Shown here piece after piece: positions 1 through 64,000 of a DNA stretch of 64,000 bases. The notes under the pieces were generated by a model. That model did not search any database. It was not told where the DNA came from and saw only the letters and a list, made by a program, of their open reading frames with translations. Origin of the DNA: Flavobacterium sp. CYK-55 (GTDB lineage Bacteria > Bacteroidota > Bacteroidia > Flavobacteriales > Flavobacteriaceae); assembly GCF_018413465.1 (NCBI RefSeq), contig NZ_JAHCDK010000003.1, forward strand, positions 62,001 through 126,000. Reading direction: 5' to 3'. Positions within the stretch are counted from its first letter, which is position 1, and every line of letters begins with the position of its first letter. The position numbers and the translations under genes are program-made.

Positions 1-857
1 TCATCATATACCCTAATCTGAATCATAGCGCCCATATAAGTACGGTGTACCAACGCATTTAACAGCATTTCGCGCAGGGCGGCAACAGGATAGGTCTCTT
101 TTTCTATGCGTTGCAATCCTTCAAAAACAATAGGTTTGGTTAAGAATTTGGCATTTAGTAGTTCAGGAACCTGACTTAATAATTCTAATAGATTCCCTTC
201 TAAAACTTCCTGAAATCGTAAATCAGCATCGGTACTGCCAAAGCGACCAATTTTAACTTTACAGTTCGGATAAAACCGGTTGGGGTCTTTTCCAAACAAA
301 ATAAGCGCGGCACGCTTGATTTGGTTTCCGTGGGCCAATCGAAGTTTTTCTAAGGTTTCTGGTAAAGGTAAATCCAGTAGGTCTTTGGGTAAACGACCGC
401 TAACCGCGGCCTCCTTTTTAAAAAAAGCCACGCTTTCAGGGGCAATATCAGCAAGACTCGCACTTTCTTCCATCACATCATCCCAAGTCTTTCCGGCTTT
501 TTTGAGTAGGAATTCATTGAGTTCTACCCCGGTTAATTCTATTTTGGTACTGCCGGTTCGATAATAGTAGCGACCTCTTAGCGAAACCGGAACCGTATAC
601 GGGTTTACTTTTATTTGAATGTATTTCTTTGTTGCTTCCTCAAGCAATTGTACATCACAAACAATACCCATATAATTGCGTATTTTGGCCGGAATGTCTT
701 CTAAAAGCTTTTGATAGTTATCTAAATGCACTACCTCACCCGCATCATTTTTACCAATATAGATGGTACCTCCAATAGCATTGGCAAAACCACAAATCCA
801 TTTTAGGTAGTCGTCATGCCAGGATTGCTTCCATTCTATATTTTGCGATTCGCTCAT
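1..857 (-). CDS. AlbA_2/Schlafen-type ATP-binding protein (C-terminus beyond window)
   Basis: An open frame starts at the ATG at 855-857 and runs off the left edge, giving about 285 residues. Near the N-terminus it reads NIEWKQSW followed by GFANAIGGTIYIG, the hallmark of the AlbA_2 (Schlafen-like) domain. Near the edge it reads ALREMLLNALVHRTY, as at the start of the GHKL-like ATPase half of this family. It is 66 bp downstream of the second DUF262 gene on the same strand, so it is probably the last visible gene of the hsdM-hsdS-DUF262-DUF262 operon. Genes of this type are common between type I restriction subunits (the 'Rlo', R-linked ORF, class). The role is inferred as defence-associated DNA or RNA sensing; the exact function is unknown. 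Its base composition is nearer to hsdM than to the AT-rich DUF262 genes. Confidence 0.85.
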   Translation of the reverse strand, partial: MSESQNIEWKQSWHDDYLKWICGFANAIGGTIYIGKNDAGEVVHLDNYQKLLEDIPAKIRNYMGIVCDVQLLEEATKKYIQIKVNPYTVPVSLRGRYYYRTGSTKIELTGVELNEFLLKKAGKTWDDVMEESASLADIAPESVAFFKKEAAVSGRLPKDLLDLPLPETLEKLRLAHGNQIKRAALILFGKDPNRFYPNCKVKIGRFGSTDADLRFQEVLEGNLLELLSQVPELLNAKFLTKPIVFEGLQRIEKETYPVAALREMLLNALVHRTYMGAMIQIRVYD

Positions 858-923
858 GGGGTATGGGTTGGTGTAGTCTATTTTATAATTGTTGGGTTTT
901 GGTGGATTTCATTTTAATACTCA

Positions 924-3068
924 TTAGAAAATATTGTTTGTTTTTAAATACTTGGTAACATTCATCTTCGAATGTTCAAAAAAATTATATTCAGCACCTT
1001 GCCATCTTTGTATATAATGTTGATACTGATATTTGTGATTAAAGAAACAATTAAAATTTTTATCTTTATTTCTATTAAAAATACCAAAATTTTTTCCTTT
1101 AGACCAATTCCAATTATTTATGCTTCTTAATGCTAGTTGATAGACAAATATCTGTTTTATATAATCGTCTTCATTCTTTAAATCTTCAATTTCCTTATAT
1201 TGATCAAAAAAAGTCTTGTTTGTCTGTTCAATATAATTTGCTAACGTTTGATTTGTTTTCAATAGATGAAGATGCTTTAAAAAACTTTTATTTTGTATTA
1301 CCGCCTCTTTATCTGAATTGGGACAGACTACCAAATCATGAACGTTGTAATAGTTCCCTTTTTTAAAATAACCAGACAACAAAAGTAATGACCAAATCTT
1401 GTTAGATATATTATCATTATCTTCAAATAGTATGGCAAACTTTTCAGCAATGCTTTTAAAAATCTCTAAATTAAAATTTTCTACGCTTACATTAGTATAA
1501 TCTCGTTTGTATTCAAAATTTAAAATAGATACCTGATTAAAATAAGATGCCTGAATCAAATGGCCAATTTTTCCTTTGTTTACTGTATGGTCTTCATATT
1601 TCCAGAATAAATCTTCAATCTCATTTCTATTTTTAAAGGCTTTGAATATTCTCAATTTAAAATCGACATCGTTTGTTAATATTGATTTGGAGACTAATGA
1701 TCGCTTTAATAAAGTAATGTCTGCAATATCGTCTGAATTCTCTAAAAGATTGGTCACCATTTTTAATGCATTAATGACCTGTTTGTTAATAGTTTTTCTG
1801 ATTGTAACATCATCTTTATACGTGCTCAAAAAACGAATTAATCTGAAAAGATTTTGATTGTTTATAGGCTTACCTGCATCAATCAACTTTTTGCAATAAA
1901 GAATAGCGGGAAGCAGCAGAAAACACTCCATTTGTTCGATATGCTTTTTTACAGGATGTAACAAGCGCAATGGCAATAGGTCAGTTTTAATGGTGTAGAT
2001 TGTTTCCAGTGTTTTTGTGTCTGCATGGTATTCATTAAAGATATAGTCCAATGCTTTAAAATATTTTTCAAGGATTTCTAAAGTCAAATACTGGTTTTTT
2101 AATTCAATTTCGTCAGCCTGAATTAACCGGATAATCTCTTTTACATTTTCAGCATTTTCATCATCGTCATCGTTGTTAATATCTTCATTTTGTTCAGTCA
2201 TTTCTATAATTTGAACCCATCTTAGAAATTCATTAAACCCAGAGTCTGAATTCGAATTATGGAGACCTTTTCGTTTCCAAAAAAAGTCCTGCCAGTTTTC
2301 CCATTTTTTTCCCCATTCATTTTGCTGATCATCTTTCACCATGATAGATGCCTTTGTCTCCTCATTTTTTGAAAGAGCTTCTCCTCGTGCATTCATGGTT
2401 ATGTATAATTCTTCCCCTTGAGATGTTGCTTCAGTTTTAAAATGCCAAAACCTTACGTAGCTTAATATGTAATCAAAATATATTGTTTTGTCTGCAACAA
2501 AAAAAGAGCATATTATTTCCAATGCTTTAATAATTGCCTTTATAGAAGGATCTTTTTTATAATCATTTAAAAACCATGTTTGTCCTTGCAGATTTAATAA
2601 TTGTTCAACAGTATCGCTCTTTTCTACGAGTTCGAGTAAAAACCTATGTGTTAAATTCCTGACTTTGTAATCAAATGCCATTGAGAGTAATTCTTCATAA
2701 CGAATTAGGTTTAAAAAATCATCTTTTCGGACTTCTTTAATACTGAAGTAAAACAACAATAAGAAAAGTGTGGTAAACCTTTGCTGTCCATCAATTAAAT
2801 TTTCATCTAAAAACCTTTCATTATCTATTGTTACATAATCGGGCTTATAAGTATATAAAAAACCAATGTTTATTTTTGATTTATTTGTTGGGGTACCACA
2901 ACTTAAACAACCATCAGAAGCTTTAGATTTGATATTTTCAATAAAATTGAGTAATACCTTTGGATTATTTCCCCAAACATACTCTCTTTGAATCTCAGGA
3001 ATAATAAAATTGTTCTGAGACAATAGGAATAAAATATTTTGCTCTTTTAAATAATTTTTAGTCTTCAT
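924..3068 (-). CDS. DUF262 domain protein, 714 aa (RloF/GmrS-like)
   Basis: The N-terminal DUF262 fold is visible: IPEIQREYVW at residues 23-32 and DGQQRFTT at 93-100, the two nucleotide-binding signatures of DUF262/GmrS proteins (ParB/sulfiredoxin-like NTPase fold). Unlike its neighbour it shows no clear DUF1524 His/Asn motif; the C-terminal 600 residues are not otherwise recognised. An acidic Asn/Asp-rich stretch lies near residue 285. The start ATG overlaps the stop of the upstream DUF262 gene in an ATGA overlap (3065-3068), indicating translational coupling. The DNA is very AT-rich compared with hsdM. GmrSD proteins are modification-dependent type IV nucleases, and RloF genes are embedded in type I RM loci. 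I infer that this protein works with the 620-aa DUF262-DUF1524 protein as a two-part NTPase/nuclease, but this is not proven. Confidence 0.85.
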   Translation of the reverse strand: MKTKNYLKEQNILFLLSQNNFIIPEIQREYVWGNNPKVLLNFIENIKSKASDGCLSCGTPTNKSKINIGFLYTYKPDYVTIDNERFLDENLIDGQQRFTTLFLLLFYFSIKEVRKDDFLNLIRYEELLSMAFDYKVRNLTHRFLLELVEKSDTVEQLLNLQGQTWFLNDYKKDPSIKAIIKALEIICSFFVADKTIYFDYILSYVRFWHFKTEATSQGEELYITMNARGEALSKNEETKASIMVKDDQQNEWGKKWENWQDFFWKRKGLHNSNSDSGFNEFLRWVQIIEMTEQNEDINNDDDDENAENVKEIIRLIQADEIELKNQYLTLEILEKYFKALDYIFNEYHADTKTLETIYTIKTDLLPLRLLHPVKKHIEQMECFLLLPAILYCKKLIDAGKPINNQNLFRLIRFLSTYKDDVTIRKTINKQVINALKMVTNLLENSDDIADITLLKRSLVSKSILTNDVDFKLRIFKAFKNRNEIEDLFWKYEDHTVNKGKIGHLIQASYFNQVSILNFEYKRDYTNVSVENFNLEIFKSIAEKFAILFEDNDNISNKIWSLLLLSGYFKKGNYYNVHDLVVCPNSDKEAVIQNKSFLKHLHLLKTNQTLANYIEQTNKTFFDQYKEIEDLKNEDDYIKQIFVYQLALRSINNWNWSKGKNFGIFNRNKDKNFNCFFNHKYQYQHYIQRWQGAEYNFFEHSKMNVTKYLKTNNIF

Positions 3069-4927
3069 ACCTGCTCGTGTTTTTTCTGCACAAAAGCCTC
3101 TAATGACAATGCTATTTTGTTAGCATTATTAGCAATGTCGTTCATCGTCCAATCATTTAAATCTTCTGATGAATTTAGTTGTTTAGTAAATACTTTTAAT
3201 GTGTGTTGTCTAACATATTTCCCTAGCTGGGTATTTTTTATCACGCTAGCTCTTTTGTCAATATAATAATCATTACCAAAACCTCTGTTTATACTATAAT
3301 GTAGTAAAACTAAATTCCCAATAGAATTGATATTGGTTTCCTCATGAATTTTTTTAGACAAATTATTTAAAATTTCTTCCTTTTCATATTCATCCAATTC
3401 CATCCATTCCTCCTCGGTTTCTGTCAATTCAGTTAAATTTAATTTTCGTAAGTAGGAGTTGATTAATCCATGAGCATCATTATTTTTTAATTCTTTTATG
3501 CTTTTGGGAGTAGCAGGATATATATGCTCTTTATCTTCATCATTTTTCTTAAAATGGGTCGATTTTAAAAATGGTAAGTACTCATTTTCTGAAAGGTCAA
3601 TAATATCTAATAAGACGAGTGTTTTTTCAAGTTGTTTACTGTCATACCAATTTGTTTTCTCACCTGTATTATAATCAAGTATTTTCCCTTTCCAATATTC
3701 AAATCCTTGCTTAGGCTTGCCCTCAACGCCAAATGCTGTGACCGTAACTAATCTTTTCAATTCATTTTTAAATTGATCACGGGTATTGGATTTATTATTC
3801 CAGAAATTTACAATACTTCTGAAGTTAAAAGTAGGGCTGTTGCTAGCCAAATAACCTAAGTAATGATATATTGTCCTATCATCATACCAATCAACCAGAG
3901 TTCTGTGAAGTGATAAAATATCGTGATACAGTTTTAAAGCACTGATCTTTTTTGTTTCAAAATATTTCAGCTTTACTGATTTATATTTATTTTCAACATC
4001 ACTATATTCTTTTTTAAGACTTTGCAGCCATAAACTGTATAATAGGTTAATAGCATTAATATTAAAATCAAAACTTATGGTCTCCTCAGCATCCGTAAAT
4101 ATTTTCACGAATGGAAGAAAAAACTCTTTCACATTTTCCTGATTCCACCATTGATTTATCTCGTCCAGTTCCCATCCAATTCGTATTCTTCTTTCGTTTA
4201 ATCTAACAACATCCTTAATATTTTTCGGGTCATAGAGTTCCATTTCTTGTTTGGCAACTCTGGTAATCAAAATGGCACGTATCAGGTCAGCTCCATCCAA
4301 AGGGACTTTTCCGGTGTTTAAATTCATAAACAACTCCTGCTCTGAGATATTTTCTATTCTGTTTATAATCAGCTTTACATTGTTTAGAATTTTGCTTTTA
4401 AAACTTTCCTTGTTTACATTAGGATTCATAGTAAACCAATGCTGAAAAGTTTTAATAGCATTATACATAAAGAAAATGTCCTGAAAATCAAAATCACTAC
4501 CTTTTTCTTCAACAAAATTCTGAAAATCGGTGCTCTCTAAAACTGATTCTAAAAATTCTGATTCAGTAATGAGCAGTTGAATAAAATTATTGGATGTTTC
4601 TCTTACTGCATATATTAATTTCCCTTCTACCTTTTCATATACACCTAAATAAGTAAGCAGTAGCGCAATAGTGGTTAGTCTTTGTTGTCCATCAACAACA
4701 TTTATTTTCTCCTTGGTATCTTTTTGAGATACCAATGTTATATTTTGCAGACAGTAAAATAAGTCTTCATCGCCATCTGTTTCAAAATCATTGATATCAT
4801 TCAGTAGCTGCTCAATTTGTTGTGCACTCCACTTGTAGCCCCTTTGATATTCTGGGATATTGTATTGCTGCCCAACATTGAGATAACTGCCAAAAACTTG
4901 ATTTACACTATAGATTAGTTCTGCCAT
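3065..4927 (-). CDS. DUF262-DUF1524 protein, 620 aa (GmrSD-like nuclease)
   Basis: IPEYQRGYKW at residues 24-33 and DGQQRLTT at 79-86 mark the DUF262 NTPase domain. The C-terminus carries EHIYP starting at about residue 467 and NSIGNLVLLHYSIN at about 534-547, the paired motifs of DUF1524, an HNH-like (His-Me finger) nuclease domain. The length and order match single-chain GmrSD type IV restriction enzymes, which cleave glucosylated or otherwise modified phage DNA in an NTP-dependent way. It starts 2 bp after the hsdS stop and overlaps the next DUF262 gene by 4 bp, so it is part of the RM operon. Two unlike DUF262 genes in tandem inside a type I RM operon suggest a combined defence: methylation-guided restriction of unmodified DNA plus attack on modified DNA. 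The target is inferred, not shown. Confidence 0.88.
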   Translation of the reverse strand: MAELIYSVNQVFGSYLNVGQQYNIPEYQRGYKWSAQQIEQLLNDINDFETDGDEDLFYCLQNITLVSQKDTKEKINVVDGQQRLTTIALLLTYLGVYEKVEGKLIYAVRETSNNFIQLLITESEFLESVLESTDFQNFVEEKGSDFDFQDIFFMYNAIKTFQHWFTMNPNVNKESFKSKILNNVKLIINRIENISEQELFMNLNTGKVPLDGADLIRAILITRVAKQEMELYDPKNIKDVVRLNERRIRIGWELDEINQWWNQENVKEFFLPFVKIFTDAEETISFDFNINAINLLYSLWLQSLKKEYSDVENKYKSVKLKYFETKKISALKLYHDILSLHRTLVDWYDDRTIYHYLGYLASNSPTFNFRSIVNFWNNKSNTRDQFKNELKRLVTVTAFGVEGKPKQGFEYWKGKILDYNTGEKTNWYDSKQLEKTLVLLDIIDLSENEYLPFLKSTHFKKNDEDKEHIYPATPKSIKELKNNDAHGLINSYLRKLNLTELTETEEEWMELDEYEKEEILNNLSKKIHEETNINSIGNLVLLHYSINRGFGNDYYIDKRASVIKNTQLGKYVRQHTLKVFTKQLNSSEDLNDWTMNDIANNANKIALSLEAFVQKKHEQV

Positions 4928-4929
4928 GA

Positions 4930-6129
4930 CTAGTTTTCTATAGTTTCTAATTTACCCTCAACTTTAGCCATCTTACCCAACAACAACTCCTTCAACTCCT
5001 CTAGTTTTTGATTTTCTTTTGTTAATACGGCTTGTGATTTATTTATTGGGTTTAAACTTTTTTCAAATTTTTCTAATAAATCTTCATTTGGGAGTACAAT
5101 GGGTAGTGATTGAACATTATACATTGGCAACTTACCCTGAACTCCACCAACAGTTCTTAATTCAATTTCTTGTTTACCTAAAGGTGAAATTAGATAGTAA
5201 TATATATAGTCAGAATGGACAGTTTTAAAGTTTGTTAATCTATAACAATTCTCGGTGAGATTAGCTTCATCCAAAGAGCTATCAATTATATTTACAAGTC
5301 CTATTGTACCTACAATCGAAATTATAATATCACCATTTTGAACAATATATCGAGATATTGACTTTTGAATATCATCTGCAACATATTGGAATGAATTATT
5401 CAAAACAACAAATTTCTTTTTTGTCATGTCAGCAACTTTAATGTACGGATTACCATTTTTGTTATCATTAAGTTCTTCACCTTTCGGTAATCTTTTACCT
5501 CCTTTGATATCGCAAAAATCCTGAAGCTTCTTTATTTCCCACCCCTCAGGCAAATTCTCTAAATCAATCCCCTCCACAAACCACTGCTTATAAATTGTCT
5601 GTGCCGTCTGTTCTAATGTAGCAATCAATTGATTATTTAAATCAATACGCTTTTGAAGTGTGTGGTATTCGTTAACCAATTGTTGTTGTTGTTCAGGTGT
5701 AGGGATTTTAATTGGAATTTCACAAAAGGTATCCCATGATATTCCACCACGGACATCGCCACCGCTCACATAACCAACATAACGATCAGTTTCACTTCTA
5801 AACAACCACATTTTTAAGTACTCTGGTAACAGCTCGTTCTTGTCTTTTGGTTCGAATACATAATATGCAGAAGAAATTAAAGAAGCTTCATTCTCTAAGT
5901 ATAAGTCAACTGGTAATTTTTCATCTCTACCAACGCTCATTAACTTACAAGCTAATTGATTTTTAGTAATTAACTTATAGTTGGACATGTCAGTCCCAAT
6001 AATATTTGCAACCGATTTTATGAATTTTTTTTCGATGCTAACACCGATAAGATTGGTAACTGATAAATCCGTGTTTTTGACATTAACTTCTTTTATATAG
6101 TCACCCAACTTTTTATAACTTGATGTCAT
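4930..6129 (-). CDS. hsdS: Type I restriction-modification specificity subunit HsdS
   Basis: This 399-residue protein has the standard HsdS layout: target-recognition domain 1 (about 1-140), a central conserved helix region beginning IPTPEQQQQLVNEY (about 143-185, ending IYKQWFV), target-recognition domain 2 beginning LPEGWEIKKLQD, and a C-terminal helix (KENQKLEELKELLLGKM). It sets the bipartite DNA sequence recognised by the HsdM2S methylase and the HsdR complex. The gene overlaps hsdM by 17 bp and is followed after 2 bp by the DUF262-DUF1524 gene. It is more AT-rich than hsdM, as usual for the fast-evolving specificity subunit. The recognition site cannot be predicted here. No second hsdS copy or inverted shuffling half-gene is visible nearby. 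Confidence 0.95.
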   Translation of the reverse strand: MTSSYKKLGDYIKEVNVKNTDLSVTNLIGVSIEKKFIKSVANIIGTDMSNYKLITKNQLACKLMSVGRDEKLPVDLYLENEASLISSAYYVFEPKDKNELLPEYLKMWLFRSETDRYVGYVSGGDVRGGISWDTFCEIPIKIPTPEQQQQLVNEYHTLQKRIDLNNQLIATLEQTAQTIYKQWFVEGIDLENLPEGWEIKKLQDFCDIKGGKRLPKGEELNDNKNGNPYIKVADMTKKKFVVLNNSFQYVADDIQKSISRYIVQNGDIIISIVGTIGLVNIIDSSLDEANLTENCYRLTNFKTVHSDYIYYYLISPLGKQEIELRTVGGVQGKLPMYNVQSLPIVLPNEDLLEKFEKSLNPINKSQAVLTKENQKLEELKELLLGKMAKVEGKLETIEN

Positions 6130-7714
6130 ACCCTAATTCCTTAAAAACGGTTAGTAAATCGTCTTTTGACTTCGCTTCTTCCCGCAACAAATCGGTCATT
6201 TCCTGCTGTAAGGCTTTCATCTTACTGTCATAGTCTACCTGCTCATCGCGGTTTACAAAGGCTATGTATTTGCTGGGTACTAAAGAGTAGTCTTTGGTAG
6301 CTACTTCTTGTTTGGTAGCACTGTAGCAAAACTCATCTTCATTTGTATAGGCCTCTTTATCGGTTTGCCAAGTGTGATATGTTTTAGCGATGTCACGAAC
6401 TTCTTCTTCAGAAAACTGGGTAAATTTCTTTTCAAATGGGATTCCTTTTTGGCGTAAATCAAAAAACAGTATTTCATTTTGACGGTCGCGGTAGTTACGT
6501 GTTTCTTCGGGTAATACTACTGTTCTTGCTTTTTTATTTTTATTTAAGATCCATAGTGTTACACTAATACCAGTAGTATAAAACATGTTTTGAGGCAAAA
6601 TCACAATCGCTTCTACCAAATCATTTTCAATCAGTTTTTTGCGTATTTCGTATTCGGTGCCACTGCCACTTAAAGCGCCATTGGCCAAGATAAAACCGGC
6701 TACGCCATTTTCAGAGAGTTTGCTCACCATGTTTAAGATCCAACCGTAGTTGGCATTGCTGGTAGGAGGTACGTCATAGCCTCGCCAACGCGGGTCATCG
6801 GTGAGCTCATCGGCCGCACGCCAGTCTTTTTGGTTAAAGGGCGGGTTGGCCATGATAAAGTCGGCCTTTAAATCGGGGTGTTGGTCTTTGCCAAAGGTAT
6901 CGGCAGGTACATCGCCCAAGTTGGCGGCAATACCCCGTATGGCCAAGTTCATCTTGGCCAGTTTATAGGTGGTTGCTGTATATTCTTGGCCGTATATAGA
7001 AATCTCTTTTTTGTTGCCGTGGTGGCTTTCAATAAACTTAATACTCTGTACAAACATTCCGCCTGAGCCACAAGCAGGGTCGTAAATCGTTCCTTTGTAG
7101 GGTTCTATCATTTCGGCGATGAGGTTGACGATGCTTTTTGGGGTGTAGAATTCGCCTTTTCCTTTTCCTTCGGCCAAGGCAAACTTGCTTAAAAAGTATT
7201 CGTACACGCGGCCAACAATGTCTTGTTCCTTATCGCGTAGGGTGTCAATGTTGTTAATGGTATCGAGTAGGGCTGCCAATTTGCTCACATCCATATTCAG
7301 GCGCGAGAAGTAATTGTCAGGCAATGCCCCTTTGAGCGAAGGGTTGTTTTTTTCGATGGTATGCAGTGCCGTATCAATCTTTAAAGCAATATCGGCTTGT
7401 TTGGAGTTTTCTGTAATGGTACTCCAACGCGCTTCTTCGGGCAGATAAAAGATGTTCTGCATGTTGTAGAACTCTTTCATCTCGAGGAATTTTTCTTTAC
7501 CCTCGGCTATGAGCTCTTTACGGCGTTCGTTAAATTTATCACCGGCAAATTTTAAAAAGATAAGCCCCAATACTACGTGTTTGTATTCAGATGATTCAAC
7601 CGTGCCTCGGAGTTTGTTGGCTGAATCCCAAAGGGTTTCTTCAATTGATTTTTCTTTTTTTGCCTTTACTTGTTTTGTCATTTTTAATTCATCTTGTTTG
7701 CTCAAACCTACCAA
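6113..7714 (-). CDS. hsdM: Type I restriction-modification N6-adenine methyltransferase HsdM
   Basis: Motif I (DPACGSGGMF, residues 212-221) binds S-adenosylmethionine and motif IV NPPF (290-293) is the catalytic amino-methyltransferase motif; the N-terminal HsdM helical domain (SIEETLWDSANKLRGTVESS) is intact. At up to 533 aa the length is typical. An internal ATG at 7681 (12th codon, MTKQVK) is an equally good start and better matches family N-termini. The protein methylates adenine with HsdS and forms the restriction complex with HsdR, which is not in the window. GC content is visibly higher than in hsdS and the DUF262 genes. A GC-rich hairpin (GCGCCC/GGGCGC, 7741-7761) lies 27 bp upstream of the outer ATG. 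I found no TAnnTTTG promoter close upstream. Confidence 0.95.
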   Translation of the reverse strand: MVGLSKQDELKMTKQVKAKKEKSIEETLWDSANKLRGTVESSEYKHVVLGLIFLKFAGDKFNERRKELIAEGKEKFLEMKEFYNMQNIFYLPEEARWSTITENSKQADIALKIDTALHTIEKNNPSLKGALPDNYFSRLNMDVSKLAALLDTINNIDTLRDKEQDIVGRVYEYFLSKFALAEGKGKGEFYTPKSIVNLIAEMIEPYKGTIYDPACGSGGMFVQSIKFIESHHGNKKEISIYGQEYTATTYKLAKMNLAIRGIAANLGDVPADTFGKDQHPDLKADFIMANPPFNQKDWRAADELTDDPRWRGYDVPPTSNANYGWILNMVSKLSENGVAGFILANGALSGSGTEYEIRKKLIENDLVEAIVILPQNMFYTTGISVTLWILNKNKKARTVVLPEETRNYRDRQNEILFFDLRQKGIPFEKKFTQFSEEEVRDIAKTYHTWQTDKEAYTNEDEFCYSATKQEVATKDYSLVPSKYIAFVNRDEQVDYDSKMKALQQEMTDLLREEAKSKDDLLTVFKELGYDIKL

Positions 7715-7909
7715 ATTTCTCCCACACCCCCAAGTACTCGCGCCCTTATTTTTCGGGCGCTTTCACGCATCTGCCACCACGGTTTGCTAGGGGTAGTGCC
7801 CATCAAAAACGCTCAGAAAAATATTTTGTACACAATATTACAGCATATTCGCACATGCTTTATTAGGGTTTTCCCTAATTGTGGAGGGGATTTTACGGAA
7901 GTGTTTAGA

Positions 7910-7951
7910 GATTAACGATTAACGATTGTTGATTTTTGATTGTTGATTTTT
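7910..7951. repeat. Six GATTNNN heptamers, left copy of an inverted 32-bp word
   Basis: Six consecutive heptamers with a fixed GATT and a variable triplet (AAC, AAC, GTT, TTT, GTT, TTT). Positions 7910-7941 occur again as an exact reverse complement at 13466-13497, about 5.5 kb away at the other end of the repeat-rich segment. Confidence 0.85.
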
Positions 7952-7988
7952 TGAATTGTGTAATCGTCAAGCTTTCTGTTCTCTCATA

Positions 7989-8039
7989 CCCGATAGCGTG
8001 GATTTGCCAACTGTGTTAATACTATTTGCTGCTATCGGG
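7989..8039. repeat. 9-bp inverted repeat CCCGATAGC/GCTATCGGG
   Basis: Perfect 9-bp arms at 7989-7997 and 8031-8039 around a 33-nt AT-rich centre. It could form a hairpin; its role is unknown. Confidence 0.6.
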
Positions 8040-8076
8040 CATAGGCAGTCAGCGTCTCAGGCACTCAGCTAATTAC

Positions 8077-8104
8077 GAATTACGAATTAGGAATTAAGAA
8101 TTAG
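8077..8104. repeat. Four GAATTNN heptamers
   Basis: Four in-phase heptamers GAATTAC, GAATTAG, GAATTAA, GAATTAG, preceded by a partial unit. The same heptamer family recurs in the same orientation at 13263-13325 and 13386-13413. Confidence 0.8.
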
Positions 8105-8167
8105 GTTTCAGACTAAGCTTCGTAACTTTTTTAGCCCGTTGGGCTTTGGGGTAGAAGGGATGATTTT

Positions 8168-8594
8168 ATGTTGTATGTTGTATGTTGAATGTTGAATGTT
8201 GAATGTTGAATGTTGTATGTTGAATGTTGTATGTTGAATGTTGTATGTTGAATGTTGTATGTTGAATGTTGTATGTTGAATGTTGAATGTTGTATGTTGA
8301 ATGTTGTATGTTGTATGTTGAATGTTGTATGTTGTATGTTGAATGTTGAATGTTGTATGTTGAATGTTGTATGTTGAATGTTGTATGTTGTATGTTGAAT
8401 GTTGTATGTTGAATGTTGTATGTTGTATGTTGTATGTTGTATGTTGAATGTTGTATGTTGAATGTTGTATGTTGAATGTTGTATGTTGTATGTTGAATGT
8501 TGAATGTTGTATGTTGTATGTTGAATGTTGAATGTTGTATGTTGAATGTTGTATGTTGAATGTTGTATGTTGTATGTTGTATGTTGTATGTTGA
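8168..8594. repeat. 61-unit heptamer array ATGTTG(A/T)
   Basis: Sixty-one uninterrupted 7-bp units in perfect phase. The only variation is the seventh base, which is T in 33 units and A in 28, in an irregular order. Because no reverse-strand codon of the unit is a stop, it creates a 158-codon artefactual frame of repeating NIQHTTY/NIQHST; this is not a gene. It lies between hsdM and the XRE regulator. Confidence 0.95.
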
Positions 8595-8673
8595 ATGAGC
8601 TACACACTACAAAGAATCGTCAGGAACTCAGAAGTTAGAATTAATGACACGCTTCATTCGTGGAGCGCAGTAT

Positions 8674-8753
8674 CTCAGCTTCTCAGTCACTCAGGTACTC
8701 AGTATCTCAGCTTCTCAGTATCTCAGCTTCTCAGTCACTCAGCATCTCAGTCA
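8674..8753. repeat. Ten CTCAGNNN octamers
   Basis: Ten consecutive 8-bp units with an invariant CTCAG and a free triplet (CTT, TCA, GTA, TAT, CTT, TAT, CTT, TCA, CAT, TCA), preceded by one degenerate unit, CGCAGTAT. The family recurs at 8056-8070, 13512-13543 and just before kdsB. Confidence 0.9.
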
Positions 8754-8783
8754 CTAACATCATCGCGATCTGCAAAATTTTTT

Positions 8784-8899
8784 GTGACAAATAAAAAGTA
8801 AAATTCAAATTTGTCACAGTTTTTGTGACAAAATAAAAGTAAGTTTGAAATTTGTCACGGTTTTTGTGGCAAAAAAAAAGTATTTTTAAATTTTGTCAC
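8784..8899. promoter_or_regulatory. Three-unit 41-bp operator-like array before the XRE gene
   Basis: Arms GTGACAAA at 8784, 8825 and 8866 (the last GTGGCAAA) and TTTGTCAC at 8810, 8851 and 8892 repeat with an exact 41-bp period. Read between units they form TTTGTCAC-N7-GTGACAAA palindromes at 8810-8832 (perfect) and 8851-8873 (one mismatch). The array ends 12 bp before the XRE start codon. I infer an autoregulatory operator with sites about four helical turns apart; tandem hairpins are an alternative. Confidence 0.65.
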
Positions 8900-8911
8900 A
8901 AAAAATAAATC

Positions 8912-9430
8912 ATGAAAAAGCAACATCCTTTTAGAACCATGCTGGGGCTTACCCAACAAGAAATAGCTATGCTACTGGGGGTGAGTAGAAGCCAATGGGC
9001 CATGCACGAGCTCGGACAACGCGATTTGCCACTTGAGGCGCAACAACTACTTGCTGAAATGCTTACTGCTTTGCAACCTGTGGTCACCCAGCGCAAAGCA
9101 CCGGTGCCTTCATTAAAACAGCTCAAAGAAACCCAGCGCAGACTGAACCGAGTCCAAGAACGACTCGTACATTTTGAGCGTCAGCTAGCTAAAACACAAG
9201 AGCAAGAACGCTGTCAAGAAAATCGCCGCCGCTTGGCCGAGTATTTTAGCAGTCACAAAAAGCATCAAACCCATAGAGCAACAGGGGTAGCAAATTTATT
9301 GTTGTTGCAAGCGCCCAAACCCGATGAAACGGTTGCTCAGTTGGCACATCAACAACATCGTCTTGAAATACTTGGGCTTGAAGAAAAAATTTTAAAAGCT
9401 ACCCTGAAACAATTAGAACGACAACTTTGA
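8912..9430 (+). CDS. XRE-like helix-turn-helix protein with coiled coil, 172 aa
   Basis: Residues about 8-60 (MLGLTQQEIAMLLGVSRSQWAMHELGQRDLP) form a Cro/C1-type helix-turn-helix; residues about 70-125 are Gln/Arg/Glu-rich and look coiled-coil (QLKETQRRLNRVQERLVHFERQ is the core). The C-terminus is also helical. The start ATG is 12 bp after the last arm of a three-unit 41-bp palindromic array, which is the likely binding site. No partner toxin or phage gene is adjacent; the next gene on the same strand (9905) is an unknown helical protein of similar size. It is probably a DNA-binding regulator of an accessory element. The target and effector are unknown. Confidence 0.8.
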   Translation: MKKQHPFRTMLGLTQQEIAMLLGVSRSQWAMHELGQRDLPLEAQQLLAEMLTALQPVVTQRKAPVPSLKQLKETQRRLNRVQERLVHFERQLAKTQEQERCQENRRRLAEYFSSHKKHQTHRATGVANLLLLQAPKPDETVAQLAHQQHRLEILGLEEKILKATLKQLERQL

Positions 9431-9473
9431 GCCTAAAATGGGCAGCGCGACACTAATTGATGTTATAAAAATA

Positions 9474-9593
9474 GGGCAATTACTTGGCTAAACGCAGCGC
9501 AAGTTGTGCCTGTGTTGTATACATATTGAATCTTCTGCGTTTAGCTTTTAAGCATTTTAAATGGCCTTTTAATTTTATAGGAAATAATTGCCC
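9474..9593. other. Nested inverted repeats, possible structured RNA
   Basis: Outer arms GGGCAATTA (9474-9482) and TAATTGCCC (9585-9593) enclose inner arms GCTAAACGCAG (9487-9497) and CTGCGTTTAGC (9535-9545), all perfect. The 120-nt fold could be a small RNA or a recombination or transposition end. The arms do not match integron attC core consensus (RYYYAAC/GTTRRRY). Confidence 0.4.
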
Positions 9594-9680
9594 CGATTTT
9601 TTGGGTCAATACTTCTTTTAGCCCTTGTAAATAAAGGCTTGTTGTTGGTTTTTAGATGTTTTTTTTATTGAATTAACCTC

Positions 9681-9820
9681 GGTCATTTTCGGTCATTTTC
9701 GGTCATTTTCGGTCGTTTTCAGTCATTTTCGGTCGTTTTCGGTCGTTTTCGGTCGTTTTCGGTCATTTTCAGTCATTTTCAGTCATTTTCGGTCATTTTC
9801 GGTCATTTTCGGTCACTTTT
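9681..9820. repeat. 14-unit decamer array GGTCATTTTC
   Basis: Thirteen exact 10-bp units with variation only at base 1 (G/A) and base 5 (A/G), plus a degenerate last unit (9811-9820). A 10-bp period puts each unit on the same DNA face. It ends 84 bp before the start codon of the 9905 gene and could affect its expression. Confidence 0.92.
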
Positions 9821-9904
9821 TTGGAAGCAATGACGGCTTATCCTAGTTTCGTTGAGCAATCTAAAAGTTAGGTTGTGCAAATGTTTAACTTAAATTTTTT
9901 TATT

Positions 9905-10321
9905 ATGAACTATTCAATTAACAATGTAACAGATGTAGCCGACTGCAATGTTTTACTTTCATGGGCTGCCAAAGAGAAAGCTGACTTAAACTTCAAAAAG
10001 CTTTCTGATGAGCGTTTAACTGCGCGTTACGCCACTACTGCTGCCGAACTCGATGCGGATCTTCAAGTAATCATGGCTGAGATTGCTGCTACCGATACGG
10101 TAATTGCTATGTTGCCTGAAGGAAGCTCACGTGAAGACGCCATGAACAAAAAAACAAGACTTGAGTATAAAAAATTCTTGTTAGAAGTGCGCAAAGAAAG
10201 CAATGGTGTTGTGGCTTTACTTGAAAAAGAAGCTGACTTGGCCGGAGTAATCAATCAGCTGAGCGAGATTGATGCTTTTATCAACCTTGTTGAAACCAGA
10301 AAAAGAGACCTCACGGCTTAA
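9905..10321 (+). CDS. Unknown helical protein, 138 aa
   Basis: No recognised family. I start at the ATG at 9905 (MNYSINNVTDVADC), which follows a T-rich leader; a further in-frame ATG 30 bp upstream is less likely. The sequence is mostly helical and charged, with heptad-like Leu/Ala spacing (VLLSWAAKEKADLNFKKL and EYKKFLLEVRKESNGVVALL). It has no signal peptide and no membrane segment. A clean rho-independent terminator follows 22 bp after the stop. The decamer array lies upstream. It may be a small structural or DNA-associated protein; no function is assigned. Confidence 0.65.
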   Translation: MNYSINNVTDVADCNVLLSWAAKEKADLNFKKLSDERLTARYATTAAELDADLQVIMAEIAATDTVIAMLPEGSSREDAMNKKTRLEYKKFLLEVRKESNGVVALLEKEADLAGVINQLSEIDAFINLVETRKRDLTA

Positions 10322-10343
10322 ACCTTTTTTGCAACCAAAAACT

Positions 10344-10368
10344 AAAGCGGGCTAATGCCCGCTTTTTT
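10344..10368 (+). terminator. Rho-independent terminator
   Basis: AAAGCGGGC-TAAT-GCCCGCTTT followed by a T run: a 9-bp perfect stem with a 4-nt loop just after the 9905 gene. Confidence 0.9.
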
Positions 10369-10541
10369 ATTTGAAAGAGTAATCAACTTAATGAATATGC
10401 CCTCTAAGTAACTTTTTGACCCTAGATGAGGTGCAGATTTAAGAGGGGTGGCAGTAGTAGCCAATACTTTTCATGAAATAGTATTTAACACAAATATTTG
10501 GTTACACCCAAACAAGCCGCTCTTGCCAGAGTTAGCAATAA

Positions 10542-11054
10542 TTACTTGATAAATTTGCCGTTTTGGTAATGACATTCTACGGGTTTTCCGTTTTGGTCAT
10601 AGCCGTAGACTTTGCCGTGTTTTTTATTGTTTAAATATTCACAATGGTAATATATTGCTCCATCGTGATATTCTTCTTTGAGTTTTTTGTCTCCGTTTTC
10701 TTCAAACTCGGTTACATATTTTGTTTTTTGATCTTTGGTATAATAAACACTTTTTACTATTTTTTTGTTTGCATTGTAGAACTTCTCAAAACGGATTAAT
10801 TCATTGCCTTTGGCATAATCATAATATAAGGTATAACTTATTTTTTTGCCTTGAACATACCCTTTTTTAAAGAGCATTTTTCCGCTGCTTAATCGAGCTT
10901 CAACATATCCGGTAAAAGGTTGATTTGTTTGCGTTAAATAGACTTTTCCCTTTTTCTTGTATACTTGGTTCTGCTGAGCAATATTTTGGGCATAACATTC
11001 TACACTGGCTATTGCCAAGAGAAAGTAAAATATTATGATGATCCGGTTGCTCAT
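10542..11054 (-). CDS. Exported MORN/YwqK-like repeat protein, 170 aa
   Basis: The first about 22 residues form a signal peptide (IIIIFYFLLAIASVECYA). The rest has repeating G-x-x-x-Y/F-x-x-G units such as GKVYLTQTNQPFTGY, YHDGAIYYHCEYLNNKK and HGKVYGYDQNGKPVECHY, as in MORN-like YwqK-family proteins. YwqK was annotated as an antitoxin in Bacillus, but in Bacteroidota these exported repeats are of unknown function, so I do not call it an antitoxin. It sits among toxin-antitoxin pairs; a conserved intergenic block (11073-11148) lies just upstream. Confidence 0.75.
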   Translation of the reverse strand: MSNRIIIIFYFLLAIASVECYAQNIAQQNQVYKKKGKVYLTQTNQPFTGYVEARLSSGKMLFKKGYVQGKKISYTLYYDYAKGNELIRFEKFYNANKKIVKSVYYTKDQKTKYVTEFEENGDKKLKEEYHDGAIYYHCEYLNNKKHGKVYGYDQNGKPVECHYQNGKFIK

Positions 11055-11072
11055 TTGTATTGATTGTTAAAA

Positions 11073-11148
11073 GTTTGGCGGCTTTGTTTTGTTAAAATTG
11101 GCTCGGAGTATAGTAAAAAGTTTAAATCATGGGCGCTGTTAGCAACAG
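11073..11148. repeat. Conserved intergenic block, copy 1
   Basis: It shares GTTTGGCGGC, GGCT, TAGTAAAAAG and ATGGGCG, in the same order and orientation, with 13176-13263. The 7-nt gap between GGCT and TAGTAAAAAG is identical in the two copies. It ends in the small palindrome CTGTT-AGC-AACAG. Both copies lie between short accessory gene modules. Confidence 0.7.
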
Positions 11149-11150
11149 AT

Positions 11151-11603
11151 TTATTTATTAAATTCTAGGTTGTATTCATCTGTTCCGTTTCCGTCTTCGT
11201 CCCAAGTATATTTTAAAGTTGTATTTGTGAGTTCAACATTATTATAAGTTTCAACTTGTGCACCTTCATCCGGATCATCAAAGTTTATAATAATCTTATT
11301 TGCAGTAGTATTAAAAGTGTAAGTTCCATTATCAACACTATCTGATTCACAATTTGTTCCATTTAAATTGTACGTTTTTCTTTCAAATGTTCCATCTGAA
11401 TTAAATTTAATATATCCTTGTTTATCACATTCGGTCAAAGTTCTGTTTACATTATTATAAACCCATTTATTGATAAACCACTTATTGATTAAGCTTACTT
11501 GTGTATTTTGTGTAGAGTTACTGTCACTGCTACAGGCAAATAAAAGTGAAGCTGTTGAAATTATCATCAAAATAATTTTAGTTTTTTTTATTAAATTTTT
11601 CAT
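11151..11603 (-). CDS. Lipocalin-like lipoprotein, 150 aa
   Basis: A lipoprotein signal peptide ends in LLFACSSD, with the lipidated Cys near residue 24. The mature part reads KWFINKWVYN, IKFNSDGTFERKTY and GTYTFNTTANKIII, the beta-rich pattern of the flavobacterial lipocalin-like (DUF4923/lipocalin_5-type) family. The protein is probably membrane-anchored; its ligand is unknown. It starts 12 bp after the mazF stop on the same strand and may be co-transcribed with mazEF. Confidence 0.75.
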   Translation of the reverse strand: MKNLIKKTKIILMIISTASLLFACSSDSNSTQNTQVSLINKWFINKWVYNNVNRTLTECDKQGYIKFNSDGTFERKTYNLNGTNCESDSVDNGTYTFNTTANKIIINFDDPDEGAQVETYNNVELTNTTLKYTWDEDGNGTDEYNLEFNK

Positions 11604-11615
11604 TTATTTTTTCTT

Positions 11616-11939
11616 TTAATCAACGTAAGTTTCTTTCATAATTTCCTTAACTTTTTGAATTTCCTTTTCGGTCAAACTTTCAAAAATATTAATAATTCGA
11701 ATTCTGTCAACAGTTCTGATTTGATCAAGCACAATCCAACCTTTGGTTTTGTTGTGATGAACTTCAATTCTTGTTGGATAATTTTTAGAACTGCTCGTCA
11801 TGGGCGCAACAACAATTGTCTGTAAATATTTATTCATTTCGTTTGGTGAAATAATTACGCACGGTCTAGTTTTTTTTATTTCACTTCCGATTGTTGGGTC
11901 AAGATTGACCAAAACTATTTGATATTGTTTTAATTCCAT
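11616..11939 (-). CDS. mazF: MazF/PemK-type mRNA interferase toxin
   Basis: At 107 aa it is the normal MazF length, with the family signatures YQIVLVNLDPTIGSEIKKTRPCVIISP near the N-terminus (core GSEIKKTRPCV) and VAPMTSS, GWIVLDQIRTVD and RIINIFESLTEKE. MazF toxins are sequence-specific endoribonucleases. It overlaps the upstream AbrB-type antitoxin gene by 10 bp, as expected for a MazEF module. The cleavage motif cannot be predicted from sequence alone. Confidence 0.92.
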   Translation of the reverse strand: MELKQYQIVLVNLDPTIGSEIKKTRPCVIISPNEMNKYLQTIVVAPMTSSSKNYPTRIEVHHNKTKGWIVLDQIRTVDRIRIINIFESLTEKEIQKVKEIMKETYVD

Positions 11940-12175
11940 TCTTCAAAATTTTCATCTTCAAATACATCGTCAATCATGAGTTTATCGTCTCCGTTTTGAT
12001 GCATCTTTTTGAATGATTTTTCCCAACCACTTCTAGGTTCTGATTTTGGTTTAAGAATGATGTATCCTTTTTCAAGAATAAGTTCTACCTTGTCCGTTAT
12101 ATTGTATTTCTCCAATAGAGTTTTTGACAAGCGAATGCCTTTTGAGTTGCCGATAGGAATAACAGAAACATCCAT
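11930..12175 (-). CDS. mazE: MazE/AbrB-type antitoxin
   Basis: An 81-aa protein with a SpoVT/AbrB swapped-hairpin N-terminus (VSVIPIGNSKGIRLSKTLLEKY ...VELILEKGYIILKP) and an acidic C-terminal tail (MIDDVFEDENFEEWN) of the type that binds and blocks MazF. It precedes mazF with a 10-bp overlap. A promoter of Bacteroidota form lies 23 bp upstream. By analogy with other MazE proteins it probably represses its own operon. Confidence 0.9.
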   Translation of the reverse strand: MDVSVIPIGNSKGIRLSKTLLEKYNITDKVELILEKGYIILKPKSEPRSGWEKSFKKMHQNGDDKLMIDDVFEDENFEEWN

Positions 12176-12197
12176 TTTGTTTTTATTTTTGTAAGCA

Positions 12198-12227
12198 CAA
12201 AGTTATTACTTAAAACAAAGTATCCAA
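12198..12227 (-). promoter_or_regulatory. Promoter of mazEF
   Basis: On the minus strand TTG-N19-TAACTTTG fits the Bacteroidota TTG/TAnnTTTG consensus and ends 22 bp before the mazE ATG. Confidence 0.75.
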
Positions 12228-12424
12228 TTTTTTGCGACAATTTTTTTTGCAATATCTGGTAACGTATTGTGGCCATGTTTTGTGGTAAATATGCAATTCG
12301 CTTATGTTGTGCTAAGGTAAAGTTTTTGCATTAAAAAAGATTCAAGCATACAAAAACAAATGGTAACGCTACATGTGCTGTAAGCTAACAATCAAATCAA
12401 TACCTTAATGCATTTAATTTTAGT
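12228..12424. other. Intergenic stretch between divergent mazEF and higBA
   Basis: No gene. It contains TGGCCATGT (shared with the region just after higA) and CTGTAAGCTAAC near 12380, loosely like the ends of the conserved intergenic block. CATGT near 12280 and ACATG near 12371 are short inverted words. Confidence 0.4.
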
Positions 12425-12453
12425 TTGCAAAATGAAAACTTTTATTACATTTG
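12425..12453 (+). promoter_or_regulatory. Promoter of higBA, nearly leaderless
   Basis: TTG (12425-12427), 18 nt, then TACATTTG (12446-12453): a perfect Bacteroidota promoter. The GTG start of higB is only 4 nt downstream, so the transcript probably begins at or beside the start codon. Confidence 0.8.
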
Positions 12454-12457
12454 CTTT

Positions 12458-12784
12458 GTGAAAGTTCTAGTTAAGAAAACCATTTTATATTACTGCAAAA
12501 AGTATCCATCAGCTGAAACGCCTTTGCTGATTTGGTCTCATGAGATTTCAAAACTTGTGGTGAATAATTTTAATGAATTAAAAGCAGTTTATGGAAACGC
12601 AAGTGTGGTAAATAACAATCGCGTAGTTTTTAACATAAAAGGCAATGACTTCAGATTAGTTGTTTCAGTGAACTTTACTCAATCAGCTTGCTATGTAATT
12701 TGGTTTGGAACCCATAAAGAATACGATAAAATAAATGTTGAAACCGTTGAATTTGACACTTCAATTTTGACAAAGAAAATATAA
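12458..12784 (+). CDS. higB: HigB-type toxin (mRNA interferase)
   Basis: The protein, 108 aa from the GTG at 12458, reads KVLVKKTILYYCKKYP, an SAETPLLIWSHEIS core, then FNIKGNDFRLVVSVNF and WFGTHKEYDKIN, the HigB_2/RelE-like pattern with the conserved C-terminal His-x-x-Tyr/Asp region. I choose GTG because the family starts at this point and the upstream in-frame TTG lies inside the promoter. HigB toxins cut mRNA on the ribosome. The antitoxin gene follows after 2 bp. The toxin-first gene order is typical of HigBA. Confidence 0.88.
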   Translation: MKVLVKKTILYYCKKYPSAETPLLIWSHEISKLVVNNFNELKAVYGNASVVNNNRVVFNIKGNDFRLVVSVNFTQSACYVIWFGTHKEYDKINVETVEFDTSILTKKI

Positions 12785-12786
12785 AT

Positions 12787-13143
12787 ATGAACTGGAAAGT
12801 ATTAAAAACAGAAGACGATTACAACAAAGCTTCTGTGCGACTCATGGAAATTTTTCACGCAGAACCCAACACGCCAGAAAGTGATGAGCTTGATTTATTG
12901 ATGGTTTTAGTTAAAGATTACGACGAGAAACATTATCAATTGCCTGAACTTGATGCATTAGAAGTTATTAAATATAAAATGCAAGAATTAGGGATGAAGA
13001 ACAAAGATCTTGAACCAATCATTGGAAGCAAAGGACATGTTTCTGCAATTCTATCCGGCAAACGAGAAATCACACTAAAAATGGCGCAAAAGCTCAAAAA
13101 TTATTTTGGTATTCCTGCAGAAGTATTTCTGCACAGCGTTTAA
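12787..13143 (+). CDS. higA: HigA-type antitoxin with XRE helix-turn-helix
   Basis: At 118 aa, the C-terminal half is a Cro/C1 helix-turn-helix (ALEVIKYKMQELGMKNKDLE, GSKGHVSAILSGKREIT, KMAQKLKNYFGIPAEVFL), and the N-terminal half binds the toxin in this family. It starts 2 bp after higB and ends the operon. It probably neutralises HigB and represses the promoter at 12425. No terminator hairpin is obvious; a conserved intergenic block begins 32 bp downstream. Confidence 0.9.
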   Translation: MNWKVLKTEDDYNKASVRLMEIFHAEPNTPESDELDLLMVLVKDYDEKHYQLPELDALEVIKYKMQELGMKNKDLEPIIGSKGHVSAILSGKREITLKMAQKLKNYFGIPAEVFLHSV

Positions 13144-13175
13144 TTTCTGCGGTTTGGCCATGTATGTTTTTTCAT

Positions 13176-13263
13176 GTTTGGCGGCAAATATTTAACCAAG
13201 ATAAAGCTTGTTCGTGAAAATAGGCTAGGGGTTTAGTAAAAAGGTAAGGATGGGCGGTGTGAG
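13176..13263. repeat. Conserved intergenic block, copy 2
   Basis: The same ordered words as 11073-11148 (GTTTGGCGGC, GGCT, TAGTAAAAAG, ATGGGCG); the first gap is 20 nt longer. It lies immediately after higBA. Confidence 0.7.
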
Positions 13264-13436
13264 AATTTTGAATTACGAATTACGAATTATGAATTACGAA
13301 TTACGAATTACGAATTGGGAATTATTAATGATGCTTCAAAATCAGCTTCTTAAACTTTATTTGCCTGCTGCGCTGTAAGAAATACGAATTACGAATTACG
13401 AATTGGGAATTACTAATAATGCTTCAAAATTAGCTT
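13263..13436. repeat. GAATTNN heptamers with a duplicated 50-bp unit
   Basis: Nine in-phase GAATTNN units (13263-13325) and four more (13386-13413). Each run is followed by a near-identical tail, AATGCTTCAAAAT-type then AGCTTC, giving two direct copies at about 13298-13349 and 13387-13436. Confidence 0.85.
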
Positions 13437-13465
13437 CCAACGGCTTATCGGTTACTCTGATTCAA

Positions 13466-13497
13466 AATCAAAAATCAACAATCGTTAATCGTTAATC
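13466..13497. repeat. Right copy of the 32-bp inverted word
   Basis: Exact reverse complement of 7910-7941, built of the same GATTNNN heptamers read on the other strand. Confidence 0.85.
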
Positions 13498-13511
13498 ATT
13501 TCGCGTAGCCT

Positions 13512-13599
13512 CTCAGGCACTCAGGTACTCAGTTACTCAGCTGCTCAAAAAAAACCTTATCTTAGCCCCACAAAATCTTATTAACTCAGCCGCTCAGCA
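13512..13599. repeat. CTCAGNNN octamers before kdsB
   Basis: Four in-phase CTCAGNNN units (13512-13543) and two more at about 13583-13598, ending 9 bp before the kdsB start. Same octamer family as 8674-8753. Confidence 0.8.
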
Positions 13600-13607
13600 A
13601 CTATACA

Positions 13608-14339
13608 ATGAAAACCATAGCCGTCATTCCCGCTCGTTATGCATCAACCCGATTCCCGGCCAAACTCATGCAAGATTTGGGGGGTAAAACCGTGATTACA
13701 CGCACTTATGAGGCGGCCGTCAACACCCAATTGTTTGACGATGTTTTTGTGGTGACTGATTCTGATTTGATTTTTCAAGAGATTGTTGCTCAAGGCGGTA
13801 AAGCCATCATGAGCATCAAAACCCACGAGTCGGGCAGTGATCGAATTGCCGAGGCTGTAGCTGATTTGGCGGTTGATGTAGTGGTCAATGTGCAGGGCGA
13901 TGAGCCGTTTATTGATCGCGATTCATTGGCCCAACTCATTGCCGTTTTTAAAGCTGATACCCACCGTGAAATTGATTTGGCTTCGCTCATGCGACCGATT
14001 CAAAAGCCCGACGAAATTCAGAACCCGAACAACGTTAAGGTGGTGGTTGACCGTCAAAATCGCGCGCTGTATTTTTCGCGTTCGGTGGTTCCGCATATGC
14101 GCGATGCCGATGCTTCAGTGACTTATTTTCAGCACATTGGTATTTATGCGTTTCGCAAACAAGCCCTTATGGATTTTGCCCAATGGCCCATGCAAACTTT
14201 AGAAGCTGCTGAGAAACTAGAACAACTTAGGTATTTAGAATTTGGCAAACGTATTCAAATGGTGCAAACGGCGCATGTAGGTGTAGGCATTGATACGCCC
14301 GAAGATTTAGAGCGTGCACGGCAAATGCTCAATCGTTAA
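13608..14339 (+). CDS. kdsB: 3-deoxy-manno-octulosonate cytidylyltransferase
   Basis: At 243 aa it matches KdsB in length and motifs: [13 protein letters not shown] at residues 6-18, [16 protein letters not shown] and HIGIYAFR. It activates Kdo with CTP to form CMP-Kdo for lipopolysaccharide inner-core synthesis in the cytoplasm. The first gene rightward of the repeat-rich island, it marks the return to conserved chromosome. It is read alone, with CTCAGNNN octamers directly upstream and no clear promoter of consensus form. Confidence 0.96.
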
Positions 14340-14411
14340 AATTATCCCAATACAAAACCACATCATCTTCAAAGGCGTACATGGGCTTATAAATCATTAA
14401 ACCCTACAACT

Positions 14412-14972
14412 ATGAGAACTTTAAGATGGATTACTACTGTGTGTGCGTTGACATTGCTATTTGCTTCGGCACAAATGTGGGCGCAAAAAACAAAAATGGT
14501 GGGCGGTGCCCCGATGTATCCTACCAAAAACATTATTGAAAATGCCGTAAACTCAAAAGACCACACTACTTTGGTGGCAGCGGTCAAGGCTGCCGGTTTG
14601 GTTGAAACCCTACAAGGGGCCGGACCCTTTACCGTATTTGCACCCACCAATGAGGCTTTTGCCAAATTGCCGGCCGGTACGGTTGACTTTTTGCTCAAAC
14701 CAGAAAACATCAAAACCCTTCAAAGTATTTTGACCTATCATGTGGTGGCCGGTAAATTCAGTGCCGCACAAATCATGGCAAAAATTAAAAAAGAAAAAGG
14801 CACAGCCACTTTCAAGACTGTTCAAGGAGGAACTCTAATGGTTACCATGAAGAATAATGCCTTGGTTCTTATAGATGAAAACGGTCACACCTCTACCGTG
14901 ACCATCAAAGATGTAAATCAGTCAAACGGAGTAATTCATGTGGTTGATTCAGTAGTGACCCCGAAAAGCTAG
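14412..14972 (+). CDS. Secreted fasciclin-domain protein, 186 aa
   Basis: A signal peptide (about residues 1-24, ending in QMWAQ) is followed by one complete FAS1 domain: TLVAAVKAAGLVETL, GPFTVFAPTNEAFAKLPAG, TYHVVAGKFSA and IHVVDSVVTP. FAS1 domains mediate adhesion in the envelope or outside the cell. Single-domain FAS1 proteins of this size are common in Bacteroidota. A terminator follows, shared with the convergent methyltransferase gene. Confidence 0.93.
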   Translation: MRTLRWITTVCALTLLFASAQMWAQKTKMVGGAPMYPTKNIIENAVNSKDHTTLVAAVKAAGLVETLQGAGPFTVFAPTNEAFAKLPAGTVDFLLKPENIKTLQSILTYHVVAGKFSAAQIMAKIKKEKGTATFKTVQGGTLMVTMKNNALVLIDENGHTSTVTIKDVNQSNGVIHVVDSVVTPKS

Positions 14973-14991
14973 AATAGCTTATCATTGATAG

Positions 14992-15023
14992 AAAAGGAAG
15001 TTTCAAACGAGGCTTCCTTTTTT
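14992..15023. terminator. Terminator between convergent genes
   Basis: AAAAGGAAG (14992-15000) pairs with CTTCCTTTT (15013-15021), with T runs in both directions; it serves the fasciclin gene and the convergent gene at 15023. Confidence 0.8.
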
Positions 15024-15688
15024 TATTGATATCGATGAATCAAAATGAGTTCATTATGCGATTCAACCCGCGGCAAACGAGTTACCCTAAAAGGTTTGTC
15101 GTTGAACTGTGCGTGGTATTGGTCATTGCGGGCGTTGTCATTTTTGTTTAAAATCATCGTATTAAACAAAATATACCCATCGCGTTTGAGCAACGAGCCA
15201 AGGCGTGTCATAAAAAACTTTTCAAACAAAAAGTTAGGCATGGCAGTGTCTTGAAAAATATCTACTACAATCAAATCGTATTTAAAGGGGGTGCGCAACA
15301 CATAATCAAAAGCATCGTCGATGACAATTTTGAGGTTCGGAATTTGGTTGAGATCAAAATATTCGTTGGCCAAGGCAATCACCTCGGGGTCAATTTCAAC
15401 ACCGGTGATTTTGCCGGTACATTTAATTTCATCGGTTAAGGTTTTGATTACGCTGCCGCCAGCCACACCCAAAATCAACACTTCTTGCATGTTGCGGATG
15501 TTGTCAAAACCAATTTTTTTGAGGCCTTTTCTAAGCACGCGTTGTAGGCTTCCGTAGGAGTAATTGGTGTTTTTTGAGTCAAGCACCAATTGTCCGTTGG
15601 CCCAAGTTACTTCAAGGTTTTTGCTCACCGAAGATTTTTTCTGATGAATTCTAATCGGAACAATATAACTGAGTAATCTTTTGAGCAT
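15023..15688 (-). CDS. Spermidine synthase-like methyltransferase, 221 aa
   Basis: A Rossmann-fold core is visible: VLILGVAGGSVIKTL (glycine-rich AdoMet-binding loop), GVEIDPEVIALANEYF (acidic residue binding the ribose) and YDLIVVDIFQ. This is the SpeE-like class found widely in Bacteroidota without the N-terminal tetramerisation region of true spermidine synthases. The substrate is unknown; polyamine aminopropyl transfer and methyl transfer are both possible. It is convergent with the fasciclin gene, and its stop codon overlaps the shared terminator. Confidence 0.8.
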   Translation of the reverse strand: MLKRLLSYIVPIRIHQKKSSVSKNLEVTWANGQLVLDSKNTNYSYGSLQRVLRKGLKKIGFDNIRNMQEVLILGVAGGSVIKTLTDEIKCTGKITGVEIDPEVIALANEYFDLNQIPNLKIVIDDAFDYVLRTPFKYDLIVVDIFQDTAMPNFLFEKFFMTRLGSLLKRDGYILFNTMILNKNDNARNDQYHAQFNDKPFRVTRLPRVESHNELILIHRYQ

Positions 15689-15718
15689 TCGAAAAATTTT
15701 CTCAAAAATAGCAGATTA

Positions 15719-16315
15719 ATGCTAATTTTACAGAAATACTTTGTTATGAAATCAGCCCTTTATCGATTTATTTTTGGCCGTTTGATGGGCTGGAAAATTA
15801 TAGGTTCGGTTGACCCTAACATAAAACAATGTGTGTTTATGATTTTGCACCACACCAGCTGGCATGACTTTTATTTGGGGTTGTTTTCTCGTGGTATCTT
15901 GGGTTTAGACATGCATTTTGTAGGTAAAAAAGAGTTGTTCCGTTTTCCGTTTGGTTTTTATTTTAAATGGATGGGCGGCGCGGCGCTTGATCGAAGCGGA
16001 GGGCTCAATAAAGTTGATGCCATTGCCGAAATATTCAAAACTAAACCGGTTTTTAGGCTGGGCATCTCACCCGAGGGCACCCGCAAAAAGGTAACCGAAC
16101 TCAAATCGGGGTTTTATTATATAGCGCTCAAAGCCGGCGTACCGATTATTCCGGTAGCTTTTGATTACAGCCGTAAAGAAGTTCGTTTTGGGCAGCCATT
16201 TGAACCCACCCAAAACTACGAGCAAGATTTAAAAATATTATTGCCGCATTTTAAAAATGCCCGCGGTAAACATCCGCAGTTTGATTTTGATATTCCAACC
16301 GACGATTCACTTTGA
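15719..16315 (+). CDS. 1-acyl-glycerol-3-phosphate acyltransferase family protein (PlsC-like)
   Basis: LHHTSWHDFYLG holds the catalytic HX4D motif, and ISPEGTRKK is the glycerol-phosphate-binding EGTR motif. At 198 aa it is on the short side for PlsC, like the small lysophospholipid acyltransferases of Bacteroidota. A second ATG at 15746 (MKSALYRF) is a likely true start, nine codons in. It probably acts at the inner membrane in phospholipid synthesis. The M14 peptidase gene follows after 3 bp, suggesting one transcript. Confidence 0.87.
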   Translation: MLILQKYFVMKSALYRFIFGRLMGWKIIGSVDPNIKQCVFMILHHTSWHDFYLGLFSRGILGLDMHFVGKKELFRFPFGFYFKWMGGAALDRSGGLNKVDAIAEIFKTKPVFRLGISPEGTRKKVTELKSGFYYIALKAGVPIIPVAFDYSRKEVRFGQPFEPTQNYEQDLKILLPHFKNARGKHPQFDFDIPTDDSL

Positions 16316-16318
16316 TAT

Positions 16319-17473
16319 ATGAATACAGCTTTCTACGCCAATCAGTATCGCCAAAAAACCATTTCAGGCCGATACCTCAACCTAGAACATATTGAGCCGC
16401 TATTGCAAAAACTACCAGCTGGCTCGGTAACCACCATTGGGAGTTCGGTTCAAGACCGACCTTTGTATGCGGTGACTTTAGGAACCGGTGCCCAGCGTAT
16501 TTTGATGTGGTCGCAAATGCACGGCAATGAGAGTACCACCACCAAAGCCCTATTTGATTTTTTTAACTTTTTGACCAGCGCTGAACCTCAGGCAAAAGCT
16601 TGGCTTGAGCATTTTACGTTGATGTGTTTGCCGATGCTCAACCCGGATGGCTCGCAAGCCTATACGCGTGAAAATGCTGTGGGCATTGATTTGAACCGAG
16701 ATGCACAGTCACTAAGCCAACCCGAAAGTAGAGCGTTGCGCAGTTGTTTTGAAAAATTTGAACCGCATTATTGTTTCAATCTGCACGATCAGCGAACCAT
16801 TTATGCAGTGGGTAATACCCACCAGCCGGCTACCGTATCGTTTTTGGCGCCCGCTTATAATTTTGATCGCGATATCAACGCCACTCGTTTGCAGGCCATT
16901 GAAGTGATTGTGGCGATGAACCTAGAATTGCAAAAATACATACCCGGACAAGTAGGCCGATTTGACGACGCCTTTAACCTCAACTGTGTGGGCGATACGT
17001 TTCAAGCGGCTGGTGTACCTACTATTTTGTTTGAGGCCGGTCACCATCCTGAAGATTATGAACGGGAACACACCAGAAAATGGATGTTTATTGCGCTTTT
17101 TAGTTCTTTACAATATATTTACGAAAACGTTGTAGTTAGCAATAAAACGCAAGATTACTTAAATATTCCTCAAAATAAAGTTGCTTTTTTTGATATTGTT
17201 TATAAAAATGTCAAAATAAATTATGATGGTATTGAAAAAAATACGAATTTCGCGATACAATTTGTAGAAGAATTGTATGAGAATCAGATTCGTTGGAAGG
17301 CTGTTTTTGCTCAGATAGGAGATTTAAACGGTTTTCACGGACACCAAACGTTTGATGCTAAAGGTGCTTTGTATTCTGACAATCAAAACAATATTCCGAA
17401 ATTAGAATCAAAAGCTGATTTTTATTTAGGAAAAAACACTGAAATTGTTAATGGTGTTTCGAAAAATTTATAA
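16319..17473 (+). CDS. M14-family zinc carboxypeptidase
   Basis: The zinc and catalytic motifs of M14 are present: QMHGNEST (HxxE), a downstream LHDQ histidine, and IDLNRDAQ with the substrate-binding Asn-Arg. ILFEAGHHPEDYERE carries the catalytic Glu. There is no signal peptide, so a cytoplasmic role is likely. At 384 aa it is longer than the core domain; the AT-rich C-terminal 110 residues are unrecognised. It follows the acyltransferase by 3 bp. The substrate is unknown. Confidence 0.85.
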   Translation: MNTAFYANQYRQKTISGRYLNLEHIEPLLQKLPAGSVTTIGSSVQDRPLYAVTLGTGAQRILMWSQMHGNESTTTKALFDFFNFLTSAEPQAKAWLEHFTLMCLPMLNPDGSQAYTRENAVGIDLNRDAQSLSQPESRALRSCFEKFEPHYCFNLHDQRTIYAVGNTHQPATVSFLAPAYNFDRDINATRLQAIEVIVAMNLELQKYIPGQVGRFDDAFNLNCVGDTFQAAGVPTILFEAGHHPEDYEREHTRKWMFIALFSSLQYIYENVVVSNKTQDYLNIPQNKVAFFDIVYKNVKINYDGIEKNTNFAIQFVEELYENQIRWKAVFAQIGDLNGFHGHQTFDAKGALYSDNQNNIPKLESKADFYLGKNTEIVNGVSKNL

Positions 17474-17478
17474 ATTTG
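17445..17478 (+). promoter_or_regulatory. Candidate promoter of the Lrp/AsnC gene
   Basis: TTG (17445-17447), 23 nt, TAAATTTG (17471-17478), overlapping the 3' end of the M14 gene and 68 nt before the regulator ATG. Confidence 0.5.
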
Positions 17479-17546
17479 AAGCATCTGTTAAAAAAACAGC
17501 AATTTTAGATTGAATAGCGCAGACATTAAAACAAACCAGAATATTT

Positions 17547-18026
17547 ATGAGCAAGTTTCGATTAGATGAAGTTGACCACCAAATCTTAGACATGTTAATT
17601 GACAATACCAGAATTCCATTTACTGATATTGCAAAAAAATTGTTGATTTCTGCCGGAACAGTACATGTCCGCGTTAAGAAAATGGAAGATGCCGGAATTA
17701 TTCAAGGTTCGTCATTGGTGTTGGATTACGACAAATTGGGTTACTCGTTTATAGCCTATATTGGTGTTTTCTTGAACAACACTTCGCAAACCAAGTTTGT
17801 GTTGGAACGCATCAATGAAATTCCGTACATTACCGTAGCATCGGTAACCACCGGTAAGTTCAATATTTTCTGTAAGATTCGTGCCCGTGACACCAAACAT
17901 GCCAAAGAGGTGATTTATATGATTGATGATATTGAAGGTGTATACCGAACCGAAACGATGATTTCACTTGAAGAAAGTATCAACGATAAGAAACGTTTGA
18001 TGCACACGATTTTCAAGAATATGTAA
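17547..18026 (+). CDS. Lrp/AsnC-family transcriptional regulator
   Basis: Residues about 5-55 form the AsnC-type winged helix (DEVDHQILDMLIDNTRIPFTD, VHVRVKKMEDAGIIQGSS). The rest is the RAM ligand-binding domain (YIGVFLNN, VASVTTGKFNIFCKI, IYMIDDIEGVYRTETMI). At 159 aa it is full length. Such proteins respond to amino acids and form octamers. The regulated genes are not evident here; neighbours are an M14 peptidase upstream and ppc downstream, separated by a terminator. Confidence 0.92.
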   Translation: MSKFRLDEVDHQILDMLIDNTRIPFTDIAKKLLISAGTVHVRVKKMEDAGIIQGSSLVLDYDKLGYSFIAYIGVFLNNTSQTKFVLERINEIPYITVASVTTGKFNIFCKIRARDTKHAKEVIYMIDDIEGVYRTETMISLEESINDKKRLMHTIFKNM

Positions 18027-18052
18027 TCACTTGAACGCATCTATATCTATAT

Positions 18053-18080
18053 AACCTCAAGTGAAAGCTTGGGGTTTTTT
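18053..18080 (+). terminator. Rho-independent terminator
   Basis: AACCTCAAG / CTTGGGGTT stem (one G-T pair), loop TGAAAG, then a T run after the Lrp/AsnC gene. Confidence 0.8.
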
Positions 18081-18106
18081 ATTTGTTGAATTTGACTGTT
18101 TTTATC

Positions 18107-20662
18107 ATGTATGCACTTACCAAAACCGAACGATTTGACCAACATATACGCTCAAAGTACTATGTGTACAACAGTGTTTTTTTGACCCTTCCGTTTGATG
18201 CTGTTGGGAATACTGGGGTTTTATTGCCTTTGTTTTCAGAGGTTTGTGCCCGCGGATTTGAACAACAAGAATCACCACTTGATATTGTTGCTTTTTTTAG
18301 TCAAAAGTATTTAGAGGCGCCTTCAGAACACGAGCAAATCAGTTTGCTGTTTAGGTTTATACAATTTATTGAACGACAAATCGTATTGTTTGATGCTATT
18401 GAAGATGCAGCCTTTTCAACGGTTAACAATATGGAAGGCAAAGGTTCTTTGCGCGATATCAAAGAAACTGCTGAAGCTCGCGGTTTGACCGAGGCTTGCA
18501 GAGCTTACTTAAATACCTTTCAGGTAAGACCGGTATTGACGGCCCACCCAACGCAGTTTTATCCGGGGAGTGTTTTGGGCATCATAACTGACTTGACCCA
18601 AGCCATTCGGCAAGACAATTTAGTAGCCATCAAACAACTGCTGGCCCAATTAGGAAAAACGCCTTTTATCAAAAAACAAAAGCCTACCCCTTATGACGAG
18701 GCGGTGAGTTTGACTTGGTATTTAGAAAACGTATTCTATCAAACCGCCGGCGAGATGATGACCTATATACAAAAGAATATATACGCCGGCCAAGATATGC
18801 AGCACCCGATTTTGCAATTGGGTTTCTGGCCCGGTGGTGACCGTGACGGCAATCCGTTTGTTACTTCCGAAATCACTTTGCAAGTAGCCAACCGCCTGAG
18901 GTCATCGATCTTAAAATGTTATTACAAAGATATCCGTAGCCTCAAACGCAAACTAACCTTCAATAGGGTTGATGATTTGTTGGCCGATTTAGAAGACAAA
19001 ATTTATCGCTCGGTTTTTTATTCACGCGGTGAGTTATATATCAGTTGTGATGACTTTAAAAATCAATTGCTGGCCATCAGACAAATTGTGGTTGATGAGC
19101 ATCAATCGCTGTATTTAAATGAAATCAACGAACTCATCCATAAAATAACTTTGTTCGGATTTTATTTTGCTACGCTTGATGTTCGCCAAAACAGCAAAAT
19201 TCACGAGTCGGTTTTTAAATCTTTGCAATTGTATCCGCCTGATGACCGGCAGAGGTCTGTGGCCGAAAAACTTGATTTTTTAGCACAACTCAAAGCTGAC
19301 TTTAAGCCCGGTGATTATACTGATGAATTAGTGTCATCAACATTTGATTCGATATTAGCCATGCGTTACATACAGGAACAAAACGGTGCATTAGGAGCCA
19401 ATCGGTACATCATCAGCAATTGTGAAAGCGCCGAGCACGTTATGCAGGTATATGCCCTAATGCGCCTAAGCGGTTGGAAACAGCCTACGGTAGATATAGT
19501 TCCGTTGTTTGAAATCATTGACGATTTGCAACAGGCACATCGGGTCATGGAACAATTGTATCAGTGTGCTGATTACCGCGCTCATTTGCAAAGACGCGGC
19601 AACCAACAAACCGTGATGCTGGGTTTTTCAGACGGAACCAAAGACGGTGGTTATTTGATGGCCAATTGGAGTATATACAAAGCCAAAGAAGCCATTACCG
19701 AGGTGTCAAGACGTTACGGCATTGAAGTGATTTTCTTTGACGGGCGCGGTGGACCTCCGGCGCGTGGAGGTGGAAAAACACATAAGTTTTACGCATCACT
19801 CGGCCCGCATATAGAGCACCAACAAATTCAAGTAACCGTGCAAGGGCAAACCATCAGTTCAAATTTCGGAACCCTTGATTCTTGCCGGCACAATTTAGAA
19901 AACTTGCTCAGTGCCGGGGTTTCGAATCAAGTTTTTTGGGCAGAACAATCAAGTTTGAACAACCAGCAAAAGGCCGTTTTGGACGAATTGGCACAAGTGG
20001 GTTTTGAAGCTTATACGCGTTTTAAAGCACATCCGAAGTTTATTCCGTATCTTGAAAAAATGAGTACGCTGAACTATTATGCTAAAACCAATATCGGCAG
20101 CCGTCCGTCAAAGCGCAAAAGTGCGGAACAATTAGAGTTTTCTGAACTGCGCGCCATTCCGTTTGTGGGTTCTTGGAGCCAACTCAAACAAAATGTCCCG
20201 GGCTTTTTTGGCGTGGGTTCGTCTTTGAAACACTTTGAAGATTCCGGGCGTTGGGACGAAGTTCAATCGTTGTACGACTCGTCGTTGTTTTTTAAAACCT
20301 TGTTGGAGAACAGTATGATGTCCTTGGCCAAATCATTTTTTGCCCTAACGGCTTACATGAAAGACGATGCTGAGTTTGGCGCATTTTGGCAAATCATACA
20401 CAACGAATACCTTTTGAGTAAGCGTTTGCTTTTAAAAATTGCCGGACACCAAGAGCTCATGCAAAACTATCCGGACGGCCAAGCATCTATTGCTATGCGC
20501 GAGCAAATCGTTAAGCCTTTGCTGGTGATTCAGCAGTATGCTATGATGCGCATTGCTCAACTTCAAAAAGACGGTTCATCCAATGAACTTATCGAATTAT
20601 ATCAAAAAATGGTCACACGTTCGCTCTTTGGCAATACCAATGCGAGCAGAAATTCAGCTTAA
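18107..20662 (+). CDS. ppc: Phosphoenolpyruvate carboxylase
   Basis: From the ATG at 18107 the product is 851 aa, typical for Ppc. Hallmarks are VLTAHPTQFYPGSV (catalytic His), GFWPGGDRDGNPFVT, LDVRQNS, MLGFSDGTKDGGYL and FFDGRGGPPARGGGK. It carboxylates PEP to oxaloacetate, replenishing the TCA cycle. An upstream in-frame TTG would add eight codons but lies next to the terminator and is unlikely. The DinB-like gene starts 1 bp after the stop and is probably co-transcribed. Confidence 0.96.
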   Translation: MYALTKTERFDQHIRSKYYVYNSVFLTLPFDAVGNTGVLLPLFSEVCARGFEQQESPLDIVAFFSQKYLEAPSEHEQISLLFRFIQFIERQIVLFDAIEDAAFSTVNNMEGKGSLRDIKETAEARGLTEACRAYLNTFQVRPVLTAHPTQFYPGSVLGIITDLTQAIRQDNLVAIKQLLAQLGKTPFIKKQKPTPYDEAVSLTWYLENVFYQTAGEMMTYIQKNIYAGQDMQHPILQLGFWPGGDRDGNPFVTSEITLQVANRLRSSILKCYYKDIRSLKRKLTFNRVDDLLADLEDKIYRSVFYSRGELYISCDDFKNQLLAIRQIVVDEHQSLYLNEINELIHKITLFGFYFATLDVRQNSKIHESVFKSLQLYPPDDRQRSVAEKLDFLAQLKADFKPGDYTDELVSSTFDSILAMRYIQEQNGALGANRYIISNCESAEHVMQVYALMRLSGWKQPTVDIVPLFEIIDDLQQAHRVMEQLYQCADYRAHLQRRGNQQTVMLGFSDGTKDGGYLMANWSIYKAKEAITEVSRRYGIEVIFFDGRGGPPARGGGKTHKFYASLGPHIEHQQIQVTVQGQTISSNFGTLDSCRHNLENLLSAGVSNQVFWAEQSSLNNQQKAVLDELAQVGFEAYTRFKAHPKFIPYLEKMSTLNYYAKTNIGSRPSKRKSAEQLEFSELRAIPFVGSWSQLKQNVPGFFGVGSSLKHFEDSGRWDEVQSLYDSSLFFKTLLENSMMSLAKSFFALTAYMKDDAEFGAFWQIIHNEYLLSKRLLLKIAGHQELMQNYPDGQASIAMREQIVKPLLVIQQYAMMRIAQLQKDGSSNELIELYQKMVTRSLFGNTNASRNSA

Positions 20663-20663
20663 T

Positions 20664-21188
20664 ATGAACATCAAACAAATTACTTCAAACGAGTATGCGG
20701 CCTATTACGCCAATTACATCAACGCGGTTTCTGACGAATATTCATTGATCGAAGAACTCGAAATCTCGGTGCACCGACTCATTAAGTTTGTGCAAAACAT
20801 TCCGATGGACAAATTTGATTACCGCTATGCCGAGGGAAAATGGACGATTAAGGATATCTTGGTGCATCTCATGGATGCCGAGCGCATTTTTTCCTACAGA
20901 GCGTTGCGTTTTGCGCGCTATGATGCAACACCGCTCGCTAGTTTTGACGAAGATGCTTATGTAGATGTTGCCCGGGCTAATGAACGTAGTATTCAAGATT
21001 TGCTTTCAGAATTGGCTGTGGTGCGACAAGCTACTTTATCAATGTTTAAGAGTTTTAACGAACAAGAGCTCATGCAAATCGGCACAGCTTCGGGCCAACC
21101 GATGTCGGTGCGGGCTTTGGGTTTTGTAATCATCGGGCATCAGAACCACCACCAACGCGTATTTCAAGAACGCTATCTCAATGGTTAA
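20664..21188 (+). CDS. DinB-family protein, 174 aa
   Basis: The DinB/YfiT-like four-helix fold is shown by GKWTIKDILVHLMDAERIF (metal-binding His) and GHQNHHQRVFQERY (two more His positions). Members are metal-dependent and often thiol-linked transferases, but the substrate is not predictable. The ATG at 20664 follows the ppc stop by 1 bp. An in-frame extension back into ppc (to 20553) is an artefact. The 3' end overlaps the convergent glycosylase gene by 11 bp. Confidence 0.88.
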   Translation: MNIKQITSNEYAAYYANYINAVSDEYSLIEELEISVHRLIKFVQNIPMDKFDYRYAEGKWTIKDILVHLMDAERIFSYRALRFARYDATPLASFDEDAYVDVARANERSIQDLLSELAVVRQATLSMFKSFNEQELMQIGTASGQPMSVRALGFVIIGHQNHHQRVFQERYLNG

Positions 21189-21660
21189 GCGCTTTTTGCC
21201 AAGCCGCTAATTTGTGTTCAAACTCGAGCGTATGCGCCGGACTGGTCGAGGGCATGATGTGTTTTTCAAGATGGATTAAGTGGCCAAATTTCTTGTGAAA
21301 TAACCGATGGCTTTCTTGCCCATTGAAGATGATTTTTTGAATGTTCGGATATTGTTTGAGCAAACCCGGTAGATCATTTTCTTCTGGGTTTTTGATGTTG
21401 CTGTCCAGACTGCCTTCGCGCTCGCAATACTGAAGCACATCCCACAGACCGATGTGGTTTTGTTGTATTAGTTTTACTTTTTCGACAAAAGTTTCGGGAG
21501 TGGTTCGGTATGCAAAAATGGTAAACATGATTTTCCAGAATTGGTTTTGCGGATGCGCGTAGTATTCGCTTTGAGCTAAAGAAGCAGCTCCGGGCATGGT
21601 TCCGAGAATCAAAACTCGGGTTTGAGGGTTGACAATAGGGGGAAAGCTCTTGATTTTCAT
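21178..21660 (-). CDS. DNA-deoxyinosine glycosylase-like protein (Mug/UDG superfamily)
   Basis: A 160-aa protein with SFPPIVNPQTRVLILGTMPG and YYAHPQNQFWKIMF near the N-terminus and IMPSTSPAHT near the C-terminus, the pattern of family 6 UDG (hypoxanthine-DNA glycosylase) proteins. It removes deaminated bases from DNA in base-excision repair. The active-site Asn lies in AHPQNQFW. It is convergent with the DinB-like gene, overlapping by 11 bp. Confidence 0.88.
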   Translation of the reverse strand: MKIKSFPPIVNPQTRVLILGTMPGAASLAQSEYYAHPQNQFWKIMFTIFAYRTTPETFVEKVKLIQQNHIGLWDVLQYCEREGSLDSNIKNPEENDLPGLLKQYPNIQKIIFNGQESHRLFHKKFGHLIHLEKHIMPSTSPAHTLEFEHKLAAWQKALNH

Positions 21661-21663
21661 GGC

Positions 21664-21690
21664 AAAAAAAAGGAACCCCGAAAGGTTCCT
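21664..21690 (-). terminator. Terminator of the 21697 gene
   Basis: AGGAACC (21671-21677) pairs with GGTTCCT (21684-21690); the A run at 21664-21670 becomes a T run on the minus strand. It overlaps the glycosylase start region. Confidence 0.75.
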
Positions 21691-21696
21691 GTTGTT

Positions 21697-22119
21697 TTAT
21701 TCTTCGTCTTCGTCTTCGTCGTCAAAGTTGTCGCTGCTTTCAAAGTCTTCATCTTCATCATCTTCATCGTCATCAGAACCGCCCGGATCTTTGGTCACAT
21801 CAACTTCTTCTTCGTCTTCATCTTCTGAAGCCGTTGCATCGTCTTCCATTTCGATGTCTTTAATTACATCGATTGGTTCTACAATATCGTCAATATCGTC
21901 GTCTTCTTCGAATTTCTCCAAACGGCTGGCCAATTTGGTGCTTACTTTTACTAAATAAATAGTGTCTTCAGTACGCACTTCAACGGCTTCAATCAATTCG
22001 TTTTGGGCATTTCTAAAACGGATGATGTTGGAATCGTCGTAGCCGTCAGGAAATTTTTCCATCAAGAGGTTGAGGATTTCATTGGTGAGTTTTGAATAGT
22101 CTACAATGATACGTTTCAT
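21697..22119 (-). CDS. Acidic-tailed conserved protein, 140 aa
   Basis: The N-terminal 75 residues are folded-looking (MKRIIVDYSKLTNEILNLL, FPDGYDDSNIIRFRNAQNE, VEVRTEDTIYLVKVS). The last 60 are almost all Asp/Glu/Ser, a disordered polyanionic tail. Homologues in Flavobacterium are commonly labelled 'DNA primase', but no primase motif is seen here, so I do not adopt that. It lies 14 bp downstream of the DHS-like gene on the same strand. Confidence 0.8.
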   Translation of the reverse strand: MKRIIVDYSKLTNEILNLLMEKFPDGYDDSNIIRFRNAQNELIEAVEVRTEDTIYLVKVSTKLASRLEKFEEDDDIDDIVEPIDVIKDIEMEDDATASEDEDEEEVDVTKDPGGSDDDEDDEDEDFESSDNFDDEDEDEE

Positions 22120-22133
22120 AGGTTAAGTAATAA

Positions 22134-23108
22134 TTATTGGTCTAGTAGATATGCAAATATAAGAGGCGCCACGATTGTAGCATCAGATTCAACAATAAAT
22201 TTTGGAGTGGTGATATCGAGTTTCCCCCAGGTGATTTTTTCATTCGGAACCGCACCTGAATAAGAGCCGTAACTGGTGGTTGAATCAGAGATTTGGCAGA
22301 AATAACTCCAGAACGGAACATCGTGCATTTCCATGTCTTGATACAACATCGGCACCACGCAAATCGGGAAGTCTCCGGCAATACCTCCACCAATTTGGAA
22401 GAATCCAACGCCTTTGCCTTCGCAGTTTTTGGTGTACCAATCAGCCAACCACATCATATATTCAATACCGCTTTTCATGGTGGTGGGTTTGAACTGTCCT
22501 TTGATGCAATAAGATGCAAAGATGTTGCCCATGGTGCTGTCTTCCCAACCCGGCACTACAATAGGCAGGTTTTTCTCGGCCGCAGCCACCATCCATGAAT
22601 CTTTCGGGTCAATTTCGTAGTATTGTTTTAGCACCCCTGAGTTGATCATTTGATACATAAACTCATGCGGAAAATAACGTTCGCCTTGACTGTCTGCTTT
22701 GTTCCAAATATCGTATAAATGCGATTGTAATCTTCGGAAAGCTTCTTCTTCAGGAATACAGGTATCGGTCACACGATTGTAGTGGTTCTCGAGTAAATCC
22801 CACTCTTCTTGCGGGCTTAAATCGCGGTAATTCGGTACGCGTTTGTACGAATTGTGCGCCACTAAATTCATGATGTCTTCTTCAAGATTCGCACCGGTAC
22901 ACGAGATGATGTGCACTTTGTCTTGGCGAATCATTTCAGCCAGTGATTTTCCCAACTCGGCGGTACTCATGGCACCGGCTAGGGTAATCATCATTTTTCC
23001 GTTTTCTAATAGGTGGGCTTCATAACCTTTGGCAGCATCAACCAAAGCGGCTGCGTTGAAATGAAGATAATGTTTTTCGATAAACTGACTGATCGGTCCT
23101 TTGCTCAT
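22134..23108 (-). CDS. Deoxyhypusine synthase-like protein
   Basis: At 324 aa it has the DHS fold signatures: MITLAGAMSTAELGKSLAEM, ISCTGANLEEDIMNLVAH, FFQIGGGIAGDFPICVVPM and ITWGK, with the catalytic-type Lys at residue 296. Bacteria lack eIF5A, so the bacterial enzyme is thought to act in polyamine synthesis (homospermidine-type transfer from spermidine or putrescine). That fits its place 75 bp downstream of arginine decarboxylase. No agmatinase gene is present between them. The exact product is inferred. Confidence 0.85.
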   Translation of the reverse strand: MSKGPISQFIEKHYLHFNAAALVDAAKGYEAHLLENGKMMITLAGAMSTAELGKSLAEMIRQDKVHIISCTGANLEEDIMNLVAHNSYKRVPNYRDLSPQEEWDLLENHYNRVTDTCIPEEEAFRRLQSHLYDIWNKADSQGERYFPHEFMYQMINSGVLKQYYEIDPKDSWMVAAAEKNLPIVVPGWEDSTMGNIFASYCIKGQFKPTTMKSGIEYMMWLADWYTKNCEGKGVGFFQIGGGIAGDFPICVVPMLYQDMEMHDVPFWSYFCQISDSTTSYGSYSGAVPNEKITWGKLDITTPKFIVESDATIVAPLIFAYLLDQ

Positions 23109-23183
23109 TTTATGCTTGTCTTATATTAATAGGTTGACTTCCCAAAGAAAATATTTTTTTTGAAATTGGCAAAACTTCGTAAA

Positions 23184-24581
23184 TTATTTATTGTATCCAA
23201 GAATAGCCAATACTTCTTCAGAGGTTTGTTGTTCTGAATAAACTTCGGTAGCGATGATTCCGTTCTCGTCGCGATCTATCAAAATATGCTTAGGCTGCGG
23301 AATCAAACAGTGGTGTAATCCGCCAAATCCGCCAATGGTTTCTTGATAGGCACCGGTATTGAAAAATCCGATGTACAGAGGTTTTTCTTTGTTGTATTTT
23401 GGTAAATAAACAGCGTTCATGTGCTGTTCAGAGTTGTAATAATCATCGCTGTCGCAAGTCATTCCGCCCAATAAAACGCGTTCGTAGGTGTCGTTCCAAC
23501 GGTTTACGGCCAGCATGACAAAGCGTTTGTTGATGGCCCAAGTATCGGGTAAAGTAGTAATAAACGAACTGTCAATCATGTTCCAGTTTTCGCGGTCGTT
23601 TTGTTTTTTCTGATACAAAACTTGGTAAATCGCGCCACCGCTTTCACCTACGGTAAACGAACCGAATTCGGTAAAAATATGCGGTACCTCAACTTCGGCA
23701 TCGTCACAAGCAATTTTGATTTGATTCAGGATTTCATCCACCATATATTGGTAATCATACTCAAAGGCCAATGAATTTTTAATCGGGAATCCGCCGCCAA
23801 TGTTCAAGCTGTCTAGTGTTGAACACTCTTTTTTGAGGGCGATATACACCTTCATACACTTGAGCAATTCGTTCCAATAGTAGGCCGTGTCACGAATGCC
23901 GGTATTGATAAAAAAGTGAAGCATTTTAAGCTCGACCTTTTTGTTCTCTTGAATTTGTTTGCGGTAAAACGGAACAATGTCTTTGTAACCGATGCCCAAA
24001 CGCGAGGTATAAAACTCAAATTTAGGTTCTTCTTCGGCGGCAATGCGAATGCCGATTTTGAATTTTCCTTTGATTTTTTCTTGAAGCAAATCGAGTTCTT
24101 CATAGTTATCAATCACCGGAATGGTTTTGTTGTGCCCATTGTTCATCAGGCGCGCAATGTTCTCGATGTAGCCGTCGCGTTTGAATCCGTTGCAAACAAC
24201 ATAAGTGTTTTTATTGATTTTTCCGTTTTCGAGTAATTTTTCGACAATATTGATATCAAAAGCCGACGAAGTCTCAATATGGATGTTGTTTTTGAACGCC
24301 TCGTTCATGATGAACTGAAAATGCGAACTCTTGGTACAATAGCAATAGTAGTATTTGCCTTCGTATCCGATTTTTTCCATGCCTTTTCTAAACCAACCTT
24401 TGGCTTTGTTGATGTTGGTTGAAATTTGCGGCAAGTAGGTAAACTTAAGCGGTGTTCCGTATTTCTCAACCAAGTTCATCAAATCAATGTTGTGAAACAA
24501 TAAGTTGTCTTTGTTGAGCGTGAATTCTTCTTGCGGAAAGTAGAACGTTTGGTTGATTAAGTCGTAATATTTAGTATTCAT
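23184..24581 (-). CDS. speA: Arginine decarboxylase, PLP fold III
   Basis: A 465-aa protein with an alanine-racemase-type barrel: YYYCYCTKSSHFQFIM (Lys binding PLP), IETSSAFDINIVEKL, NIGGGFPIK, FTEFGSFTVGESG and GMTCDSDDYY (C-terminal active-site Cys-Asp pair). It converts arginine to agmatine, the first step of polyamine synthesis. It is shorter than E. coli SpeA, matching the flavobacterial form. Likely transcribed toward the DHS-like gene. Confidence 0.9.
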   Translation of the reverse strand: MNTKYYDLINQTFYFPQEEFTLNKDNLLFHNIDLMNLVEKYGTPLKFTYLPQISTNINKAKGWFRKGMEKIGYEGKYYYCYCTKSSHFQFIMNEAFKNNIHIETSSAFDINIVEKLLENGKINKNTYVVCNGFKRDGYIENIARLMNNGHNKTIPVIDNYEELDLLQEKIKGKFKIGIRIAAEEEPKFEFYTSRLGIGYKDIVPFYRKQIQENKKVELKMLHFFINTGIRDTAYYWNELLKCMKVYIALKKECSTLDSLNIGGGFPIKNSLAFEYDYQYMVDEILNQIKIACDDAEVEVPHIFTEFGSFTVGESGGAIYQVLYQKKQNDRENWNMIDSSFITTLPDTWAINKRFVMLAVNRWNDTYERVLLGGMTCDSDDYYNSEQHMNAVYLPKYNKEKPLYIGFFNTGAYQETIGGFGGLHHCLIPQPKHILIDRDENGIIATEVYSEQQTSEEVLAILGYNK

Positions 24582-24634
24582 TAGCGATGGATGATTTTAA
24601 ATTAAAAAATAGAAGACCAAATTTTAATTTAAAT

Positions 24635-24808
24635 TCAAACTCGAATGTTGGCGTACACAATCTGAAGTTCTTCGGCATACTGACCCAAAAATCCCAGGCT
24701 CAAGACAGTCAACAGAAGAAACGTTTTGTCGGCGTTTTTGATAAACCGAAAAAACGGGCTAACGCCACTAGTGACTGATACTTCGGGATGTGGGGTTCTT
24801 TTGTTCAT
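24635..24808 (-). CDS. Small protein with one membrane segment, 57 aa
   Basis: It starts at the ATG at 24808 and reads MNKRTPHPEVSVTSG..., with a hydrophobic stretch TFLLLTVLSLGFLG. A strong promoter (TTG-N21-TACATTTG) ends 7 bp before the ATG, supporting real expression. Function unknown. It lies between aroB and speA, all on the minus strand. Confidence 0.6.
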   Translation of the reverse strand: MNKRTPHPEVSVTSGVSPFFRFIKNADKTFLLLTVLSLGFLGQYAEELQIVYANIRV

Positions 24809-24815
24809 TACTGCG

Positions 24816-24847
24816 CAAATGTAAAAAATAAAAAATTTGCTGTGCAA
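24816..24847 (-). promoter_or_regulatory. Promoter of the 57-aa gene
   Basis: On the minus strand TTG-N21-TACATTTG. The last G is 7 nt before the ATG, so the leader is very short. Confidence 0.75.
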
Positions 24848-24867
24848 CGTTTTGGGTGAAAAAAATA

Positions 24868-25935
24868 TTAAGTTCTGTAGTAGGCAAAGGCTTCTTTAAT
24901 TTCTTCTTTTTCAGCGGTTTGATTGATGATTATTTTACCAATACCTTCAATGAGCGCAAATTGAACTTGGCCATACTCATTTTTTTTGTCGTGAATGAGC
25001 AAATCCATAATGGGCGAAACATCGTCGGGCTGAATTGAGAGTGTTTCAAAAATATCAGAAATAACCGCTTTAATTTCGTTGAGTTCGGTTTGCGAAATCA
25101 GGTTTTTTCGCCAAGCCATAAAGCTCTCTATGATCATGCCGGCTGCAATGGCCTCTCCGTGGAGTAAGTTGGGTTTTTCGGGTTGATCCAGAAAATAGCT
25201 CTCAATTGCGTGACCAATGGTATGCCCGAAGTTCAAGGCTTTTCTGATGCCGTTTTCGGTTGGATCTTGTAGAACAATGTCGTTTTTAATTTCAATTGAC
25301 CGCTGAATTAATCGTTCGAGTTCGGTCCAATTCATAGAGCCCAAATCAAGAAACTCGTTCCAGTATGCGCGATCGTAAATCAAACCGTGCTTGAGCATTT
25401 CGGCCAAACCAGAGCGCATTTCATTTTGTGGGAGTGTTTCTAAAAACGCCACATCAATCAAGACCATTTTTGGGGCATTGATCACGCCGATTTGGTTTTT
25501 GAGCGCCCCTAAATCAACACCATTTTTTCCGCCAATAGACGCATCGACCATCGCCAAAAGTGTTGTGGGCACGTTTATAAAATCAATACCTCTTTTATAA
25601 GCCGAGGCTACAAAGCCACCTAAATCAGTCACCACACCGCCACCCAAATTGACGATCAGACTTTTGCGGTCAGCGCCCAATTCGGTCAGGGCTTGCCAAA
25701 CTTCAAGACAGGTGTATAGATTTTTGTGTTGTTCGCCTGATTCAAATTCAATGATTTCAATAGGTATTTCGGTAGCCACTTGTGCCAAGAAACTCGGCAA
25801 GCAATGCTCATGTGAGCCTTCGTCGACCAAGATATAAATGCCCGAATAAGCTTGTTCGGCCAGTTGCTCGTTGAGCGCTTGATAGGCAGCATCCTGAAAA
25901 TAAACTTGGTAACCATTGGCCTGTAGGACTGACAT
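24868..25935 (-). CDS. aroB: 3-dehydroquinate synthase
   Basis: At 355 aa it shows GGGVVTDLGGFVASAYKRG, VPTTLLAMVDASIGGKNG and ALNFGHTIGHAIE, the NAD- and zinc-binding motifs of AroB. It forms dehydroquinate from DAHP, the second step of the shikimate pathway. It is divergent from the proline dehydrogenase gene, with about 90 bp between the coding starts. Confidence 0.96.
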   Translation of the reverse strand: MSVLQANGYQVYFQDAAYQALNEQLAEQAYSGIYILVDEGSHEHCLPSFLAQVATEIPIEIIEFESGEQHKNLYTCLEVWQALTELGADRKSLIVNLGGGVVTDLGGFVASAYKRGIDFINVPTTLLAMVDASIGGKNGVDLGALKNQIGVINAPKMVLIDVAFLETLPQNEMRSGLAEMLKHGLIYDRAYWNEFLDLGSMNWTELERLIQRSIEIKNDIVLQDPTENGIRKALNFGHTIGHAIESYFLDQPEKPNLLHGEAIAAGMIIESFMAWRKNLISQTELNEIKAVISDIFETLSIQPDDVSPIMDLLIHDKKNEYGQVQFALIEGIGKIIINQTAEKEEIKEAFAYYRT

Positions 25936-25972
25936 AGAAATCGTATAAATTGCGCTGCAAAATAAGGTAATT

Positions 25973-26006
25973 TTGATAAATTATTATGTAATACTATCTA
26001 TATTTG
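25973..26006 (+). promoter_or_regulatory. Promoter of proline dehydrogenase gene
   Basis: TTG (25973-25975), 23 nt, TATATTTG (25999-26006), 20 bp before the ATG at 26027. Confidence 0.65.
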
Positions 26007-26026
26007 TCAAACTATTAAAATCCTCT

Positions 26027-27199
26027 ATGCAACCCATTTTTAACAACACCCAGATAGCTTTTTCACTCAAGAGCGATACCGAACTAGAACGCGCTTATTT
26101 TTTGTTTAAACTTATTGACAGTCAACCGCTGGTGCGCATTGGTACAGCCGTAACCAATTTTGCCATCAAGGCACATTTGCCGGTTGAAGGTTTGATTCGC
26201 GCTACGGTTTTTGACCATTTTTGTGGCGGTGTCAACGAAGATGATTGTTTGCCGGTGGTGGATAAAATGTTTACCAAAGGGGTATCATCGGTGTTGGATT
26301 ATTCGGTTGAAGGCAAAGAAGAAGAAGCTCAGTTTGATGCGGCACTTGCTATGACATTAAAAACAGTAGCTTTTGCAGCTGAGCGCGATGCGATACCTTT
26401 TGCGGTTTTTAAACCTACGGGTTTTGGTCGTATTGATTTGTATGAAAAAGTGGGGGCTAAGCAAGAATTGTCAGAAGCTGAACAAACCGAATGGGCTAGA
26501 GTAGTGGCGCGTTTTGATCAAGTTTGTAAAGAAGCGCACCAACGCGATGTAGCGTTACTGATTGACGCTGAAGAGACCTGGATGCAAGATGCCGCCGATG
26601 ATTTAGTGACCGAGATGATGCGTAAGTACAACCGTGAAAAAGCCATAGTGTTCAACACATTACAGATGTACCGTTGGGACCGAATGGATTATTTGAAAAA
26701 GCTACATGAGCAAGCCAAAGCCGAAGGTTTTTATATCGGAATGAAGCTTGTTCGTGGTGCCTACATGGAAAAAGAAAACGCCCGTGCCGAAGAGCGCAAT
26801 TATATTTCACCCATTTGTATTTCAAAACAAGCTACTGATGACAATTACAATGCTTCGGTTGATTATATGATTGAGCATATAGACCGCATGGCCATTTTTG
26901 CCGGTACCCACAATGAAGAAAGTTCTTATCGTTTGATGCAATTGATGCAGGAAAAAGGGATTGCTAAAGATGACCCGCGCATCTGGTTTGGTCAGTTGTA
27001 TGGAATGAGTGACAACATTAGCTACAATTTAGCAGAACACCGATATAATGTAGCCAAATACTTGCCTTTTGGACCGGTACGCGATGTGATGCCTTATTTG
27101 ATTCGTCGCGCTGAAGAAAATACTTCTGTAGCCGGACAAACCAGTAGAGAATTGACACTGATAAAAACTGAACGAGACCGCCGAAAAAACAAAAACTAA
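26027..27199 (+). CDS. Proline dehydrogenase
   Basis: From the ATG at 26027 the product is 390 aa. It has the PRODH barrel signatures VRGAYMEKENARAEE, FAGTHNEESSYRL and YLPFGPVRDVMPYLIRRAEENTS, including the RRxxEN substrate-binding motif. It oxidises proline to pyrroline-5-carboxylate using FAD. The upstream TTG codon gives 18 extra codons but is the -33 element of the promoter, so I reject that start. Confidence 0.94.
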   Translation: MQPIFNNTQIAFSLKSDTELERAYFLFKLIDSQPLVRIGTAVTNFAIKAHLPVEGLIRATVFDHFCGGVNEDDCLPVVDKMFTKGVSSVLDYSVEGKEEEAQFDAALAMTLKTVAFAAERDAIPFAVFKPTGFGRIDLYEKVGAKQELSEAEQTEWARVVARFDQVCKEAHQRDVALLIDAEETWMQDAADDLVTEMMRKYNREKAIVFNTLQMYRWDRMDYLKKLHEQAKAEGFYIGMKLVRGAYMEKENARAEERNYISPICISKQATDDNYNASVDYMIEHIDRMAIFAGTHNEESSYRLMQLMQEKGIAKDDPRIWFGQLYGMSDNISYNLAEHRYNVAKYLPFGPVRDVMPYLIRRAEENTSVAGQTSRELTLIKTERDRRKNKN

Positions 27200-27222
27200 A
27201 CAATAAATTAACGAATATTATA

Positions 27223-27256
27223 AAAACTCTATCTATTCAGGTAGGGTTTTTTTTTG
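27223..27256 (+). terminator. Terminator after proline dehydrogenase
   Basis: AAAACTCTA pairs with TAGGGTTTT (one G-T pair), followed by a nine-T run. Confidence 0.75.
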
Positions 27257-27321
27257 CTTGCTTGTTTCAGACTCCAAACATGGTTGTCCCTAATTTGCCA
27301 TTTTTAACGTAAAAAAGAGCT

Positions 27322-27753
27322 ATGAAAAAAGTTGGATGTGCCATTATTGGTCTGTTTATTTTTGTGTTGCTGGCTTCGTTTAGTGTTGCACAAGCACCTA
27401 AGGAATCTTCTTATTCAAAAGAGCAAATTGAACACTTTATTCGTGAAGTGTATGCAGAGTCTGCCGAAGGATTGTTTTTTAAAAACAATTCACTCAGACT
27501 TAAATATACTACAGATTTTTTGCAACGTGTTCATATTGTTCTCAATCCTAAATACAAGAACAGCAAACTACCGCTTTTATCAAGTATTGCCTTGGTTAAT
27601 GATTATAATCCGAACCTAAAAAGAGAGCTCGTTTTTGACCCGAATAGCTTTAATCCGCTGAAGTATGATTTTGCCATGTTCAATAAATCAAGGTTGATTG
27701 TTGTGGTTGATCAGACGGATTATGCCATTGTGATAGAACCGAGTAAGTATTAA
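27322..27753 (+). CDS. Exported protein of unknown function, 143 aa
   Basis: A signal peptide (CAIIGLFIFVLLASFSVAQA, residues about 5-24) precedes a mixed alpha/beta domain (KEQIEHFIREVYAESAEGLFF, RLIVVVDQTDYAIVIEPSKY). I recognise no family. It lies 16 bp before the large T9SS repeat protein on the same strand and may share its transcript. Confidence 0.72.
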   Translation: MKKVGCAIIGLFIFVLLASFSVAQAPKESSYSKEQIEHFIREVYAESAEGLFFKNNSLRLKYTTDFLQRVHIVLNPKYKNSKLPLLSSIALVNDYNPNLKRELVFDPNSFNPLKYDFAMFNKSRLIVVVDQTDYAIVIEPSKY

Positions 27754-27769
27754 TACATAAGCAGTAGGG

Positions 27770-30700
27770 ATGACAAAAAAAATACTATTGCTGTTTTTGT
27801 TGCTTTCGGTTTCGGTTCAGGCGCAAACCTACATCATGCAAAACGGATCGTTTAATACGTGTTCCGGAACTTTTTATGATTCGGGTGATGCTACCGGAAA
27901 TTACAGCGCTAATGAAGATTATCAATTGACTTTTTGCCCCGCGACACCGGGCACATATATTCAATTGACTTTTACCGCATTTGATATTGAAATAGCAAAT
28001 AATCTTCGCGATTATATGACCATTTACAATGGTACCGGAACTTCAGGCGATATTATTGCCAACTATTTTGATTCTTCGCCCACAGATTGTTCGGGTGTTG
28101 TTACTTCAAGTGACCCTTCGGGCTGTATTACAGTTGTTTTCTCGTCAAATAACAACAATCAGCGATCGGGTTGGGAAGCTACTATTTCATGTAGTGCAAC
28201 CCAAGGCAATTTAAATGCACCAACTAATTCGGTTTGCTCGGGCGCTAATCCGTTTTGTGCCGATTCAGGTTTAGAATACCCGAATTTAAGTGATTGCGAC
28301 AATGTTCCTGATGCTCCTCAAGAAGTTACCGACAATACTTGTTTAAATACAGCTCCGAATCCTGCTTGGTATTATTTGTCTATTGGTATTTCAGGGGTGA
28401 TTGATTTAGAAATAAAACAATCAACCGGACCCAACAACACCGGTAACGGTTTAGATGTAGATTTTGCCATTTGGGGGCCATTTCCTGACCCAATATCGGC
28501 TTGTAATGATTTTACCTTGGGCGATTGTAATGGCGATCACAACTGTACCGGAAATGTTGTTGACTGTAGTTATGATCCTGCACCTATTGAAAACGCAACG
28601 ATTCCCAATGCTTTGGTTGGCGAAGTTTATATGGTGTTGATTACCAATTATGACGGAGATGCCGGGTTTATCACCATGGAACAAACCAACGCAGGCCAAA
28701 CGGGTGCCGGAAGTACAGATTGTTCAATTGTTTGTCCTACTTTTGTTGGAATTAACCCTACTTGCGGCGGTAGCAACGGGATGATTAAAGTAGCCGGTTT
28801 GGGTGCTTTTCAGACCCATCAAATTACGTATCTTGACGATGGAGCACCGGTTACGATTTCACTAACGGGTAACGCCAATGGACAAGCTACTATTTCAGGA
28901 TTAAATGCCGGAAGTTATACCAACATACTTACGGATATTGTGGGTTGTACTAATCCGTCAACCGTAACTTTAACCTCAAGCGTTCCAAATATTACTGCCG
29001 TTAATGCAACTTCTCCGATATGCTCTGGTGGTCAAGCGGTTTTTACCATAACCGGAACAGCTAGTGCAACTGTAACTTATAATATCAATGGTGGGGCTAG
29101 CCAAACCGTAACCTTAAATGCTAGCGGTATCGGGAGCGTTACTGTAAATGCTGTGACAGCAGCGGTTACCCTCAATACGGTTTCAATTTCATTAGGTGCA
29201 ACTTGTAGTGTGAATGTTGTTTTGACCAAGTCAGTATTGCTTAAACCTGCTTCGATTGTTACCCTTGCAACTGCTTCAGCTACTGAAAACCAGGTTATTT
29301 GTGAAAATTCATCTATAGCCACAATTCAATATACAATTGGCGGAAGTGCTACTGGTGCTTCTGTAAGTGGTTTGCCTAATGGTGTAACAGGTACTTTTGC
29401 TTCAGGGGTTCTAACCATCAGCGGAACTCCAACTCAAACCGGTTCGTTTAATTATACAGTAACAAGCTCGGGTGGATGTACTCCTCATGCGGTTATGAAT
29501 GGTACTATAACCATAAATGTACCTGCATCAGCAACTATAAGTTATCCTTTGTCGCCTTATTGTAACTCATTAACAACTCCTCAGCCCGTTACCATCACTG
29601 GTACAACCGGAGGCACTTTTACTTGTTCGCCCTCAGGATTAACGATTAATCCCAACACTGGTGCTATAACACCAAGCTCGAGCAATACAATCAATTATAC
29701 AGTTATTTATACGATTCCAGCTTCAGGTGGTTGTCCGGCTCAAGTAGTCACTACTCAAGTTAGGATTTCGGCAGTACCTACAGCAAGCATTAGTTACGCA
29801 ACACCGTTTTGTAATTCTATCACCACGGCTCAAGCGGTTACCCGAACCGGTACAGCAGGCGGAACTTATAGTGCTACACCAGCCGGCTTGACCATTGACC
29901 CCAACACAGGAGCAATTAGACCGAATACCAGTTTATCGAATTCTTATACGGTTACCTATACAATGCCAGCAGCTGCGGGTTGTGCTGCCCAAACCACAAC
30001 AGCCAATGTGGTGATTACGACTTTACCGGCAGCGACAATTAGTTATCCGTCCACACCTTATTGCAAGTCATTGACCGGTGCACAAGGAGTGGTGCGTACG
30101 GGCACAGGTGGCGGAACCTACAGCGCTACACCGGCCGGATTGACCATTGATGCAAACACCGGTGCTATTATACCGAGTACGAGTTTGGCCGGAAATTACA
30201 ACGTAACTTATACGATGGCCGCTGTGGGCGGATGCCCGATGCAAACGGCTACCACAACGCTGACCATTACCGCGATTCCAACCGCGACTATTAGCTATGC
30301 GACTCCGTTTTGTAATTCTATCACCACGGCTCAAGCGGTTACCCGAACCGGTACAGCAGGCGGAACATATAGCGCCACACCAGCCGGCTTGACCATTGAC
30401 CCCAACACAGGAGCAATTAGACCGAATACCAGCTTATCGAATTCTTATACGGTTACCTATACAATGTCAGCAGCCGCAGGTTGTGCTGCCCAGACCACAA
30501 CAGCCAATGTAGTGATTACGACTTTACCAGCAGCTACAATTAGTTATCCGTCCACGCCTTATTGTAAATCACTCACTACTGCCCAAGCGATTACGAGAAC
30601 CGGAACTGCGGGCGGAACCTACAGCGCTACACCGGCCGGCTTGACCATTGATGCAAACACCGGTGCTATTATACCGAGTACGAGTTTAGCCGGAAATTAC

Positions 30701-33037
30701 AACGTAACTTATACGATGGCCGCTACGGGCGGATGTCCCCTGCAAACAGCTACGACGCCGGTAACCATTACTGCGATTCCGTCGGCGACGATATCTTATG
30801 CAACACCGTTTTGTAATTCACTCACTACAGCTCAAGCGGTTACCCGAACCGGTACAGCAGGCGGAACATATAGCGCCACACCGTCCGGCTTGACCATTGA
30901 CCCAAACACAGGAGCAATTAGACCCAACACCAGTTTATCGAATTCTTATACGGTTACCTATACAATGTCAGCAGCCGCAGGTTGTGCTGCCCAAACCACA
31001 ACAGCCAATGTGGTGATTACGACTTTACCGGCAGCGACAATTAGTTATCCGTCCACACCTTATTGTAAGTCATTGACCGGTGCACAAGGTGTGGTGCGTA
31101 CGGGCACAGGTGGCGGAACCTACAGCGCTACACCGGCCGGCTTGACCATTGATGCAAACACCGGTGCTATTATACCGAGTACGAGTTTGGCCGGAAATTA
31201 CAACGTAACTTATACGATGGCCGCTGTGGGCGGATGCCCGATGCAAACGGCTACCACAACGCTGACCATTACGGCGATTCCAACCGCGACTATTAGCTAT
31301 GCGACTCCGTTTTGTAATTCACTCACCACAGCGCAAGCGGTTACCCGAACCGGTACAGCAGGCGGAACATATAGCGCCACACCGTCCGGCTTGACCATTG
31401 ACCCCAACACAGGAGCAATTAGACCTAATACCAGTTTATCGAATTCTTATACGGTTACCTATACAATGCCAGCAGCTGCGGGTTGTGCTGCCCAAACCAC
31501 AACAGCTAATGTAGTGATTACGACTTTACCGGCAGCGACAATTAGTTATCCGTCCACACCTTATTGCAAGTCATTGACCGGTGCACAAGGTGTGGTGCGT
31601 ACGGGCACAGGTGGCGGAACCTACAGCGCTACACCGGCCGGGTTGACCATTGATGCAAACACTGGTGCTATTATACCGAGTACGAGTTTAGCCGGAAATT
31701 ACAACGTAACTTATACGATGGCCGCTGTGGGCGGATGCCCGATGCAAACGGCTACCACAACGCTGACCATTACGGCGATTCCATCGGCAACAATATCTTA
31801 CCCGTCAAATGCATATTGCAATTCTGAAGCTGTCATTTTAAATGTTACGCGCGTGGGGACACAAGGCGGAACTTACAGTTCTGTTCCGGCTGGCTTATCG
31901 ATTCATCCGAATACAGGAGCGATTGTTCCTAACGCAAGTGCTGCCGGGAGTTATCAAGTGGTTTATACTATGCCAGCTGCTGCTGGATGTGCCGAACAAA
32001 CTACATCAACTTCAATTATAATTAAAGCACTTCCGGTAGTGACTGCTTCGAGTCAGAATGTGACGATTTGTTCCGGAGATACTTTTAGTGTTTCTTTTAC
32101 TAGTTCGTTGCCCAATACCACTTACAGTTGGGTTCGATTGGCTGACCAGGTGAATGGTTCAAATGTCGGTAGTGGTAGTGTTTTGTCAGAAACATTAACC
32201 ACTGTGAATAGTTCACCCGGAAATGTTTATTACACAGTTACTCCTAATTCAGATGGTTGTGACGGATTGCCTATTGTAGTAACCGTTCGCGTTAATCCGT
32301 TGCCTGAACCGCAACCTGTAGATGGTGTAATTTGTATTAATAATATAACCAATTCAGTCACTAAACCTTATACAATTAATACCTATTTGAATGATTCTAT
32401 TTATGATTTTGTGTGGAGTTTCAACGCAGCGGTTATAACGAGTGCTACGAGCTCAACCTATCAAGCTACTCAAGCGGGAACTTATGAAGTAGTGGCCACC
32501 AACAGTTTTACAGGTTGTGTCTCGTTACCGGTGCAGGTAAATGTTTCTGCAATTAATGGCGCCCAAAGCATGAGTACCTACGGATATGATGCTTTTACCG
32601 AAAATCCGATGGTTGGTGTAAACGTGAACGTTTCTGGAAATTATATGTATCAACTGGATCACGGACCGATTCAGTATTCAAATGTTTTTTACAATGTTCC
32701 TCCGGGCATACACACGGTTTATGTGATTGATGAAGATGGATGTACCCAATTGTCTGAAGAGATTTTGGTCATTAGTTATCCGAAGTTTTTTACCCCGAAT
32801 AATGATGGTTATAACGATACTTGGAATATTGTTGATTTAGCCGATCAGAAGCAATCGATTATTTATATTTTTGATCGCTACGGAAAATTAATCAAGCAAA
32901 TCAGCCCATCCGGTAAAGGTTGGGACGGAACCTACAATGGTTATGAACTACCGTCAACCGATTATTGGTTTAGCGTAGAATATACCGAGAAAAATGTATC
33001 CAAAATATTCAAAGCGCATTTCTCGCTCAAGCGATAA
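27770..33037 (+). CDS. Large T9SS type B cell-surface repeat protein, 1755 aa
   Basis: A signal peptide (residues about 1-18) is followed by a CUB-like domain (LTFTAFDIEIANNLRDYMTIYNG) and a Cys-containing region. Then come ten repeats of about 83 residues, each with ISY...YC-S, GGTYSATPAGLTID-NTGAI and YTM-A-GGC; the middle eight alternate types A and B. The C-terminus reads FFTPNNDGYNDTWNI, IYIFDRYGKLIKQ and GWDGTYNG, the gliding-motility-associated (type B) T9SS sorting domain. It is exported through the Sec system and then T9SS to the surface, probably as an adhesin. The repeats are almost identical in DNA over 2 kb. Confidence 0.93.
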   Translation: MTKKILLLFLLLSVSVQAQTYIMQNGSFNTCSGTFYDSGDATGNYSANEDYQLTFCPATPGTYIQLTFTAFDIEIANNLRDYMTIYNGTGTSGDIIANYFDSSPTDCSGVVTSSDPSGCITVVFSSNNNNQRSGWEATISCSATQGNLNAPTNSVCSGANPFCADSGLEYPNLSDCDNVPDAPQEVTDNTCLNTAPNPAWYYLSIGISGVIDLEIKQSTGPNNTGNGLDVDFAIWGPFPDPISACNDFTLGDCNGDHNCTGNVVDCSYDPAPIENATIPNALVGEVYMVLITNYDGDAGFITMEQTNAGQTGAGSTDCSIVCPTFVGINPTCGGSNGMIKVAGLGAFQTHQITYLDDGAPVTISLTGNANGQATISGLNAGSYTNILTDIVGCTNPSTVTLTSSVPNITAVNATSPICSGGQAVFTITGTASATVTYNINGGASQTVTLNASGIGSVTVNAVTAAVTLNTVSISLGATCSVNVVLTKSVLLKPASIVTLATASATENQVICENSSIATIQYTIGGSATGASVSGLPNGVTGTFASGVLTISGTPTQTGSFNYTVTSSGGCTPHAVMNGTITINVPASATISYPLSPYCNSLTTPQPVTITGTTGGTFTCSPSGLTINPNTGAITPSSSNTINYTVIYTIPASGGCPAQVVTTQVRISAVPTASISYATPFCNSITTAQAVTRTGTAGGTYSATPAGLTIDPNTGAIRPNTSLSNSYTVTYTMPAAAGCAAQTTTANVVITTLPAATISYPSTPYCKSLTGAQGVVRTGTGGGTYSATPAGLTIDANTGAIIPSTSLAGNYNVTYTMAAVGGCPMQTATTTLTITAIPTATISYATPFCNSITTAQAVTRTGTAGGTYSATPAGLTIDPNTGAIRPNTSLSNSYTVTYTMSAAAGCAAQTTTANVVITTLPAATISYPSTPYCKSLTTAQAITRTGTAGGTYSATPAGLTIDANTGAIIPSTSLAGNYNVTYTMAATGGCPLQTATTPVTITAIPSATISYATPFCNSLTTAQAVTRTGTAGGTYSATPSGLTIDPNTGAIRPNTSLSNSYTVTYTMSAAAGCAAQTTTANVVITTLPAATISYPSTPYCKSLTGAQGVVRTGTGGGTYSATPAGLTIDANTGAIIPSTSLAGNYNVTYTMAAVGGCPMQTATTTLTITAIPTATISYATPFCNSLTTAQAVTRTGTAGGTYSATPSGLTIDPNTGAIRPNTSLSNSYTVTYTMPAAAGCAAQTTTANVVITTLPAATISYPSTPYCKSLTGAQGVVRTGTGGGTYSATPAGLTIDANTGAIIPSTSLAGNYNVTYTMAAVGGCPMQTATTTLTITAIPSATISYPSNAYCNSEAVILNVTRVGTQGGTYSSVPAGLSIHPNTGAIVPNASAAGSYQVVYTMPAAAGCAEQTTSTSIIIKALPVVTASSQNVTICSGDTFSVSFTSSLPNTTYSWVRLADQVNGSNVGSGSVLSETLTTVNSSPGNVYYTVTPNSDGCDGLPIVVTVRVNPLPEPQPVDGVICINNITNSVTKPYTINTYLNDSIYDFVWSFNAAVITSATSSTYQATQAGTYEVVATNSFTGCVSLPVQVNVSAINGAQSMSTYGYDAFTENPMVGVNVNVSGNYMYQLDHGPIQYSNVFYNVPPGIHTVYVIDEDGCTQLSEEILVISYPKFFTPNNDGYNDTWNIVDLADQKQSIIYIFDRYGKLIKQISPSGKGWDGTYNGYELPSTDYWFSVEYTEKNVSKIFKAHFSLKR
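29783..31786 (+). repeat. Four 501-bp tandem super-repeats (A 249 bp + B 252 bp)
   Basis: Within the T9SS protein gene, type A units start at 29783, 30284, 30785 and 31286, and a type B unit follows each. Units of the same type are nearly identical in DNA, while A and B differ clearly, so the 501-bp pair is the duplicated unit. Confidence 0.9.
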
Positions 33038-33883
33038 TTATTTTTTTGGATACAAAAGTCTAAACGCATTAAAAACGGCCGGATGCGAAGAAGTTGCGTG
33101 ATCTTCTTCGGGCATATAATCAAAATATACCCGAACATTTTTGTTTTTGGCGCTTCGTATTTTATCAGCCAAAAGATTGGCATCCAATTCCATAACATGC
33201 GGTGTAGTAGGAGTTGAGGCCCAAACGCCTTCTTTTCCGACACCGATGTACACCTGAGCTTTACGGGTAAAGTTTTCACTTAAAATAGCCGGATTTTGTT
33301 TGAGTAAAGCACCATCGCTCCACCACAAACTCGGACTGATGATGATGTATTGATTAAAAAGCTCTGGTTTTTCAAACAAGATTTGTGTAGCCAATAATCC
33401 GCCCAACGATTGCCCGATGATTGTACTTTGACGATTGGCTTTGTAGTTTTTGGCTATAAAAGGTTGTAATTCTTGTTCGATGAACTCGATGAATTTTGCA
33501 GAACCTCCGCTGCTTGGATACCTTTTTTTTTCAGCATCAACTGAGGTTGGAAAAGTAAAATCGCGTTTTCGGTCGGTGTTGGCAATGCCTACAACAATAC
33601 TTGGCGGAACGCGGTTGATCCATGAAAAAGTATTATACTGAACTAATCCAACGGTGTGGATAAAATCTTCATCAGCACCACCATCGAGCAAATAAATCAC
33701 CGGATAATGAATGGTGTCGTTGGCTTTATATCCTTCGGGTAAATACACATTAAGGGTTCGTTTTTCAGAAAGTATTTTTGATTCAACTTCATCTGAATAA
33801 CCCAAAACAAAAGGCTTGGCATTTTTGGTTTGCGCAAGCGTATTGATTGAAATCAATAATAAAAAGACGATTGATTTTTTCAT
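33038..33883 (-). CDS. Alpha/beta-hydrolase esterase (Fes/BesA-like)
   Basis: From the ATG at 33883 the product is 281 aa with a signal peptide (MKKSIVFLLLISINTLAQ). YPVIYLLDGGADEDF, IIGQSLGGLLATQIL (nucleophile Ser in G-x-S-x-G) and EEDHATSSHP (catalytic His region) match the esterase D / siderophore-esterase family. Likely periplasmic; the substrate is unknown. The upstream in-frame extension to 34045 overlaps the ABC exporter and is rejected. It follows the exporter by 10 bp. Confidence 0.88.
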   Translation of the reverse strand: MKKSIVFLLLISINTLAQTKNAKPFVLGYSDEVESKILSEKRTLNVYLPEGYKANDTIHYPVIYLLDGGADEDFIHTVGLVQYNTFSWINRVPPSIVVGIANTDRKRDFTFPTSVDAEKKRYPSSGGSAKFIEFIEQELQPFIAKNYKANRQSTIIGQSLGGLLATQILFEKPELFNQYIIISPSLWWSDGALLKQNPAILSENFTRKAQVYIGVGKEGVWASTPTTPHVMELDANLLADKIRSAKNKNVRVYFDYMPEEDHATSSHPAVFNAFRLLYPKK

Positions 33884-33893
33884 TTGTACGGTT

Positions 33894-35672
33894 TTAAACA
33901 TGACTAAATTGAAGTTGACTGAGGTTTTTATAGGTTCCGTTTTCAATAGACATGAGCTCGGAATGTGTTCCTTGTTCTGTAATTTTTCCTTGGTCGAGAA
34001 CAAGGATAGAATCTGCAGATCGAATCGTTGAAAGACGATGCGCAATGATGATGCTCGTGCGCCCTTGCATCAAAACTTCAAGCGCTTCTTGAACCAATTT
34101 TTCGCTTTCGCTGTCGAGCGATGAAGTGGCTTCGTCCAAAATAAGAATACTCGGATTTTTCAAGAGTGCGCGCGCAATGGCAATGCGTTGGCGTTGCCCG
34201 CCCGAGAGTTTGATACCGCGTTCGCCCACAATGGTCTCCATTTTTTCAGGAAAACCTTCAATAAAGTTGAGTGCATTGGCTTGTTGTGCAGCTAGGTTGA
34301 TTTCGGCATCTGAGGCTCCGGGTTTTCCGTAGGCGATGTTCTCGCGAATGGTTCCGCCAAATAAAATTACATCTTGTGGTACAATGCTCATGTGGCCGCG
34401 TAAAACTTCAAGCGGATATGCTGAAATATTTTTTCCGTCAATGAGAATGTTTCCGCCCTCAATATCATAAAACTTCAAAAGCAACGAAGCTATGGTTGAT
34501 TTACCCACACCACTCGGGCCGACAATGGCAATTTTTTGACCGTGTTTGGCCTCAAAACTCACGTCTTTTAAAACCTGAACTTCTTTTCTGGACGGATAGC
34601 TAAAAGCCACTTTTTGAAATGAAACATTGCCGTTGATTTTGTATTCTTCTTGGGTTTGACCAATCTTTTCGGGTGTTTCTTCAAGCAATTCAAACACGCG
34701 TTCGGTAGCGCCGATGGCTTTTTGAATCTGAGCATATAGTTCGGCAATTCCGCCAAATGAGGCGCCCACAAAAGTTGAATATAATACAAACGAAATGAGT
34801 TGACCAACACTCATTTCTCCGCTGATGCTGAGTTGTACGCCATACCAAACTACCGCGACAATGGATCCGAACAAACAAAAAATAATGAACGAAGCAAAAT
34901 AACCGCGATACTTTCCGCCTTTGATGGCCAGATTTACGACTTCGCGCACTTTGGTGGCATATCGGGCAATTTCATAAGCTTCATTGGCAAAGGCTTTAAC
35001 GATGCTGATGCCTTGTAAGGTTTCTTCAACAATGACTTGGCTTTCGGCCACTTGATCTTGTACTTTTTTTGAATACTTGCGGATGAATCTCCCGAAGATA
35101 ACCGCTGCAATAGCCACGAGTGGAACTACCGCCAACATGAGTAAAGTAAGTTTAAAACTTTCGCTGGCCAATAGAATGACGCCTCCGATGATTAAAATGA
35201 ACTGTCTTAAAAATTCAGCAATGGTAGAGGTAAGGGTGTCTTGAATTTGTGAAATGTCAGCGCTGATGCGGCTGTTGAGTTCGCCCACGCGCTTGTGAGA
35301 GAAAAAGGTCATTGGAAGTTTGACCAAGTTTTCATAAAGCGCTAATCGCAAATTGGCCAAGGTGTTTTCAGTAAAATTGACAAACAGCGAAAGCCTGAAA
35401 AATGAAAAAAACGATTGCAGAAATAAAATGCCCACTAAGCCCAGCGCTATGTTGTTGGCCATTTTTGTATCGTGGTTTTTGACACAATCTACCAACATAC
35501 CCATGAGTTTTGGGAAGGCAAGAGCGGTGGCTCCGGTAAGGATTAAGAATATTAGCCCGACAAAAAATTTCCACTTGTGATTGCCGGAATATTTAAAAAT
35601 CATCGCTGCTTTTTGCAAAGCACTTGAGGTAATTTTTGATTTGGGTAAATCGTTTTCTTTAAAACGGGCCAT
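33894..35672 (-). CDS. ABC exporter, fused membrane and ATPase domains (MsbA-like)
   Basis: At 592 aa, an N-terminal six-helix membrane domain is followed by an ATPase with Walker A GPSGVGKST, signature LSGGQRQRIAIARAL, Walker B ILILDEATSS and the H-loop AHRLSTI. It is a half-transporter that works as a homodimer to export lipids, drugs or peptides; MsbA-type lipid flipping is one possibility. The esterase gene follows on the same strand after 10 bp. The substrate is not predictable. Confidence 0.94.
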   Translation of the reverse strand: MARFKENDLPKSKITSSALQKAAMIFKYSGNHKWKFFVGLIFLILTGATALAFPKLMGMLVDCVKNHDTKMANNIALGLVGILFLQSFFSFFRLSLFVNFTENTLANLRLALYENLVKLPMTFFSHKRVGELNSRISADISQIQDTLTSTIAEFLRQFILIIGGVILLASESFKLTLLMLAVVPLVAIAAVIFGRFIRKYSKKVQDQVAESQVIVEETLQGISIVKAFANEAYEIARYATKVREVVNLAIKGGKYRGYFASFIIFCLFGSIVAVVWYGVQLSISGEMSVGQLISFVLYSTFVGASFGGIAELYAQIQKAIGATERVFELLEETPEKIGQTQEEYKINGNVSFQKVAFSYPSRKEVQVLKDVSFEAKHGQKIAIVGPSGVGKSTIASLLLKFYDIEGGNILIDGKNISAYPLEVLRGHMSIVPQDVILFGGTIRENIAYGKPGASDAEINLAAQQANALNFIEGFPEKMETIVGERGIKLSGGQRQRIAIARALLKNPSILILDEATSSLDSESEKLVQEALEVLMQGRTSIIIAHRLSTIRSADSILVLDQGKITEQGTHSELMSIENGTYKNLSQLQFSHV

Positions 35673-35784
35673 AAAATATAATTTGCCTCAAAAGTAAGCT
35701 ACTGTTTTTTGTGCCGCAAAGCACTTGTGTACAGCTGGGTAAGAATTAACAAATATTTAGTAGAATATTTTTCTGTGTTTAGAC

Positions 35785-35814
35785 TTGCAGTTCTGAATTC
35801 TAAATGTATATTTG
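35785..35814 (+). promoter_or_regulatory. Promoter of tRNA-Val
   Basis: TTG-N19-TATATTTG, ending 13 bp before the mature tRNA 5' end. Confidence 0.85.
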
Positions 35815-35827
35815 CACCCACCTTTAA

Positions 35828-35902
35828 GGGCGATTAGCTCAGCTGGTTCAGAGCACCTCGTTTACACCGAGGGGGTCGGGGGTTCGAACCCCTCATCGCC
35901 CA
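35828..35902 (+). tRNA. tRNA-Val (anticodon UAC)
   Basis: The cloverleaf is complete: acceptor GGGCGAT/ATCGCCC, D-arm GCTC...GAGC, anticodon stem CCTCG/CGAGG with loop TTTACAC (anticodon TAC), and T-arm GGGGGTTCGAACCCC. CCA is not encoded. Confidence 0.97.
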
Positions 35903-35910
35903 CAAACAAA

Positions 35911-35940
35911 AAAAGCAGTCTGTTTAGGACTGCTTTTTTG
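35911..35940. terminator. Terminator between tRNA-Val and the metallopeptidase gene
   Basis: AAAAGCAGTC and GACTGCTTTT form a 10-bp perfect stem with flanking A and T runs. It can serve the tRNA and, on the other strand, the convergent 35959 gene. Confidence 0.88.
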
Positions 35941-35958
35941 TTTTATAATTGAGTTGTT

Positions 35959-38900
35959 TTACGGAGTACTGTAAAAAACAAAGTTGTTATAGTTAGCTTC
36001 CCAGATTACGTAATCAGAACTATCGACTGCACCATCACCGTTGAGATCAGTAACAAAATCACCAAAACTAAAGTTGTTGTAGTCTGATTCCCATAACACA
36101 TAGTCAGTAGCGTCTACAATACCGTCTTGTGATAAATCGCCTGAGTAGATACCCCAAACCCCAGGTTCTAATAAAATCATATTTGAACCATATGCTTTAT
36201 TAGCTGAGTTAGAAAAGTCATAACTTGTGGTTGTCGCAGAAAGGGTTATCGGGCTAGCGCTCCAAGTTTCGATACTGTTTCGGTGTTTGACAACAATATA
36301 ATATGAGCCAATTTGTGCAGGACTAAAAGTACAAACAGCGGTTCCATCTGTTTTAATGGTAGATTGAACTGTAGTTACTAATGCATAAGTAGAAGGATCT
36401 CTTAGTTCAATATCAAGGTTGTCGGTATCAGTTGTTGAACTGGATGTTCCTTGATTAAATTTAACCGCTTGCATTTGATGCGATGCTGTGTTGTAAAATC
36501 CTTCAATAAAAGCTTTTATGTTAAGTGTATTGCTGGCAGCTAAAATTTGGACTGAATAGTCTTCGACTTGTCCGTATGAGAAAGTCTCGCAAGCTGTAGG
36601 AATTGCGTTGTATTTCATAGAAACACGCATGCGGGTAACACCTGTTGTGGCTGTTGTTGGAATTGTAAAAGTTCCAACAATAGGAGTGGTAGTTGATGCA
36701 GCACGTGTGTATACTGTTTCACCAGCATCTACAAAATCACCATCGCGATTGTAATCAATAAACACTGCATAACCTTCACTAAAAGTAGATCCGGTCCAAG
36801 TTGGGGTAATGGTGATGGTTTGACTTGAGCCCAAATTAACATTGGTTGAAAGATTTGTAAAATCGGTATAACCAGAACCACCTGTTGAAACATTGTCAAT
36901 CGTACCCATTTGAACACGACCAATAAGCTCATCAGCTACACTGTTTCCTTGTGAGGTACAGTAAGTGAATTGGGCTGTGGTAACTGTGTATGTATTACTC
37001 GCTAGAGATACGTTTCCGGCAGCATCTTTTGCTTTTACCGTGAAGCTATAGGTTGTTAGTGGCGTTAGTCCAGTTACGGTATAGTTACTGTTGGGTGTAT
37101 TACCGAGCAATGTTGCACCTTGATATACATCATACGAGGTAACACCAACATTATCGGTTGCTCCAGTCCAAGTCAACAATAATCCTGTACTGGTAATATT
37201 GGTACCACTTAAAGTAGGTGCTGTAGGAGCTGTAGTATCTGGTGCTTGTGTAGTTACACTGACCACATTACTCGCTACAGAAATATTCCCGGCAGCATCT
37301 TTTGCTTTTACAGTAAAGGCATAGGTGGTTGCTGCGGTTAATCCGGTTACGTTGTAGGTAGTAAAAGTGGTATTACCGAGTAAAGTAGCTCCTTGATAAA
37401 CATCATATGAAGTTACCCCTACGTTATCTGTAGCTCCTGTCCAACTTAAATTGGTTGTGGTCATGGTGGTTCCGCTGGCACTTAATGTTGGAGCGGTTGG
37501 TGCTGTGGTATCTGGAGCAGCAGTGGTTACACTCACGGTGTTGCTCAAGGGTGAAACATTTCCATCAGCATCTTTTGCTTTTACGTTAAAGGTATAGGTA
37601 GTTGCAGCCGTTAAACCGGTAGCCGTGTACGTTGTATTTTGAGTGGTGGTCAACAAAGCTCCGTTTCGGTATACTTCATAGTTGGTTACCGCTACATTAT
37701 CGGTAGCGCCCGACCAAGAAAGTTGCGTAGTTGTTGAAGTTGTATTTGATGCAGTTAGTGTTGGAGCAGTTGGCGGTGTGGTGTCGGCTGTTCCGGCAGT
37801 GATTGTAAAATTAGTATTGGATATGTCGTAAAAAATATGATTTGTTCCTCTGATCATAATGCGGTTGGTGGTTCCGGGGATGTTCGGAATAGAGATGGCT
37901 TGTGTCCCGTCATTTGCAGTAGCTGAGGCCAATACAATTGGGAAAGTGGTTCCGCCGTTGGTCGAGAGCAATATATCTACATTGGCACAATTCACTCCGT
38001 TGGCGGTAGTTCCGGCTACGTTCCATGTAATGGTTTGACTGCTGTTACCCACATAAGAAACTGCGGTATTGGGTGCTGTGATTGCAAATGGTCCCGCAGT
38101 TGCATTGACTGTTACAATCATATCATCGCTGTTGTTGGCGCCACCATTGGCTTTGTTGTCGCGTACGGTTAATCTAAAGTTTAAGGTTCGCGCAACCGAT
38201 GGTATGGCTTCAACAGTTACCTCTGACCCGGCAGTAGTTGTGACCCCGGTTAAAACTGATGCTAGAATTGGAAAAGACCTACTCGGACTGGTAGTCGGAT
38301 TATAAGATCTGAAGTTTACACCTGAAGTTTTGGTAGCACTCGGAGCTGTAGCATTGGTTTGATTGTCAAATTGCTCCCAACAGTAGGTGAGTGTATCTCC
38401 GTTGGCATCAGTACCTACACCGGTTAATAAAAAAGGAGTACTTTTAGGGACCGTATAATCTAAACCGGCATTGGCTGTTGGAATAGCATTACCGGTATTG
38501 ATGTTAGTTGAACACGTTTTGGTTTTGATGTTGTTGGTTACTTGTTGAATACTAATAGCATGAAAATAGGCATCTGAGTGTGGCTGAACATCAAGAGAAG
38601 TAATTCCTGCATAACCCATAATTGTAGAGCCTGAACCCGGTTCCATTTGTGCTCCGGTACCTTCGTTTCCGCCATGCGTCCAAGTGTGATTAGCACCAAA
38701 TTGATGCCCCATTTCATGGGCTACATAATCAATGTCAAAATTATCCCCTTGCGGTATACCATCACCTGGCGAAGTAAAACCGCTACCTTTATTTTCATCA
38801 GTTGTACTAGCTGTATCATCAACGCAAATACAACCGATACAACCGGCATTACCACCGCCGCCACTAGCTCCGAACAAGTGTCCGATATCATAAGCAGCGT

Positions 38901-39768
38901 TGCCTATAGTATTGGTTAGGTTGTTTTGCAATTCTGTATTCCAAGCTCCGCCAGATCCGGTTGCAGCTGCAGAATATGGATCGGTTGCAGCGTTGGTATA
39001 AATCAGTACATCATTGTTGGCAATGAGATTCATATGCGAATTAAAGTCCATTTCGAAAACGCCATTGACACGCGTCATGGTGGCGTTCATTCCGGCAAGT
39101 GCCAATGCTTTGGTTCCGCCAAAATAAGTGGTGTATTCTCCGGTAACGGACAAGGCCAATCTGTAGTTTCTCAATATACCATCATCAGCGTTGGGTCTGG
39201 CCGCGATGTTTGATGATCGGATGGTTTGTTCAGGCATGCTTTGAACCATACGGCACTCAAATTTGCTTAGCCCTTGAACCTTATCGGCTTTGTTGTATAC
39301 TGCATAACTGCTCAAATCTGAGGTATAAGGCTCAATAAAAACGGCCGAACGATCAGCTTTGAGCAACATACCTTGAAACCCAAGTGGCGATAAGCTACAA
39401 TAGATAACTGCACCGGGATTGTCTTGGCTTTGTCCGACATAAGATTTGATTTCAGGATATTTAGCGGCTAATGCCGGATCCATATTCGAAAATTGATAAA
39501 ATGCAAACTTTTCTAATTTGCCTTCAGCATTTGGAATTTCAGCAATGATTCCCTTTTTCTGCATGGATCCAAAACGTTCAGGAGCATTTTTTAAAGCAAC
39601 TTGTAATGCATTTAAATCTAAAGTGTACAGTTGAAATTTGGTTAAGTTCTTTTTGTTTTCGATGATTTTGGTTGGATCGATAACTTTTGATGAAGTGTTC
39701 CAAATTGCATTTTGAGCAAAGCCAAATGCCGATGCCATCATAAGAATGGCCAGTAGTTTATTTTTCAT
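35959..39768 (-). CDS. Reprolysin-like secreted metallopeptidase with dockerin-like C-terminus, 1269 aa
   Basis: A signal peptide (residues about 1-18) leads to a propeptide-like region. The zinc motif HEMGHQFGANHTW (HExxHxxGxxH, near residue 348) identifies an M12-type (reprolysin/metzincin) peptidase. Then come an Ig-like region, three fibronectin type III domains (each with APTLSASGT-, LSWTGATDNV- and TYAFTVKAKDA-like motifs), a GEVED domain (YAVFIDYNRDGDFVDAGETV) and two Ca-binding-type repeats, GDLSQDGIVDATDYVLWE and TDLNGDGAVDSSDYVIWE, at the extreme C-terminus. No standard T9SS C-terminal domain is visible, so its export route is open. It degrades external proteins. Confidence 0.92.
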   Translation of the reverse strand: MKNKLLAILMMASAFGFAQNAIWNTSSKVIDPTKIIENKKNLTKFQLYTLDLNALQVALKNAPERFGSMQKKGIIAEIPNAEGKLEKFAFYQFSNMDPALAAKYPEIKSYVGQSQDNPGAVIYCSLSPLGFQGMLLKADRSAVFIEPYTSDLSSYAVYNKADKVQGLSKFECRMVQSMPEQTIRSSNIAARPNADDGILRNYRLALSVTGEYTTYFGGTKALALAGMNATMTRVNGVFEMDFNSHMNLIANNDVLIYTNAATDPYSAAATGSGGAWNTELQNNLTNTIGNAAYDIGHLFGASGGGGNAGCIGCICVDDTASTTDENKGSGFTSPGDGIPQGDNFDIDYVAHEMGHQFGANHTWTHGGNEGTGAQMEPGSGSTIMGYAGITSLDVQPHSDAYFHAISIQQVTNNIKTKTCSTNINTGNAIPTANAGLDYTVPKSTPFLLTGVGTDANGDTLTYCWEQFDNQTNATAPSATKTSGVNFRSYNPTTSPSRSFPILASVLTGVTTTAGSEVTVEAIPSVARTLNFRLTVRDNKANGGANNSDDMIVTVNATAGPFAITAPNTAVSYVGNSSQTITWNVAGTTANGVNCANVDILLSTNGGTTFPIVLASATANDGTQAISIPNIPGTTNRIMIRGTNHIFYDISNTNFTITAGTADTTPPTAPTLTASNTTSTTTQLSWSGATDNVAVTNYEVYRNGALLTTTQNTTYTATGLTAATTYTFNVKAKDADGNVSPLSNTVSVTTAAPDTTAPTAPTLSASGTTMTTTNLSWTGATDNVGVTSYDVYQGATLLGNTTFTTYNVTGLTAATTYAFTVKAKDAAGNISVASNVVSVTTQAPDTTAPTAPTLSGTNITSTGLLLTWTGATDNVGVTSYDVYQGATLLGNTPNSNYTVTGLTPLTTYSFTVKAKDAAGNVSLASNTYTVTTAQFTYCTSQGNSVADELIGRVQMGTIDNVSTGGSGYTDFTNLSTNVNLGSSQTITITPTWTGSTFSEGYAVFIDYNRDGDFVDAGETVYTRAASTTTPIVGTFTIPTTATTGVTRMRVSMKYNAIPTACETFSYGQVEDYSVQILAASNTLNIKAFIEGFYNTASHQMQAVKFNQGTSSSTTDTDNLDIELRDPSTYALVTTVQSTIKTDGTAVCTFSPAQIGSYYIVVKHRNSIETWSASPITLSATTTSYDFSNSANKAYGSNMILLEPGVWGIYSGDLSQDGIVDATDYVLWESDYNNFSFGDFVTDLNGDGAVDSSDYVIWEANYNNFVFYSTP

Positions 39769-39899
39769 AAGATTTGAATTTATGAGAGAGAAAATTCAGT
39801 GCACAAATTTAAACAAATAATGTTCTCTAAAAGGCTTTAAATCAGATATAATTCTAAAAAAAACAATCAAGCTGATTGGATATAAAAAAAATCTGGCTT

Positions 39900-42836
39900 T
39901 TAGTGTTCTCTCGAGATGTAGACCCATCCGGTTTTGTTTTTTCCGGAATAAAAATCGATGACATAAAAATACACTCCATCAGGCAAGTAATGATCATTGT
40001 AGTCTTTGCCTGACCATTCTTTTTTGTAATTGCTTTTGGCATATACTTCGGTACCGTATCGATTGAATATTTCTAAACGTTTAACATCTAAATTGCTCAA
40101 ATCAAAAGAGTCGTTGAATGTGTCTTCGTTTGGTGAGATTCCTTTGGGTATTTTACAATTGACACTGGTTACAACAACAGTTTGTTCTCGGGTACAACCG
40201 TTGATTTCTTTGACTACTTTGTATGTTCCTTTTTCGGAAATTAAAACTGATGAATCTGTGCTGATGATTTCATTTTGTTCATTATACCAAGTAAAATGAC
40301 TGTCTTCAACCACTTCAAAAAGCTTAACGCTGAGCACTAAATTATCATCAATACAATCAGAGTGAACTGTAAAATCAGGTACTTCGATGATGTTTATTGT
40401 TAGCATATAAAGGCTAGCACAAGTGTTTACCAATGGGTAAAAGGTATAAAGGGTTTCACCAACAGTAGAATAATCAATCGTTGCAGGTGACCAATAACCA
40501 TAAATACCATTGTCTGAAATTTCTGGAAGTGCTATCGGAGGTGTTTCACTGATGGGTCTGTAACAGCCGGTCATATATGGACCAAAATCAAAAACTGGTG
40601 TTAGATTATTCTCAATAATCACCACTTCAACAGTTGTGGCTTGTGCACATTGATTTTCGTTTGGAGTAAAGGTATAGGTTGTAGTTGCTTGATTGTTGAA
40701 CGTTGGAGACCAAATTCCTGAAATACCTTCACTAGACAGTGTCGGTAATGGATTGCTGGTGATGTGTCCGCTACAGAATGGACCAATTTGACTGAAGGTT
40801 GGGGTTGTTTTCGGGTTGATTTGAACCGTCATTTGCACTGTGCCGGCGCATTGTCCTGGATTGGGAATAAAGGTGTAGGTTGTAGTTTGATGGATGTCAA
40901 AAATGGGTGTCCAATGTCCTAAAATACCATTTTCAGAAAATAATGGCAAAGGGTCACTGATATTTTCTCCGGCACAAAATGGGCCTACTTGGGTAAAGGT
41001 TGGCGTAATGTTGTTGTCATTCACAGTTACAGTAAATTCAACAAAACCAGCGCACTGACCAGGATTGGGCGTAAAGGTATAAACCGCTGAGTTTGTATTA
41101 CTGACTACTGATGGCAACCAAGTTCCGGTGATTCCGTTAGGCGAAGTGTTTGATAAAGTCGGAACGGTTCCGCCGCTGCAAATGGTTATGGCGGGTGGAA
41201 AATCAGGAACCACCTGATTGTTTACTGTAATGGTGACGGATTTTGTCTGTATACAATTTGTAGTTGGCCCCACAAAAGATAAATCGTCTAAAGCAAAATC
41301 ATTACCGGTGAGTACTGTGTTTTTGTCTAACAATACAATATGAGCTATTGTATTATTTCCTGAATTCCAAGTGTAAGAGCGATTAACCCAAGTAAGGGTG
41401 TTGTTAGGGGCGGTATCGATTCCGATAGAAGAACCATTAATTGTTACTTCTAAATTAGCCGGACTCGGCAAGGCCGCTGTTCTTACCCAATAACTAAAAG
41501 TATAATTTTGGTTAGGTGTTACCGGAACTGATTGTGACCAAACTTTATCATTTCCTGAATTTTGCGGCGAACCATCAACCACCATCATCAGTCCGTTGTT
41601 TCCGGTATGGTCACCAAACAAAGCAAATCCGCTTTCCCAAGTTTGTGGATTGGTTACTATACCATAAGCGCGTTGGGCACCGGTAGGATTGTTGGGTGCG
41701 TAATAGATATAATTGGTCACAAAACCTTGGTTTCCCAATGAAAAGTCATGGTTGAAGATGAGATTTCTATTAATTGCTACATCAGAACTTACCGAATAAA
41801 CAGTTGTTTGTAAAGGACTTACCAGCTGACTTGCAGCCGATGGATTCAGGTTGTTATCAATAGGGTTTGAAGTCCATTGGTAACCCGAATTACTACCGCT
41901 GACTGAAAGTGTTGTTGTTTGATTTGGGCATATGGTTGTGGGTTGGCTTAGGATTAAATTTTGGGGTTCACTCAGAACAATATCGTTGATGTGAATTTCA
42001 CCATCGGCTCCTTCAAGGATATTGAGTGTATAAGTTCCGGCGGGCAATCCGGTAAAAATACCTGTTCCGTTGTTGGCTGAAACAGGACCAGTAATCCAAA
42101 AAGTATAAGGCGGATTTGCTCCTGAACCATAACCGATAATTGAACCATCTTGGGCTCCGACACAACTTGGGTTAATCGTTGAATATTCAAGGTTAAAGGG
42201 CTCAGGCGGACCAAACAATGCAAAATCATCAACGGCAAAATCGTTTCCGATGGTTTGGGTATTGTTGTCCCAAAGCTCAATATTGACACAATTGTTGGTA
42301 GCTGTAAAGGTGTATACAACTTCTTGCCATCCGTCTGCCGGCAATGGTGCAGTAGCGCTTCCGGCAAAAAGAGTAATATTGCTTGCTCCAATAATTTGAT
42401 AACCAATGATGGCCTGACTGTTGGGTCCGGTAACTTGTGTAGAGACTGATTTGATCCAGTAATGAAAACTATAATTAGCGCCAGGAGTTAAATTGCAAAT
42501 GCCTTCGCCGTTGTTACCCGCGCGCCAGAATCTTTGTTGTCCGCCGGTTGATGTTGCGTCAACCACCAACATATTTCCGGTGCCTGTGGTGTGATCGCCT
42601 CCTGAAATAAAGAATGCCGTATTCATGGGTTGCGGATTATTGGTCACCGAGTAATTTCCGGGCGAAGTTGTCCCCGAATAAGGCGGGTTGATGTTGTTGT
42701 AAAAACTACTGTTGATACTGAATCCGACTCCGTTGCCTCCGTTTTCGAAATCGCTGTTGTTGAGTAAATTTTGCGCCTGAATATTTTGTATGCAAAGACA
42801 CGTAAACGCAAGCAGAATTTCTATTTTTCTTTTCAT
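39900..42836 (-). CDS. T9SS type B secreted protein, 978 aa
   Basis: A signal peptide (residues about 1-22) is followed by two carbohydrate-binding-like jelly-roll segments (each ending WDNNTQTIGNDFAVDDFALFGP-like and LDKNTVLTGNDFALDDLSF). Then come three or four Cys-containing repeats with FTPNPGQCAG- and QIGPFC-type motifs, and a type B sorting domain (GISPNEDTFNDSFDL, LEIFNRYGTEVY, GKDYNDHYLPDG). Probably a surface-attached or secreted adhesin or binding protein. A TAAATTTG -7-like element lies 50 bp upstream, without a clear -33 partner. Confidence 0.92.
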   Translation of the reverse strand: MKRKIEILLAFTCLCIQNIQAQNLLNNSDFENGGNGVGFSINSSFYNNINPPYSGTTSPGNYSVTNNPQPMNTAFFISGGDHTTGTGNMLVVDATSTGGQQRFWRAGNNGEGICNLTPGANYSFHYWIKSVSTQVTGPNSQAIIGYQIIGASNITLFAGSATAPLPADGWQEVVYTFTATNNCVNIELWDNNTQTIGNDFAVDDFALFGPPEPFNLEYSTINPSCVGAQDGSIIGYGSGANPPYTFWITGPVSANNGTGIFTGLPAGTYTLNILEGADGEIHINDIVLSEPQNLILSQPTTICPNQTTTLSVSGSNSGYQWTSNPIDNNLNPSAASQLVSPLQTTVYSVSSDVAINRNLIFNHDFSLGNQGFVTNYIYYAPNNPTGAQRAYGIVTNPQTWESGFALFGDHTGNNGLMMVVDGSPQNSGNDKVWSQSVPVTPNQNYTFSYWVRTAALPSPANLEVTINGSSIGIDTAPNNTLTWVNRSYTWNSGNNTIAHIVLLDKNTVLTGNDFALDDLSFVGPTTNCIQTKSVTITVNNQVVPDFPPAITICSGGTVPTLSNTSPNGITGTWLPSVVSNTNSAVYTFTPNPGQCAGFVEFTVTVNDNNITPTFTQVGPFCAGENISDPLPLFSENGILGHWTPIFDIHQTTTYTFIPNPGQCAGTVQMTVQINPKTTPTFSQIGPFCSGHITSNPLPTLSSEGISGIWSPTFNNQATTTYTFTPNENQCAQATTVEVVIIENNLTPVFDFGPYMTGCYRPISETPPIALPEISDNGIYGYWSPATIDYSTVGETLYTFYPLVNTCASLYMLTINIIEVPDFTVHSDCIDDNLVLSVKLFEVVEDSHFTWYNEQNEIISTDSSVLISEKGTYKVVKEINGCTREQTVVVTSVNCKIPKGISPNEDTFNDSFDLSNLDVKRLEIFNRYGTEVYAKSNYKKEWSGKDYNDHYLPDGVYFYVIDFYSGKNKTGWVYISREH

Positions 42837-42998
42837 AGCTTAAAAAGTGATTTTGAATCAGATGCTTGTTGAATGATTCAAATTTAAAAGATTATCGTTT
42901 AATCTTTTACTTTAAAGTATGAATAATGGTTGTTTAAGAGAAATTTCTTTAGGCTATTGATTAAGAAAATCAGCAATTTACAAGAATGCCTGAAGAAA

Positions 42999-43376
42999 TT
43001 AAGGTTTGGTTACTTGAGTCAATACTGCGCGATTTTCATAGTTAACCACTTCAAGAGTTATGCTTTGCTGTTTGCTGTTTCTGCCTTCAATGATGTATCG
43101 TTTTCCGCCTTTGGCCACTGCGATATTGCTTTTATCAAAGTCAACATCTCCGTAAGTAAGCGAGTTTTTGATATCGGTAGAATCAACTTGACATTGCTTC
43201 ATTTGCGCGACAGCCTTGGGCGAAAATTCAAAAGGTTTGGTGCGCATATTATTGAGCACACGTGCATTTGGAAAATAATTGCAACGCGTGTCTTTACCCA
43301 TAAATACAGCAGTTACAAAAAACAATCCCAAGGTAAAACCAATCAAATAATAGGCAAAGCGGTAACGAAAACTCAT
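42999..43376 (-). CDS. DUF4258 protein with one membrane anchor, 125 aa
   Basis: An N-terminal membrane segment (YYLIGFTLGLFFVTAVFMG) precedes a small domain ending KGGKRYIIEGRNSKQQSITLEVVNYENRAVLTQV, as in flavobacterial DUF4258 proteins. It starts 35 bp after alanine dehydrogenase ends and probably shares its transcript. Function unknown. Confidence 0.8.
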   Translation of the reverse strand: MSFRYRFAYYLIGFTLGLFFVTAVFMGKDTRCNYFPNARVLNNMRTKPFEFSPKAVAQMKQCQVDSTDIKNSLTYGDVDFDKSNIAVAKGGKRYIIEGRNSKQQSITLEVVNYENRAVLTQVTKP

Positions 43377-43411
43377 GTTGATTTTTTTTGCAAAGGTAGC
43401 GTAAAGCTTCT

Positions 43412-44593
43412 TTAAAAAACAATTAAATTAATATCGCTGTCAGGTAAATTAAACCAATCGCCTATAGCTTGATTGGTCAGGATTCCGTGGTAGAGATACA
43501 CGCCGTTTTTGAGTCCTTTATTGCAGCGAATGGCACTCTCGATTCCGCCATCTTCAGCCACTTGTAGTAAATAAGGTGTTATGATGTTGCTGATAGAAAG
43601 CGATGCTGTTTTTGAATACCTCGAAGGAATATTGGGCACGCAATAATGAATCACACCACTTTTGACAAAGGTTGGTTTTTCATGGGTGGTGATTTCTGAA
43701 GTTTCAAAACATCCACCTGTATCAATGCTCACATCAACAATCACAGCGCCCTTTTTCATGTGTTCTACCATAGTTTCTGTAACCACAACAGGGCAACGGT
43801 CTTTTCCGCGCATGGCGCCAATGGCGGCGTCACATCTGCGGAGCGCTTTGAGTAATGATTTGGGTTGAATGGTTGAAGTAAATATGCGCTGATTTAAATT
43901 GTTCTGCAATCTGCGGAGTTTGGTGATTGAATTGTCAAAAACTTTGACATTGGCTCCGAGTCCGAGTGCGGTTTTTGCGGCAAATTCACCGACGGTTCCA
44001 GCGCCCAAAATCACTACATCAGTGGGCGGAACTCCGGTGATGTTCCCGAAGAGTAAACCTTTGCCAATCATAAGTTCGGCAGCCACCAAAATAGAAGAAG
44101 TTCCGGCAATTTCACTCAGCGATTTTACGGCAGGATATGAACCGTCTTCATCTTTGATGAATTCAAAAGCCAAAGCTGTGATTTTCTTTTTGGATAGCTC
44201 TTCGAAGTATTCTTTTTTTCTGGTTTTAAGCTGAATGGCCGATATGACGATGGTTTGCGAATTGACCATTTTGATTTCGTCCATAGTCAGCGGTTCAACT
44301 TTGAGCAACATCGGACAACCCAATACTTTTTGTGTATCATTGGTGATTTCTGCTCCGGCATCACTGTATTCTTGATCGGTATAACTGGCGTTGAGCCCGG
44401 CTCCGGCTTCCATCATTACACGGTGTCCGTGCGATGTTAATGAATTTACAGCGTCAGGGGTTAAGCATATTCTGCGTTCTTGATAGCTGGTTTCTTTGGG
44501 AATTCCGATAAAAAGTTCGCTTTTGTGACGGGCAATTTCAAGTTTTTCTTCTTGCGGAAGCAGTTGTTGTTTGGTAAACGGAGTTAACGCCAT
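43412..44593 (-). CDS. ald: Alanine dehydrogenase
   Basis: A 393-aa protein with IGIPKETSYQERRICLTPDAV, VILGAGTVGEFAAKTALGLGA (NAD-binding Rossmann motif), VKVFDNS and VIVDVSIDTGGCFETSE, as in Ald/PntAA-type enzymes. It interconverts alanine and pyruvate with NAD. The first 20 residues form a Bacteroidota-specific extension. It lies between tsaE and the DUF4258 gene. Confidence 0.9.
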   Translation of the reverse strand: MALTPFTKQQLLPQEEKLEIARHKSELFIGIPKETSYQERRICLTPDAVNSLTSHGHRVMMEAGAGLNASYTDQEYSDAGAEITNDTQKVLGCPMLLKVEPLTMDEIKMVNSQTIVISAIQLKTRKKEYFEELSKKKITALAFEFIKDEDGSYPAVKSLSEIAGTSSILVAAELMIGKGLLFGNITGVPPTDVVILGAGTVGEFAAKTALGLGANVKVFDNSITKLRRLQNNLNQRIFTSTIQPKSLLKALRRCDAAIGAMRGKDRCPVVVTETMVEHMKKGAVIVDVSIDTGGCFETSEITTHEKPTFVKSGVIHYCVPNIPSRYSKTASLSISNIITPYLLQVAEDGGIESAIRCNKGLKNGVYLYHGILTNQAIGDWFNLPDSDINLIVF

Positions 44594-44657
44594 GATGTGT
44601 TGTATTCAATAATGCCGGTCTAAGTTATAAAAAAGATGAAAGCAGCCCAAGCAAATC

Positions 44658-45065
44658 TTATCTAAATTCTATTTCACGACGACCATCAGCCAGTGATCGG
44701 ATTTTGATAACGCTGTGCTCATTTGGTATGAGCGTCGGAATTTTTTCGGGCCATTCAATCAAGCACCAATGCCCGGAGTATAAGTATTCGTCAATGCCCA
44801 TATCATAAGCTTCGGCTTCGGTTTTTAGTCTATATACATCAAAATGATACACCGGATTTCGGTTGCTGTCTTGGTATTCATTAACGAGCGAAAACGTTGG
44901 GCTGCTAGTTGTGTTTTCAACGCCCAATTTTTTTGCTAACGATTTGATGAATGTAGTTTTACCAGCGCCCATTTCACCAAAGAAGAGGATTACTTTGTGT
45001 GGTTTTTGGTCTAATACTTTTTGAGCAGTTTGTTGTATTTCGTCTAATGAGAATGTAATATTCAT
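44658..45065 (-). CDS. tsaE: tRNA threonylcarbamoyladenosine biosynthesis ATPase TsaE
   Basis: At 135 aa it has Walker A FFGEMGAGKTTFIKS at residues about 27-41, TSSPTFSLVNEYQ and VYHFDVYRL. TsaE works with TsaB and TsaD to make the universal t6A37 modification of ANN-decoding tRNAs. Its start lies 5 bp after the porX stop, suggesting an operon with porX and ald. Confidence 0.94.
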   Translation of the reverse strand: MNITFSLDEIQQTAQKVLDQKPHKVILFFGEMGAGKTTFIKSLAKKLGVENTTSSPTFSLVNEYQDSNRNPVYHFDVYRLKTEAEAYDMGIDEYLYSGHWCLIEWPEKIPTLIPNEHSVIKIRSLADGRREIEFR

Positions 45066-45070
45066 AAAGT

Positions 45071-46648
45071 TTATTTCGGGTTGAATACCAAAAATGGAAC
45101 AATCATTTCTTCGAGTGAGATTCCACCGTGCTGATAGGTATTGCGGTAGTAACTTACATAATGATTGAAATTGTTTACATAGGCCAAAAATAAATCATTC
45201 TTGGCAAATATGTATGAACTGCTCATATTGATGGCCGGAAGCCCAATTTTTTTTGGGTCGCGAACCGCATAAACGTCTTTGTCTTCGTAGGTCAAACTGC
45301 GACCGGTTTTGTAACGAAGGTTTAAGCTGGTGTTTTTGTCACCAATAACTTTTGATGGATTTTTGACATTGATGGTTCCGTGGTCGGTAGTAATTATTAA
45401 TTTGAAGCCAAGTTTTTGCGCTTGTTGAATGATTTCAAGTAAAGGTGAGTTTTTAAACCAACTCGAAGTGAGTGAACGATAAGCCTTGTCGTCTGAGGCC
45501 AGTTCTTTGATTACTTCCATTTCGGTTTTGGCGTGAGATAACATATCGACAAAATTATAGACCACTGTGATGAGTTGATTGTCTTTGTAGGCTTTGAAAT
45601 TCTCGGCCAACTTTTTACCGCCGGCCAAGCTGGTAATTTTAAAATATTCTTGTTTTATATTCAATCCCAGACGTTTAAGGTGTGCTGTTAAAAATTCTGC
45701 TTCAAATAAATTTTTACCACCTTCGTCTACGTCGTTCTTCCAATATTGCGGGTATTGTTTTTCCATTTCAATAGGCAATAAACCTGAAAAAATAGCATTT
45801 CGAGCATATTGAGTTGCCGTAGGTAGAATGGCATAATAAGGAACTTCTTTCTCGAGCTTATATAAATTGGTTACGGTGTTTTCAATTGATTTCCATTGAT
45901 CGTAGCGCATATTGTCAATTACTACAAACAAAATCGGGCGGTCTTTTTTGGTGATCTCAGGAACCACTAATTCTCTAAATAGAGTGTGTGACTGGATGGG
46001 CTTGTCAGTTTTGGAATTTTTGCTGTTTCCGGTGCTTGGTTCAAACCAATCTTCGTAGTTTTTCTCGATAAACTTGCCAAACTGCATATTGGCTTCTACT
46101 TTTTGCGATTCGAGAATTTCAATCATACTTTGGTCTTGAATATTTTCTAGTTCAAGCTCCCAAAACAGAAGTTTTTTGTAGCATTCAACCCATTCTTCGT
46201 AGCTATTGACCATGGCCATTTCCATTGCAATTTTTCGAAACTCTTTCTGATAATCAAGTGTTGTTTTTTCAGAAACTAATCTTGAATGGTCAAGGTTTTT
46301 TTTGATGCTCAGCAATATCTGATTTGGATTAACAGGTTTAATGAGATAATCAGCTATTTTTGAGCCTATGGCTTCTTCCATAATATACTCTTCTTCACTT
46401 TTGGTAATCATGATTACAGGCGTTGAAGATTTTTTTTCTTTGATTTCAGCCAAAGTTTCCAAGCCGCTCATTCCTGGCATATTCTCATCTAAAAAAACAA
46501 TATCAAAATTTCCTGTTTCAAAGATGTCAATTGCATCACGACCATTGTTGCATGTAGTTACGTGGTAATCTTTTTTTTCTAAAAATAGAATATGAGGTTT
46601 GAGTAAATCAATTTCGTCATCGACCCAAAGAATTTTTATCGGATTCAT
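45071..46648 (-). CDS. porX: PorX, response regulator fused to PglZ/alkaline-phosphatase-like domain
   Basis: From the ATG at 46648 the product is 525 aa. An N-terminal receiver domain reads ILWVDDEIDLLKPH, DIVFLDENMPGM (phosphoacceptor Asp) and PVIMITKSEEEY, ending IKPVNPNQIL. The C-terminal two thirds form the PglZ (alkaline phosphatase superfamily) domain with LFVVIDNMRYDQW and ITTDHGTINVK metal-binding motifs. PorX, with PorY and SigP, controls T9SS genes in Bacteroidota, and its PglZ domain is a phosphodiesterase acting on oligonucleotide signals. It is next to T9SS cargo genes here. The ten extra upstream codons are rejected in favour of MNPIKILWVDDE. Confidence 0.95.
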   Translation of the reverse strand: MNPIKILWVDDEIDLLKPHILFLEKKDYHVTTCNNGRDAIDIFETGNFDIVFLDENMPGMSGLETLAEIKEKKSSTPVIMITKSEEEYIMEEAIGSKIADYLIKPVNPNQILLSIKKNLDHSRLVSEKTTLDYQKEFRKIAMEMAMVNSYEEWVECYKKLLFWELELENIQDQSMIEILESQKVEANMQFGKFIEKNYEDWFEPSTGNSKNSKTDKPIQSHTLFRELVVPEITKKDRPILFVVIDNMRYDQWKSIENTVTNLYKLEKEVPYYAILPTATQYARNAIFSGLLPIEMEKQYPQYWKNDVDEGGKNLFEAEFLTAHLKRLGLNIKQEYFKITSLAGGKKLAENFKAYKDNQLITVVYNFVDMLSHAKTEMEVIKELASDDKAYRSLTSSWFKNSPLLEIIQQAQKLGFKLIITTDHGTINVKNPSKVIGDKNTSLNLRYKTGRSLTYEDKDVYAVRDPKKIGLPAINMSSSYIFAKNDLFLAYVNNFNHYVSYYRNTYQHGGISLEEMIVPFLVFNPK

Positions 46649-46769
46649 GTATTTGAATTTAAGTTGCCAATTTAACACTTTTCAACGGTGTGTTTTCAAA
46701 AAAATTATATGGTGGCTTAGAATCATTTTTTATATTTGTTAGGCCAAATCTTACTAAATACCTTAAACC

Positions 46770-46985
46770 ATGGGATCTATCTTTAGTTTCATCATCGTTA
46801 TTTCAGCCTCAATTATTGGAGGCTATTTTATTCACGAAATGTTTCAGTATGTTTCTTTTTTCGGTTTGACTCAGAAACAGCAAATCGTCAAAGCCATAGA
46901 AGCTGCGCAACGCAAAAAAAATGCTATGAAAGATTCGCATTTTGAATCCCTCAATGCTGTAACAAATCCGGAAATTAAAGACTGA
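46770..46985 (+). CDS. Small membrane protein, 71 aa
   Basis: An N-terminal membrane segment (IFSFIIVISASIIGGYFIHEMF) is followed by a charged helix (LTQKQQIVKAIEAAQRKKNAM). A -7-like TATATTTG lies 30 bp upstream. Function unknown; it may be co-transcribed with the M1 peptidase gene that starts 33 bp later. Divergent from porX. Confidence 0.7.
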   Translation: MGSIFSFIIVISASIIGGYFIHEMFQYVSFFGLTQKQQIVKAIEAAQRKKNAMKDSHFESLNAVTNPEIKD

Positions 46986-47018
46986 TGTCGCCGGATTATT
47001 AATTTAAAATTCAATTTT

Positions 47019-49259
47019 ATGAACCAAACCATCAGAAAGTGGTTTTTTGTTGCGTTTATGTCTGTTGCATTAACAGGTTTTTCGCAACAAAATCCGCCCG
47101 TGTCTAACTATGATTACAAGCAAGCTTTTTCACCGTTGTTTTATACCAAGAATGGTACTGAAACCCGCTCTGCAAGTGGTCAGCCTGGCGCAAAATACTG
47201 GCAGAATAGGGCAGATTATCAATTGACAGCTCAACTCAATGAACTTACTAATGAGATTATTGGAACTGAAGTTTTAACTTATACCAACAACAGCCCGGAT
47301 GATCTTTCATTTTTGTGGTTGAATTTAGAGCAAAATGCCTTTAAAAAAGATTCTCGTGGTGCAGCTGTTATTGGCCCTGGTGGAAGTCGAGGAGGCACCA
47401 AAGGAGAAACCTTTGAAGGCGGTTTTAAAATTGCTTCTGTTGCATTGTTGGAGACGGTTGGTGCCAAAACTATTGAAAAACAATTAAAGTATACCATCAC
47501 AGATACGCGTATGCAAATTCAGTTGCCACAGGAGCTCAAAGCCAATGGCGCTAAAGCCAAAGTCAAAATATCTTTTTCATACATTTCACCTAAATATGGT
47601 TCAGACAGAACCGGAGTATTGGATACCAAAAACGGAAAAATCTTTACGATCGCTCAGTGGTATCCGCGCATGAGTGTTTATGACGACATCAGAGGCTGGA
47701 ACACCAATCCGTATATTGGGGCAGAGTTTTATTTAGAATACGGTGATTTTGATGTGGCTATTACTGCGCCTTCAAGTCATATTGTGGTTTGTTCGGGTGA
47801 ATTGCAAAATCCAGCAGAAGTTTACACTACTGAACAACAAAAACGTTGGGCCGAAGCCAAAAATAGCGAAAAAACAGTGGCCATTAGAACTGCTGATGAA
47901 GTAACTAATCCAGCTTCGCGTCCACAAGGAAAAGCTACTTTGACTTGGAAATTTAAAATCAAAAATGCTCGCGATGTGTCATGGGCATCATCATCGTCTT
48001 TTATTATAGATGCTGCGCGCATCAATTTGCCAAGCGGAAAAAAATCACTAGCCATCAGTGCTTATCCGGTTGAAAGCTCTGGTGATAAAGCCTGGGGCAG
48101 ATCAACCGAATATACCAAAGCTTGTATCGAAAACTATTCAAAAAGATGGTATGAATATCCATATCCGGCAGCCACCAATGTGGCAGGTAATGAAGGCGGA
48201 ATGGAATATCCGGGCATCGTTTTTTGTGAATGGACATCAAAAGGAGCAGGTTTGTGGGGCGTTACTGATCACGAATTCGGACACACTTGGTTTCCGATGA
48301 TTGTGGGTTCAAACGAACGTGTTTTTGCTTGGATGGATGAAGGTTTTAATACTTTTATCAATTCACTTAGTGGACGTGATTTTAACGCAGGCGAATATAA
48401 AGAACCTGACCAAAATATGAATCAAGCCGGAGTTTTCTTGACCAATCCTGAATTAGAGCCTGTAATGGTAACACCAGATGCGATGAAAGAAGACAACATA
48501 GGATTGCTTTGCTACATGAAACCCGGTGAAGGGCTTACTTTATTGCGTGAGCAAATTTTGGGCGAAGAGCGTTTTGACAATGCATTTAGAACCTATATCA
48601 ATCGCTGGGCATTCAAACACCCAACTCCAGATGACTTTTTTAGAACTATTGAAAACGTTGCCGGTGAAGATTTAAATTGGTTCTGGCGCGGCTGGTATCT
48701 CAACAATTGGCGATTAGATCAAGGCATCAGCAAAGTAAAATACATCAAAAATGACCCAACCAAAGGCATCTTAGTAACGATTGAAAATCTAGAAAAAATG
48801 CCGATGCCTGTTGCGGTTCAGTTCAAAACCAAATCCGGAAAAACTTTTACCCAAAATTTGCCTGTTGAAATTTGGATGCGCAACACTTCTTGGACATTTA
48901 AAGCGAATGTAAATGAGGAACTCGAAAGCGTTCGTTTAGATCCAAATCAAAAACTTCCAGATTTTAACCCAAGCAATAATACATGGACATCTGGTAAAGA
49001 TAAACTCGAAGAAGATGTTATTCTTGATCCGTATTTAGGAACTTTTTCAAGCAAAAATTTTCCGATCAAAGTTATTTTTGAAGAAGAAGACGGAATCTTA
49101 AAAGCTACTGCGGTGGGACAAGGAACTTTGCCTTTGGTTCCGGACGGTAAAGATAGATTCAAGCATGAAAGTTATGGAATCGTGATTCAATTTAATGAGA
49201 CCAAAACCGAAGCCAAACTCATTCAAGGCGGTGAAATTATTCTGACCAGAGAAAAATAA
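47019..49259 (+). CDS. M1-family zinc metallopeptidase (aminopeptidase N-like)
   Basis: A 746-aa protein with a signal peptide (about residues 1-23). [12 protein letters not shown]...[12 protein letters not shown] carries HExxH and the third zinc ligand Glu 18 residues later, at about residues 415-440; the upstream NEGGMEYPG is the exopeptidase GxMEN-like motif. It removes N-terminal residues from peptides in the periplasm or outside the cell. It ends at a strong terminator shared with a convergent gene. Confidence 0.94.
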
Positions 49260-49266
49260 TCCAAAC

Positions 49267-49299
49267 AAAAACTCCAACTAATTCGGTTGGAGTTTTTTT
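49267..49299. terminator. Bidirectional terminator
   Basis: AAAACTCCAAC and GTTGGAGTTTT form an 11-bp perfect stem between the convergent M1 peptidase and DUF4199 genes, with A and T runs on either side. Confidence 0.9.
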
Positions 49300-49301
49300 A
49301 T

Positions 49302-49823
49302 TTATTGCGGTTTCTTTTTCAGAATTAAAGCACTAATGAGTGATATTATAATGCCCAACGGAAATATTTCAGCATAAGTAAATAAGATAACCCAAATCGG
49401 GTTTTTATACATTTCTTGCATGGTTTTGATTTGGTCCACTTGAGCCGTGAGTTCAGCAGCAGTAATGTGCGGATCATTTTCTATTTTTTGAATGGCAGCT
49501 GCACTGTATTTTTCCATAAAGTTCGGAAAGAAACAATAATATTCAATCAGCCAGCTCACTACATAAAAAGTCGAAGCAATAAGTGAAATCAACAAACCAA
49601 TTTTAAAAGCACTGCCAAAGTTGACAAATCCGCCATTTTGTTTGTTGCGGTAATTTCGGATACCGATAAATACAAAGCTAAAGGCAATCAGCATTCCGGT
49701 GTAGCCAATAACCATGCTCGATTCCATGTTTGGGTCGCATTTGAAGACGATTGTTGAGATCATCATCATGATTGATACGATGATTCCGCCGATGATTCCA
49801 TTAGTAAGAATTAATTTTTTCAT
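49302..49823 (-). CDS. DUF4199 membrane protein, 173 aa
   Basis: Four membrane segments are evident: GIIGGIIVSIMMMISTIVF, MVIGYTGMLIAFSFVFIGI, GSAFKIGLLISLIASTFYVV and PIWVILFTYAEIFPLGIIIS. The short loop KNKQNGGFVNFGSAFKIG is typical of DUF4199. Function unknown. It is separated from the LuxR-type regulator gene by about 95 bp. Confidence 0.88.
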   Translation of the reverse strand: MKKLILTNGIIGGIIVSIMMMISTIVFKCDPNMESSMVIGYTGMLIAFSFVFIGIRNYRNKQNGGFVNFGSAFKIGLLISLIASTFYVVSWLIEYYCFFPNFMEKYSAAAIQKIENDPHITAAELTAQVDQIKTMQEMYKNPIWVILFTYAEIFPLGIIISLISALILKKKPQ

Positions 49824-49918
49824 ACTTATTTGTGTTTAAATTAGGTTGCGAAGTTGTTTTAATTATTTGAAAAGCGCTTCATCCTTTTGGGTGATTTTTG
49901 ATTTTTCACCCGAAAGTA

Positions 49919-50386
49919 TTATTCTAAAATATGAAATGATTTCGCTTTGTCAACGGCCTGAGTTCGGCGCTTAACATCTAATTTCTGATACAAATTGGCA
50001 ATATGCGTTTTGATGGTATTGCGCGATACAAAAAGCGATTGCGCAATTTCGTCGTTGCTTTTTCCGGTGGCCAACAAGTTTAAAACCTCAAGCTCGCGTT
50101 TGCTGATTTGTAGTTCATCAACTTTTGCCCAATCAATAGTTTCAATTTTGTTAGACTTGACAACGACTTCTTTTTCAATCAAAATGGTTTTAGGACGGGA
50201 GAGTTGCTTGGCCAACCAAATACCCAGAAAAGTAAAGATCAATGCAACCAACCCAAAAAAAACATCGTATTGTTGGGTAAAAATCAAATAACGTATTTCA
50301 AACCAGCGCAAAATAAAAAAAAGCACTGCTATCGAAATCCCGAAGCCAATGCTCTCTTTGTATTTTTTTAAGCCCGCTGTCATCAA
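49919..50386 (-). CDS. Membrane-anchored LuxR-type transcriptional regulator, 155 aa
   Basis: Two N-terminal membrane segments (GFGISIAVLFFILRWF, VFFGLVALIFTFLGIWLA) are joined to a C-terminal LuxR helix-turn-helix (ISKRELEVLNLLATGKSNDEIAQSLFV, RNTIKTHIANLYQKLDV). It lacks a receiver domain, so signalling from the membrane must be direct or through a partner. It starts 6 bp after the TonB-like gene stop and likely forms an operon with it. An adjacent DUF4199 gene follows. Confidence 0.9.
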   Translation of the reverse strand: MMTAGLKKYKESIGFGISIAVLFFILRWFEIRYLIFTQQYDVFFGLVALIFTFLGIWLAKQLSRPKTILIEKEVVVKSNKIETIDWAKVDELQISKRELEVLNLLATGKSNDEIAQSLFVSRNTIKTHIANLYQKLDVKRRTQAVDKAKSFHILE

Positions 50387-50392
50387 ACGGAA

Positions 50393-50875
50393 TTATTCCA
50401 CATTAAAATGAATAGGGTAGTTGTATAAACAGCGCACCGGCTGACCGTTTTTGACTGCCGGCTGCCAAGTTTTACCAAACAGTTTGAGTACGCGTACCGC
50501 TTCGGATTTCATGGTTTCAATCTGATCGGCTTCTTCAATTTTTTCGTCTTGAGTGGCGATTTTTACTTTATCGGTCACGATATAATCTTTTACATTGATA
50601 TGAAATGCTTTGATATCAGACATGCTGCCGTTTTTATCAATAATAAAACTAGTAAAAATGGTGATTTTTTTATTTTTTATGGCCGGAGGAAATTTAAAAT
50701 TATCACTGATAAACATTGATAAAGTGTAATTTCCATCTTTTACCTGAGGTTTTAAATCGACCTCTGTTGAACGATATATTTTCTCGGTTTCAGCTGGTGT
50801 TGACGCATCAGTTGAAGCAACTTGAGCTGTAGCCTGAACCGCAAAAGCCAGACACAGGAAGAGTAATTTTTTCAT
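50393..50875 (-). CDS. Exported TonB C-terminal-like protein, 160 aa
   Basis: A signal peptide (KKLLFLCLAFAVQATAQ) precedes a domain ending FGKTWQPAVKNGQPVRCLYNYPIHFNVE, the TonB_C motif (W-P-A...G-P-V...Y...F). It lacks the Pro-rich spacer and membrane anchor of classic TonB. Likely periplasmic; in Bacteroidota such short versions accompany regulators or peptidases. It is co-transcribed with the LuxR-type gene. Confidence 0.78.
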   Translation of the reverse strand: MKKLLFLCLAFAVQATAQVASTDASTPAETEKIYRSTEVDLKPQVKDGNYTLSMFISDNFKFPPAIKNKKITIFTSFIIDKNGSMSDIKAFHINVKDYIVTDKVKIATQDEKIEEADQIETMKSEAVRVLKLFGKTWQPAVKNGQPVRCLYNYPIHFNVE

Positions 50876-50946
50876 GTTTTGTTTTGTAAGCGAATCAAAA
50901 ATAAATAATTAAAACTTAATAGGCGTTTTTTTTTGAAAAATCAACC

Positions 50947-50985
50947 AAAAAAGAAACCCTGTTTCAAATGAAGCAGGGTTTTTAT
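50947..50985 (-). terminator. Terminator of clpB
   Basis: AAACCCTG (50954-50961) pairs with CAGGGTTT (50974-50981), with an inner TTC/GAA extension; an A run on the plus strand gives the U tract. It also fits plus-strand transcription. Confidence 0.75.
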
Positions 50986-51002
50986 TTGATTAGCATTTTT
51001 GA

Positions 51003-53606
51003 TTATTTCACCAATTCAGCTTGATTTCTAAACACTAGTTTTCCGTCAAAAGCATCAATGAGCACAATACTGTCGGCACTTATTTTTCCGGCGAGAATTT
51101 CTTTAGATAATTCATTGAGTACTTCTCTTTGGATCACGCGTTTTACCGGACGAGCCCCAAATTGGGCATCAAATCCTTTTTCGGATAGATATGCAATGGC
51201 TTCAGGTGTTGCATCAAGTGTAATACCTTGTTGGGCGAGCATTTTGGTGACGCTTTTAAGCTGAAGCCCGACGATTTGTGCAATGTTCTCACTGGTGAGC
51301 GGCGTAAACATTACAATCTCATCAATTCTATTGATAAACTCCGGGCGAACCGTTTGTTTGAGCAAGCCCAATACTTCGATTTTGGCCGCTTCGGTGGCCG
51401 CTTCAATTCCGCCTTTGAGGTTCTCGAATTTTTCTTGAATAATCTGGCTTCCCATGTTTGAAGTCATGATGATGATGGTGTTTTTGAAATCGGCTAAACG
51501 TCCTTTGTTGTCGGTCAATCGGCCTTCATCTAATACTTGTAAAAGAATATTAAACGTGTCCGGATGCGCTTTTTCAATCTCATCGAGCAAAATCACTGAA
51601 TAAGGTTTTCTGCGCACCGCTTCAGTGAGTTGACCGCCTTCGTCATAACCTACATAACCCGGGGGCGCGCCCACCAATCGGCTCACGCTGTGACGTTCTT
51701 GATATTCGCTCATATCAATGCGCGTCATGGCATTTTCATCGTCAAATAAATACTCAGCAAGCGCTTTGGCCAACTCGGTTTTTCCGACACCAGTGGTTCC
51801 TAAAAACAAGAAACTTCCGATGGGTTTTTTCATGTCTTGCAAACCGGCTCTGCTGCGACGAACCGCATCACTCACGGCCATAATTGCTTCTTCTTGCCCC
51901 ACGACGCGTCTGTGCAATTCAGCTTCGAGTTTGAGTAATTTTTCGCGCTCACCTTGCAGCATTTTTGTTACCGGAATTCCGGTCCATTTGGCCACCACTT
52001 CGGCAATATCTTCTCGGGTTACTTCTTCTTTTATCAACGAACTTCCGGCTTGATACTCGGCGAGTTGTTTTTGTAAACCATCTAATCGCTCTTGAGCTTC
52101 TTTGATTTTGCCGTAACGAATTTCAGCTACTTTGCCGTAATCGCCTTCTTTTTCGGCACGTTCGGCCTCGAATCTAAAATCTTCAATTTCTTGTTTGACC
52201 AATTGAATGTTGTCAACAATATCTTTTTCAGATTTCCATTGGGCAAAAATCTCATTGCGGTTTTCTTTAAGGTTGGCCAATTCTAAACCCAATGATTTGA
52301 GTTTGCTCTCGTCTTTCTCGCGTTTGATGGCTTCAATCTCAATTTCGAGCTGCATGATTTTGCGATCGAGCACATCGAGTTCTTCAGGTTTTGAATTGAT
52401 TTCCATACGCAGTTTTGAGGCTGCTTCATCCATCAAATCAATGGCTTTATCGGGCAAGAATCGGTTGGTGATATAGCGCTGCGAAAGTTCAACAGCGGCT
52501 ATAATCGCCTCGTCTTTGATTTGTACTTTGTGGTGCGTTTCGTATTTTTCTTTGATGCCGCGCAAAATAGATATGGCGCTCTCGGTGTCGGGTTCATCCA
52601 CCATGACTTTCTGAAAACGACGCTCCAGTGCTTTGTCTTTTTCAAAATATTTTTGATACTCATCAAGCGTGGTGGCGCCAATGGCTCTGAGTTCGCCACG
52701 GGCCAATGCCGGTTTGAGAATGTTGGCCGCATCCATCGCGCCCTCGCCACCGCCGGCACCCACAAGCGTGTGAATTTCATCAATAAACAAAACAATATCG
52801 CCTTCGGCAGAAGTAACTTCTTTGACCACTGATTTTAAGCGTTCTTCAAACTCACCTTTGTATTTGGCTCCGGCAATGAGCGCACCCATATCGAGTGAAA
52901 AAACAATTTTGTCTTTGAGATTTTCGGGCACATCACCATCGACGATTCTATGTGCCAAACCTTCGGCAATGGCAGTTTTACCTACGCCGGGTTCACCCAC
53001 AAGCATCGGATTGTTTTTGGTTCTGCGCGTTAAGATTTGCAATACGCGGCGAATTTCTTCATCGCGGCCAATGACCGGATCAAGCTTGCCGGTTTGGGCG
53101 AGTTCATTGAGATTTTTTGCGTATTTGTTGAGCGAATTATACGTTTCTTCAGCCGAAGCAGAGGTTACGCGTTCGCCTTTGCGCAATTCGTCTACCGCTG
53201 CGGTAAGCGCTTTTTCGGTGACGCCTTGGTCTTTTAAAATTTGAGCGACTTTGCTTTTTGAACCCAACAGTGCTATGATTAAATGTTCAATGGCAATGTA
53301 TTCGTCGTTGCGTTTGCGCGCTATGATTTCGGCTTCGTTGAGCGTAGCGGCTGTGGTGCGTGAGAACATGACTTCAGTGCCCGAAACTTTGGCAAAACTT
53401 TGCAAAGTGCTCTCGAGAATTTGCTGAAACAAGCCCAGATTTACATTGAGTTTTTTGAGCAAAAACGGAGCTACGTTTTCATCGGTTTCTAAAATGGCTT
53501 TAAATAAATGTTCGTTCTCAATTTGAGCGTGTCCATAACTTTGAGCGAGCAGTTGTGCTTGTTGCAAGGCTTCTTGCGATTTAATAGTTAATTTGTTTGT
53601 ATTCAT
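51003..53606 (-). CDS. clpB: ATP-dependent disaggregase ClpB
   Basis: At 867 aa it has the Clp N-domain, first AAA+ module (GEPGVGKT at 204-211), a long middle coiled coil (about 410-525, DRKIMQLEIEIEAIKREKDE onward) and a second AAA+ module (GTTGVGKTELAKAL). The coiled coil separates ClpB from ClpA/ClpC. With DnaK it solubilises heat-damaged aggregates. No CIRCE-like element or consensus promoter is seen close upstream. Confidence 0.97.
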   Translation of the reverse strand: MNTNKLTIKSQEALQQAQLLAQSYGHAQIENEHLFKAILETDENVAPFLLKKLNVNLGLFQQILESTLQSFAKVSGTEVMFSRTTAATLNEAEIIARKRNDEYIAIEHLIIALLGSKSKVAQILKDQGVTEKALTAAVDELRKGERVTSASAEETYNSLNKYAKNLNELAQTGKLDPVIGRDEEIRRVLQILTRRTKNNPMLVGEPGVGKTAIAEGLAHRIVDGDVPENLKDKIVFSLDMGALIAGAKYKGEFEERLKSVVKEVTSAEGDIVLFIDEIHTLVGAGGGEGAMDAANILKPALARGELRAIGATTLDEYQKYFEKDKALERRFQKVMVDEPDTESAISILRGIKEKYETHHKVQIKDEAIIAAVELSQRYITNRFLPDKAIDLMDEAASKLRMEINSKPEELDVLDRKIMQLEIEIEAIKREKDESKLKSLGLELANLKENRNEIFAQWKSEKDIVDNIQLVKQEIEDFRFEAERAEKEGDYGKVAEIRYGKIKEAQERLDGLQKQLAEYQAGSSLIKEEVTREDIAEVVAKWTGIPVTKMLQGEREKLLKLEAELHRRVVGQEEAIMAVSDAVRRSRAGLQDMKKPIGSFLFLGTTGVGKTELAKALAEYLFDDENAMTRIDMSEYQERHSVSRLVGAPPGYVGYDEGGQLTEAVRRKPYSVILLDEIEKAHPDTFNILLQVLDEGRLTDNKGRLADFKNTIIIMTSNMGSQIIQEKFENLKGGIEAATEAAKIEVLGLLKQTVRPEFINRIDEIVMFTPLTSENIAQIVGLQLKSVTKMLAQQGITLDATPEAIAYLSEKGFDAQFGARPVKRVIQREVLNELSKEILAGKISADSIVLIDAFDGKLVFRNQAELVK

Positions 53607-53740
53607 ATTATTTTGGGGTTTGTGTGTTGATTTAAATTATTTTTGTGCTGCTTGTCAATTGTTATTCCAAGGCTATGAAGCAGACAAAGTGTCGGTTAGC
53701 GCGCTTGGTTTACAGACATTTTGACTTTAAATGAGACATT

Positions 53741-54133
53741 ATGGGTCTATTTTCTTTTTTATCCGGATCAAATTCAAACGATGATGCGCCGCAGTTTGCT
53801 TGGAAGTCACTCGAAGATATAGCCACGCTTGAAGCCATTATTGAAGCTTCATCAAACAAGCCGGCCGTGATTTTTAAACACAGCACGCGTTGCGGTATCA
53901 GTAAAATGGCGCTCAAACAATTTGAAAAAGAATATCCGAAAAATCATGAGGATGATTTGTATTTATTGGATTTATTAGAGCATAGAGAGATTTCTAATGC
54001 TATAGCTGAAAAGTTCAACGTGGTGCATCAGTCACCGCAAGTGTTGGTGGTGCGCAACGGGCATTCAGTGTATGATGCTTCGCACAGCCTCATTGATGCA
54101 GCCACTACTCAGCGCATACTGCATACGCGTTAG
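53741..54133 (+). CDS. ytxJ: Bacillithiol system redox protein YtxJ (monothiol bacilliredoxin)
   Basis: A 130-aa thioredoxin-fold protein with VIFKHSTRCGISKMAL (single active-site Cys), LYLLDLLEHREISN and HQSPQVLVVRNGHSVYDASH (cis-Pro region). YtxJ/BrxC proteins remove bacillithiol from S-bacillithiolated proteins. Divergent from clpB. Confidence 0.92.
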   Translation: MGLFSFLSGSNSNDDAPQFAWKSLEDIATLEAIIEASSNKPAVIFKHSTRCGISKMALKQFEKEYPKNHEDDLYLLDLLEHREISNAIAEKFNVVHQSPQVLVVRNGHSVYDASHSLIDAATTQRILHTR

Positions 54134-54175
54134 GGATAGAGGCCAGCACCGCGTGCAGCCGAAAGCCCGGCCGTT
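54129..54175 (+). other. Structured intergenic element overlapping the ytxJ stop
   Basis: TAGGGATAGAGGCCAGCACC, then GCG, then TGCAGCCGAAAGCCCGGCC: an outer GGG...CCC-type frame and inner GCA/TGC pairing. It resembles a recurrent element after flavobacterial genes and, loosely, the minus-strand element at 55963-56041. Possibly a small structured RNA segment. Recognised from memory, not from a search. Confidence 0.35.
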
Positions 54176-54262
54176 GCGGAGTGAAAAAGAATAGTTTAAC
54201 TGACTGTTGTAGCGATGAGCCAACGTTGAGCAAGCCAATGTGAAAGGCAACGCCCCAAAAAT

Positions 54263-54297
54263 AAAAAAGCCACTAAAGATCAAATTTAGTGGCTTTG
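54263..54297. terminator. Bidirectional terminator
   Basis: AAAGCCACTAAA pairs with TTTAGTGGCTTT (12-bp perfect stem), 130 bp after ytxJ and just beyond the end of the convergent 54309 gene. Confidence 0.85.
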
Positions 54298-54308
54298 TGA
54301 TTTAATGA

Positions 54309-54554
54309 CTAGAGGTTGGCTCTATATTGATTGCGCCTCTGATACAGGTGAGCAATGGTGTCGTTGACATCTCTGAGCAAAGGCGTGAGGGTAACGATTT
54401 TTCCGTGTAAGTCACGTGTGAACTGCTTCTGACAAGTTTTGCAATGGTACTCTTCAAAATGCAAGGTGATTTTTCTGAGTAATTTGAGTCGGTGGCCAAA
54501 CCAGCTGCAGTAAAGACTGGTGTCGCTCCTAGGGTTTTGGTGATCAGGGTGCAT
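54309..54554 (-). CDS. Small zinc-ribbon-like conserved protein, 81 aa
   Basis: The sequence has CSWFGH near residue 16 and EYHCKTCQKQFTRDLHGK with a CxxC pair, then TPLLRDVNDTIAHLYQRR. This matches a short family seen across Flavobacterium, sometimes mislabelled as phage protein. The Cys and His positions suggest zinc binding. Function unknown. Confidence 0.75.
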   Translation of the reverse strand: MHPDHQNPRSDTSLYCSWFGHRLKLLRKITLHFEEYHCKTCQKQFTRDLHGKIVTLTPLLRDVNDTIAHLYQRRNQYRANL

Positions 54555-54710
54555 AGTATCAGTGTTTAAAAATGGGTTAAGTTTTTAAAATAGCTATAGT
54601 AGTCGTGGGGCAACACGAATCTGAAACAATATAAAGAAACAATACCCTAACTGATTTTCAACGATTTGTGTGTTAAAGTTTGTCAAGCCTTGTGAATGCT
54701 CATTTGGCGA

Positions 54711-54744
54711 ATAAAAAAAAACGCCTACTCAATTGAGTAAGCGC
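54711..54744 (-). terminator. Terminator of the lipoprotein gene
   Basis: On the minus strand GCGCTTACTC-AATT-GAGTAGGCG is followed by a nine-T run, 25 bp after the stop. Confidence 0.8.
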
Positions 54745-54768
54745 TTCTAACTGGAAAAGTAAGATGAA

Positions 54769-55953
54769 TTATGGGTTGATTTTGTGTTGTTTGATGATGC
54801 TTTTGAGTTTGGCTTTTAAATCTTCGCCGCAATCAAATACCATTTGCTCGTTGCTTGGGAACGGTACTTCTCGGCGGTCAAAATTCGGTAGATAATCTTG
54901 GTCACAAGCGCGTTTATCGCCTTTGTAGCGCGCATAAATGTGTTGAAACACAAACTCGCTGGCCAGCGGATAGGTTTGCAACAACTGCTTGCTTTTTAAA
55001 TCGGTATAATCAATTTTGGCGGTGACTTGTACCGATTTGGTTTGCGTTGATTCATATATATAAGCGCGAATGTTTTTCATGTTGTCTACATAAATCGGGC
55101 GGCCGAGGCTGTCTTTAACTTCACGTCCGCGGTTGTCAAGTAACTTTTTAACGCCGTCTTTGATTTGTTTTTCTTTGATGATTTCTTTCTCGGCAATGCG
55201 CTCGGGCGAAATGTTGATTTGTCTAAAATCAATAGAAACGCCATAACTGTAATCAACGCCTTTTTGTTTGTTGCTGTGAAAAGTGGTCCATTTGTCGTTT
55301 AGGCCTAAAGTGCTAAAATCAAGCAAATCGTCTTGCAACCTTTTCGGAATCACCATTTGGGTTTGATTGGCTGTGCTGACCACTACAAAGTCAGTGCCTT
55401 TGAATTGCGCATCTTTGATGAGTTTATTCACATCTTTATAGCCCGGATTGATCTGATTCAAATAAACCAAATCATCAAAAGCGCGGCGGCAAGCCATTTT
55501 ATCGCCGTTCATGAGCGCAGCCACCGAAGTCAAATACAAATGTTTTGACAAAGCATTTTTACTGCTCGTGATTTGCTCGGTATAATCTTCAAGCGCAAAT
55601 TGTGCGTCGCGGTTTTCTTTGAGTACGCGCAGCGGCAACAACGGACGAATCAATTCTTGTCGGTCGTTGAGTTGTCTATACGTATTAAAAATCGACTCTA
55701 AATTGGCCGGATTCGCATCTTTAAACCAAACGGCAATATTGCGCTGGTCGCGTTCTTTGGCTTTGGCAAAAGCTTCTTCAAGCAACACCACATAGTCTTG
55801 TTTGCCTTTGGCGTTTTTGTTTGAACGCAGTTTGTCCACTGCGGTATAAATGGCATCGTCGTAATTTCCGGAGGCCACGGCTTCGCGGGTTTGCTTGACA
55901 CCACAGGCGGTCAAAGCTAAGGCTGATATAAATAAAAGGAGTTTTGTTTTCAT
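54769..55953 (-). CDS. Large lipoprotein of unknown function, 394 aa
   Basis: From the ATG at 55953 a lipoprotein signal ends in ALALTACGVK, with the lipidated Cys near residue 17. The body is helical with tetratricopeptide-like pieces (SGNYDDAIYTAVDKLRSNKN, KHLYLTSVAALMNGDKMACR) and a C-terminal beta part. Exact fold not recognised; probably envelope-associated. Fifty-six extra upstream codons overlap the structured element and fahA and are rejected. Downstream of fahA on the same strand. Confidence 0.8.
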   Translation of the reverse strand: MKTKLLLFISALALTACGVKQTREAVASGNYDDAIYTAVDKLRSNKNAKGKQDYVVLLEEAFAKAKERDQRNIAVWFKDANPANLESIFNTYRQLNDRQELIRPLLPLRVLKENRDAQFALEDYTEQITSSKNALSKHLYLTSVAALMNGDKMACRRAFDDLVYLNQINPGYKDVNKLIKDAQFKGTDFVVVSTANQTQMVIPKRLQDDLLDFSTLGLNDKWTTFHSNKQKGVDYSYGVSIDFRQINISPERIAEKEIIKEKQIKDGVKKLLDNRGREVKDSLGRPIYVDNMKNIRAYIYESTQTKSVQVTAKIDYTDLKSKQLLQTYPLASEFVFQHIYARYKGDKRACDQDYLPNFDRREVPFPSNEQMVFDCGEDLKAKLKSIIKQHKINP

Positions 55954-55962
55954 ATTTTTTTT

Positions 55963-56041
55963 GAAGCTATTTCTTGCTATCCGCTGTAGCTTGTGCACCG
56001 AACCCCGGTGCACAAGGCTGCCGCTTCTATCAAGGCTAGGG
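55963..56041 (-). ncRNA. Flavo-1-like structured element between fahA and lipoprotein gene
   Basis: On the minus strand it begins CCCTAGCCTTGATAGAAGCG, has a perfect 10-bp stem (TTGTGCACCG/CGGTGCACAA, loop GGGTT) and ends AGCGGATAGCAAGAAATAGC. AGAAGCGGC...AGCGGATAGC is the frame I recall for the flavo-1 RNA motif of Bacteroidota. No covariance search was run. It lies 15 bp after the fahA stop and 9 bp before the lipoprotein ATG. Confidence 0.55.
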
Positions 56042-56056
56042 CATTTGTCAAGTTGA

Positions 56057-57340
56057 TTATTTGCGTACAAATGGCGGCAACAGTTTGCTTGAAACTTCGC
56101 CAAAACCAATGCGTACTTCATTGTTTTTGCAATATCCTTTCATGATCACCGTATCATTGTCATTGATGAATTTGCGCTCTGTTCCGTCTTGCATTTTGAT
56201 CGGGTTTTTACCGTTCCAAGTGAGTTCGAGCATTGAGCCGTAACTGTCGGGTGTTGGCCCAGAAATAGTTCCGGAGCCCATCATATCGCCTGAGTTTACG
56301 CGGCAACCGTTTGAGGTATGATGCGCGAGCTGTTGGCTCATAGACCAATACATATATTTAAAGTTTGATTGCGAAACCACCGTGGGTGCAACATTTTCTG
56401 GCGCAATCGAAACTTCTAAGTGAATATCATAAGCGTGTTTGCCTTTTTGTTGCAAATAGGGCAGTGGGTTCGGGTCTTGTTTTGGGCCTTTGGTTCTAAA
56501 AGGTTCCAAGGCATCCATGGTCACAATCCACGGCGATATTGAGCTGGCAAAGTTCTTGGCCAAAAACGGCCCAAGCGGAACGTATTCCCATTTCTGAATA
56601 TCGCGGGCGCTCCAATCGTTGAGCAATACCATCCCGAAAATATAATCTTCGGCTTCATGCACCGGAATGTTTTCGCCCATAATGTTGGCATCGGTGGTAA
56701 TAAAAGCCATTTCTAATTCAAAATCAATCGAGCGCGACGGTCCAAAAACAGGTGTTGTCTCTCCGTTGGGTAAAATTTGTCCCATCGGTCTGTGCACCGG
56801 AATGCCCGAAGGCACAATCGTTGAACTTCGGCCGTGATATCCCACCGGAATGTGTAGCCAATTGGGCAACAAAGCATTCGCCGGATCTCTGAACATCATC
56901 CCTACATTGGTGGCGTGTTCTTTACTCGAATAAAAATCGGTATAATCGCCAATGAGCACCGGAAGCTGCATCTCTACTTCATCTACCGGGCAAACCACCA
57001 CTGCTTTGTGCGCAGTGTTTTCGCGCAATTTTGGGTTTTCGGCATCAAAAATTTCAGCAATGCGATCCCGCACCAAGCGCCAGGTTTTTTTTCCGTCAGA
57101 GATAAAATCGTTGAGCGTGTCTTGCATGAACATATCATCGGTAAGTTCGATACCTTCAAAATAGCCCAGTTGTTGCAAAGCGCCCAAATCAATGGCGTGA
57201 TCGCCAATACGCGAACCAATGGTGATTACGTCGTCTTTGGTAATGAATACGCCAAAAGGAATATTTTGAATGGGGAAGTCGGAGTTTTCTGGAACTGAAA
57301 GCCAAGATTTTCTCTTCGGATTATTAGCGGTTGTGGGCAT
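56057..57340 (-). CDS. fahA: Fumarylacetoacetase
   Basis: A 427-aa protein with VGYHGRSSTIVPSG, DFELEMAFITTDANIMG, LLNDWSARDIQKWEYVPLGP (metal-binding Glu and Asp) and MMGSGTISGP, as in two-domain FAH enzymes. It cleaves fumarylacetoacetate to fumarate and acetoacetate in tyrosine breakdown. The related genes hmgA and hppD are not in the window. Divergent from glyA. Confidence 0.95.
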   Translation of the reverse strand: MPTTANNPKRKSWLSVPENSDFPIQNIPFGVFITKDDVITIGSRIGDHAIDLGALQQLGYFEGIELTDDMFMQDTLNDFISDGKKTWRLVRDRIAEIFDAENPKLRENTAHKAVVVCPVDEVEMQLPVLIGDYTDFYSSKEHATNVGMMFRDPANALLPNWLHIPVGYHGRSSTIVPSGIPVHRPMGQILPNGETTPVFGPSRSIDFELEMAFITTDANIMGENIPVHEAEDYIFGMVLLNDWSARDIQKWEYVPLGPFLAKNFASSISPWIVTMDALEPFRTKGPKQDPNPLPYLQQKGKHAYDIHLEVSIAPENVAPTVVSQSNFKYMYWSMSQQLAHHTSNGCRVNSGDMMGSGTISGPTPDSYGSMLELTWNGKNPIKMQDGTERKFINDNDTVIMKGYCKNNEVRIGFGEVSSKLLPPFVRK

Positions 57341-57447
57341 GTGCGTGTTGATTTATTGTTGAAAATTCTGCTACCAAATATATTATTATATGTCAATTAA
57401 ACAAACCGAATTGATTAATTTTGCTCAGCTTTTAACAAATAAATATT

Positions 57448-58722
57448 ATGCAACACGATCAGCAAATTTTCGACCTTATATTAGAAGAACAAGACAGACA
57501 AATTCACGGAATTGAACTCATTGCCTCTGAGAACTTTGTGAGTGATCAAGTCATGGAAGCCGCCGGTTCTTGTTTGACCAATAAATATGCAGAAGGCTAT
57601 CCGGGCAAACGTTATTATGGCGGATGCGAAGTAGTTGATGTGGTAGAACAAATTGCTATTGATCGCGCCAAAGCCTTGTTCGGAGCCGAATATGTCAACG
57701 TGCAACCGCATTCAGGTTCGCAAGCCAATACAGCGGTTTATGCCGCTTGTTTGCAACCCGGAGATAAAATTTTAGGTTTTGACCTTTCGCATGGCGGGCA
57801 TTTAACACATGGTTCACCCGTCAACTTTTCAGGTCGTTTGTACAGTCCGGTATTTTATGGCGTTGAAAAAGAAACCGGTCAGTTCAACTATGATAAAATT
57901 CAAGAAATAGCCGAGCGTGAAAAACCAAAGATGATCATAGCCGGAGCTTCGGCTTATACCCGCGATATGGATTTTGCGCGTTTCAGACAAATTGCTGACA
58001 GCGTTGGTGCTTTGCTTTTGGCTGATATTTCACATCCGGCCGGTCTGATTGCCAAAGGCTTGATGAACGATCCGATTCCGCATTGCCATATTGTGACAAC
58101 AACCACACACAAAACCTTGCGCGGACCCCGTGGCGGTATGATTATGATGGGTAAAGATTTTGAAAATCCGTGGGGTTATACCACTCCGAAAGGCGAGATT
58201 AAAATGATGTCTAATTTATTAGATATGGCCGTTTTTCCGGGCAATCAAGGCGGACCATTGATGCATATTATTGCTGCTAAAGCGGTGGCCTTTGGCGAGT
58301 GTTTGTCTGATGAGTTCTTTAGATATACCATGCAAGTGCAAAAAAATGCCAAAGCCATGGCCGAGGCTTTTGTCAAACGTGGCTATGATTTAATTTCCGG
58401 CGGAACGGACAACCACATGATGCTCATTGATTTGCGCAACAAAGGCATTACCGGAAAAGAAGCTGAAAACGCTTTGGTTCGCGCCGAAATTACTGTAAAT
58501 AAAAATATGGTTCCGTTTGATGATAAATCGCCATTTGTGACTTCAGGCATCAGAGTCGGAACGCCGGCTATTACTACGCGTGGTTTGGTAGAAGCCGATA
58601 TGGAAACCGTGGTTGATTTGATTGATCGTGTTTTGATGAACATCAACAACGAAGAAATCATCGAGCAAGTAGCCGATGAAGTCAACGAAATGATGAGCGA
58701 CCGACCGATGTTTGTTTTCTAG
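57448..58722 (+). CDS. glyA: Serine hydroxymethyltransferase
   Basis: At 424 aa it has [42 protein letters not shown] (PLP-binding Lys near residue 222) and [15 protein letters not shown]. It interconverts serine and glycine with tetrahydrofolate, the main source of one-carbon units. TAATTTTG lies 27 bp upstream as a weak -7 element, without a clear -33. Confidence 0.97.
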
Positions 58723-58744
58723 CATATCTTTTAAAAATTAAAAT

Positions 58745-58772
58745 AAGGCTGTCTGAAAAGATGGCCTTTTTT
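58745..58772 (+). terminator. Terminator after glyA
   Basis: Ten-pair stem AAGGCTGTCT/AGATGGCCTT closed by a GAAA tetraloop and followed by a T run. Confidence 0.85.
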
Positions 58773-58846
58773 GTGTATAATTTTAGCATTTTTCAAATTT
58801 AAACGCATATAAATTATTGTACATTTGATGCAAATTATTTCAAAAT

Positions 58847-59440
58847 ATGTCCACGTTTAGATTGCAATTGCCAACCGATCCGCGTTGGGTAAATATCGTT
58901 GAAGAAAATATTGAAGAGATTCTAACTGATCACGCTTGGTGCGAACAAAAAGCGGCTTCAAATGCGATTACCATTGTAACGATTAACTCAGAATATCAGG
59001 ATTTAGTAACCGATATGTTGGCTTTGGCTAAAGAAGAAATTGAACATTTTGAGCGAGTACATGACATCATCAAAAAACGCGGACTCAAACTGGGGCGCGA
59101 ACGCAAAGATGAATATGTGAACGAGCTTGCCCAATATATGCGCAGCAGTAACAACGGAAGCAGAGTTTCAGGTTTTGTTGAACGCATGCTGTTTTCGGCT
59201 ATGATTGAAGCCAGAAGTTGTGAGCGATTCAAAGTGCTTTCAGAAAACATAAAAGATCCTGAATTGGCTGAGTTTTACAGAGAACTCATGGAAAGTGAAG
59301 CTGGGCATTATACCACTTTTATTGGTTATGCACGCAAATACGGACAAGGAATTGACGTTGAAAAACGATGGAGAGAATGGCTTGATTTTGAAGCTAGTGT
59401 TATAGCTCGTTACGGGAAGCGTGAGACGGTTCACGGCTAA
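58847..59440 (+). CDS. miaE: tRNA-(ms2io6A37) hydroxylase MiaE
   Basis: A 197-aa ferritin-like protein with the di-iron ligands in LAKEEIEHFERVHDI, MIEARSCERFKVL and ESEAGHYTTFIGYA. It hydroxylates the isopentenyl group of ms2i6A at tRNA position 37. TACATTTG lies 22 bp upstream of the ATG as a -7-like element with no clear -33. The GNAT gene follows after 24 bp. Confidence 0.93.
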   Translation: MSTFRLQLPTDPRWVNIVEENIEEILTDHAWCEQKAASNAITIVTINSEYQDLVTDMLALAKEEIEHFERVHDIIKKRGLKLGRERKDEYVNELAQYMRSSNNGSRVSGFVERMLFSAMIEARSCERFKVLSENIKDPELAEFYRELMESEAGHYTTFIGYARKYGQGIDVEKRWREWLDFEASVIARYGKRETVHG

Positions 59441-59464
59441 GTTTTTTAGCCAAACAATTTTTAT

Positions 59465-59959
59465 ATGCTCACCACCACACAAGCCACCGTACAAGACATT
59501 CCGGTTATTCAGCATCTTGCTTATGAAACATGGCCCAGTACCTATCAAACCATTTTGATGTTGGATCAAGTTCGTTATATGCTTGATTTATTTTATTCAA
59601 AAGAAGCACTTCTAAAAAATTTTGAAGAAAATCACGAATTTTTAATCATTCATGACAACCAAAAGCCCATTGGATTTGCAGCTTTTCAGCACAATTATCC
59701 TGATGTAGGCCTGATAAAGTTGCATAAATTATATGTTTTGCCATCAGCGCAAGGGTTAGGGGCAGGTCAAAAACTACTTGATGAAGTGACCGAAAAGGCT
59801 GCAATAGCTGGTTCAAAAGCCATAATTCTCAATGTCAATAGGTTTAACAAAGCATACGCTTTTTATCGTAAAAATAAATTTAATGTTATTCAAGAAGTTG
59901 ACCTACCTATCGGTCATGGATATTTGATGCAAGATTACGTTCTTGAAAAAAAAATCTAA
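59465..59959 (+). CDS. GNAT-family N-acetyltransferase
   Basis: The GNAT core is clear: GFAAFQHN, LIKLHKLYVLPSAQGLGAGQKLLDEV (acetyl-CoA-binding R/Q-x-x-G-x-G/A loop) and ILNVNRFNKAYAFYRKNKF. At 164 aa it is one domain. The substrate is unknown; candidates are amino acids, peptides, polyamines or ribosomal proteins. Its stop is directly adjacent to that of the convergent NUMOD4 gene. Confidence 0.92.
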   Translation: MLTTTQATVQDIPVIQHLAYETWPSTYQTILMLDQVRYMLDLFYSKEALLKNFEENHEFLIIHDNQKPIGFAAFQHNYPDVGLIKLHKLYVLPSAQGLGAGQKLLDEVTEKAAIAGSKAIILNVNRFNKAYAFYRKNKFNVIQEVDLPIGHGYLMQDYVLEKKI

Positions 59960-60556
59960 TTACACAATAATGTGTCCCCAGTTCTCTCCGCGCTCAATGC
60001 GTTTTAAATGCGTTTGACTGATGCCGAATTGTTTGGCAATCATTTTTCCGCGGGTTTTTCCTTTAGGGTCTTTAAGCATTTTCTTAATCAACATTACTTT
60101 GGTAGCAGTTAATTTAGGCCCATCAGATTTGATTTTTGATTCAATGGTTTTGGTTCTACCTTTAATAACGTGTGGGCTTTTTTTGTAATGCGCCATTTTT
60201 TCTTCATAGTTTGCCCAGCGCAAATTTTTTACATTATCGTTATCTCTGACATAATCTAAATGCAAAACGTAGATTTGATCTTCAGATGTTTTTGGAAGAA
60301 AATATTTAGCTACTAGTTTGTATACAAAAAAAGACTCTGTTCTGGATTTTGATTTTGATTGGGCTCGTTCTTCAACTGAACGGATTCGCTTTAAAACTCT
60401 ATATCCATCTGAAGTGGTTCCGTTGATGATTTGGCCATCTTCTATTGAATTAGTATAACTAGCTAATCTGCCTCTGTTTGAAACGCAATAATGCTTTTTG
60501 GTGGGTTGATTGAATTCTATTTCTTTGAATTCTTCATCGGGTAATAATCTGAACAT
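59960..60556 (-). CDS. NUMOD4/HNH-like protein, 198 aa
   Basis: YCVSNRGRLASY matches the NUMOD4 DNA-binding motif of homing endonucleases. YVLHLDYVRDNDNVKNLRWAN keeps the His...Asn...Asn arrangement of an HNH nuclease. The C-terminus (LTATKVMLIKKMLKDPKGK, IAKQFGISQTHLKRIERG) is a helix-turn-helix. No host intron or intein is seen, so it stands alone. It is a likely sequence-specific DNA-binding protein, possibly a domesticated homing nuclease; activity is uncertain. Confidence 0.75.
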   Translation of the reverse strand: MFRLLPDEEFKEIEFNQPTKKHYCVSNRGRLASYTNSIEDGQIINGTTSDGYRVLKRIRSVEERAQSKSKSRTESFFVYKLVAKYFLPKTSEDQIYVLHLDYVRDNDNVKNLRWANYEEKMAHYKKSPHVIKGRTKTIESKIKSDGPKLTATKVMLIKKMLKDPKGKTRGKMIAKQFGISQTHLKRIERGENWGHIIV

Positions 60557-60722
60557 CTTTAAGTGTAATTTTAAAACATGGTGGTGGGGTTTTCAATTGA
60601 AAGGCTAAGAAAAGCGGTTGAAGTCAATTAGGGCGTGAACTTTGAAAACCTGTTTCGAGTCCAAATGTATAAAAAACCAGCAGAAAACAATACAGTGTTA
60701 TCTTTTTTTAAAGAAATGTTTA

Positions 60723-61295
60723 TCAATCAACAATAAGAATATCATATTTTTCCAGTAATCCTTTAGCTTCCGGAAGGCTAAATTGAGCTCCTTTGAGTTT
60801 AGTTTTCTCAGGATTTATGCTATAATTGCGACTGGTTCTGAAGTCAGCTTGCTCCAGTTTTGCTTTTTCAAATTCGGCTTTATACAAATCACAATCATCA
60901 AAAAGTGTCTTAGACAAATCTGTTTGCATAAAGTCAACCGAAATTAAACTGCACTTTTCAAAAACAGTATCTCTGAGTTTCAAAGCGTAAAATTTTGAGA
61001 AGTCTAATCGGCAATAAAAAAAACGAATCTCAAAAATAAGCTTGTCGCTCATGGCAAAATTTACATCAATCATTGAACATTCAGTAAACTCAACAGTTCG
61101 CCAGGCGGTATGGTTGATTTTGGCTTGATCAAAGTGGCAATTTTGAAAAACACAATCAACAAACGTTACTCCGATAAAATTCACCCGAGAAAAATGACAA
61201 TTTTTAAAGATGCATTTTTCAAATTCTTTGAGCTTAAGCCAATCATCTTCAAAGGTTTGGTTGGTAAATTCTATTTGAAAAAGGTATGTTGTCAT
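60723..61295 (-). CDS. Pentapeptide-repeat protein, 190 aa
   Basis: Tandem A(D/N)LXX-type units appear, for example CHFSRVNFIGVTFVDCVFQN, CHFDQAKINHTAW, DTVFEKCSLISVDFMQTDLS and CDLYKAEFEKAKLEQADF, which fold into a right-handed quadrilateral beta-helix. Some members (Qnr, MfpA) mimic DNA and protect gyrase, but most have no known role. This one lacks features to decide. No partner is adjacent. Confidence 0.88.
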   Translation of the reverse strand: MTTYLFQIEFTNQTFEDDWLKLKEFEKCIFKNCHFSRVNFIGVTFVDCVFQNCHFDQAKINHTAWRTVEFTECSMIDVNFAMSDKLIFEIRFFYCRLDFSKFYALKLRDTVFEKCSLISVDFMQTDLSKTLFDDCDLYKAEFEKAKLEQADFRTSRNYSINPEKTKLKGAQFSLPEAKGLLEKYDILIVD

Positions 61296-61488
61296 GATTT
61301 TGTTGTAGGAGTGAAAGATAGGGAGAAGTTGGGAGTTTTGGAAACCCCAAAACGAGACGCGAATTGAAACTCGATTTCGAAATAACTTCCTGAAAAACTA
61401 ATCAATATTTTTCTCCGTTTTATCAAAACAAACTGAAATGCTAAAAAGTATTTCTGTTGCAATTCTGAAATGGAAAAACAATTTGCAA

Positions 61489-61569
61489 CAACTTTGTGTC
61501 ATTTTTTTTAAAAATTTTATTTTGACACAAAAGTTGTGTCATTTTTTATTTTTCGAAAAAAATGACACA
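61489..61569. repeat. Two TGTGTCA/TGACACA inverted repeats
   Basis: First pair: CAACTTTGTGTCA (61489-61501) with TGACACAAAAGTTG (61523-61536), one-base bulge. Second pair: TGTGTCATTTTTT (61535-61547) with AAAAAATGACACA (61557-61569), 13 bp perfect. Could be hairpins or regulator sites, but no gene starts just downstream. Confidence 0.6.
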
Positions 61570-61756
61570 TTTTAACAAATCAAAAAAAAAGGTTTGAATT
61601 CCAATCGTTGCGTTCAAATTATTTTTAAAAAACTAAAAAGTTACGCTAAGGAAAAACGAAACTTAAAAATAAAGGGGCATACAACAACACTTGCTAAGCA
61701 CCATGGCTTGATTTTGTTGGCTTTATGTTTGGTTTCTACGAAAAAAATATTATTGC

Positions 61757-62001
61757 CGAGCATACGCTGCTCGCTTTTACGTAGACCGTATAGGAAGTGT
61801 TTTGAATAATCTTGATAGTTTGTTTAAAGAATTGTGCTTCGCAAATTCTATGGTCTTTCTATGGTTTATAATTTTAATTGAGTGTTGTACTTTTAAAGAA
61901 TTATGCTTCGCAAATTCTTTGGGTTTGGGTGATTTGTGGTTGGGGATGTTTTTTTTGAATTACTGGATTGTGCTGCGCACATCCAGCAAAGCTCCGCTTT
62001 G
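61757..62001. repeat. Cluster of five small hairpins, four with a GCTNCGC tip
   Basis: Hairpins at 61757-61773 (CGAGCA/TGCTCG), 61829-61850 and 61897-61918 (AGAATT, one-base bulge, TGC/GCA, loop TTC), 61963-61986 (CTGGAT...ATCCAG, one-base bulge) and 61987-62001 (CAAAGC/GCTTTG). The last four share a GCTNCGC core at the tip. Confidence 0.6.
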
Positions 62002-62017
62002 AAAATACGCTAAAAAC

Positions 62018-62050
62018 AAAAAAACGCTCAAGTGAACTTGGCGTTTTTTT
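62018..62050 (-). terminator. Terminator of tRNA-Arg
   Basis: AAAAACGC and GCGTTTTT with inner CAAGT/ACTTG form a long stem with one bulge, 22 bp after the tRNA 3' end on the minus strand. Confidence 0.8.
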
Positions 62051-62071
62051 GATGTTTAGAGTATTTATTCG

Positions 62072-62145
62072 TGACCTCGACTGGATTCAAACCAGTAACC
62101 TTCTGAGCCGTAATCAGATGCGCTATTCAGTTGCGCCACGAGGCC
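62072..62145 (-). tRNA. tRNA-Arg (anticodon ACG)
   Basis: On the minus strand the acceptor GGCCTCG pairs with CGAGGTC (one G-T). The anticodon stem TCTGA/TCAGA closes loop TTACGGC (anticodon ACG), and the T-arm reads CTGGTTTGAATCCAG. CCA is not encoded. The A34 is expected to be deaminated to inosine by TadA to read CGU/C/A. Confidence 0.96.
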
Positions 62146-62158
62146 GATTTTGTGGGTG

Positions 62159-62188
62159 CAAATATAGGTATTAATAACTATTATGCAA
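62159..62188 (-). promoter_or_regulatory. Promoter of tRNA-Arg
   Basis: On the minus strand TTG-N19-TATATTTG, identical in spacing and -7 sequence to the tRNA-Val promoter, ending 13 bp before the tRNA 5' end. Confidence 0.85.
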
Positions 62189-62230
62189 ATCAATTTTTAA
62201 AAAAAATCAATACTTTTTATCTCAATAAAC

Positions 62231-62374
62231 TTAAGCGTCTAAAGCTCGGCTAGTTACATAATATCGCCAAGCTATGATGGCCAACTGCCATTTTTTTGCT
62301 TTGCTCATATCGAGTTGTTTTTTGGTAAAACTCGGAAGCAAAAGTTTGTTTAAACGCGCTAATAACTTGTACAT
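62231..62374 (-). CDS. Small conserved flavobacterial protein, 47 aa
   Basis: The frame reads MYKLLARLNKLLLPSFTKKQ, continues LDMSKAKKWQLAIIAWRYYV and ends TSRALDA. I recall close relatives throughout Flavobacterium, often mislabelled 'SsrA-binding protein'; it is far too short for SmpB. Amphipathic, without a signal peptide. Preceded on the same strand by the M56 gene and its terminator. Confidence 0.75.
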   Translation of the reverse strand: MYKLLARLNKLLLPSFTKKQLDMSKAKKWQLAIIAWRYYVTSRALDA

Positions 62375-62391
62375 GATTTTTTTTCAAAGAT

Positions 62392-62420
62392 AAAAAAGAC
62401 TGCTCAAAGGCAGTCTTTTC
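62392..62420 (-). terminator. Terminator of the M56 peptidase gene
   Basis: AAAAGACTGC (62394-62403) pairs with GCAGTCTTTT (62410-62419), loop TCAAAG; the extra As upstream give the U run on the minus strand. Confidence 0.85.
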
Positions 62421-62423
62421 AGT

Positions 62424-64000
62424 TTATTTTTTCTTTTTGCTTTCGGCTCTGAGTTTTTCTAGCTCGGCTCTGGATTTTTCCATTTCTAGTCTGGCTTGCT
62501 TGATTTCTTCGCGCGCAGCTTCGAGTTCTTTTTTGGCTGCGGCTAAATCTTGCTCAGATGCTTCACGATTATCTAGTGATTTTCTGATTTCAACTCTGGA
62601 GCGTTTCATGGCATCGCGCGCTTGTCTCATCGCATCACGAGTTATTTTATTGATGTCTTTTGTATCAATATCAACGCGAATATCACCCACATCAGAAAGC
62701 GATTTAATGATGATCGGATCTAATTCGGCAATAATTTTTTCCGGATCAACATCAATCGTTTCGCCATTGACAATCACACGCATGCCTGCTTTGTCATTTT
62801 TGTCGCCTTTGATGATGATTTTCTTACTGATTCTAGCTGGCGGAGCAGGAGCATGGGGCGCATCGGCCGGCTCAGGAATTTCTGCAGCTTCAGGAGCCTC
62901 TGGTGCTTCGGGTGTCTCTGGTGCTTCAATTTCTACCACCACATCATTGTTGTCTTGTTCGTCAGATTGGTCATTATAGTGATATACATAAGCATAACGA
63001 GATTCTTTTTCAACTTTACCGTTGCCCATAGTAAAACCACCTTTTTCATTTTGATAAATATGAATCGGTTCAATAGCCTCATCGCTGTTGTATTGCGAAG
63101 TTCCTTTTGAGCCTTTACCATCGTTGTATTCAACTTTGATGCAGGTAATTTCACCCGAAGCATTGCGTTTTACCTTTGAAAATTTAAGTTTAACGTTGTG
63201 CTCTTTTTTGAGTCTTTCGGCTTCTTTTTTGAGTTGCTCATCAGTGGTGTTTTTGTCAATAACCACTGATACTTTGGGCTCGCCGTGGTGGGTTGTGGTT
63301 TGTTTTTCTTGTGCAATAATCTTGGTTTGAAAATACAGCAAGAATGCCAACAAGGCCGGAATAACTACGAAATACTTCCAAGCATTTCTCTTTTTTGATT
63401 GATTTGTGTTCAACATAACGATTCGTTTTTTGATTAATGATTGATAAAAAGGGTTCGTGATGGCCACACAGTTTTGATGCGTCGTCACTTTTAATAAGGT
63501 AAATTGATATGATTTTTTGGCCTCAGAAGTTTGCGCTATTGATTTAAGCGCCTCGCTATCGGCAATGAATTCCAGGTTTTGCATCATCGATTTTTTGTAC
63601 AGCCAAATCAGCGGATGATACCAAAAAGCAATACAAAATAGGCGCGCTAAAAGCACATCGAGCGAATGCTTTTCACGGCAATGTACGCGTTCGTGTGCCA
63701 ATATATGCTGCAATTCAGCCGAGTCAAAAAGCGATGCATTAAAAACAATGTAATTAAAGTATGAAAAAGGCGCCACCGACTCAGAAACTTCCACATATTT
63801 AAAGCCTTCTTCCCGGTGAATGATTTTTCCGCTGAGCAATCCGCGCAATTGTTTTAGATCAAACAGCAATCTAAACAACAAAATCAAAATGCCTAATCCA
63901 TACAAGCTGGCAGCAACGATCCATCCGTTGATTTCAAAAGCAGGTTCTTGCGCTACTTTTAAAGTTTCATAAACCATAGGCTCGGTGAGCGTTTTGACTT
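62424..64000 (-). CDS. M56-family (BlaR1/MecR1-like) metallopeptidase, N-terminus beyond window
   Basis: The frame stays open to the right edge, so the first residues are missing. Visible parts are a membrane segment (GWIVAASLYGLGILILLFRL), the zinc site LAHERVHCREKHSLD (HExxH), FWYHPLIWLYKKSMMQNLEFIADSEAL, a further membrane segment (YFVVIPALLAFLLYFQT), a Pro/Glu/Ala-rich linker and a C-terminal coiled coil (DLAAAKKELEAAREEIKQAR). BlaR1-type proteins cut a partner BlaI repressor in response to envelope stress; its gene is probably just outside the window. Confidence 0.93.
   Translation of the reverse strand, partial: VKTLTEPMVYETLKVAQEPAFEINGWIVAASLYGLGILILLFRLLFDLKQLRGLLSGKIIHREEGFKYVEVSESVAPFSYFNYIVFNASLFDSAELQHILAHERVHCREKHSLDVLLARLFCIAFWYHPLIWLYKKSMMQNLEFIADSEALKSIAQTSEAKKSYQFTLLKVTTHQNCVAITNPFYQSLIKKRIVMLNTNQSKKRNAWKYFVVIPALLAFLLYFQTKIIAQEKQTTTHHGEPKVSVVIDKNTTDEQLKKEAERLKKEHNVKLKFSKVKRNASGEITCIKVEYNDGKGSKGTSQYNSDEAIEPIHIYQNEKGGFTMGNGKVEKESRYAYVYHYNDQSDEQDNNDVVVEIEAPETPEAPEAPEAAEIPEPADAPHAPAPPARISKKIIIKGDKNDKAGMRVIVNGETIDVDPEKIIAELDPIIIKSLSDVGDIRVDIDTKDINKITRDAMRQARDAMKRSRVEIRKSLDNREASEQDLAAAKKELEAAREEIKQARLEMEKSRAELEKLRAESKKKK

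Follow-up and report, generated by a model that had tools for sequence, protein, structure and literature searches.

What are the three evenly spaced inverted repeats that stand just upstream of a gene for a small XRE/Cro-C1-type regulator, and what has the protein encoded there to do with them? The repeats lie in the window, the whole 64,000-nucleotide stretch of DNA analysed here, and they are very probably docking sites of the XRE protein whose gene they precede, as judged by comparison of sequences.

The array and the gene that follows it

The features of the locus are the following:

8781..8818, plus strand: array unit 1, arms 8784-8791 (GTGACAAA) and 8810-8817 (TTTGTCAC), word GAC/GAC
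8822..8858, plus strand: array unit 2, arms 8825-8832 and 8851-8858, word GAC/GAC
8863..8900, plus strand: array unit 3, arms 8866-8873 (GTGGCAAA) and 8892-8899 (TTTGTCAC), word GGC/GAC
8912..9430, plus strand: XRE/Cro-C1-type regulator of 172 aa, N-terminal HTH and C-terminal long helical hairpin
8987..9013, plus strand: codons of residues 26-34, of which residues 26, 27, 30, 31 and 34 predict the array word
9905..10321, plus strand: gene of a 138-aa all-helical partner protein, ATG at 9905; the listed open reading frame starts from GTG at 9875 and has 148 aa

The three inverted-repeat units extend over positions 8784-8899 and follow one another in steps of exactly 41 bp, the left arms starting at 8784, 8825 and 8866 and the right arms at 8810, 8851 and 8892. 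The distance from arm to arm is 18 bp within each unit, and the gap from unit to unit is 7 bp. The first-pass annotation had claimed an exact 41-bp period of such arms ending 12 bp ahead of the XRE start. The period holds, and so do the arms, except that the third left arm reads GTGGCAAA and not GTGACAAA: five of the six arms carry GAC and this one GGC. The 12 bp are also correct, as the final arm stops at 8899 and the XRE ATG is at 8912. A scanner for tandem TGTNNN...N'N'N'ACA units finds three units here. On 1640 dinucleotide shuffles of 82 upstream regions it found two units three times and three units never, and chance is a poor explanation for the array. Two further repeats lie closely 5' of the array, namely a long TTGTATG/TTGAATG heptamer microsatellite at 8131-8607, with a minus-strand open reading frame of 158 aa open through it, and an octamer repeat of the CTCAGTAT type at 8660-8760.

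The window protein matches the HTH_19 family (E 8.5e-7; its 29.2 bits narrowly miss the cut-off of 30.2), and its profile matches the lambda-repressor-like chain 28tn (E 0.0013). A structure model with a mean pLDDT of 92 places helices at residues 6-11, 15-22, 26-33 and 41-54, the recognition helix being 26-33. These matches and the model identify a predicted lambda-repressor-like HTH domain of the kind by which XRE/Cro-C1 regulators are recognised. Positions 26, 27, 30 and 31 presumably correspond to 28, 29, 32 and 33 of the 434 repressor, according to our own alignment. Fold searches with the XRE and partner helical proteins returned generic helical bundles only, and the top match common to them, CT398, was not counted as evidence.

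The XRE family has a mean column identity of 37%. A protein-profile search of 299 Flavobacterium genomes detected homologs in 45, so that most of the genus is without the gene. In the source genome, a family search to E 10 gave only C3:70912, C1:308963, C7:100748 and the weak (0.06) C3:202698. No match was found in 72,556 plasmid records or in 50,697 phage records, and a related-locus search of genome contigs with the XRE gene as query gave no relative. The window XRE gene and the C7 paralog each have an array upstream. The C7 paralog (G000:C7:100748-101253) is broken by a frame break or an assembly error; its array is intact.

Arrays accompany the family elsewhere. The strict scanner, accepting any three-base word, detects at least two tandem units upstream of 38 of the 79 homologs found by protein search only, as compared with 3 of the 1640 shuffles and none of 82 in-gene controls. 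Eighty homologs had been taken first and 16 later, and 79 is the number after L118 (too little upstream DNA) was left out; with three loci that had been selected by their array or served as query the count becomes 41 of 82. A profile-search match in genome G081 and two broken matches of the second hold-out search were left out before counting. The step between units is 40 bp in 33 of 58 cases and 41 bp in 19, together 52 of 58, and this near-constant period of 40 or 41 bp is the one feature that would point to cooperativity. When genome contigs were searched for the exact pattern, 24 stretches matched; several come from named Flavobacterium species, and others from a Ferruginibacter and from Bacteroidetes MAGs. 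In further stretches of the 24 (for example from Clostridiales and Opitutae) the geometry looks different. The arrays of Flavobacterium sp. ENC (L032) and of Ferruginibacter paludis (L053) were found by their DNA pattern, and each has an XRE homolog directly 3' of it. A scan of viral contigs found no arrays. Rfam models searched on 15 loci matched 5S rRNA (twice), DUF805b and Flavo-1, and none matched on the arrays.

Three-base words and the recognition helix

The half-sites of the family have the frame TGT-NNN-A...T-N'N'N'-ACA in common, in which NNN varies: GAC, GGC, GTC, AGC, TTC, TGC, GAT, AAT, GTG and other words occur. Mutual information between the HTH columns and these bases was calculated for 36 proteins of less than 60% identity, with 1000 permutations and the maximum taken over 41 columns. 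Base 1 covaries with position 31 (z 14.5) and position 27 (z 6.6), base 2 with positions 30 (z 10.6) and 34 (z 6.8), and base 3 with position 26 (z 7.7), in each case with maxP <=0.002; base 3 covaries weakly also with position 28 (maxP 0.022). Residues 26, 27, 30, 31 and 34 are located in or just past the recognition helix.

These relationships can be written as a simple rule. Base 1 is A if residue 31 is L; otherwise A or G at 27 gives T, and S or T at 27 gives G. Base 2 is A if residue 30 is A or G; otherwise I, L, V or C at 34 gives G, and S, T, G or N at 34 gives T. Base 3 is C if residue 26 is R. The rule was built on the training data that it fits and was frozen after the mutual-information step, before the hold-outs. 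Words were callable at 53 of 83 training loci (41 of them clearly) and at 11 of 25 and 9 of 20 hold-out loci, and the hold-outs include loci of any similarity to the training set. The rule predicts 32 of 35 full words in-sample; shuffled data give a mean of 5.0 and a maximum of 14.

In the first hold-out, scored with a loosened scanner, 11 of the 25 loci were callable, and the rule gave five of five full words and 9/11, 9/9 and 6/6 of the single bases. The upstream DNA of 16 plus 7 of these 25 loci had been viewed before scoring, when the rule was already frozen. The final scoring omits seven distant loci (G480, G703) and L214, which has no usable open reading frame; two calls of TTT (L185, L188) are probably artefacts of T-runs. 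With the strict scanner, three of 16 loci had yielded words. A half-site counter, which mixed overlapping words and was replaced, called four of 33 loci (one full word of one correct; 28 of 34 in training). The second hold-out was pre-declared and consisted of 20 homologs from 12 unseen genomes. Nine of its loci were callable, with seven full words and 8/9, 8/9 and 9/9 single bases correct, a score reached by 1 of 5000 shuffles.

Full words are missed at L125, L139 and L162 in training and at L303 and L308 in the second hold-out. Single bases are missed also at L149 and L215, and L209, in a distant genome and read by the half-site counter only, is a miss. By eye, base 2 is A where the rule says T at the uncalled L177 and L185 (K30), and the word AAC is not visible at L203 and L210 (V27, L31).

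The relationship extends to remote relatives: among pairs of less than 35% identity, the observed word is common to 45 of the 57 with the same predicted word and to 6 of the 529 others. The window protein has R26, S27, A30, M31 and L34, from which GAC is predicted, the main word of its own array. Together, covariation and hold-outs indicate that the recognition helix sets the operator word. The binding of the XRE protein to the array, on which the first-pass annotation staked its reading, is strongly if indirectly supported, because residues of the helix covary with the word of the array and predict it, also in the pre-declared hold-out.

The regulator, a small protein with a lambda/434-type HTH and a C-terminal helical hairpin, would bind the array as a dimer, one dimer for each unit of about 40 bp, each arm being contacted by one recognition helix. 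TGT and ACA would form the frame shared by all, and the three bases that follow would be the specificity word set by residues 26, 27, 30, 31 and 34. A scan for pairs at 29 bp gave 22 arrays with 52 of 62 pairs exact, and one for pairs at 12 bp gave nine arrays with 12 of 22 exact; in a word-blind comparison of dimer sites 77 of 108 and 36 of 54 were identical, which is no real difference. Several occupied units on one face of the DNA upstream would repress the regulator's own gene. It is highly likely that the array serves as operator for the XRE protein whose gene follows it directly, with a dimer on every unit, a word set by the helix and self-repression as the outcome. Paralogs should not cross-regulate, because they have diverged to different words.

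Promoter, partner gene and arrays elsewhere

Autoregulation of the XRE gene through the array is likely, as arrays immediately precede the gene and many relatives have them within or close to a sequence of the sigma54 type. The motif TGGC-N7-TTG occurs upstream of XRE homologs at 39 of 106 loci in the sense orientation and at three in the antisense orientation; other spacings give 1-3 sense and 0-2 antisense occurrences. The strand bias alone is no proof of a promoter, because an in-gene control also has 13 sense and no antisense occurrences. RpoN is encoded in nine of nine genomes, including the source genome, and -24/-12 promoters of the sigma54 type are reported for F. psychrophilum in the available part of PMC9723704. 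A sigma54-type -24/-12 promoter is predicted in or near the array in many homologs. In several relatives the left arm of the last unit doubles as the -24 element TGGCA; this accounts for the GGC arm of arrays whose word is otherwise different (L104, L108, L111, L139). Upstream of the window XRE gene TGGCA is present (the GGC arm) and TTG at -12 is absent.

The reading of the first-pass annotation, cooperative autoregulation, fits these observations but is incomplete. The source genome (3.15 Mb) contains at least eight arrays besides those at XRE genes, so that the arrays cannot be autoregulatory operators only. They are located at

C1:511564, C2:170112, C2:454222, C3:58124, C3:123453, C3:425087, C16:8453 and C16:25462: scattered arrays of the source genome
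61455..61569, no strand assigned: second array of the window (= C3:123453), units TGC/TGC, GTC/GTC and GTC/GTC, without an adjoining XRE gene

None of the eight adjoins an XRE gene of this family, as far as a family search to E 10 detects. 5S rRNA genes are found at about 0.54 kb from C2:454222 and about 0.24 kb from C3:425087. A model of two units was applied to 150 first-look candidates in each genome. All 13 genomes with the XRE gene yielded arrays and none of the 11 without it did; the zero is the informative half, because the model was built on arrays from genomes with the gene.

The words of the scattered arrays may be mixed within one array (for example GTC-GGC-TGC in G233), and they tend to be those of the regulators present. 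GTC in the second window array is the word predicted for, and present at, the C7 paralog. The word of 55 of 91 scattered units is predicted for an XRE protein of the same genome, as compared with 34.2 +/- 9.2 in random sets, 55 of 5000 of which reached that number. The agreement is 20 of 24 units in the source genome, 9 of 20 in G488 and 12 of 26 in G201. Four of the 24 in the source genome (three TGC and one TAC/TGC) fit no XRE protein found there. The comparison used left-arm words, which simplifies mixed arms, and omitted two spurious arrays (window 23942, L277 1836). The 20 regions examined were top matches and no random sample, and one of them, L282, has no array according to the scanner. 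The scattered arrays are probably bound in trans by the same XRE proteins. If this is true, they would constitute a hitherto unknown Flavobacterium network or nucleoid system, absent from most of the genus.

The 138-aa helical protein downstream is a frequent companion. Its relatives stand beside the XRE gene at 25 of 80 and 6 of 16 loci in tblastn searches that covered about 300 bp downstream. By genome, relatives are present in 23 of 31 Flavobacterium genomes with the XRE gene, in the one more distant XRE-bearing genome that was tested and in none of 14 genomes without it. With a mean column identity of 68% the partner is better conserved than the XRE protein. Neither NCBIfam nor PADLOC matches it up to E 1, and plasmid records gave no match either. 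The best match in PHROGs has E 0.037, and the best in Pfam, SpoVT_C, has E 0.00042 in 5 of 26 members and 0.057 for the window protein; family libraries and solved structures give no convincing identity.

Alternative explanations and known systems

A wider role is conceivable, although we regard it as doubtful. Paralogous coiled-coil XRE dimers, each with one three-base word, may address the genome through the scattered mosaic arrays, mostly outside divergent gaps, and with the helical partner may bridge or insulate distant loci, limiting themselves through their own array.

Somewhat less probable is that the system organises or segregates chromosomes in the manner of KfrA or ParB with their arrays of sites, autoregulation being secondary. 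The coiled coil of the DNA binder, its repeated operators, the helical partner and the large number of sites in the genome are reminiscent of KfrA/KfrC of plasmid RA3, as far as the consulted part of PMC7783346 goes; against this, the family is missing from most Flavobacterium genomes (present in 45 of the 299). According to the same part of PMC7783346, KfrA, with KfrC, occurs on broad-host-range plasmids, is an autoregulator and has a repeated operator that overlaps its own promoter, and features held in common with it are an N-terminal HTH followed by a long alpha-helical part and a second, alpha-helical partner protein. RA3 KfrA has 345 aa and five 9-bp direct repeats and is encoded on a plasmid, whereas the system here has a protein of 172 aa, inverted-repeat units of about 40 bp, paralogs with different words and scattered arrays. 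The system would work like KfrA with a repeated operator but is not a KfrA member: the KfrA N-terminal domain is absent among the nine Pfam matches of the window XRE protein up to E 1, and the plasmid search was negative.

It is improbable that the XRE protein and its helical partner form a toxin-antitoxin or defence module with the array as its operator. XRE antitoxins autoregulate, a small gene often adjoins the XRE gene, and the genes upstream of the array resemble, by eye, a type I restriction-modification locus. The partner, however, matches no known toxin family convincingly (the NCBIfam, PADLOC, PHROGs and Pfam searches above), a new type of toxin being conceivable; 8 of the 31 XRE-bearing Flavobacterium genomes have no partner gene, and modules of this kind would not be expected to have arrays scattered over the genome. 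At window 924-4927, beside the presumed restriction-modification genes, stand two large genes (714 and 620 aa) with N termini that we take to be GmrSD/DUF262-like.

Quite improbably, the array is a dispersed palindromic repeat (REP/BIME-like or another miniature element) that stands beside the XRE gene by chance or insertion preference. The arrays away from XRE genes would suit this. So would the array at C3:58124-58244 (L006 4125-4245), which is very similar to that at window 8781-8902, has the same orientation and has about 45 bp of left flank in common with it, the gene being absent. Scattered arrays are also rare in divergent gaps, which hold 2 of 29 as compared with 24% of the gap length (P 0.019; the list allows 28 to 30 depending on flanks), and show no excess in convergent gaps (P 0.34). 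Transposase genes of the Y1 type also occur nearby: the C1 XRE paralog has one at a distance of about 390 bp, an XRE gene in G155 has one at about 1 kb, and so has an array in G201; in G000 and G155 the Y1 gene adjacent to XRE is the sole Y1 match found:

L057 4007-4573 (minus strand) and G155:C1:836717-836962: Y1-type (RAYT-like) transposase genes near XRE genes

However, the word of an array follows the helix residues of the adjoining protein, and chance adjacency cannot yield a word that tracks the helix of its neighbour. Furthermore, all 11 genomes without the XRE gene are free of arrays among their 150 candidates each. Y1_Tnp does not track arrays (10 of 13 genomes with arrays and 9 of 11 without), and the C1 transposase has, by eye, its own G+C-rich flanking hairpins. 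Dispersed intergenic arrays of palindromic units are a likeness to REP/BIME and RAYTs (available parts of PMC2817692 and PMC12306157); unlike those, the presence of arrays follows the XRE gene and their word the XRE helix. A REP/RAYT link was rejected as the main cause on the ground that presence tracks the XRE gene and not Y1 transposases. The C3:58124 and window arrays flank the presumed type I restriction-modification locus, and the C3:58124 copy is the one without an XRE gene.

Hairpins of RNA or single-stranded DNA (terminators, attenuators, folded recombination sites), in place of protein-bound duplex DNA, are very improbable: the window units fold as RNA better than shuffles (z -4.2, -3.0 and -3.9) and their arms covary, but such folding is expected of any inverted repeat and such covariation also of a dimer that contacts two half-sites, a word set by residues of the helix is predicted by protein recognition only, and mispairing arms are kept in some arrays (for example GAC/GAT in L156), so that hairpins alone were rejected as the main cause on the word-helix covariation and the mispairing.

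Repressors of the lambda/434 type (933W; PMC3317979, the part available) have the same HTH fold and take their specificity from a few residues of the recognition helix, as here. Unlike cI-type proteins, the XRE protein has a modelled C-terminal helical hairpin, a wide spacing of arms, arrays also away from its gene and no phage match. Correlations between HTH residues and operator bases have been obtained by comparative genomics for the IclR, GntR and MerR families (PMC8222616, PMC4494728 and PMC5045206, as far as their accessible text shows); here the family is another one, the word varies among paralogs within one genome, and a simple rule predicts it. A literature search with most subscription journals outside its coverage gave no description of such a layout of regulator and scattered arrays.

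The family may be regarded as a natural collection of HTH relatives whose DNA words stand alongside, and because the words adjoin the genes, a recognition code of the lambda/434 fold becomes readable and testable residue by residue. It also represents a fast-diversifying regulator family in Flavobacterium, with addresses that change within single genomes and mosaic arrays that are dispersed. One subgroup of XRE homologs (L183, L184, L186) has another upstream repeat (...TTTTCAxTAGCGA.AAAAATGCACCA... type) instead of TGTNNN arrays. A different XRE gene, of 132-136 aa (MSTxTxPxxIGRxISRIRE...), adjoins arrays three times in two genomes (L283 2946-3356, L285 2110-2520 and L050 2089-2487).
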